Below, piece by piece: positions 1 through 32,734 of a stretch of 32,734 nt of DNA. The stretch is from Zarconia navalis LEGE 11467 (GTDB taxonomy: Bacteria > Cyanobacteriota > Cyanobacteriia > Cyanobacteriales > Geitlerinemataceae). The position numbers were made by a program, and so were the translations under genes. The notes below the pieces were generated by a model. It did no database searches, was not told the origin of the DNA, and saw only the letters and a list, made by a program, of their open reading frames with translations. Where the stretch lies: contig NZ_JADEXN010000001.1 in the NCBI RefSeq assembly GCF_015207075.1, forward strand, positions 1 to 32,734. The letters run 5' to 3'. Numbering within the stretch: position 1 is the stretch's first letter; each line of letters opens with the position of its first letter.

Positions 1-1632
1 TCGTCCATCCTCGGACGCACCGCTCAAATCGATCGATTCGGCAGTCACGGTGAGATTCCCACCGCGTCCCCCACCAGCCGCCGATGCAGAAATTTGCATC
101 CCATCGGCGACGACAATCTGACCTGCATCCACCCTCAGATTTCCCGAATCGCCTGCTCCAAGGCTGGTACTGAAGAAACCGCCCGGAGATAGCTGCCCTC
201 CCGGTACGCCTCTCAATTCGATCGTCTCGGCAGCAATGGTGACATCTCCGCCGTTCCCTTGACTCGTGGAACTGGTAACCGCACCGATAAAGGTGTTGTC
301 GAAGGAACGTAACTCCCCAGCACTCAGGGTAACATTGCCCGAATTTCCCATCCCTGCGGTTCCGGCTAAAACCACAGATCGATCGAACCGCGCCGTTCCC
401 AAAACATCCAATGTCAAGTCTCCTCCCTCTCCAGCAACGAAGGTTGTGGTCATAATGCCAACTTGGTTAATGGCGCGCAACTCCTGAGTTTCGATGGAGA
501 GATTTCCGGCTTTGCCAGTGGCGGCACTAATACTGTACAGTCCATCGCGCAACGCCAGGGGATCGATCGTGGCGGCGACGAGTTCTGAGAGTAAGTCTGT
601 CGGGCGCGTTCCGGTAATTTCAAGTAAGTCGGTGCGAACGCTCAAACCGCCGCTGGTTCCTTCGCCAAAAGTAGAAGCGGACACAAACGATCCGTCTCGT
701 AGGCGCAGAGTTGTTCCTTCAATTTCAATACCGCCACCGTCAAAGGAACCAAAAGTATCGGCGACAAAGCGAGAATTTCGATCGAGAAAAATCTCTCCCC
801 CGCGAACTTGAATCCGTCCTCCTCCCAAACCACTAGTATTGACACTGGCGTTCTGAGTCAGTTGAATCGTTCCGATGGGTGCATTAGAACTCGAAAACGG
901 AGCATCAAAAATCACCGTTTCATTACTGCCCGAGACCAGATCGATCGCCCCGTCGGGAGCCGTTAGATATCCCCCTTCTAAGGCAATATTTCCCCCCACA
1001 ACTCTCAAAGTTTGGGTAGGTTGGACGGCGAGTCCGATGGGATTGCTATCGAGAGCGACACGAGAGCGAGCGATGATGTTGCCGGGATTTGAACCCAATT
1101 GCAAACCAATGGGAACGCTCACGGTGAGTAGGGGAGAATTGTGCGGTTCGGCGGCATGATAAAGACTGCCATCTTCAAAGAGCAAACTCTCGGCGGTACT
1201 CGGAACAAATGACCCACCAATGTCAAGGGCTGCGTTCGGCCCAAATACGATTCCAGCGGGGTTGAGTAGGAATAAATTCGCCGTTCCATTAGCTCGAATT
1301 AACCCATCAATATTGGAGATTTCTCCTCCAGTAATGCGGGCGATAATATTGTTGATGGTGAGGGCATTATCGAAATAGGCAGTCGAACCAGTTTCGAGAT
1401 TGAAGCGATCGAAGCTATGGAAAAGGTTATCGCCCGCGACCGTTCCTCTAGTAATTTGTTGTAGTGTGCCTTCGATTTCGACGCTCGAATTGTTGGGTAA
1501 CGTATCATCGGGAAGGATTTGGGCCAGGAGGGTTTGGGGGTTGCAGATCCAGCTAAAACTAAATAATACGATCCCCAGTTTCAGGCGAATCGAGAATTCA
1601 AGATTAGATACATCTATTTTTTTTGTATTCAT
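1..1632 (-). CDS. Filamentous haemagglutinin-type secreted exoprotein (two-partner secretion), C-terminus cut by window edge
   Basis: The minus frame is open from an ATG at 1632 to the left edge (544 codons, no stop), so the gene is partial. Residues 1 to about 38 form a Sec signal peptide (hydrophobic IVLFSFSWI, cleavage near LLAQ). Residues about 40-150 look like the haemagglutination-activity (TPS) domain, with NIDGLIRANG and NPAGIVFGPNA, the cyanobacterial version of the NPNGI secretion motif. The rest is Gly/Ser/Thr-rich and repetitive (GGDLTLDV, GNVTLSAGE, GGDVTIAAE), as expected for a right-handed beta-helix. In this family the passenger crosses the outer membrane through a TpsB/Omp85 pore and acts as an adhesin or surface protein. 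No TpsB gene is in the window; it may lie beyond the edge. The family is clear; the ligand and full length are unknown. Confidence 0.9.
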   Translation of the reverse strand, partial: MNTKKIDVSNLEFSIRLKLGIVLFSFSWICNPQTLLAQILPDDTLPNNSSVEIEGTLQQITRGTVAGDNLFHSFDRFNLETGSTAYFDNALTINNIIARITGGEISNIDGLIRANGTANLFLLNPAGIVFGPNAALDIGGSFVPSTAESLLFEDGSLYHAAEPHNSPLLTVSVPIGLQLGSNPGNIIARSRVALDSNPIGLAVQPTQTLRVVGGNIALEGGYLTAPDGAIDLVSGSNETVIFDAPFSSSNAPIGTIQLTQNASVNTSGLGGGRIQVRGGEIFLDRNSRFVADTFGSFDGGGIEIEGTTLRLRDGSFVSASTFGEGTSGGLSVRTDLLEITGTRPTDLLSELVAATIDPLALRDGLYSISAATGKAGNLSIETQELRAINQVGIMTTTFVAGEGGDLTLDVLGTARFDRSVVLAGTAGMGNSGNVTLSAGELRSFDNTFIGAVTSSTSQGNGGDVTIAAETIELRGVPGGQLSPGGFFSTSLGAGDSGNLRVDAGQIVVADGMQISASAAGGGRGGNLTVTAESIDLSGASEDGR

Positions 1633-2319
1633 CTTGTTTAGTTTCTTATTTTATTGCTTCAGAAGTCACTTTAAGCCGATTCACCTAAATTTATCTAAAA
1701 GCTTTCACCCAAAAGTAAAATATTTTCGATCGCGTTTCAATTCAAACTTTATAAATTCTATTTTAGTATTTCTGTCTAATTTGATAGAAAACTCAAGAAG
1801 CTAGTAAGAAATACTGACTTTCCAAAACTAATTAATAAATTAAATCTCCAGGTTTCTATAATAGAATATAATCAATCTGAAATTGAATTTTGAAGCAATA
1901 TCATCGATATTTCGAGGTGTTATCGCAATTTTCAGAGTCTTAGCACTTTCAAGAAAGAGTTTTGAGAAATGTGAGTTAGAAATCGATCGTATCGACAGAG
2001 AAACAACGGCAACTCGAACCTAGCAACACTTGGGTTGACGAGGTCTCCATAACCGATGATTGTTGTTTTTGCACTCGATGGCGAAAGGATTGAAACGATC
2101 GAGCCGAGCTTTGGCGATCGGCGACTTTCCTGCTTGCCTGTATCTGATACTAGTAACGATCGCCTGCGACCATCCAACCTATAATTTGGGTCACCCGTCG
2201 GATCGGGCTATAAATTGGCGATCGTATAGAACTACATGCCAAAAATATAGAATTCCGGAACATTTTGGACAAAAGGGTAAAGATATGGGAAATGGAGCGC
2301 TTAACTGATACCAATGAAT
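1633..2319. other. Gene-free AT-rich spacer upstream of the exoprotein gene
   Basis: No convincing gene is visible. The first 300 bases next to the exoprotein start are strongly AT-rich, with TATAAT-like stretches around 1857-1875, so the exoprotein promoter probably lies here. The distal part (1930-2319) has normal base composition. It contains short open frames on both strands, but none has a recognisable domain or codon pattern. Confidence 0.5.
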
Positions 2320-3957
2320 TTATCGACCGCCAATAAGGGCGCCAGACGATTTCCCACTCGCGCTGCCCCCAATGGCTTGTTTTTCTTCCGGTTTCGAGGG
2401 CGAGTTCATCGGTGCCGAAAGAGCTTCGCTCAACTCGGCACAACCCAACCGTTCTTCTAAAATCTGCATCACCTCGCGCCCGAAGTCATCGGAATTGCGC
2501 TGCCACGCCTCCAAACAAATCTCCCCGAAAAAGGTTCCCAAGGGTTCGGGATTCCACAGCAACTTCCGTGCCGTCCAGGGCATCAAGCTCATCGGATCGT
2601 AGTCGGGGGAGATGATTCCTTCCTCGAAGGCATATTCTTCTAAATGGGTGTGGGGTTGCAACCCGATAAAAAAGATCGCCGGTTCCACTTTATCTGCCCC
2701 GAAAATCCGTTCGAGTTCGCGATGGTAGGCGATGGTTTGCCGAATCGTATCGAAGGTTTCGTCGATGACGTTAAAGGAGTAGTTCACCGACACCAAATCG
2801 TTGAATCCAGCAGCTTTCAAATCCCGGCAATTTTCCAGAACCACGCGCAGGTTGTAGCCCATTCGCATTTTACGCACCAGTTTCTGGGAACCGCTGGTAA
2901 TGCCGATTTCAAAATAGTTCATCCCCGTTTTCACCATCAAATCGCACAGTTCGGGGGTGAGGTTATCGGCACGAATGTAAGCCGCCCAGTGAATATCGTC
3001 CATCCCGGCATCGATAATTTTTTGTAGCAGTTCGATCGCATCGTTGATAAACCGGCGGGCGGGAATAAACTGGGCATCGGTGAACCAGAAGTTGCGAATG
3101 CCGCGATCGTACAACTGTTGCATTTCGGCAACAACTTCCGAAGCGGGGTTGATGCGAACTTGTTTTCCTTCAATCACCGTATAGATGCAATAGCAGCAGT
3201 TGTGAGGACAGCCGCGTTTGGTTTGCACTCCCAAGTAGAAGTCGCGATCTTGTAGGTAATAGTCGAACTCGGGCCAAATACTCTCGATATAGTTGTAGTC
3301 GCAAGCGGTTTTCTCGATCGGAGTGGGGGCTTCGTGGATCGTATCCTTCCGAGGCTGGGTTTCTCCAACAACGTAACAGCGTTCGCTGTGAATATCTTCG
3401 CCTCGCAGGAGTTTTGCCAGTAAGGCTTCTCCTTCGCCAACCGAAACGATCGTCCCTTGGGGTAGGCTGCGTCCGAGTTGCTCGTAAAAGACGCTCACTG
3501 CCCCACCCCCAACAATCGCTCGGGCTTCGGGATGATATTTTCTCGCCCGTTTCAACCCCCGTTTAATTAATCCCAAATTGCGCCACAGTTCGGTATAGTA
3601 GGATGCGGCCAAACGCAGACCTCCAAGTGCCCCGCGCAGCTTCACCGCAAGATTTTGGGCGTAGTAAAACTCGAAAGCGTTTTGTAAGGGATTGCCGCCG
3701 CGTCCGCCCACAGGGGCATAAATTTGGATATCGCGCCAAGAAAAAACTAACAGGGTGGGTTGAAACTCGTCGATACAGGTATCTAAAGCCCGAGAAAAGT
3801 CTAGAGGTGGAACTGCACCCAAGTCGAAGATGCGCTGTTCGAGCGCCGGAAATTGCTTGCGAACGAAATCGGCTAGATAGACGACTCCAATGGGAAAGAT
3901 TGGATTACAGGGAAGGCGAACGTATAAAACTCGATTTACGATCGGGGAGCTGGTCAT
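2320..3957 (-). CDS. Radical SAM protein with degenerate B12-binding-like N-terminus
   Basis: A 545-residue protein. Residues 250-257 carry the CxxxCxxC cluster (KRGCPHNCCYC, Cys250, Cys254, Cys257) that binds the 4Fe-4S cluster used to cleave S-adenosylmethionine. The downstream TIM-barrel pattern is intact (FWFTDAQF, YFEIGITSGS, NYSFNVIDET). Residues 1-180 resemble the Rossmann-like domain of B12-dependent radical SAM enzymes (VGGGAVSVF, VGEGEALL), but I see no cobalamin DxHxxG signature. The last 40 residues are low-complexity. Cyanobacterial relatives are often annotated as high-light-acclimation or B12-binding radical SAM proteins; the substrate is unknown. The gene stands alone and is divergent from the DUF1830 gene. 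The start is the ATG at 3957, with a TATA-rich stretch just upstream. Confidence 0.85.
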   Translation of the reverse strand: MTSSPIVNRVLYVRLPCNPIFPIGVVYLADFVRKQFPALEQRIFDLGAVPPLDFSRALDTCIDEFQPTLLVFSWRDIQIYAPVGGRGGNPLQNAFEFYYAQNLAVKLRGALGGLRLAASYYTELWRNLGLIKRGLKRARKYHPEARAIVGGGAVSVFYEQLGRSLPQGTIVSVGEGEALLAKLLRGEDIHSERCYVVGETQPRKDTIHEAPTPIEKTACDYNYIESIWPEFDYYLQDRDFYLGVQTKRGCPHNCCYCIYTVIEGKQVRINPASEVVAEMQQLYDRGIRNFWFTDAQFIPARRFINDAIELLQKIIDAGMDDIHWAAYIRADNLTPELCDLMVKTGMNYFEIGITSGSQKLVRKMRMGYNLRVVLENCRDLKAAGFNDLVSVNYSFNVIDETFDTIRQTIAYHRELERIFGADKVEPAIFFIGLQPHTHLEEYAFEEGIISPDYDPMSLMPWTARKLLWNPEPLGTFFGEICLEAWQRNSDDFGREVMQILEERLGCAELSEALSAPMNSPSKPEEKQAIGGSASGKSSGALIGGR

Positions 3958-4344
3958 ATCGAAATCTTTATATAACTTAACTTTTAAGATACCATTTATT
4001 CTAGGAGTTGATGGGCGCTTTGCCCCTCGGGCGGGCGATCCCCAGCCCCGGCGAGAGATTTGTTCGTGTCGATCCGATCGCTCCGAGATCGCGCCATCGA
4101 TCTCCTAACTCGTCATATTCAATCGGAACGAGATTCTTAATACCCGATCGCCATTAATTTTTCGATCTTTTGGCGAAAAATTCCAAATATCGTGCTTTTT
4201 TCGGACTTCTAACTTTTCAGCTATCTCCGTAGAAATGCTGACTTGGTAGTCACTTTTACAGCTAGTGGGGATCGCAAAATGTTAGTGTGCGGATATAACA
4301 AGCAATCAATATTGTTTCACCTGGTAAATCACCCACTTATAGCT
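3958..4344. other. Divergent intergenic region between the radical SAM and DUF1830 genes
   Basis: No gene is seen. The region should hold two outward-facing promoters. On the radical SAM side, TTATATAAAG lies about 10-20 bases before that ATG. The in-frame extension of the DUF1830 gene back to 4243 is treated as leader: its residues do not resemble the family, and the conserved protein begins at the ATG at 4345. Confidence 0.45.
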
Positions 4345-4725
4345 ATGGCTCAAATCCTCGATCCCTTACCTTTAGGAAGCGCCGATCCGATTACTTGCTG
4401 CTACGTCAACGCTACCAGCCAGATCCAAATTGCCCGGATTACCAACGTGCCGAACTGGTACTTCGAGCGTGTTGTGTTTCCCGGACAGCGTCTAGTTTTT
4501 GAAGCGCTCTGCGAGGGGCAGCTCGAGATTCACACGGGAATGATGGCTAGCGCAATTCTTTCCGATACGATTCCTTGCGATCGTCTAAGACTTCAGCTCG
4601 TTGAGAGCATTGACAAGGATTGTAACCCTCAAAGACCCTCAGAGAATGTAAATAATTATGAAGTCCCGATCTCGGACGAGTCAACCCATGCATCGAAACA
4701 GAAGGTTCTGGCTTCTGTAGATTAG
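4345..4725 (+). CDS. DUF1830 domain protein
   Basis: A 126-residue protein starting MAQILDPLPLG, followed by the DUF1830 core: CCYVNATSQIQIARITN, NWYFERVVFPGQRL and LEIHTGMMASAI. DUF1830 is a short family found almost only in cyanobacteria, with no established function. The ATG at 4345 is preferred to an upstream in-frame start at 4243 because family members begin at this point; no strong ribosome site separates the two. The C-terminal 40 residues are polar and look non-conserved. The gene is divergent from the radical SAM gene and about 200 bases ahead of a small membrane protein on the same strand. A short palindrome, GGCGAATTTCGCC, follows the stop. Confidence 0.8.
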   Translation: MAQILDPLPLGSADPITCCYVNATSQIQIARITNVPNWYFERVVFPGQRLVFEALCEGQLEIHTGMMASAILSDTIPCDRLRLQLVESIDKDCNPQRPSENVNNYEVPISDESTHASKQKVLASVD

Positions 4726-4923
4726 GCGAATTTCGCCTTCGATTAACCCTCGCAAGTCAGCGAGAATTGGTAACAAAAGTAGACCCTGCGCACCACCAAC
4801 TGAGATGGTATCTACAAGGGATTTAGGATGTGGCAATCTAAAGTAGAGTGCCGAACCAGAACGCAGGCTGCCATCGCGTCCCAATTCTCGTTGATTCTTA
4901 CTTTTTAGCTTTACCCAACGACC

Positions 4924-5475
4924 GTGTCCCCAACTCCCCAACCTCTCGAAAGCACGCTGTATCGAATTTCCCCCCTCATTCGGATAACTTTACTAAGTTT
5001 GTACGTTGCCCTCACCCTTCCCCTGCCGGCGTTATCGAGTCACGCGCACGCACCCGTCTCTCCAAAATTTTTAGGGGTGGGGATCGCTATTGGATTCGTT
5101 GCATTATACGGAGCGCTCAGCGAGCGAGTATTATTGGACGATCGGGGAATTCAAGTGACTTATCCGAAGTGGGTTCCCCAAATTTTTCGCAAAGGCTGGT
5201 TTCTACCGTGGACCCAAATCCAAGCCCTCAAACCACGCTCTACGGGTCAGGGAGGATTGGTGTACTATTTCCTCGATAAATCGAGTCAAGGGTATCTATT
5301 GCCCGCGCGAGTGGCCGGATTTGCACGCTTGGTGCGTCAGGTGGAAGCTCGGACGGGAATCGATACCACTGATGTTCGTCCCCTGGCCCAGCCGTGGATG
5401 TACCTGATTTTACTCGGTTGTACGTTGATGCTGTTGCTCGTTGATGGGTGGACGGTGTTAACGGCTTTCGGATAA
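4924..5475 (+). CDS. Small integral membrane protein, function unknown
   Basis: A 183-residue protein starting at GTG 4924. There are three probable membrane segments: about residues 20-40 (LLSLYVALTLPLPAL), 50-67 (FLGVGIAIGFVALYGAL) and 158-180 (YLILLGCTLMLLLVDGW). Between the second and third is a soluble stretch (LLDDRGIQVTYPKWVPQI, GWFLPWTQIQALKP) that resembles the small PH-like domains of bacterial membrane proteins, in which a conserved W-x-x-I follows a strand of the form GI-V-YP. I do not recognise a named family. It has its own spacing from both neighbours. No Shine-Dalgarno is evident, so the start is uncertain, but no downstream ATG precedes the first membrane helix. Confidence 0.6.
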   Translation: MSPTPQPLESTLYRISPLIRITLLSLYVALTLPLPALSSHAHAPVSPKFLGVGIAIGFVALYGALSERVLLDDRGIQVTYPKWVPQIFRKGWFLPWTQIQALKPRSTGQGGLVYYFLDKSSQGYLLPARVAGFARLVRQVEARTGIDTTDVRPLAQPWMYLILLGCTLMLLLVDGWTVLTAFG

Positions 5476-5524
5476 GTCTTTCGATGACGCTCGACATCTG
5501 AAAAAATCTCCTCAACTTTTTAGA

Positions 5525-5548
5525 AAAGTCTTAAAACTTTGTTAAAGT
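5525..5548. promoter_or_regulatory. Overlapping inverted AAAGT/ACTTT motifs upstream of ccaA
   Basis: AAAGT (5525-5529), ACTTT (5536-5540) and AAAGT (5544-5548) form two overlapping inverted repeats in an AT-rich patch about 170 bases before ccaA. The arrangement could bind a LysR-type regulator, a class that controls inorganic-carbon genes in cyanobacteria. No published consensus matches exactly, so this is a weak call. Confidence 0.25.
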
Positions 5549-5720
5549 CTTTAAGAGTACTAGATCGACCGCGTTTGAAAACGTGAGATCTAGCATCAAA
5601 AGGCATTTCAGTTGCTTGTTTTCCGGGACGGGGTGAGGGTGCGATCGCCCGATCGGTTTAGCCTCAACCGGCTGAGTGCCCGATCGCCAACCTATCCGCC
5701 TCGGGAGTCGAAAACGTTCT

Positions 5721-6524
5721 ATGAAAAAACTGATTAGTGGACTGCACCAGTTTCAGACCAGTTACTTCAGTACCCACCACGCTTTATTTGAGGAACTCGC
5801 GCGCGGTCAAAACCCCAGAGTTCTATTCATCACTTGCTCCGATTCTCGAATCGATCCCAACCTGATCACCCAAGCGCAAGTTGGCGAACTGTTCGTCATC
5901 CGCAATGCCGGGAATATGATTCCACCCTTCGGAGCGACCAATGGCGGCGAAGGGGCCGCTGTCGAATATGCAATACAAGCTCTAGATATCGAGCAAATTA
6001 TCGTCTGCGGTCACTCCAATTGCGGAGCGATGAAAGGATTGCTCAAACTCAGCAAACTCGAAGAAGATATGCCGCTGGTGTACGATTGGCTCAAACAAGC
6101 CGAAGCCACCCGTCGCTTAATTAAAGATAACTATCCCGATCTAGAAAGCTCCGAACTGTTAGAGCTGACCGTAGCCGAAAACGTCCTCACCCAAATCGAA
6201 AACTTGCGGACGTATCCAGTCATTCACTCTAGACTTCATCAAGGCAGACTGCACCTACACGCTTGGGTCTACAATATCGAGTCCGGAGAAGTGCGAGAGT
6301 ACGATCCGACGCGCCACGGTTTCGTTGACCCAGACGGATTTGTAGAAGCTTCTATGCAGGGTTGCACGCTCTCGCAATCTCCATCGGTGCGGCTTTTGGG
6401 ACTCGAACCCGAATCTGCATCATCAACCGATAAGACGATGACGTACAACAGGACCTCTAACCACGACTCCTGGCTTTCGCCGGAACAACGGCAACGGATT
6501 TATCGAGGTTCGGCATCGCAATAG
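5721..6524 (+). CDS. ccaA: Beta-carbonic anhydrase, carboxysomal CcaA/IcfA type
   Basis: A 267-residue beta-class carbonic anhydrase that interconverts CO2 and bicarbonate. Zinc ligands and active-site residues are present: Cys39-x-Asp41-x-Arg43 (CSDSRID), then His98 and Cys101 (GHSNCGAMKG). RNAGNMIPPFG and GGEGAAVEYA are typical of the cyanobacterial IcfA/CcaA clade. The protein has the C-terminal extension beyond the catalytic core found in carboxysomal CcaA, ending in WLSPEQRQRIYRG, very close to the tail of the Synechococcus elongatus enzyme. In Synechocystis this tail region is needed to bind the shell organiser CcmM. The ATG at 5721 (MKKLISGLHQFQTSYFSTH) matches the family start; an upstream GTG at 5676 would add 15 atypical residues. 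There is no ccm gene nearby, as is usual for this satellite gene. Confidence 0.95.
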   Translation: MKKLISGLHQFQTSYFSTHHALFEELARGQNPRVLFITCSDSRIDPNLITQAQVGELFVIRNAGNMIPPFGATNGGEGAAVEYAIQALDIEQIIVCGHSNCGAMKGLLKLSKLEEDMPLVYDWLKQAEATRRLIKDNYPDLESSELLELTVAENVLTQIENLRTYPVIHSRLHQGRLHLHAWVYNIESGEVREYDPTRHGFVDPDGFVEASMQGCTLSQSPSVRLLGLEPESASSTDKTMTYNRTSNHDSWLSPEQRQRIYRGSASQ

Positions 6525-6544
6525 GTTGGCCGATCGCTCGAGCT

Positions 6545-7060
6545 TTACATCCGCAAACGAGAATTCCCCGTCGAACTGAGGCGTCGCTGACCGAGGCGCA
6601 GAAATAGGATCGCTGGAAATTGGTAGTATTCCATCACCAGCCATGCCACGCAAGCAAAGTGTGCCCCCAACGTCAACCCAGCCCAGGCGAGGGGAAACCA
6701 GCCCCAGGCACTATCGGGAAGTGGGGGGAAAACGTACGCCCCGAGAGCGACGATCGAGGTTGGCAAGAGAACAAACGCGATCGCCAAACACCAAACCCAT
6801 CCATTGAGAGGATCGACATCCCGATGGGTGGGTTTCCATTTACGACCGTTCCATCTCCACGCAAGTGGCGGCGAACTATCCACCACTTGCACCGATTGCT
6901 TCGCTAGGTTGGCCGTAAAGATATGGTTGCAGGTATTGCAGCCAAAAGCTTCCGTGAGGACGAGTGCGGAAATTTGACCGCGACGGCACGCCGGACAGCG
7001 ATACGCGCCGCGAAAGTTGAGTGGGGTGACAGATGGGGAAGGACTCGCAGACTGGGTCAT
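6545..7060 (-). CDS. Zinc-ribbon membrane protein, function unknown
   Basis: A 171-residue protein. Residues 22-44 form a zinc ribbon (CPAC at 22-25 and CNTC at 41-44). After a tryptophan-rich linker (WRWNGRKWKPTH) come two hydrophobic helices, about residues 88-110 (WVWCLAIAFVLLPTSIVAL) and 122-145 (GWFPLAWAGLTLGAHFACVAW). The tail is basic. The likely topology is ribbon inside, hairpin in the membrane. I recognise it only as a conserved cyanobacterial type, not a named family. The gene converges on ccaA with a 20-base gap and is divergent from the TerB-like gene. The start is the ATG at 7060. Confidence 0.7.
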   Translation of the reverse strand: MTQSASPSPSVTPLNFRGAYRCPACRRGQISALVLTEAFGCNTCNHIFTANLAKQSVQVVDSSPPLAWRWNGRKWKPTHRDVDPLNGWVWCLAIAFVLLPTSIVALGAYVFPPLPDSAWGWFPLAWAGLTLGAHFACVAWLVMEYYQFPAILFLRLGQRRLSSTGNSRLRM

Positions 7061-7119
7061 ATTCGTGGTTGGGCGATCGAACTTTAAGGCTTATATTGGG
7101 CAGTCGATCTACGATTGTA

Positions 7120-7189
7120 GTCTTAGGTCGTCTAAGACCCAGAAAGCCTCGGGATTTTGTAATCTTTCTAGTGGCTGAAGTCCCACTAG
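7120..7189. repeat. Two adjacent perfect hairpins in the divergent promoter region
   Basis: GTCTTAG (7120-7126) pairs with CTAAGAC (7132-7138) over a 5-base loop. CTAGTGG (7168-7174) pairs with CCACTAG (7183-7189) over an 8-base loop. They lie between the divergent zinc-ribbon and TerB-like genes. They could be operator-like dyads or copies of a dispersed cyanobacterial intergenic repeat; the sequence alone does not decide. Confidence 0.4.
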
Positions 7190-7224
7190 TTTTATGATGG
7201 TTCAAAAGATAGGTAAAGTAATTC

Positions 7225-7821
7225 ATGCAGCGAGTGCCGATTAATCCCGAAGCGATCGAGCTCTTGGGGCAAATCGCCGGATCTCAACTCGATCGAGAAG
7301 GCGTCACCGGGACGGATATTTTCTCAGCCTGTCTGGTGTGGGTGCTGCTAGGGACGTTATTTGTGGATGGCAAGCTCGAAGAGCGAGAAACGCAGCAGCT
7401 ACAAACCGTTCTCGATCGAATCATCGACCCGAAAAGCGATCGCTCTTCTTTTATCCAAGCCGTCTTGCAAGGAATTCGCCAGAAAAAAATCGATCGAAAA
7501 CCCGAAGATTTACGAATTTTAAGCGCTTCGCTATCGGTGGCAGAAAAACTGTTACTCGTGGGCTTTAGTTGTCAGATGTCGAGTGTCGATGGTCAAATAC
7601 ATCTCAAAGAACGGCAATATGTGGGGGCGATTGCCAGTTATCTTCAGGTCAATGACAAATATGTTGCCGTTTTCGAGGCGAATTTTGGGGTGTCCGAGGC
7701 AGCGGACGATCGGGCATTAAAAGAAGTGTACGATCTTCTCGATCCGACCCGGTTTCCATCTCCCGATTCGGTATTAGTCGAAGCGGCCCGTTATTTGCGA
7801 GAACACTTACTTGCGAACTAG
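7225..7821 (+). CDS. TerB-family (tellurite resistance-like) protein
   Basis: A 198-residue, all-helical soluble protein. The N-terminal two thirds follow the TerB pattern: a helix with LLGTLFVDGKLEERET, whose acidic residues resemble the TerB metal site, and a second related helix pair around KLLLVGFSCQMSSVDGQIHLKERQ, with the same VDG-x(4-6)-E arrangement. TerB-like domains bind divalent metal and are thought to act at membranes in stress responses. The cyanobacterial versions have no proven role, and no ter-operon or dynamin partner is present here. Its stop overlaps the end of the convergent FGE-like gene by 15 bases. The start is the ATG at 7225. Confidence 0.75.
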   Translation: MQRVPINPEAIELLGQIAGSQLDREGVTGTDIFSACLVWVLLGTLFVDGKLEERETQQLQTVLDRIIDPKSDRSSFIQAVLQGIRQKKIDRKPEDLRILSASLSVAEKLLLVGFSCQMSSVDGQIHLKERQYVGAIASYLQVNDKYVAVFEANFGVSEAADDRALKEVYDLLDPTRFPSPDSVLVEAARYLREHLLAN

Positions 7822-8748
7822 CCGAAATCCAAACAGAATATGGCGCGATTCGATCGGGCGAGCGTGTTGGTAAGCCCCGCGACAAAACCCCGGTAAGTCA
7901 TCCCAGGAACAGCCTTTCATAAGGCTGACTCGTTGCAATCCTCTTTGGTAAACGCTCGAGGTAAATTCAAAGACATTTCCCGCCATATCTTCCACGCCAT
8001 AAAGACTGCGGCTGGTAGGATACAAGGCGACCTCACTGCTTCCTTGAGGTTCGCTGCCCGCCCAATTCGTTCCATCGGCATACCATTGATTGCCCCAGGG
8101 GAAATAGCGTCCGTCCGTACCTCGCGCTGCCTTCTCCCATTCCAATGCGCTCGGTAAGCTATAGGTGCGATCGTCTTGTTGTCCTTTCCAGTCGGCATAG
8201 GCTCGCGCATCCTCGTAGGACACTAAAACCACCGGATGCTGTCCTTGTCCGTCTGGATACGTTTGACGATTCCAAAGGTAGGGTTTGACGGTGGAATAGG
8301 GATGAACGAGGAACCCTTGCTGTTGGTAATCAAACTCAGAAATAGCGGGTGCGGGGTAATCGGTAGCACGGACGAACGTTTGATATTGCTCGTTCGTCAC
8401 CAGGTTTCGACCGATACAAAATGCTGGTAAATCTCGTTCTTGGCGATCGCGTTCGCGATCGAACCAACCTTGTTTTCGCAATCTCGATTCGGTGCGATCG
8501 ACTAATTCCGTACTTTCGGCAGCGGCAACAGCCGAAATTTCATAAGCGTAGTCTCGTTCGGCATCATCGCTGCCGCGAATGAATTCCCCTCCCTCAATCC
8601 AGACAAACTCTTCATCGCTTTCGCATTTCTCGCGGGCAATTGCGATCGGTTCGGGGCGAGGTTTGAGGAAGTACCAACCTAGGAAAATTGCGGCGATCGC
8701 TACTCCGACGCTCAGTGCCCCCCATTTGATTTTCTGTTTCTGGTTCAC
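7807..8748 (-). CDS. Membrane-anchored formylglycine-generating-enzyme-like (SUMF1/FGE-sulfatase) protein
   Basis: A 313-residue protein with a membrane anchor at about residues 9-28 (WGALSVGVAIAAIFLGWYFL) and the FGE-sulfatase fold outside. Hallmarks in order are FVWIEGGEFIRGS, the insertion-rich N-lobe, HPVVLVSYEDARAYADWKG, LPSALEWEKAARG, YFPWGN, DMAGNVFEFTSS and the terminal ILFGFRLVRK. True FGE oxidises a substrate cysteine using two copper-binding cysteines (336 and 341 in the human enzyme). Here the second appears kept (Cys289) but the first aligns with Asp284 in SWDDLPGFC, so canonical activity is doubtful. Many bacterial members of this fold are not FGEs. The start is the GTG at 8748, nine bases after the stop of the small membrane-protein gene, so the two look co-transcribed. 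Confidence 0.85.
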   Translation of the reverse strand: MNQKQKIKWGALSVGVAIAAIFLGWYFLKPRPEPIAIAREKCESDEEFVWIEGGEFIRGSDDAERDYAYEISAVAAAESTELVDRTESRLRKQGWFDRERDRQERDLPAFCIGRNLVTNEQYQTFVRATDYPAPAISEFDYQQQGFLVHPYSTVKPYLWNRQTYPDGQGQHPVVLVSYEDARAYADWKGQQDDRTYSLPSALEWEKAARGTDGRYFPWGNQWYADGTNWAGSEPQGSSEVALYPTSRSLYGVEDMAGNVFEFTSSVYQRGLQRVSLMKGCSWDDLPGFCRGAYQHARPIESRHILFGFRLVRK

Positions 8749-8757
8749 GCTTCGATA

Positions 8758-9070
8758 TTATCCGCAACTTCCACAATCCGCACTCGAACAGAGATCGATA
8801 CCCAGCGCCACACTTGCCACAATCACCAAAATCACCACACTCAACATCGGTATAGCAGCCGCTACAGTCACCATAGTTACAGCTATTCTTGTAGACCTTC
8901 CGATGCCACTGTCGTTTTTGCTGTCGTTGCCAATGTCGTTTCGACCGTCATTTTCGATAGTCGTCTAGAATCCCGATTTGAACTGGACTTCCCACTCGCA
9001 TTTGCAAAATTTGGTTGGCTTCCCAACAGGCAGCAAATCGTTGCCGTGCCACAACAGTAGCTTCAACCAA
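8758..9070 (-). pseudogene. Small Cys-tailed membrane protein gene with a single frameshift
   Basis: One coding sequence in two frames. The first runs from a TTG at 9070 (or GTG at 9052) as VARQRFAACWEANQILQ, then VGSPVQIGILDDYR, and meets TGA in the CGAAAATGAC context. Removing one A from the AAAA run (TTTT at 8951-8954 on the plus strand) joins it to the second frame, which continues without a stop to TAA at 8758-8760. The restored protein is about 103 residues: a soluble N-terminus, an Asn/Asp-rich repeat linker (NDGRNDIGNDSKND), one membrane helix (IPMLSVVILVIVASVALG) and a short tail with three cysteines (CSSADCGSCG). I know no family for it. It sits nine bases ahead of the FGE-like gene. 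The break could be a real mutation, a sequencing error in the homopolymer, or a +1 recoding event at AAA-TGA-C. Confidence 0.55.
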
Positions 9071-9092
9071 TCCCCATTACAATAGTGGGGAT
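9070..9092. promoter_or_regulatory. Inverted repeat in the plsY divergent promoter region
   Basis: ATCCCCA (9070-9076) and TGGGGAT (9086-9092) form a perfect 7-bp dyad with a 9-base centre, 25 bases before the plsY start and touching the TTG start of the divergent small-protein gene. It could be an operator shared by both genes, or a leader hairpin. It is followed by AT-rich sequence up to plsY. Confidence 0.35.
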
Positions 9093-9117
9093 CGTTATAA
9101 GTTTATAAAATTATCTT

Positions 9118-9813
9118 ATGGTGTTGTGGTTAAGTGCCAACGGGCTTTTACTCATTGTCGCCTACCTGCTAGGTTCCACACCCACGGGGTATTGGTTGGG
9201 TTGGGGGTTGCAGGGAATTGATATTCGCCAGCAGGGTTCGGGTTCCACCGGAGCAACGAACGTGTTGCGAGTTCTGGGGAAAGGGCCGGCAATATTGACT
9301 TTGGCGATCGATATTTTCAAAGCGGTGGCGGCGATCGTTCTGGTGCGCGGATGCTACTCCCGATCGGCGATTGCACCTTTTATTCCTAACTCCGTCGATC
9401 CAGAAAGCTGGTTACCGTGGATGGTGACTTTAGCTGGTATTGCGGCAATCTTCGGACACAGTCAATCCATTTGGCTAATACTCAAAACGAAAGATCCCAA
9501 TCTGACAAAAGGGGGAAAATCTGTGGCCAGTGCCTTGGGGGTATTGCTAGCGATGGCGTGGCCGGTGGGATTGGGAGCATTGGGAATTTTTGCGATCGTG
9601 TTGGCGATTTTCCGCATCGTCTCCCTCAGTTCCATGTTGGCGGCGATCGGGGTTTTGGCACTGATGCTCTTCACCCATCAGCCTTTAGCCTATTGCTTGT
9701 TCGGAGTAGCAGCGGCGGTGTATATTGTCTTCCGCCATCGGGCGAATATCCAGCGATTGCTCGAGGGAACGGAACCTCGCTTGGGGCAAAAGTTAGCTGG
9801 GAGTGTAGAGTAG
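9118..9813 (+). CDS. plsY: Glycerol-3-phosphate acyltransferase PlsY
   Basis: A 231-residue inner-membrane enzyme that transfers an acyl group from acyl-phosphate to glycerol-3-phosphate, the first step of phospholipid and glycolipid synthesis. The three cytoplasmic motifs of PlsY are visible: motif 1 around residues 42-48 (GSGSTGATNVLR), motif 2 (GHSQSIWL, with the GGKSVAS loop after it) and motif 3 near the C-terminus (YIVFRHRANIQRLLEGTEP). The rest is membrane helices. The length is slightly above the usual 200-220 because of the loop after the second helix (SAIAPFIPNSVDPESW). The start is the ATG at 9118. The gene converges on the hps operon with a 26-base gap. Confidence 0.95.
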   Translation: MVLWLSANGLLLIVAYLLGSTPTGYWLGWGLQGIDIRQQGSGSTGATNVLRVLGKGPAILTLAIDIFKAVAAIVLVRGCYSRSAIAPFIPNSVDPESWLPWMVTLAGIAAIFGHSQSIWLILKTKDPNLTKGGKSVASALGVLLAMAWPVGLGALGIFAIVLAIFRIVSLSSMLAAIGVLALMLFTHQPLAYCLFGVAAAVYIVFRHRANIQRLLEGTEPRLGQKLAGSVE

Positions 9814-9839
9814 TCGATCGCCCCGTGGCATTGTTGTCC

Positions 9840-10394
9840 TTAATTGCAGTCATCATCTCTGCCAGTTTGAAGAGATCCCAGGATGGTGGCAACAACAACG
9901 CAGCGCTTGGGACCTTCGCTATCGTTGACTGTCGTAAACGTAATTTGACCGATCGGCTCGTTCCCCCCTTGTGCGTCAAACCACTCTTCATCAAGACTTC
10001 CCCGATCTTGAAAGCGGACGCAGTAATTCGCTTCGGCAGTGCATTGACTTCCGAGGTTGCTACTCTCCAAAATTTTTACGGTATTGGAGTCACCATCTAG
10101 CAAATCTTGCCATATAGGATTGTTTGAGGGAATGTGAACAGACCATTGGATGCGATCTCCTTCTTGTCTAAAGCCAGCTTCCCAAGTCTGTTTTTGCCGA
10201 ATGGCTTTGGCTTGAGCCGATCGCATTGCCTGTAGGGCTTGGTCTTGGGCGGAACTAACTCGCTTTCGATCGAGAAAAGCCAGCCAACTCGGAGCGGCGA
10301 TCGCTGCCAAAATCCCCGCCATGACGACAACTACTAGGGCTTCTGCGATCGTAAAGCCAGCAACCGTATCTCTCGGGTTTCGTTGCCTTAACAT
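9840..10394 (-). CDS. GspH/FimT-like pseudopilin, last gene of the hps operon
   Basis: A 184-residue type IV pilin-like protein. The prepilin site is Gly13|Phe14 with Glu at +5 (Glu18), in GFTIAEALVVVVMAGILAAIA, followed by an amphipathic helix (SSAQDQALQAMRSAQAKAI) typical of GspH/FimT, and a globular C-terminal domain with Cys pairs (QCTAEANYC; CVVV...DDDC). The prepilin peptidase PilD would cleave it. I chose the ATG at 10394 because GGGAGG (10402-10407) sits 7 bases upstream. It lies 54 bases after hpsC on the same strand, so it is probably the third pseudopilin of the locus (the hpsD position in Nostoc). It likely forms a minor-pilin complex with HpsB and HpsC. The exact name is uncertain. 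Confidence 0.85.
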   Translation of the reverse strand: MLRQRNPRDTVAGFTIAEALVVVVMAGILAAIAAPSWLAFLDRKRVSSAQDQALQAMRSAQAKAIRQKQTWEAGFRQEGDRIQWSVHIPSNNPIWQDLLDGDSNTVKILESSNLGSQCTAEANYCVRFQDRGSLDEEWFDAQGGNEPIGQITFTTVNDSEGPKRCVVVATILGSLQTGRDDDCN

Positions 10395-10428
10395 AAATTT
10401 GCCTCCCATTCCAATGAGCCGATCGAGT

Positions 10429-10455
10429 AAGATTACTGTAAGCTAAGATTACTGT
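10429..10455. repeat. Short tandem direct repeat between hpsC and the third pseudopilin
   Basis: AAGATTACTGT occurs at 10429-10439 and again at 10445-10455, with a 16-base period. The second copy contains the hpsC stop codon. This is probably a small local duplication of the hpsC 3' end. Confidence 0.6.
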
Positions 10456-11495
10456 GAGGGAGCTTTATTCCGTACCCCTCGATTGAGAACTTGAGTGGCA
10501 ATGGTCGGCATAAATCCTTCGTTTACCGTATCAATGCCCGGCTTACCTTTGGCGTTCCCTCGAATAAAGAGAATCACTTTTTGATTGAAAGCTCCCGTGG
10601 ACTGTTGGACTCTAAATTGTGCGGGCAAGAGGACGCAGGCATAGAAATTACGCATTTGCGGGAATGACTGCGCTGCCAAGATCTCGTCGCTGGGAGTTAG
10701 CTGATAATTGGGCGGACAGTTGACTTCCGGACTCGTATCCTGAATTTCAGGAATTTCGTTCATCGGTCTACTATCGACGAAATCGACTAACGTATGGATG
10801 CGACCTTGAAGATTGGGGGAGCCATTGGCAGCAGAACGACCATCATCATCCAAAGGCCAATTGACAAATGTTGTTGCATCAGTGGGATCTGCATATCCCG
10901 TAACGACCTGTCCTCTCCGATCGAATTGGGGCAACGTGTAGCGCTGAATTCGTGCTAAGCCTTGCCAAGCTTTGCCTTCCTCCTGTCTCGTCAGGTGGTA
11001 TACCACGAGAGTGTACATCCGCCCTTGCAGGCAAGGAACTGTCTGATTGCCAACCCTGAGCGGAGTCTCGGCAGTGGAAGTAGCACACTGGTTTATAAGC
11101 GCATCGGGTAAAGGATCTAGTCTCCAAAAAGCAAGAATGGGGACGCTATTCTGGGGAACGGGAACGTACTGTTGCGCGAAAATTCCCGAACAGTTATTTT
11201 GACCGACCAAACACTGACCGTCATAGACGTAAACGGCTTCTCGGATATCGGTACTGATATAGTCCAGTGCCATTTGCATCTCGCGCTGGGTTTCGGTGCG
11301 AGCCGTTTCTCGAGCATCTGTTGTGAGCAATTCCACAACTAAACTCAGCAATCCCACCACAATCAGAGAAGCAATGATAATCGAAACTAACAGCTCGGTC
11401 AATGTAAATCCAGACTGTTTCTGTTTTGAGGACGATCGCCCGAATTGAGTCAAAAAAAATTTTATGTATTTAAAAGACATGAGTTTTCGCTTCAT
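10449..11495 (-). CDS. hpsC: Hormogonium polysaccharide secretion pseudopilin HpsC
   Basis: A 348-residue PilW/GspJ-like pseudopilin. The prepilin site is Gly29|Phe30 with Glu at +5 (Glu34) in GFTLTELLVSIIIASLIVVG. It is followed by the long helix TARTETQREMQMALDYISTDIREAVYVYDG, where the YISTDIREA pattern is typical of GspJ/PilW proteins. A large globular domain has paired cysteines (CLVGQNNC, CPPNYQL, FYACVLLP). In filamentous cyanobacteria HpsC is required with HpsA and HpsB for secretion of hormogonium polysaccharide and gliding. It is co-directional with hpsB (60-base gap) and the next pseudopilin (54-base gap). The start at ATG 11495 is plausible; ATG 11480 is an alternative giving a shorter leader. 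Confidence 0.85.
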   Translation of the reverse strand: MKRKLMSFKYIKFFLTQFGRSSSKQKQSGFTLTELLVSIIIASLIVVGLLSLVVELLTTDARETARTETQREMQMALDYISTDIREAVYVYDGQCLVGQNNCSGIFAQQYVPVPQNSVPILAFWRLDPLPDALINQCATSTAETPLRVGNQTVPCLQGRMYTLVVYHLTRQEEGKAWQGLARIQRYTLPQFDRRGQVVTGYADPTDATTFVNWPLDDDGRSAANGSPNLQGRIHTLVDFVDSRPMNEIPEIQDTSPEVNCPPNYQLTPSDEILAAQSFPQMRNFYACVLLPAQFRVQQSTGAFNQKVILFIRGNAKGKPGIDTVNEGFMPTIATQVLNRGVRNKAPSQ

Positions 11496-11555
11496 TTCAA
11501 CCCAGCGCTCCGATAAATATTACATGGATTTAAATCGATGCAAACCATCAACTGA

Positions 11556-12254
11556 TTATTCTAAAAACTGGCGATAGCCATCTAAGGAACCATCTTTATC
11601 TCCTTGAGCTAGCGCCGTAGACATGACCGCTAAAGGATGAGTTCTTTGTTGGCCTTCTCCTGTTGTCAGTTTTAACGAAGCCTGTTTTTTTTCTGCATTT
11701 TGTAACTCTGCATTTCTGTAATAAACTCTGACTCCCATGTTGAACACGATCGGAACTCCAGGAGTAATCGGGCCTTCCACATCCTTATATCGAAACGTTT
11801 GCACGAAGAAGTCCGCTTCGCAGTCACCATTAATATCAATGGGTAAAGCCTGATTGACTGGCACTTGCTTGGGGTTTACATCGTAGTCAGAGCAACTGTA
11901 GTTGGTCGATTGCAGCGCTGAGTACTCGCTACCGGGAGGATTGACATCATCCAAACTGGCTGCACCCGCAGCTAGTGCGGGAAGTTGTTCGATATTACTC
12001 GCATCGAGGCCTTGTTCCACGAGCACTCGAACCTGATCGATTTGACCGTGAGCCAGTTGCAGGGCTTGCTCTGCCCGACGATTTTGAACTCGGGTCGCTA
12101 CCGATAGAAAAATGGGGGGGGTAATGGCAACAGCCACAGCCGATACCATCACAACCGCGATCAGAGACTCCATGAGTGTTAACCCTTCCTCTGAGGGTCG
12201 AGCCGTTCCCAGAATTTTAAGTTGTTTTTTCAATTGATTCATGGGTTCGTACAT
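11556..12254 (-). CDS. hpsB: Hormogonium polysaccharide secretion pseudopilin HpsB
   Basis: A 232-residue pseudopilin of the PilV/GspI type. The prepilin site is Gly24|Leu25 with Glu at +5 (Glu29) in GLTLMESLIAVVMVSAVAVA. The helix continues through NRRAEQALQLAHGQIDQVRVLVEQG. The C-terminal domain has a cysteine pair (YSCSDYDV...GDCEADF). The ATG at 12254 is chosen because AAGGAG (12261-12266 on the other strand) is 6 bases upstream; a longer frame beginning at 12326 would run into hpsA. It lies 31 bases after hpsA and is clearly co-transcribed with it. It would be processed by PilD and assembled with the type IV pilus apparatus. Confidence 0.88.
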   Translation of the reverse strand: MYEPMNQLKKQLKILGTARPSEEGLTLMESLIAVVMVSAVAVAITPPIFLSVATRVQNRRAEQALQLAHGQIDQVRVLVEQGLDASNIEQLPALAAGAASLDDVNPPGSEYSALQSTNYSCSDYDVNPKQVPVNQALPIDINGDCEADFFVQTFRYKDVEGPITPGVPIVFNMGVRVYYRNAELQNAEKKQASLKLTTGEGQQRTHPLAVMSTALAQGDKDGSLDGYRQFLE

Positions 12255-12285
12255 TTTTGTCTCCTTAGAAGAAATTGCTCGGTCG

Positions 12286-15200
12286 CTAACATTCTCCATT
12301 TTCTTGGGCGCGAGGATCGATCGCACCGTTCTCGTCCGTAGAACAGCGCAAGTTCAAAATATAGGGATCGTCGAGGGGAAGTTCGCTATAGAACTCGCTG
12401 CGAAAAGGACTGGGTTTAACTAAGCGCCTGGTGATAGGACCGGGCTGAACGTATTGTAGGGCCACATCGTAACCCCACAGACGTTGAGGAGCCTGGTAGT
12501 AGTGAATGATCGGTCCGCCAAGCTGAGCTGGTAGATCCGGTTCCCAAGCATCTTGGTCGAAGGGAGCCGTTGCATAGGTGCTGAAGTTGAACTGCATGAG
12601 AGAGCCACTAATTTTAGCCGCTTGAGAACCGGTTAACCAATCTTCGATGAATCGGGGGAAGTTGTGTAACCCGCCATAGGTTTGACCCGCTTGGGACGGG
12701 ACGATCCCGCTGATGATGACGGCGTTCACTTTCTGGAGGGTGGCGACGTTCATCGGTTTTTGATCGTCACCACCCGCACCAGCAAAGCTGGCGGTAAATT
12801 GATGATACGTTCCGCTATAGTCAATAGCGGTCGAGAGCGGGGCGGCATCGGTCGGATCGTAGGTTTCCGGGTTGCCATTGGCAGAGATTTTAATCGGAGA
12901 GGCGGGATCGGCCGGATTCTCCCGAAGCCATTCAAAATTGGTCGTCAACGGGTTCTGGGGGCGGTTTTGATTCGTGTAGGAGGTGTATACTTCTCTGTTA
13001 TTCGCACAGCCGTACACATCGCTCAGGTTCGCATTTGCCGATCTTCCCAAACTTCTCAGTTCGGTCGGCAGGGTTGGGTTGCCAACATTCGGACTGGCGA
13101 TTAGGAAGCCGTCTTCTAGACTACCCTCGCAAAAGTTATCCGAAAGCAGGGTCATCGCATCGACGAGGAACTCGCTAAAGCGCCAGGTATCTCCTTCCTC
13201 AGCGCGAGCAAAGCTGTCGTTTAAATTCGTTCTTCTGTAGAAATCCTGTGGGGTAAAACCATCGGGCAGCTCTGTTTGGAACTCTTCTATCGGGTTGTTG
13301 CAGGAGCCGAAGCCGTGGCAGTTGAAATCGCCCTGCAAGTAAGCGGGATTATCGGAAACAAATGTAATGCCGTACTGAGTCTGTCCTCCGGCTGCATCGC
13401 GGGAGATATCTTCGCCGTTCGTCAGTCGGAATCCGTCGGGACGTCGATCGGGATCGGGATAGTAATCGACGGGCTTTGGACTGATGCCGTTACCGCTCAC
13501 GGCCGGATCGATCGGATCGGTGGCATCGGAACGACAATTTCCGTTCGTAAAATCTTGAAAGCTGTTGCAGGTTCCCCCTTGGGGACGAGCGATCGCATCT
13601 TCGCGAATGGCATCTTCTCGGAAAGCGTAGACGATACCACCTTCCATTTGAACCGACTCGCTGTCGTCACCGGCAGCAAGCCAAAAGTCGCCGTTAGGGG
13701 TTTCGTTTTCCTTCAGCAGTTCCAAGTCCAAATTCAGCGCTCGGACGTTCATCATTTCGCGACCGTTGAAAAAGGCACTATCTTTGAATGCCAATCGGTA
13801 GTAGTCTGTGCCGTCGTAAATGAGGCTGAGTTTGCCGCAATTGGTATTCGGGTTCGTTGCCGTGGCATCGTTATTGCATTGCGGGGGGGGATTAGCTCCG
13901 ATGCGGTCGACGGGTAAATTCCAATTGGCAATGGCTTTGGGTTGGAGGATAATATCTAGCGGCTCGAGAGCAACAAATTGAGCATTGGGAATATTGTTGT
14001 CGGTTAAGTATCGATCGACAGCGTAGTCACCGGTTCTTGGCGTTGTTGGTTGTGCGATCGCTCCTGCACCTTTGCGATCGTGATTTTCTTTGGGGAACAG
14101 GTAGAACAGGGAAGGATATTTGACCGAATCGAGGGTTTGGTTGTCGTTTAAATCTTCGTTGGCATTGTCTAGAGTTCCGTTGCCATTGGTATCTTCGTTA
14201 ACGCCACACAGGGCCGTTGCTAAACGGATGAACTTTTGTTCGGTTGCAATATTTGCTGGAGGTCCAAAACCGAAAAAGTTATTTCCGTTTCCTGGGGTGT
14301 TACTGAAATCACACGTGAAGTAGGCATGATTCGTTTCGATGGGCGAACTTCCTCCACTCGATGGCGGAGTGTCCGCTGTTAAGGCGTCGTACTTAATTCC
14401 TCCATAGGTAAAGGAGTCATCCGTTCCACCACTTGCAGATTCATCTTTGAGGAACTGTACTGTATATTTAAATTCGCCTAGAGTGGTTGGCGAAGCTCGG
14501 AAACCAAAGGTTCGATCGCGATTAGTTTGCTCTTTGAGGGAGAGCAACCGTGCGATGTCTTCTAAATCTGGCTCGGCTGTGGCGATCGCCGCCACGTACT
14601 CTTCCGGTGTTGCTCCTAGTTGCAATCCATCTGGATCGGTTCTAGCCGTTCCCGTAATGGGGTCGGTCAAGGTTTGCTCCAAGATCGCATCGATCTCGTT
14701 GAGATGATTTCGTCGGTTATTTGCATTACCGTAATTGTAAGCCTCTAGATAGGCAAGGTTGTAGGCCAACATTCCCAAGGTGAGAGAGGCCGTATGTTGG
14801 TAGGATTCGTCGGCAATACTACCGTTTCCATCGGGACCTAACGCTCGTTTTAAGTTCGAGAAATTGCCCCACTTGGTCAGTTCCGGGTATGGGTGAATGA
14901 TGTTCCCGCCGTTCTCCTGCAAAGGCGGGAACGCGCCATCATCATCGCCGGAAAAATTAGCCAGGTTTTCTAAGGCTGTCTGGACGTTGGCATCAGTAAA
15001 GTAATTGTTCTGAAAGTCGATTTCCCATCCGTTTGTTCCTCGTCCGGTGAAAAAGTCGATGGGAATTTCGTTCGGGTTGTCCCCAAAGGTGCCAGCAAAG
15101 ATACCAGCTCCCTGTGTGCCAAATTCATCGATCTGCTCGAACGTCGAACTGCGCTTGAGGGTTTCTGAGGTACCGGGGTGAACGGTACTGATAATAGCCG

Positions 15201-17064
15201 CTACGGGAGGATCGCTCTCATCTGTTGGACCTGAGGCATGATGGTAAATTGCCGTGGTTTGCACCGCTGCTAAGTTATCCCGCAAAGAGCGTCGCTGTAG
15301 GGTTTCGTGCTCTCGACCGGCATTATTGCGATTAGCCCTCCTGAGGGTGTTATTGAGGTCTTCCCCTCGGTAGTCAACGGGGGTGGGTAGGGGATCGTTC
15401 CCCAACTCCAGCCGCTGTCCGACGATAACCCGCATCCCTTCGCGCCAGGCGCGACGTTCCCAGTAACCGTCCAAGCCCAACTCAGTTCGGTCGGCACTGA
15501 GATTAGCAGCCACGGGAGTGAAGGTCGTTAATTTCTCCTGACCGGAGATCGGGTCGCCATTTTGCGTCCCAAGTTGCTGCAAACTTAAGCCTGCTTTTTC
15601 ATCGTAGACGGGGGAAGGACCGTATCGATCGTCAGCACGGTAAGAGTCATCGATCTCGAAGGAAGTTTGAGAAGGGTTACCTACCATTCTTTCTTCCTTG
15701 ACAAAATCAGTGGTCGACCAATTTTCATCTCGGATCGCATCGGGAGTCAGGGTCGACTGATATGCCGACTCACCCGTCGTAAAGAGTTTAATAGGATCGA
15801 GAGAAATCTGGGATGGTTTAATTCCAGCTTTGACTGAATCTGTATCGGAGCTAAATCGAACCTTTTCCCTCTCAACAACGGAGCCTCGACCTGCCTTCTC
15901 GTCTACGGTCGCTTTGTCCTCTCCATAGAGGTGGAAGAAATTGTCTCGACTCACCACGTTGTCTCCGTTTAGATTGGCACTCATCATCTGCCCCTGAAAT
16001 GCTGAATTCTGACCGCTAGGAGAGGTAATGGCAGAAGTATCAGAGCCAGCTTGATAGAGACAAGACTTAGGAGAGCTAATTAAATAACCTCGAAATTGGC
16101 GGTTTCCCACGAGCAAACTGCCGTCAGTTTGCATTGCGCCGTTCCACTTAAATTCTTGACCGGGAGCCACTTCTAAGTCGTAACGAAACAAGGCTCCAAA
16201 CTTATTGCCGCGATCGGCTTGTCGGTCTTGTTGTAGCTCCAGGGTTGTTACCGTACCGCGATCGTCGGTATTGGAGATGGCAAAGGCATCGATTTGGAAA
16301 TTTTTTCGCAAGATCCCACTGCTTTGCCGATCTTTGAAGAAGCCTTTTTCAATGGGGATCGCGTTACCCTGAATGTCGCAACCCGCTTCCGCTACACTGG
16401 CAAACGGTCCGTTCCGCACTGCTAATGCCTGCGCCCTACTCCTGAGCACGTCGTCTGTTTGATCGAGAATTTGTTCGATTTGATCCTGGGCATCCGATCC
16501 TGCGGGCAGTCGCCAGATAATCGAGTAGGCAATCGTGGTATCGTCTTCCCCATCGCCATCGCTATCGCTTTGGAAAGACCAGGCGTTGGCACTCTGACCG
16601 CCGATCTCCAGGCGGGTTTCACCAGGTAAGGTATAGGGATCGGTTCCCAAAGGAGCGGTATTTTCACTTCCATCGTCGAGCATCATCGACCACAGTACGT
16701 CCTCTGAGGGAACCCCACTCGGTAGCCGAGGATCGTTATTGAAGAGAAATTCGATTTTTGCTTTTGCCCTGTCAATTGCTGGAGTGGCAGCATTATAAAT
16801 AACTTTTTCTTGACGTTCGTTCACCACCTGCTCTGTTCGGTTGAGAGTCCGGATCAAGATCGCGCCCACCACCAAAGACACCACTAACAGTAGCAAGGCC
16901 GCTGTTGGGAGGACAAATCCAGCGCGAGGGTTCGATCGCCGATTAAATGCGGCAAAGACCGGACGCAGCAGCTTCCGCAGGCGCTTGGCGATCGCCCGGT
17001 TACAGAGCTTCAGGGTATGTCTCAACCGGCGCTGAAGCATGGTAATAAATTTGTGCTTTGCCAT
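12286..17064 (-). CDS. hpsA: Hormogonium polysaccharide biosynthesis protein HpsA
   Basis: A 1592-residue protein. After a basic N-terminus (RRLRHTLKLCNRAIAKRLRK) comes one membrane helix at about residues 50-72 (FVLPTAALLLLVVSLVVGAIL). The helix begins after a Gly-Phe pair, resembling a PilX-type pilin N-terminus but without Glu at +5. The rest is a very large extracytoplasmic domain rich in Asp/Asn/Gly, with calcium-binding-like patches (DTNGNGTLDNANEDLNDNQ). HpsA is known in Nostoc and relatives as a large protein of unknown biochemistry, needed for hormogonium polysaccharide secretion and motility and encoded upstream of pseudopilin genes, exactly as here. It is the first gene of the hpsA-hpsB-hpsC-pseudopilin unit. 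A GAGGAG lies unusually close (2 bases) to the ATG at 17064. Confidence 0.9.
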   Translation of the reverse strand: MAKHKFITMLQRRLRHTLKLCNRAIAKRLRKLLRPVFAAFNRRSNPRAGFVLPTAALLLLVVSLVVGAILIRTLNRTEQVVNERQEKVIYNAATPAIDRAKAKIEFLFNNDPRLPSGVPSEDVLWSMMLDDGSENTAPLGTDPYTLPGETRLEIGGQSANAWSFQSDSDGDGEDDTTIAYSIIWRLPAGSDAQDQIEQILDQTDDVLRSRAQALAVRNGPFASVAEAGCDIQGNAIPIEKGFFKDRQSSGILRKNFQIDAFAISNTDDRGTVTTLELQQDRQADRGNKFGALFRYDLEVAPGQEFKWNGAMQTDGSLLVGNRQFRGYLISSPKSCLYQAGSDTSAITSPSGQNSAFQGQMMSANLNGDNVVSRDNFFHLYGEDKATVDEKAGRGSVVEREKVRFSSDTDSVKAGIKPSQISLDPIKLFTTGESAYQSTLTPDAIRDENWSTTDFVKEERMVGNPSQTSFEIDDSYRADDRYGPSPVYDEKAGLSLQQLGTQNGDPISGQEKLTTFTPVAANLSADRTELGLDGYWERRAWREGMRVIVGQRLELGNDPLPTPVDYRGEDLNNTLRRANRNNAGREHETLQRRSLRDNLAAVQTTAIYHHASGPTDESDPPVAAIISTVHPGTSETLKRSSTFEQIDEFGTQGAGIFAGTFGDNPNEIPIDFFTGRGTNGWEIDFQNNYFTDANVQTALENLANFSGDDDGAFPPLQENGGNIIHPYPELTKWGNFSNLKRALGPDGNGSIADESYQHTASLTLGMLAYNLAYLEAYNYGNANNRRNHLNEIDAILEQTLTDPITGTARTDPDGLQLGATPEEYVAAIATAEPDLEDIARLLSLKEQTNRDRTFGFRASPTTLGEFKYTVQFLKDESASGGTDDSFTYGGIKYDALTADTPPSSGGSSPIETNHAYFTCDFSNTPGNGNNFFGFGPPANIATEQKFIRLATALCGVNEDTNGNGTLDNANEDLNDNQTLDSVKYPSLFYLFPKENHDRKGAGAIAQPTTPRTGDYAVDRYLTDNNIPNAQFVALEPLDIILQPKAIANWNLPVDRIGANPPPQCNNDATATNPNTNCGKLSLIYDGTDYYRLAFKDSAFFNGREMMNVRALNLDLELLKENETPNGDFWLAAGDDSESVQMEGGIVYAFREDAIREDAIARPQGGTCNSFQDFTNGNCRSDATDPIDPAVSGNGISPKPVDYYPDPDRRPDGFRLTNGEDISRDAAGGQTQYGITFVSDNPAYLQGDFNCHGFGSCNNPIEEFQTELPDGFTPQDFYRRTNLNDSFARAEEGDTWRFSEFLVDAMTLLSDNFCEGSLEDGFLIASPNVGNPTLPTELRSLGRSANANLSDVYGCANNREVYTSYTNQNRPQNPLTTNFEWLRENPADPASPIKISANGNPETYDPTDAAPLSTAIDYSGTYHQFTASFAGAGGDDQKPMNVATLQKVNAVIISGIVPSQAGQTYGGLHNFPRFIEDWLTGSQAAKISGSLMQFNFSTYATAPFDQDAWEPDLPAQLGGPIIHYYQAPQRLWGYDVALQYVQPGPITRRLVKPSPFRSEFYSELPLDDPYILNLRCSTDENGAIDPRAQENGEC

Positions 17065-17448
17065 AACTCCTCGGCAGATGCGAACGACACGAACTCAAGA
17101 CGACAGGAACGGTTTTTATAGGAACCTAATTTTGTCTTAGCCTACAAACACCTTTGAGTGCAATCACTTTTGCGATTGGGTGCAAGGCATATTCACTAGG
17201 ATACCCACTTTTTTTGGGAAAGCGATCGCCCCCGCTCTAACTTTTTAGGTGCTTCTTGTCAAGATGAGTCTTCTACCTTTGGGCGATCCACATCCTTTTT
17301 GCGAGAGGGAGGCAAATCTAAAAACACTGAATTTTCCGGATTTCCAACGCCTCGAAAAAAAGACGGGAACGCACGGTGGTACGTTCCCCAAGCTTGGCAG
17401 ATAAAGCCGATCGGTTTGGATTCCCATAAACGGGGAAACATCCCAACT
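17065..17448. other. Intergenic region between rpmB and hpsA, holding the hpsA leader and the rpmB terminator
   Basis: No gene is seen. Reading toward hpsA there is a T/A-rich segment with TATAAA about 55 bases before the start, a possible -10 region. A GTGCAAT-type half-repeat occurs near 17158 and 17179. The part near rpmB contains the terminator listed separately. Confidence 0.45.
17355..17388 (-). terminator. Intrinsic terminator of rpmB
   Basis: On the minus strand GGGAACG (17388-17382) pairs with CGTTCCC (17371-17365) across a 10-base loop. Three bases later comes a run of seven T (17361-17355). It lies 60 bases downstream of the rpmB stop, as expected for a Rho-independent terminator. 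Confidence 0.85.
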
Positions 17449-17685
17449 TTATAGCTTATTTAAATTCAGTCCCGCTTCTTTTGCCATCGCCGACAGCCCT
17501 TTGGTTTCTAGGGTTTTAATCGCTTTAGTAGACAGTCTCAGTCTAACCCAGCGATTGCCTTGAGGCCACCAAACGCGCTTCCACTGTAAGTTGGCGTGCT
17601 GGAGTTTGTGCGATCGGCGGTGGGAGTGGGATACGGCAAATCCATTATTGGCTTTCTTGCCGGTAAGCTGACATTTTCGACCCAT
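17449..17685 (-). CDS. rpmB: 50S ribosomal protein L28
   Basis: A 78-residue L28 protein, part of the large ribosomal subunit. It begins [21 protein letters not shown], the hallmark C-x-x-T-G-K-x2-N-G start, with the conserved SHSHRRSHK patch and the [24 protein letters not shown] region after it. The length is normal for the bacterial family. The cysteine pair of zinc-type L28 is incomplete (only Cys5 is seen). It lies downstream of htpG on the same strand but about 200 bases away, with a strong hairpin between, so it probably has its own promoter. It has its own intrinsic terminator. Confidence 0.97.
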
Positions 17686-17815
17686 GAAAATCTCCTGATT
17701 TTAATTTCTTAGGGGGGATGGGAACTTGGGGATGAAGTTTGGATATCGATCGCCCGACTTTCCATCATATCAAACCACACAAGCCGGATACGAGAACCGC
17801 AACGATAATCTGCAA

Positions 17816-17854
17816 TCGATCGAAGTGCGAGCGAGATGCTTGCACTTCGATCGA
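17816..17854 (-). terminator. Strong hairpin downstream of htpG
   Basis: TCGATCGAAGTGC (17816-17828) and GCACTTCGATCGA (17842-17854) are perfect 13-bp inverted repeats. The stem can extend 3 more pairs inward with one G-U, leaving a 7-base loop. It begins 30 bases after the htpG stop. There is no T run, so it may stabilise the 3' end or terminate by another route. Confidence 0.55.
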
Positions 17855-17883
17855 CCCATTTGTCAGCAGCAGGCAGTACGAGG

Positions 17884-19944
17884 TTACTTAGCGGCGCTAT
17901 CGGTTAGACGGGTCAATACCTGATTCGATCGATCCACAAAAGATTTCATACTCTCGGCATCGAAGGCCTTCTGGGCCATCAGAGGAAAGTCGTAGACGTG
18001 CTGGCACATCAAGTTTGCCAATTCTCCCGAGGGAGACACCCCTTCTGTTTGGAGGATACTGCTCTGACTCAGGTTTGCCAGATTCTGAATCATCGGGTGG
18101 GCGGTATTCACCACCAAAATATGCTCGTCGGGAAATAGAGCGGTTTCCTGTTGCAGCAGAGCCGTCATATCTCGCAGGCGGCGCATGGCTTCGGGCAGCA
18201 ATACCATCGCTGGTGGCGCGCCTTGGGGAGTTTCGGATTTGAGGGATTCGGTGCGGATGGTCACTTGGGGTTTGCCCAGAGCGTTCTCGAAAAGCTCTTT
18301 GATTTGTTCGCTGCGGGTTTTGTTGGTTTTGGGATCGACGATTTCGGCTTCTTTTTCCTTATCCAAAAGGGTGTCGTCGAGTTCCGAGTCCACCCGAGAG
18401 AACTTCACCTCGGAGCGATCGCGCTCGAGATAGCTGATAAAGTGGGTGTCGATGAAAGCATCGAGATACAGCACTTCTAACCCCTGAGCCTTATGCAGTT
18501 CCACATATGTCGATTGGGAAGCCGGTTCGGTACAATAGAAAACCCGATTTTCCTGACGCTCTTTGTTGCGCTCCAAATACTCTTCGAGGGTAGTGTAAGA
18601 ATCCCCTTTCTCGTCGGTTGTCGCCGCTTCGTCGGTGGGGGTAACATCTTCCCAAGCATCCCCGGCTTCGGTTTCCACCTGGACGGCGGGTTTCTCCTCT
18701 GTTGCGGGGGCTAAGTCGGCGGTGGTGCGGTAGATGATGATATCTTCGATTTGTTTCTTGAACTTTTCATCGTTCAGATAGCCGAATTTAACGAAAGTTC
18801 CCAAGTCTTTCCAGCACTTGACGTAATGGCTGCGATCTTCTTTGTACAATGCTTTGAGGCGATCGGCCACTTTTTTGGCGATGAAGTCGGCGATTTTGCG
18901 CACCGTACGATCCATCTGCAAGGCGCTGCGGGAAACGTTCAGGGGAATGTCGGGACTATCGATAATCCCGCGCATGGGGAGCAAGAATTGGGGGATAATT
19001 TCCTCGCAGTGCTCGCTGACAAATACCCGGTTGCAGAACAGTTTCAAATTTCCCTTGGTAACATCCACGTCGGGTTTGAGTTTGGGAAAGTAGAGAATGC
19101 CGTTGATGTCGAAGGGATAGTCGGTTTTTAGATGCACCCAGAGAAGGGGTTCTTCTTGGAAAGGGTAGAGGTAGCGATAGAATTCGAGATAGTCTTCGTC
19201 TTTGAGATCGCGAGGGGACGATCGCCAGATGGATTTTTGCTGGTTGACGACTTCTAGGGTTTCTTTAGGTTCCGCAGTCGTTTCTTCTTCCCCTTCGGTT
19301 TTAGCTGCGGGTTCGGCTGCCTTCATCATTTTAATGGGGACGGGCATGAAGTCGCAGTAGGTTTTCACCAGTTGCTTAATCCGCGCTTCTTCGAGATATT
19401 CTTCCTCATCCCCTTGGAGGGTCAGGGTGATGGTGGTTCCTCGGGTGGTGCGATCGGATTCTTCGAGTTGGAACGAGGGCGATCCGTCGCAAGTCCAATG
19501 AACCGCTTGCGCGCCATCTTTGTAGGATAGGGTATCAATTTCTACTTGAGACGCGACGATGAAGGAAGAGTAGAAACCGAGTCCGAAGTGACCGATAATC
19601 GGCTGGTCGGCACCACCTTTATATTTTTCAATAAATTCTTCAGCACTGGAAAAGGCAACTTGGTTGATATACTTTTTAACCTCGTCGGCAGTCATGCCAA
19701 TGCCGTTATCGCTAATAGAAAGCGTCTTTTTCTCTTTATCGATGCTGATGATAATTTCCGGCTCGCCAATTTCCCCGCTCATTTCTCCAGCGTAGGAAAC
19801 CATTTTCAGCTTTTCGATCGCATCGACCCCATTTGAAACGAGTTCCCGCAAGAAGATTTCATGATCTGAGTAGAGAGACTTCTTGATAATGGGAAAAATA
19901 TTCTCGGTATGGATCGTAATATTGCCTTGTTCCAATACAGTCAT
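17884..19944 (-). CDS. htpG: Molecular chaperone HtpG (Hsp90)
   Basis: A 686-residue ATP-dependent dimeric chaperone. The N-terminal GHKL ATPase carries FLRELVSNGVDAIEKL (catalytic Glu34, Asn38), the DNGIGM motif (Asp79) and the GHFGLGFYSSFIVA lid region. The middle domain has the client and catalytic-loop region NVSRSALQMDRTVRKI, and the C-terminal dimerisation domain ends without an MEEVD, as in bacteria. Two acidic, low-complexity linkers stand out: about residues 209-231 (Glu/Thr-rich, between N and middle domains) and 409-449. They make the protein longer than the usual 640-660. In cyanobacteria HtpG assists heat and oxidative stress survival and phycobilisome maintenance. No CIRCE element is seen upstream. 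The start is the ATG at 19944. Confidence 0.97.
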   Translation of the reverse strand: MTVLEQGNITIHTENIFPIIKKSLYSDHEIFLRELVSNGVDAIEKLKMVSYAGEMSGEIGEPEIIISIDKEKKTLSISDNGIGMTADEVKKYINQVAFSSAEEFIEKYKGGADQPIIGHFGLGFYSSFIVASQVEIDTLSYKDGAQAVHWTCDGSPSFQLEESDRTTRGTTITLTLQGDEEEYLEEARIKQLVKTYCDFMPVPIKMMKAAEPAAKTEGEEETTAEPKETLEVVNQQKSIWRSSPRDLKDEDYLEFYRYLYPFQEEPLLWVHLKTDYPFDINGILYFPKLKPDVDVTKGNLKLFCNRVFVSEHCEEIIPQFLLPMRGIIDSPDIPLNVSRSALQMDRTVRKIADFIAKKVADRLKALYKEDRSHYVKCWKDLGTFVKFGYLNDEKFKKQIEDIIIYRTTADLAPATEEKPAVQVETEAGDAWEDVTPTDEAATTDEKGDSYTTLEEYLERNKERQENRVFYCTEPASQSTYVELHKAQGLEVLYLDAFIDTHFISYLERDRSEVKFSRVDSELDDTLLDKEKEAEIVDPKTNKTRSEQIKELFENALGKPQVTIRTESLKSETPQGAPPAMVLLPEAMRRLRDMTALLQQETALFPDEHILVVNTAHPMIQNLANLSQSSILQTEGVSPSGELANLMCQHVYDFPLMAQKAFDAESMKSFVDRSNQVLTRLTDSAAK

Positions 19945-20149
19945 AGTCTGAGTCAGGTAAGTTGATGTGGATCGGGTGATACAGTCGTTCTCAATTGAGA
20001 GTCCTAAGTTCTGATTTTGGGCGATCGCTGCGGATTCTGGCGTTGGGATTGTCCGTCCGATCGCATTCGGATTTCCCTACTTACCCTGAATATAATGGAG
20101 GGGATGCGATCGGGGTAAGGGATGGAATGGAAGCGTTCTATTTAATCTA

Positions 20150-20190
20150 CGGGTATTGTAGCGTTTGCGTGTGAAATACCCGACTTTTTT
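20150..20190 (+). promoter_or_regulatory. Terminator-like hairpin in the leader of the glycosyltransferase gene
   Basis: CGGGTATT (20150-20157) and AATACCCG (20175-20182) are a perfect 8-bp dyad with a 17-base loop. Two bases later comes a run of six T (20185-20190). It points along the plus strand but no plus-strand gene lies before it, since htpG is divergent. It sits 16 bases before the next start codon, so it may attenuate that gene or be a leader hairpin. Confidence 0.4.
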
Positions 20191-20206
20191 AGGAAAAATT
20201 TAGGGA

Positions 20207-21142
20207 ATGGTCAGTTCAATTGCATTTCTAATTTGTACGGAATCGGGGGATTTAGCGGAAAAATCTCTTCTTTTAGCCGAAAGTCTTCGTTGCTTTGGCG
20301 GCAAACTTAAAGATGCTCCAATTTATAGCGTTCAACCTCGGGCAGGAGATGAAATCGAATCTCAAATATTAGAAAAGTTTCAAGAATTAGGAGTTGTTCA
20401 TAAAAAAATAATTCTCAACACCGATTACACTTACTATCCAATCGCCAATAAAGTTTTTGTTTGTGCGTACGGCGAACAGAATATTAATACCGAGATTTTA
20501 GTTTTTTTAGATAGCGATCAAGTTATATTTCGGGAGCCTCAAGAATTGATTTTATCTCCCGATTGCGATACTGCACTTCGTCCGGTCGATCGCAAAAATC
20601 TCGGTTCGACGGGGAAGAAGGATCGCAACGACGACTATTGGCAAAAACTTGACGCTCTCTTTGGAATGACTCGCGAAATTTGGGTTGAAACGACAGTCGA
20701 AAAAGAGAAAATACGCGGATATTGGAATTCGGGAATGATTGCAGCCAGAAAAGAGTCAGGGCTTTTTTCGGCTTGGCTAGAAAACTTTAAGATAGCCATG
20801 GCACATCAACTCATTCCAGAGTCAGGAATTTTTCATTTAGATCAGCTAACTTTAGCTGCTACAATCGCCTCAAAAAATATTAAATTTTCAACTCTTTCTC
20901 CAACTTATAACTATCCGCTACACAAGCAATCTCAATTACAAGAATCCGATCGAATTGAAAGCTTTGATGAGGTGGTCTCAATTCACTACCATTGGATGTT
21001 TAAAGGAGATGATTGGCGAGCATCTCTTGAAAATTTAGCCGGGTTCGATCGAGATTCGGAACGGTATCGCTGGCTATACGATTATTTGTCGAAGCGGAGT
21101 TTGAAATCCGACATGCGCGATCGGAGATCGGATCGTCGATAA
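20207..21142 (+). CDS. GT-A fold glycosyltransferase (GT8-like)
   Basis: A 311-residue soluble protein. The metal- and sugar-nucleotide-binding DxD is at Asp102-Ser-Asp104 in LVFLDSDQVIF. Other glycosyltransferase hallmarks follow in order: GYWNSGMIAAR (the N-S-G loop of GT8-like enzymes), FHLDQLTLA (an acceptor-site D-Q), and a late SIHYHWMF, where histidine often completes the metal site. The tail is basic and low in order (RSLKSDMRDRRSDRR). Donor and acceptor cannot be told from the sequence. The gene stands alone between htpG (divergent) and dapL. Its codons are visibly richer in A/T than its neighbours, which hints at transfer. The start is the ATG at 20207, with AGGGA just upstream. Confidence 0.75.
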   Translation: MVSSIAFLICTESGDLAEKSLLLAESLRCFGGKLKDAPIYSVQPRAGDEIESQILEKFQELGVVHKKIILNTDYTYYPIANKVFVCAYGEQNINTEILVFLDSDQVIFREPQELILSPDCDTALRPVDRKNLGSTGKKDRNDDYWQKLDALFGMTREIWVETTVEKEKIRGYWNSGMIAARKESGLFSAWLENFKIAMAHQLIPESGIFHLDQLTLAATIASKNIKFSTLSPTYNYPLHKQSQLQESDRIESFDEVVSIHYHWMFKGDDWRASLENLAGFDRDSERYRWLYDYLSKRSLKSDMRDRRSDRR

Positions 21143-21275
21143 TTTTCACGATCGCAGTTCTCAGACCCGTGAGGTACAGCCATAACCCACCGTCAAGCCA
21201 GAGGACAGAATCGTCGCAGTTCTGGTGTAAAAAGCAGAAAACGATGCATGAAGATGAGCCGTATTTCTGTAAACT

Positions 21276-21423
21276 GTTTTAACGCCGATCGACTGACAAA
21301 TTTGTTTGATGTCGGTTGGGCGACCGCGAAACCCAACAACCACGACCGATCGCGTAGCGACTCATCCCATCTGCGAGATTTAAACCGCCTCCAAAATATT
21401 TGTCAGTCGATCGGGTTTTAACG
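21276..21423. mobile_element. MITE-like element with 17-bp terminal inverted repeats and 9-bp target duplication
   Basis: Positions 21285-21414 (130 bp) are bounded by perfect 17-bp inverted repeats, CCGATCGACTGACAAAT on the left and its reverse complement at 21398-21414. Immediately outside are identical 9-bp direct repeats, GTTTTAACG, at 21276-21284 and 21415-21423, as left by transposition. No coding sequence fits inside. An internal dyad, GTTGGG (21315-21320) with CCCAAC (21332-21337), is present. The right end lies 29 bases before the dapL start. This is a non-autonomous insertion: the 9-bp duplication suggests mobilisation by a DDE transposase of an IS family that makes 9-bp duplications. 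No matching transposase is in the window. Confidence 0.8.
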
Positions 21424-21452
21424 TATTTCAACGGCGTTCGTCGCAATCTACT

Positions 21453-22688
21453 ATGGCAACCATCAACGACAACTATCTCAAACTCAAAGCCGGTTATCTC
21501 TTCCCTGAAATTGCCCGACGGGTGAATGCATTTGCAATCGCTAACCCCAACGCACCCATTATCAAACTCGGTATTGGCGATGTCACCGAACCTCTCCCCC
21601 AAGCCTGTCGCACGGCGATGAAGACGGCAGTGGAGGAAATGGGCGATCGGGCAACCTTCAAAGGATACGGCCCCGAACAGGGCTACGGTTGGCTGCGAGA
21701 GAAGATTGCCGCGCAAGACTTCCAGAAACGAGGATGCGAGATCGATGCCTCGGAAATCTTCGTCTCCGACGGCGCAAAATGCGATACGGGCAACATTCTC
21801 GATATTTTTGGCAAAGATAACACGATCGCCGTGACCGATCCGGTCTATCCCGTGTACGTGGATACCAACGTGATGGCGGGCAATACCGGAACCGCCAACG
21901 ATGGGGGCAAATACGGCGGGTTGGTGTATATGCCCATTACTGCCGAAAACGACTTCACCGCCGAGATTCCCACCGAAAAAGTCGATCTGATTTATTTATG
22001 CTTCCCCAACAATCCCACCGGGGCAACGGCGAGTAAAAGCCACCTCAAAGCCTGGGTGGATTACGCCAAAGCCAACGACTCGATTATTTTCTTCGATGCG
22101 GCTTACGAAGCCTTTATTACCGACGCAGATTTGCCCCACTCCATCTATGAAATTGAAGGGGCCCGAGATTGCGCGATCGAATTTCGATCGTTTTCTAAAA
22201 ATGCCGGCTTCACCGGAACCCGCTGCGCTTATACGGTGGTGCCGAAAACCCTGACGGCTGCTTCTGCCGACGGGTCGGATGTGGAACTGTGGAAGCTGTG
22301 GAATCGCCGCCAGTCCACTAAATTTAATGGGGTTTCTTATATCGTCCAGCGCGGGGCGGAAGCGGTATATTCGGACGAAGGACAAGCGCAAATTGCCCAA
22401 CTCGTCGGTTTCTATCTAGAGAATGCGAAGATAATTTGCGATCGCCTTACCGCAGCCGGACTCAGCGTTTATGGCGGAGTCAACGCCCCCTACGTTTGGG
22501 TCAAAACTCCAAATGGTCTGACGAGTTGGGATTTCTTCGATAAATTGCTGCAAGCGGCGAATGTCGTGGGAACTCCCGGTTCTGGCTTTGGGGCTGCCGG
22601 GGAGGGCTATTTCCGAATTTCAGCGTTTAACAGTCGGGACAATGTCGAAGAAGCGATGAAGCGGATTGGCGACACGTTTAAGGGATAG
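21453..22688 (+). CDS. dapL: LL-diaminopimelate aminotransferase
   Basis: A 411-residue PLP-dependent class I/II aminotransferase. It converts tetrahydrodipicolinate directly to LL-diaminopimelate using glutamate, giving lysine and peptidoglycan precursors by the pathway cyanobacteria share with plants. The PLP lysine is Lys249 in [12 protein letters not shown]. Other conserved segments are [62 protein letters not shown] and [18 protein letters not shown]. The length matches the family. The start is the ATG at 21453. The MITE-like insertion just upstream means the native promoter has been moved back or replaced. A hairpin plus T run follows the stop. Confidence 0.97.
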
Positions 22689-22705
22689 GCGAACTCGCTC
22701 CCGGC

Positions 22706-22768
22706 TAATTATGCGATGGCACAGGCTGTGCGTAAGTTCTGCATCATAATTAAACGTCCCATTTTTTT
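22706..22768 (+). terminator. Probable terminator of dapL within a larger imperfect palindrome
   Basis: TAATTATG (22706-22713) pairs with CATAATTA (22745-22752). Inside is a second dyad, GCACAG-G-CTGTGC. Nine bases later comes a run of seven T (22762-22768). The hairpin begins 18 bases after the dapL stop. The long interior is unusual for a simple terminator and looks like an intergenic repeat that has been co-opted. Confidence 0.5.
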
Positions 22769-22809
22769 GAGTTTCAGGTCATTTTTTCGATCGTTATCCC
22801 AACACGATA

Positions 22810-22857
22810 CTTAAATGCGATCGCCTTTCTTTTTCGAGGGAGGCGATCGCATTTAAG
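22810..22857. terminator. 17-bp perfect hairpin containing two HIP1 sites, between convergent genes
   Basis: CTTAAATGCGATCGCCT (22810-22826) and its exact reverse complement (22841-22857) flank a 14-base loop. Each arm carries GCGATCGC. The hairpin lies between the dapL and aminopeptidase gene ends, so it could act as a bidirectional terminator or mRNA end stabiliser. T runs inside the loop and A runs after it are short. Confidence 0.55.
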
Positions 22858-22914
22858 CTAAAAAGACGAGCGGGAGTCAGGAAGTAGATAGAACTCGCAA
22901 ATTCACAACCCGTC

Positions 22915-25539
22915 CTAGGATTTCTTGGCTTTTGCCTCCAAGTTTTCCAACCGACTCCGAAGTTCCTGATTGTCCTTCTTGACTCGATCGAGTTCGCTGC
23001 GAAGTTGCGTCACCGCTTTATCGGAACCGATGTTTTTCTGAATTTTACCGATCGCTTCTTCGGCAATGCGACTCACCCGTCCGTCAGCAGTTTGTTCGGC
23101 AAGCGTGCGGGCAATTCCCATGGCTTTGGGAGTTTCCATTTGTTTGAGGGATGCCACCACCGCCACCTGTGTCAGGAAGAAGGTTTCTCCAGCCAAAGCC
23201 GACAAACGCTCTAAAATGCGATCGACATTGGCTGGGGTTTGCCCGGTGGAGATGCTGCCCAGGGCGCGAATCGCCGCTAAGCGCAACGCTTGGGGCGTAC
23301 CCGGTTCGGTGTATTCTAAAATCAGACCGAGTGCATCTTCGGAGGTTTTGAGCTGACTCAACCCCCCGATCGCCCCGCTGCGCACCACTTCATTCCATCC
23401 GGCTTTTTTCTCCAAGACGGTTTTTAGATGCTTGAGAACTTTTTCGGTACTGGGCTTGCCATCGGGATTCGCCGCCGCGATCGAGCCGATGGCACGAGCA
23501 GCGGCAGCTTCGACGTAATAACTAGCATCGCCGTCGGTGACGAAGGGTTTGATGGCTTTGTAGCTGGTGTGGGTTTTGATTTGAGCCAGGGATTCGATGG
23601 TGGCGCGGCGCACTCGGGCTTCGGTATCTTTAAGTCCGGCAACGAGTCCGTCGAACGCCCCATCGAGTTTCACCGTCGCTAGGGCTTTTGCAACCTCCAC
23701 CCGCACGCCCCAAAACTTATCCTTTTTCAGGGCTTTAGCTAGGGCTTTTATCGCCTCCAAACCGCCTTTTTTAGCGATCGCCTTAGCGGCGTAAATTCGC
23801 GAAACCGGGTCGGGATCGGATTTGAGTTGGGCCTTGAGTTCCGGCAGGGGATAGCTCAACTTCACGGTTTTGAGGAAGTGGTTGCCCGCATCGAAACTGA
23901 CAAATTGCGGTTTTTCCTCGAGGGGGAAGTAGAAACTCTGTTCTTTTTGGTAAACGCGGACGTTGAAGGTTTTTAGGGTCGGTTCTTCCCCATCGCAGAT
24001 ATACCCAAAGGCGATCGGAATTTTGAGATCGAACAAATCGCGATCGTTGGGAGTATTCCCTTCTTTGGCTTGGGTTTGCGTCACCGTCACTTTCGCCAGA
24101 TTGCTATCCCCATCCCAAGAGTAGGCGACTTCGAAATCGGGATGTCCGCCGCGATAGACGTACTGATCGAACAAGAAGGTCAAATTGCGTCCCGTCGCCT
24201 TTTCGATCGCTCGCAGTAAATCCACCGTTTCCACCGTGCTGTGGGCATTGTCGCGGACGAAAGTAGCGATCGCCTCGAAAAACAACTCATCTCCCAACTG
24301 GGCGCGAATCATGTGATAGACGCACGAACCCTTTTCGTACAGGTGGCGATCGTACAATTCGATGGGTTCGCGGTAAACGTGGGTAACGATGGGGCGGCGG
24401 TAGCGGCTGCTGTCTTCGCTGAGATAGCTGCGGGCTTCTTGGAGGCGATAGTATGCCGCATCATCTGCCCCATATTCGCGATCGGTCCACAGCACCTCGG
24501 AGTAGGAAGCCATTCCCTCTTTAATCCAAGCGTGAGACCAATGCTTGATGACCACCAAGTCCCCAAACCACTGGTGAGCCAGTTCGTGAGCCACCAACAT
24601 CTCGGTACGCAGATTATCCACCATCGCCCGTTCGTCGAGCAAGCAGCGATCGGTGAGCAGCGTTGTCGAGGTATTCTCCATCCCCCCAAAAATAAAATCT
24701 GCCACGCAAGCCTGGGCGTATTTGGGGAAGGGGTAGGGATAGCCGAATTTTTCGGAGAAAAACTCAATCATCTGGGGCGTTTTGCCCATACTGCGGCGGG
24801 CATCTTCTTCTCGTCCCTTCTCCACGTAGTAATTAACGGGTTTGTCGTTCCACCGATCTTCAATTTCGGCAAAATCCCCCACCGCTAGGGTCATCAGGTA
24901 AGTGGGGTGTGCCTCCTTTTGATGCCAGTGATAGATTTTATCTTTGCTGTGGTCGCCAACTTTTTCGACACTAATAAGTTCCCCATTAGAAAGGGCAAAA
25001 AACTTTTTGGGAACCCGTACTCGAATCTCCGAAGTGGCCAGTTGTCCGGGATAGTCGAAACAGGGAAACCAAAACCGGGAATCTTCATCTTCCCCCTGAG
25101 TCCAGACTTGTACGGGTTTGTCGGGGTTATCCTCGTCGGGTTCGATGAAGTACAATCCCCGTTGCGGTCGATCGACTTTGTAGGCAATCTCCAGAGTGAT
25201 GGAAACTCCGGCGGTAGTGGGTTCGGTTAATCGGACGTGCAATTGTTCGCCATCGTAGTCGAAGTCTTGGGCAACACCCCCCACTCGTACCGGCTCGAAC
25301 TCGAGATTCACCGCATCGAGTACCAGGCGATCGATTCCGCTGCGGACGGGGTTGAGACGAATCAGACACCGCCCCCAAAACTGATGTTTGGGAATATCGA
25401 GAGTCAAATCGAGAAAAATATGCTCCACTTGTCCGGGGCGGTCGGGCGTATAATGCGGTCGTGCCCCCGGCAGCTCGAAAGATCGAGAACCGTTGCGATC
25501 GTCATCAGAATAGGCGTAAGAAAAATAAGCGTCAGACAT
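22915..25539 (-). CDS. M1-family zinc aminopeptidase with C-terminal HEAT-like repeats
   Basis: An 874-residue protein counted from the ATG at 25539 (MSDAYFSYAYSDDD), the start that fits the family; the open frame extends 48 residues further with no family likeness. The catalytic domain has the exopeptidase motif GGMEN (about 285-289) and the zinc site HELAH-x18-E (His318, His322, Glu341), followed by the pocket WSHAWIKEGMASYSE. After about residue 580 come repeated helical pairs of the HEAT/PBS-lyase kind (DPVSRIYAAKAIAKKGGLEA, DTEARVRRATIESLAQIK, DASYYVEAAAARAIGSIAA), and the protein ends in a coiled coil (VKKDNQELRSRLENLEAK). It should remove N-terminal amino acids from peptides in the cytoplasm. 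It is convergent with dapL. Confidence 0.9.
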   Translation of the reverse strand: MSDAYFSYAYSDDDRNGSRSFELPGARPHYTPDRPGQVEHIFLDLTLDIPKHQFWGRCLIRLNPVRSGIDRLVLDAVNLEFEPVRVGGVAQDFDYDGEQLHVRLTEPTTAGVSITLEIAYKVDRPQRGLYFIEPDEDNPDKPVQVWTQGEDEDSRFWFPCFDYPGQLATSEIRVRVPKKFFALSNGELISVEKVGDHSKDKIYHWHQKEAHPTYLMTLAVGDFAEIEDRWNDKPVNYYVEKGREEDARRSMGKTPQMIEFFSEKFGYPYPFPKYAQACVADFIFGGMENTSTTLLTDRCLLDERAMVDNLRTEMLVAHELAHQWFGDLVVIKHWSHAWIKEGMASYSEVLWTDREYGADDAAYYRLQEARSYLSEDSSRYRRPIVTHVYREPIELYDRHLYEKGSCVYHMIRAQLGDELFFEAIATFVRDNAHSTVETVDLLRAIEKATGRNLTFLFDQYVYRGGHPDFEVAYSWDGDSNLAKVTVTQTQAKEGNTPNDRDLFDLKIPIAFGYICDGEEPTLKTFNVRVYQKEQSFYFPLEEKPQFVSFDAGNHFLKTVKLSYPLPELKAQLKSDPDPVSRIYAAKAIAKKGGLEAIKALAKALKKDKFWGVRVEVAKALATVKLDGAFDGLVAGLKDTEARVRRATIESLAQIKTHTSYKAIKPFVTDGDASYYVEAAAARAIGSIAAANPDGKPSTEKVLKHLKTVLEKKAGWNEVVRSGAIGGLSQLKTSEDALGLILEYTEPGTPQALRLAAIRALGSISTGQTPANVDRILERLSALAGETFFLTQVAVVASLKQMETPKAMGIARTLAEQTADGRVSRIAEEAIGKIQKNIGSDKAVTQLRSELDRVKKDNQELRSRLENLEAKAKKS

Positions 25540-25797
25540 CGTACCAGAAGTAACGTGAAATATGAGTGCGTAGAGGGGTTTGTCGATGAGAAAACAATAT
25601 AATGGCGCCAGTTCTTTTGCGGGTCGCCCCCCCCTATTCTCTTCAGGGTAACCCGTTTGTGCGGGATCGAGCGACCCACCCAACTTCCCAGGAGACAGAC
25701 GATCGGTTTAGCTAGAATGGACGTGCTAGACAAGCGTCAATTGATAAGGGATATCCCGACGCGCGATCGCTCGTCTTCCAACATTGAGGAAAGCTGA

Positions 25798-27459
25798 ATG
25801 TCTGAGAGTACTAAAAAATCGGGTTTGGGTTGTTTGCCCCTTGCGGGTATCGCCGCCGTTTTGGCCGGTGGCGCCGCTGCGGGTTATTTTTTCTTTTTAC
25901 GGGGCGCACCCACGGGAGATGCCGGGGTAATGGCGAGTGCCGAAGTGGTTCCCGAATCGGCGCTGATGGCCGCTCATATCTCCACGGATTCGACCTCTTG
26001 GTCCGAGCTTAAACAATTTGGCACGCCCGAAGCACAGGAAATTGTCAAGAAGGGCATTGAGAGTTTCGAGCAAGATCTGCAAGCGGACGCGAATCTCAAT
26101 TTCGAGACGGATCTCAAACCGTGGATGGGTGATGTCATGTTGGCGATCGTTCCCCCAGCAGAGTCGGCCCAGAATGCGGGCGAACCCCAACCCCTGATCG
26201 TCGTCGGTATTAAAGATAAAGTCAAAGCCCTGGCCTTTGCCCAGAAGATGAAGGAGGAGGGCGGAGAGAACGTTAGCGAAATTGACTATCAGGGGGTGAC
26301 GATTTCGGAGATCTCCCAACCCGACGAGACAATTTATACCGCTGTATTAGACGATTTCGTCACCATCTCCTTCGATTTGGCAACCCTCCAACAAGCCATC
26401 GATACTTCCAAAGGTCAGCCGTCTTTTGCCAGCCAACCCGAAGCTGCGAAAATTCTCCGCAACGGTGCTGAGTTAGATAATACCCTCGCTCAGCTCTACA
26501 TTGCCGACTATCGGGCGTTTATCGCCCAAGTGGCCGAGCAGTCACCCGAGAATCAGGAACTGCCCTCTCAAACCTTGAAGCAATTGGAACAGGTCGATTC
26601 GATCGTTATGGGTGTGGGAACCGACGATCGGGGATTGCGCTTGACAACAAGGGTCGAACTCGATCCGGACTATCCCCAACCGGAGTTCGCACCGGCCTCT
26701 GGAAAACCGATCGCCCAGTTTCCGGCCGAGACCATCGCCCTGGCTAGCGGTCAAGGTATCGGTCGCATTTGGTCGCAGTTGGTAGAGCAATCGGAAGACG
26801 ACCCTCAAACAAAGCAGGCCGTCGATGGAGTGCGCCAGACGTTCGGGCAGATCGACCTCGATGCCGATCGGGTATTTGGCTGGATGGACGGTGAATTTGC
26901 CCTGGGTCTGGTTCCCTCTAGAGAAGGGATCCTTGCCAATGTTGGGTTTGGAGGCGCGCTGACCATCGATACGAGCGATCGGGCGGCGGCTGAAGAAACC
27001 CTAGAAAAAGTAGGTAAGGTTCTCCAAGACAGCATTCCCGTACCGGTGAATATCGCGCAAAAAGATGTTAAAGGTACCCAAATGACCCAATGGTCGGTGC
27101 CGCAAGTTTCACCGGGCCCGTTGGTGGGCTATGGCTGGCTCGATGACGATTCATTGCTGCTCGCCATTGGCGGCCCGATCGCCGATGCCATGCTTCCGAC
27201 CCCAGCCACACCGCTCGACACGAGCGAAGGTTTCACCACGTCCACCGATACGCTGCCCCAAACCAATTTGGGCTACTTCTATGCCAATTTCGAGCAAGCG
27301 ATGACCCTGGTGAACTCCCTACCCCCTGAAGCGACAGGTCTGACTCCCGAAGCCAAAGCGATTCTCGATTCAATTCGCAGCTTGGGCGTAACGGCAACGG
27401 TTCAAGATAAATCGACGAGTACCTTAGAAATGGCGTTGCCTTTGGTTCCAAATCAATAG
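25798..27459 (+). CDS. DUF3352 domain protein with N-terminal membrane anchor
   Basis: A 553-residue protein. A single membrane helix at about residues 12-33 (PLAGIAAVLAGGAAAGYFFF) is followed by the DUF3352 domain: EVVPESALMAAHISTDSTSW, DLKPWMGDVMLAIVPP, PLIVVGIKDKVKALAFAQKM, LYIADYRAFIAQ and the later DADRVFGWMDGEFALGL. DUF3352 is widespread in cyanobacteria and has no assigned activity; the anchor suggests it faces the periplasm or thylakoid lumen. The start is the ATG at 25798, supported by GAGG 8 bases upstream. It is divergent from the aminopeptidase. A G/C-rich dyad follows at 27502-27534. Confidence 0.88.
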   Translation: MSESTKKSGLGCLPLAGIAAVLAGGAAAGYFFFLRGAPTGDAGVMASAEVVPESALMAAHISTDSTSWSELKQFGTPEAQEIVKKGIESFEQDLQADANLNFETDLKPWMGDVMLAIVPPAESAQNAGEPQPLIVVGIKDKVKALAFAQKMKEEGGENVSEIDYQGVTISEISQPDETIYTAVLDDFVTISFDLATLQQAIDTSKGQPSFASQPEAAKILRNGAELDNTLAQLYIADYRAFIAQVAEQSPENQELPSQTLKQLEQVDSIVMGVGTDDRGLRLTTRVELDPDYPQPEFAPASGKPIAQFPAETIALASGQGIGRIWSQLVEQSEDDPQTKQAVDGVRQTFGQIDLDADRVFGWMDGEFALGLVPSREGILANVGFGGALTIDTSDRAAAEETLEKVGKVLQDSIPVPVNIAQKDVKGTQMTQWSVPQVSPGPLVGYGWLDDDSLLLAIGGPIADAMLPTPATPLDTSEGFTTSTDTLPQTNLGYFYANFEQAMTLVNSLPPEATGLTPEAKAILDSIRSLGVTATVQDKSTSTLEMALPLVPNQ

Positions 27460-27501
27460 TAGGAGGAGCAGGGGGGGGCACAACGACCGGCGAGCGCGAC
27501 C

Positions 27502-27534
27502 GGGGGGAGAGCAAACCTTTGTAAGATTCCCCCC
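27502..27534 (+). terminator. Weak terminator candidate after the DUF3352 gene
   Basis: GGGGGGA (27502-27508) and TCCCCCC (27528-27534) form a 7-bp stem with a 19-base loop, 43 bases after the stop codon. There is no proper T run, so it is only a candidate. The remaining bases up to 27692 hold nothing I recognise. Confidence 0.3.
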
Positions 27535-27692
27535 CTATCCTTTGTTTCCCCTCGAGCCAACCGATAATCGATCGCCTCTCAATCCCAGGCCGATCGCTTC
27601 GAGGCAGACTCGTTCTCACAAGTCGCTCTATTCCCTTGCCAAAATCCGATTTGTAGGTTCGTCATGCCAAGCACGGGCTACCCGTGAAGAGC

Positions 27693-28394
27693 TTAGAACG
27701 ATCGCGGTGTTTCTTTATCTTCGCCGGTTTCATTCAACCGAATTTCAGACCCGAGGTTATCGGTATGGTAAACCCAGGACTGACGATCGTCGCCGATCTC
27801 GACGCGCCAGCCTAAAATACCGACTTCCGTACAAACACCATCCTCCGGCGGAATACCGTAGCAACCATTCCAAAGACGCGGTTCGGCGGTAATGACGTAG
27901 AGTTCGTCGGAGTTGGCAAAACCGCTGCTGGCCGCCGTTTGAAAAATGCGATCGCGCAACGATGGCGGTAAATTATGACTCAAAGTCGAGCGGCGAATAC
28001 TATCGCCATTAAGTGTTGTGCGGTAAAAGTAGCTTTTATTCGTTGTTGTATCGATGACTTCCACCTGCCAACCTTCAGTTAAAGCTGCAAGACAAGACTC
28101 TGCCGGTCCTCCCAACCCCAGACAGCCATCCGTCCAGGTTTCTCGACTGTAGCGACCGATTTGGAGGGAAGCGTCGCCGATTTCCCTCTGGAGTTTGGCT
28201 TTGACTCGACCGGCGATCGCCGTGGGCAATTGCTCGAACTCAACTTCAGAAAGGATCGGATTGGTGGTAGGTCGATCGGATATCGGTGCGATTGGACGGG
28301 TTGCTGCGATCTCGGAATTCGATGGGACTTGACAAGCTACCAACAAGCTGAAGCCAAGTAGCACAGACGTAAAGCGGGCGATCGAAAAAATCAT
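27693..28394 (-). CDS. Lipoprotein with duplicated Cys-containing domain
   Basis: A 233-residue protein. The start is the ATG at 28394, which has GGAG 9 bases upstream. A signal peptide ends in the lipobox LLVAC, with the lipidated Cys21. The mature protein contains two similar units: YSRETWTDGCLGLGG...SCLAALTEGWQVEVID, then the Y-Y-T strand KSYFYRTTLNGDSIR; and PRLWNGCYGIPPEDGVC...GILGWRVEIGDD, then SWVYHTDNLGSEIR. Each has W-x(0-1)-[DN]-G-C-x-G, a second cysteine, G-W-[QR]-V-E, a short hydrophobic strand and an S/E-I-R end. Disulfides within each unit are likely. The type is common in cyanobacteria; no function is known to me. It is divergent from the P450. Confidence 0.75.
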   Translation of the reverse strand: MIFSIARFTSVLLGFSLLVACQVPSNSEIAATRPIAPISDRPTTNPILSEVEFEQLPTAIAGRVKAKLQREIGDASLQIGRYSRETWTDGCLGLGGPAESCLAALTEGWQVEVIDTTTNKSYFYRTTLNGDSIRRSTLSHNLPPSLRDRIFQTAASSGFANSDELYVITAEPRLWNGCYGIPPEDGVCTEVGILGWRVEIGDDRQSWVYHTDNLGSEIRLNETGEDKETPRSF

Positions 28395-28568
28395 ATTGCA
28401 CATCTCCAAGCAATAAACCGGGCTAGATTGGGTTTATTTTGATTTTGACATTTCGTTACACTAGAAAAATATGACTTGCCTGCATTGCCATTCAATGTCG
28501 GTGACGCTTTTATGTTTTGGGAACTCAACGCAAACAACAACCCATTACAAGTAACAAATGCGATCGTG

Positions 28569-29909
28569 ATGAAACTTCCCGCAGGCCCAACAACCAATCC
28601 CAAATTGCAAATGTTTCAGTGGGTGTCCAGCCCTCTGAAGTACATGGAAACCAACCGCAAGCGATTTGGTGATGTCTTCACCGCGCGTTTTGGAGAAAAG
28701 TTCAGCTTAGTCCTTTTTAGCGATCCTCAAGCGATTCGGGAAATTCTCAGTGCCGATGCGAGAACCTTCGATTCGGGACGAGCCAATGGGATTTTGCTAC
28801 CGTTGGTGGGGAGCGAGTCCATGCTGCTACTCGACGGCGATCGCCACAAACAACAGCGTAAGTTGATGATGCCCCCGTTTCACGGCGATCGGATGCAGAC
28901 TTACGCCACCACCATCGAGAAGATTACCCAAGAGGTGATGGATTCTTGGCAGGTGGGGAAACCCTTCTCGGTGCGAGCCGCCACCCAGAATATCACGATG
29001 AAGATGATTCTGAATGTGGTCTTCGGTTTGAGTGAAGGCGCGCGCTACGAAAACGTTCGCCAACTGATGACGACGGTGCTGGATATGACAGGGTCTCCCT
29101 TGGGTTCGGGTTCGCTGTTTTTCGGAGGCTTGCAGCGAGATTTGGGGCCGTGGAGTCCCTGGGGTCGCTTCGTGCGGCGCAAGGCACAACTCGATGAGTT
29201 GCTATTTGCCGAAATCCGAGAACGCCGCGCAGCCCTCGATGAGAACCGCACCGATATTTTGACCCTTCTCTTGTGCGCGCGGGACGAAAACGGAGAAGCC
29301 ATGAGCGATCTCGAACTGCGCGACGAGTTGCTTACCCTATTGCTTGCAGGTCACGAAACCACGGCAACGGCCCTAGCGTGGGCGCTGTATTGGATTCACA
29401 AACTGCCCGACGTCAGGCAAAAACTGCGGGAGGAACTCGCCAGTTTGGGGAAAAATCCCGATCCGATGGCGATCGTTAAAGCCCCTTACCTCAATGCCAT
29501 TTGCCAAGAAACCCTGCGGATTTATCCCGTGGCGCTGATTACGTTTCCTCGCATCGTCAAATCGTCGTTTTCGGTGATGGGTCATCATTTCGGCCCAGAT
29601 GTATTGCTAGCCCCCTGTATCTATCTAACCCACCATCGAGAAGACTTGTATCCCGAACCCAAACAGTTTAAGCCCGAACGCTTTTTAGAACGGCAATATT
29701 CCCCCTACGAGTTTTATGCCTTTGGTGGTGGGAATCGCCGCTGTTTGGGGCAGGCATTGGCCCTGTACGAAATGAAATTGGCGATCGCGAAGATTGTCTC
29801 CCGCTTAGATTTAGTGCTACCCGACGATCGACCCATCAAACCCGTTCGCCGAGGCGTAACCCTCGCACCATCCGGTCGCCTTCGTCTGGTTGTTACCGCT
29901 CATCTATAG
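28569..29909 (+). CDS. Cytochrome P450, CYP110-like
   Basis: A 446-residue haem monooxygenase. The start at ATG 28569 (MKLPAGPTTNPKLQMFQWV) matches the usual proline-rich CYP110 N-terminus; the frame extends 31 residues further upstream without family likeness. Signatures are the oxygen-activating I-helix AGHETT (260-265), ETLR (ExxR, 314-317) and the haem loop FGGGNRRCLG with axial Cys392. RHKQQRKLMMPPFHGDRM is the C-helix region typical of the clade. CYP110 enzymes are largely confined to filamentous cyanobacteria and hydroxylate fatty acids or terpenes; the substrate here is unknown. No N-terminal membrane helix is present, so it is probably soluble. There is no terpene synthase in the window. 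Confidence 0.92.
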   Translation: MKLPAGPTTNPKLQMFQWVSSPLKYMETNRKRFGDVFTARFGEKFSLVLFSDPQAIREILSADARTFDSGRANGILLPLVGSESMLLLDGDRHKQQRKLMMPPFHGDRMQTYATTIEKITQEVMDSWQVGKPFSVRAATQNITMKMILNVVFGLSEGARYENVRQLMTTVLDMTGSPLGSGSLFFGGLQRDLGPWSPWGRFVRRKAQLDELLFAEIRERRAALDENRTDILTLLLCARDENGEAMSDLELRDELLTLLLAGHETTATALAWALYWIHKLPDVRQKLREELASLGKNPDPMAIVKAPYLNAICQETLRIYPVALITFPRIVKSSFSVMGHHFGPDVLLAPCIYLTHHREDLYPEPKQFKPERFLERQYSPYEFYAFGGGNRRCLGQALALYEMKLAIAKIVSRLDLVLPDDRPIKPVRRGVTLAPSGRLRLVVTAHL

Positions 29910-30088
29910 GAAGCTGGGGTGTGGAGAGATCTAGGGGAACAGGCGTTGCTGGGGGAGAAAAGAACAACCGACCGATTCCCATCCATTTTCTAGAAGCTTT
30001 CGTTGCTCCCGAATTCTCCTCATTCCCCATTAAGAAACAGTAGGGGTAGTGCCCCCGTGCAGTGGTGTCAACTTAAGAAAAAACGTAA

Positions 30089-30499
30089 CTACTCAGGTAG
30101 CAATGTAGGAACAACAGGATGACCGACAAAAACTTGTCTGAGGGAGTCGAGCACATCAAATCCCTGTTTCCTGAGAGTCGAAAGATAGCCCCGAATGCGG
30201 CAAAACATTTTGGCCCCCGAAAGGGAGCGGAAGCAACCGGAGATTTTCTGCTTCAATTTCATCATCCGCAAATCCCGTTCCGCTTGATTGTTGTCAAAGG
30301 GAACCCGCAGATCGTACATGAAAGCCAAGACGGCATCTTGATGAGCTTGAAGTCGGTCGAGTAGATTTTTGGGTGGGCTTTGCTTAACTCGACCCCGATT
30401 TTTGGCAGTTCCGGCAACGGGAGTCGGGGGAGGATTAGCTTGAAGTCCGACTTCAATTAAGCTGCGGTAACGTCGCGAGATCGCTTTGAGTGTAAGGAT
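30089..30499 (-). pseudogene. IS66-family transposase, C-terminal fragment (remnant A)
   Basis: About 136 codons, in frame and uninterrupted but lacking a start and the whole N-terminal two thirds. It preserves the last part of the DDE domain: [19 protein letters not shown], then [20 protein letters not shown] with the catalytic Glu in the N-N-x-A-E-R-D motif, KISGCFRS and [15 protein letters not shown], ending VVPTLLPE inside the terminal repeat. The junction with remnant B is just after KAISRRYRS. It cannot be functional alone. Confidence 0.85.
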
Positions 30500-31192
30500 T
30501 CAGGTGTAGAATTCTGGGATAAGGGAAGGATATTCAGTGGTGTGACCCGCCCCAGCCATGAGAGCTTGCACGAAGAAATCCATCACCGAACGTCCCTGGA
30601 AACGACAAGTTTGAACCACACTAAGCAATTGGGCCGTTTGCTCGAAACGCTCCAAAGAGCGAGAGCCACCACTGACCTTGCGTTTAGTTACCGCTAAGCG
30701 CAAAGACCTTTCGGCGAGATTGTTATCGGGTGGGATGTGAGGATGGTCGAAAAAATACCACCATTGGGATGCTTTTTGTTTGAGAGAGCGCAATAACTTG
30801 CCAGCAATAGCTCCAGCGACAGAACTCCAGGTAGAAAGAGTCAACTCCACCTGAGTTTTGAATCCCTGTGCCCACTGTTGGTAGTCCGACTCATCCCCAT
30901 TCTTTTGCCATTGGCGATAGTGGCGAAAGGCTTCATCAATCAGAGTCACGAAGGCTTCCCCAATCTCTCGGTTGTGAAGTCCCGGCTGCTGAATTAATCT
31001 GAGAAAGTGACGGCGTAGATGAGCCAAACACTTCTGCTGAGCCACTTGTTGGATTTCCACTTTCACCGAGGCGGCTTCTGCGAGATTTCCTCCGCAGACA
31101 CTGCACTCAACAGGACGCAGAACTTCAATTCGGTCTATTCGCCCAAATCCTTTGCGGGTCTTTCCTTTTATTTGATTTAGCTGCGTAGCAGC
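30500..31192 (-). pseudogene. IS66-family transposase with large internal deletion (remnant B)
   Basis: One open frame of about 230 codons carries two non-adjacent parts of an IS66 transposase. First is the zinc-ribbon segment KGFGRIDRIEVLRPVECSVC and VKVEIQQV. It is followed at once, at about 31040, by the late-domain QKCLAHLRRHFLRLIQQPG, then HPHIPPDNNLAERSLRLAV (catalytic Glu motif) and KVSGGSRS, ending SLIPEFYT inside the terminal repeat. The roughly 200 residues normally between, which carry the first catalytic aspartates, are missing, so it is inactive. The 5' end stops at TAA 31193-31195, next to the Uma2 remnant. A palindrome AGCTGC-GTA-GCAGCT (31179-31193) marks that junction. Confidence 0.75.
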
Positions 31193-31198
31193 TTAAGA

Positions 31199-31792
31199 GA
31201 TAGCTCGGATCTTGATTGGCGTAAAATTGCATTTTACAAAGGATGGCTGTGGGTCGATCTCGAAGCCGAAGGACTCGGACACGCTTCTTTTAGCGATTTG
31301 ATAACCGCAATTTTCTTCATCTGGGCATTTCTGCATCCCGATGTGGTGCTGCAATCCTACGGACGCTGTGTCATCGAAAAACCCCAAACTCATGCCTGCG
31401 TGCCAGATTTGTTACTCTACAAAGGCGAGAATATCCCCAAATGGCAGCCGGGAGAGCCGCGCCGGATTCTTTTAAGCCGCGATCGCCTGCCGGATCTGGT
31501 TGGCGAAATTGCCGATACGTCCCTGAGTATCGATCTCGACGAGCAAAAGCAACTCTACGCCAGTTTGGGAATTGCCGAATATTGGGTCATTGACGTGAAA
31601 GGAATGCGGCTGTTTGCCTTCGGTTTAACTGAAGCGGGTGCGTATGAAACGATCGAAATGTCGCGGATATTGACCGATTTGCCGATCGCCCTGGTGGAGA
31701 AAACCCTAGAACGATTAGCCGAGGACACGAATACCGCAGCCGCAAATTGGTTGATGCAGCAATTGCAAACAAAAACAAAACCCGCTAGCTAA
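31199..31792 (+). pseudogene. Uma2-family nuclease gene, 5' end lost next to an IS66 remnant
   Basis: The reading frame is family-like from about 31199 (DWRKIAFYKGWLWVDLEAEG, then GHASFSDLITAIFFIWAF) to the TAA at 31790-31792, with the PD-(D/E)xK core of Uma2 proteins: CVPDLLLYKGENIP, LPDLVGEIADTSLSIDLDE, QLYASLGIAEYWVIDV. Between the in-frame stop at 31178 and 31298 there is no ATG, GTG or TTG, so the normal N-terminus (roughly 20 residues) and start codon were removed where the IS66 remnant abuts. A TTG at 31298 could start a 164-residue product lacking the first part of the fold. Uma2 genes are highly multiplied in cyanobacteria; their role is unproven. The last 4 bases overlap the convergent glycosyltransferase gene. 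Confidence 0.75.
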
Positions 31793-32734
31793 GCTAAAAC
31801 GTCTGCAACCAATCGAGCTAGCTTTTGCGCCGCGCCCGGTTTCCCCCGCACCTGACGCAGGCAACTTCGCATTTCCTCTAACCGTTCTGGGTTTTCGAGA
31901 TAATCGCAGGCGAGACGGGCGACGGCTTCGGTTTCCAGACGACCGATGAGTTCTGGTACGATTTGCTTCCCCGCCCAAATATTCGGCCAGGCAAAGCGGG
32001 AGTCCTCGGCTTGGCGACTCACCCACACAAACGCGCACCCGTTGATAAATTTCGCCATTCCCGAACCGACAACAGGGAGATTCACCAGCAAACCCGGCAA
32101 TCCATCCCACGCCCGCATGGCCGAAAGTTGTTGGGTGGGCAGCAGAACCAGCATCGGCACGGCGAGGGAACCGAGTTCGGCGGTATTTGCCCCCACCGTC
32201 GTCAGACATAAACGACACTGGGACAGGACATCGTAAGGGGGGGTATGCGTCCACAGATAGACCTTGAGACCCGATCGCGTTTGTAAGTAAGCGTTGGCCG
32301 TGTGTTCTGCGCAACCAAAACAGTCTGCCTCGAATTTGAGTTCGGCTTCTGCCCAGCCGAGGGTACGAATGGCCGGGTTGTGTTGGGGATTGGCAAACCG
32401 GGCGAGGGTTTCGATATCTAGGGTGGGGGCAACGGGAATGACGAAGCGGGTGTGAGGGCGGACGCGGTGGATGCCCTCGGCGATCGCTAAGCTCAACGGC
32501 ATACCTTGAGTCAGTTTGAGGGATTTCGAGCCGGGGAGAATGCCGATAAGTTCGATCGGGATATCGGGTTGGGAGGCATTAGAAGAGGTCTTGGAAATCG
32601 ATCGATTTTCTGGTTTTCCCAAACGGATACCTAAGTTGTCATCGAAACCTTCATCTAAAGCCCATCGAGAGACATCCGCCATCAAATCTCCCACGACGGT
32701 AAATTTATCGGTGTATTTCGCGGTAACCCCTGCC
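31789..32734 (-). CDS. Lipid-A-disaccharide synthase-related glycosyltransferase, N-terminus beyond window
   Basis: The frame is open through the right edge, so about 314 C-terminal residues are seen. The sequence follows the cyanobacterial LpxB-related family (GT-B fold): TAKYTDKFTVVGDLMADV (the region of the G-N-P-M-x-D motif of LpxB, here G-D-L-M-A-D), IELIGILPGSKSLK (GxLPGSR-like donor loop), CRLCLTTVGANTAELGSLAVP (the hinge and nucleotide-binding segment), and a helical C-terminus (LACDYLENPERLEEMRSCL). LpxB joins two acylated glucosamines in lipid A synthesis. These related proteins are usually longer, separate from true lpxB, and of unproven substrate. A GTG at 32694 is in frame but family-like sequence continues upstream, so it is not the start. 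Confidence 0.8.
   Translation of the reverse strand, partial: AGVTAKYTDKFTVVGDLMADVSRWALDEGFDDNLGIRLGKPENRSISKTSSNASQPDIPIELIGILPGSKSLKLTQGMPLSLAIAEGIHRVRPHTRFVIPVAPTLDIETLARFANPQHNPAIRTLGWAEAELKFEADCFGCAEHTANAYLQTRSGLKVYLWTHTPPYDVLSQCRLCLTTVGANTAELGSLAVPMLVLLPTQQLSAMRAWDGLPGLLVNLPVVGSGMAKFINGCAFVWVSRQAEDSRFAWPNIWAGKQIVPELIGRLETEAVARLACDYLENPERLEEMRSCLRQVRGKPGAAQKLARLVADVLA

Follow-up and report, generated by a model that had tools for sequence, protein, structure and literature searches.

A 130-bp MITE with the ends of an IS4-type insertion sequence just upstream of dapL in Zarconia navalis

What is the short, sharply bounded segment that lies just upstream of dapL in Zarconia navalis LEGE 11467, where did it come from and what would it do to the gene? 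The window analyzed here is a 32,734-nt stretch of this genome, and all positions refer to it. A sequence-only reading had proposed a MITE with 17-bp exact inverted termini and 9-bp exact direct flanks, and both features were borne out. The 130-bp segment (21285–21414) opens with a 17-bp left terminal inverted repeat, CCGATCGACTGACAAAT (21285–21301, plus strand), the exact reverse complement of the 17-bp right one, ATTTGTCAGTCGATCGG (21398–21414, minus strand). It is flanked by two identical copies of GTTTTAACG, the left target-site duplication at 21276–21284 and the right one at 21415–21423. Between the ends lies a 96-bp interior with a dyad, GGTTGGGCGACCGCGAAACCCAACA (21314–21338), and the same kind of repeat is found inside other family members. 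An imperfect inverted repeat reaches beyond the ends (21278–21309 with 21390–21421). As is typical of a MITE, the element is short, bears terminal inverted repeats and contains no transposase ORF. It has no coding capacity of its own; the one ORF that crosses it (21279–21716, minus strand) runs antisense to dapL and does not argue for a gene.

The gene downstream is dapL, encoding LL-diaminopimelate aminotransferase (21453–22688, plus strand), as had been proposed; the product scores 607.9 bits with TIGR03542, against a cut-off of 364.7. From the dapL ATG, the end of the element is 38 bp away and the end of the right duplication 29 bp, the latter being the distance given in the sequence-only reading. 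When all 32.7 kb of the window were scanned exhaustively, four pairs of exact inverted 14-mers at most 600 bp apart came out; of the four, the 21285–21414 element alone is flanked by a direct repeat of 9 bp, also with three mismatches allowed. By simple base-matching arithmetic, such ends and duplication together are expected about 1e-8 times or less per window of this kind. The earlier judgement that a chance origin is very unlikely agrees with both results.

A search of 99 relatives with the DNA of the whole element yielded partial matches only, so end patterns were used as the query instead. Among the short matches were contig ends of one genome (G083). By eye these are copies of an element of ~148 bp whose ends are similar; one has GTTGACGAC as its flanks and the other CACCAAAGC. 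Pairs of GACNGACAAA and its inverse 90–120 bp apart were found in 14 of the order's 391 genomes, while the reversed control matched in 3. Around each pair, outer offsets of 0–11 were then checked for direct repeats of 9 bp, one mismatch being tolerated. Such a duplication showed up in 14 elements; all of them have it at an identical position, with the boundary 6 bp beyond the GACNGACAAA core, and 10 of the 14 duplications are perfect. This common boundary defines the family end as C[TC]G[AG][TC][TC]GAC[TG]GACAAA, with few variants (e.g. TTG at the tip). The left terminal repeat of the window element fits this pattern. Both of its ends have CCGATCGAC where the common form has CTG[AG]TTGAC, which makes them a variant of the common end.

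The family is widespread. The exact end CTGRTTGACNGACAAA is present in 115 of 391 genomes, with the reversed control at 0 or 1 everywhere, and reaches 76 occurrences in a single genome (G113). At least nine genera of the order have elements whose family ends are bordered by differing 9-bp duplications; the sequence-only reading had named such copies, alike in their ends and unlike in their flanks, as a check. The target-site duplication has the fixed length expected of a MITE: 9 bp in the window element and most relatives, and 10 bp in a copy on contig C384 of its own genome and in some insertion sequence (IS) copies. The internal dyad has local matches to members in G083, G131 and G107 and to a stretch of G015. 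Of the papers searched, none prints the 12 bases at the core of the family end.

The assembly to which the window belongs comprises 4.2 Mb in 435 contigs and is 61% complete. In it the full 130-bp segment occurs once, with no near-identical second copy, and exact ends of the common form occur six times. On contig C384 lies an element of 226 bp whose flanking duplication, GTACCATGCG, is 10 bp long. Contig C262 carries a 140-bp element that is 65% alike to the window element over nearly its whole length (E 3e-6); its interior outscored 100 of 100 shuffles, and no flanking duplication was seen. This last element (L324, genome G000) runs from position 262 of the contig, and a frame downstream, from 673, reads by eye like rplU (ribosomal protein L21). 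The insertion had been called young. The intact ends and duplications of the window element fit a fairly recent event and support it only loosely, without giving a date; the interior has no near-identical copy in the 61%-complete assembly.

The parent element was located from pairs of ends 1.2–1.4 kb apart and then by protein search. The pairs of ends led to an element of 1,328 bp in G165 that shares the family ends, is flanked by perfect copies of GGCCAAGCT and has a broken transposase. Intact copies, 1,320–1,322 bp long, turned up in G113 and G121 in the protein search; they too have these ends, and their 9-bp duplications are perfect and vary between copies. These are the full-length relatives carrying a transposase that the sequence-only reading had suggested looking for, and they share the same kind of ends with the MITE. 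Open frames in the G113 and G121 copies span 394–419 codons and encode a transposase of ~409 aa of the DDE type. It passes PF01609 (DDE_Tnp_1; 33.8 bits, cut-off 23) and matches the NCBIfam IS4 model NF033591 with E 9e-37 at 126.9 bits, under the cut-off of 152. We therefore call it IS4-like, and by these model scores the IS4 family appears to be its closest relative. The IS4-family signature is Y-(2)-R-(3)-E-(6)-K; the translation contains YGLRFDIEEAFLDDQ, with Y, R and E correctly spaced and Q in place of K. Target duplications in the IS4 family are ~9–13 bp long, and those of the parent elements are 9 or 10 bp. A sequence search of solved structures gave no match to the parent transposase.

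Relatives of the parent with the same ends are found on plasmids of Synechocystis PCC 6803 (pSYSM), Acaryochloris marina and Pseudanabaena, and a Deinococcus relative has related ends. More distant IS4-like elements in G057, G031 and G089 (L206, L171 and L167) and on a Deinococcus plasmid (L226) have ends like CTGACTGCCTGACA and 9–10-bp duplications, so end and transposase seem to have changed in step.

In G113 the MITE and the ~1.32-kb IS occur together. Counting paired ends, this genome has 14 IS-sized elements and nine 215-bp MITEs, all nine of the latter with a perfect 9-bp duplication. The MITEs match the IS of the same genome over 17–20 bp at each end only, plus one weak 31-bp match, so their interiors come from elsewhere. 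Two copies (L318 and L322) have an identical duplication, CGACAGAAC, which may perhaps reflect a duplicated region or a favored target. Transposase fragments of the parent group were also found in the window's own genome. No intact transposase of the group was found in this 61%-complete assembly, and the missing 39% could hold one. The window itself contains an IS66 transposase fragment (30500–31066, minus strand) that matches the C-terminal part of the model only. As a candidate parent it was rejected, the parent found being IS4-like; IS66 elements make 8-bp duplications.

We regard it as nearly certain that the window element is, in identity and origin, a MITE with the ends of an IS4-type IS. 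MITEs of this kind were already known, and it is a further member. We infer that the transposase of an IS4-like IS moved this non-autonomous element in trans. The enzyme would recognize the ~16-bp ends and join the segment to its target with a 9-bp stagger, which would yield the duplicated GTTTTAACG. The landing site is the dapL leader, directly after TAAACT, a probable −10 box.

Other cyanobacteria indicate what the insertion site looked like. The motif [AG]TAA[AG]CT stands 26–48 bp 5' of the dapL ATG, mostly at 34–38, in 73 of 89 leaders, and farther upstream (66–120 bp before the ATG) in only two. The consensus of 69 alignable leaders (e.g. L228–L307), which corresponds to 21269–21284 of the window, is AATTAGCAGTAAGCTGTTTTAGGGCGTTTT, probably the core promoter and leader start of dapL. 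The window form of the conserved TAAGCT hexamer is TAAACT (21270–21275, plus strand), which is probably the −10 box. The left duplication starts at the base right after TAAACT (in its GTAAACT version) and overlaps a GTTTTA that is conserved in relatives' leaders. With TAAACT taken as the −10 box, the insertion would lie at or just after the transcription start, and so probably in the mRNA leader and not in the promoter. The sequence-only reading had left the choice between promoter or leader. The leader is the more probable of the two, just downstream of the native −10; a promoter supplied by the element was rejected, since no promoter-like site in it passed a promoter scan.

On the other side of the element, the rest of the leader up to the ATG (21424–21452, plus strand) can be aligned to relatives. 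With the element removed, and with the first codons included, the window leader is, for example, 88% identical to that of Kastovskya adunca (50 bp) and 85% to that of G001, a genome of the same family (54 bp). The motif is absent from 9 of 12 same-family dapL leaders, so the comparison is not best made with the closest relatives. Same-family genomes gave no full-element match, and in the relatives' loci scanned no family-related end (at most two mismatches) lies in the 400 bp before dapL. The orthologous site is thus empty in relatives, which gives an empty site of the kind that had been sought in a close strain, here in other genera. The exact empty site of the window would read TGTAAACTGTTTTAACGTATTTCAACGG.

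The sequence-only reading had also suggested that the internal dyad could fold in RNA. The element with its duplications has a predicted fold of −51 kcal/mol (z −4.5), and the dapL leader is predicted to fold at −55.5 with the element versus −6.0 without it. Transcription would most likely still start at the native promoter and read through the element, and the dapL mRNA leader would gain 139 nt and a strong hairpin.

Such a fold, together with the CGATCG contained in the ends, might instead point to a chance palindrome built from CGATCG words, which are abundant in the genome, or to a conserved dapL attenuator. A chance palindrome would account neither for the matching 9-bp duplications nor for so many matching ends in other places; a conserved RNA or attenuator was rejected because the element has no Rfam match and was not seen in relatives' dapL leaders. 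We consider either origin extremely improbable.

Given a MITE, the remaining question is its effect on dapL. The element could be a working regulatory part of the gene, kept for that reason, with expression set by the hairpin or by TTGTCA in its right end acting as a −35. Its position in the conserved leader of a key gene, its strong fold and the orientation of TTGTCA towards dapL would all suit such a role, and regulation by such an insertion is known from Neisseria, where a Correia element follows the mtrCDE promoter (PMC10969869). No promoter-like site passed the scan, however, Rfam returned nothing, none of the relatives examined has kept the element there, and a single observation gives no sign of selection. 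We find a regulatory role unlikely. The insertion may also be neutral or slightly harmful baggage, with dapL expressed from its native promoter about as before, and here our judgement is evenly poised. Nothing is disrupted in the probable −10 box or the duplicated start region on the promoter side, nor in the ATG-proximal leader on the other; against this, a 5'-leader hairpin as strong as −51 kcal/mol would often alter translation or stability. Inert baggage concerns the effect alone and is compatible with the MITE identification. From the sequence, a modest effect on dapL expression, or none, appears most likely.

The short end sequence ties many cyanobacterial hairpin repeats to one group of IS4-like transposases, so such repeats can now be annotated and their mobility tested. 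The window adds a clean natural case of an insertion inside a conserved leader, that of dapL, and what it does to expression can be tested directly. In the fullest version of this account, a widespread and apparently unnamed IS4-linked family of cyanobacterial MITEs, with unrelated hairpin interiors between constant 16-bp ends, would here have retuned an essential lysine/peptidoglycan gene through a 5' leader born of an insertion. Taken as a whole, that version is improbable.

Among known systems, the IS4 family includes IS10 and IS50, which likewise make 9-bp duplications. Its cyanobacterial counterparts here are the ~1.32-kb elements of G113, G121, G165 and the plasmids, with CTG[AG]TTGAC[TG]GACAAA ends, duplications of 9–10 bp where readable and a DDE transposase. 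The window element, in contrast, is a 130-bp derivative without a transposase, and its interior is not visibly IS-derived. The MITEs of Anabaena sp. 90 are short (77–541 bp), form hairpins and are mostly intergenic, and in their genome the authors detected no IS whose ends match (PMC3542288); they resemble the window element as short cyanobacterial hairpin MITEs, a likeness drawn from their description. Nezha (Zhou et al. 2008, as cited in PMC10969869) is comparable in that it, too, is a cyanobacterial MITE. The Correia element of Neisseria is a MITE that lies immediately downstream of the mtrCDE promoter, where a regulatory effect has been shown (PMC10969869). Although its sequence is unrelated, it shares a setting with the window element: both lie directly downstream of a promoter, in the window a probable one.
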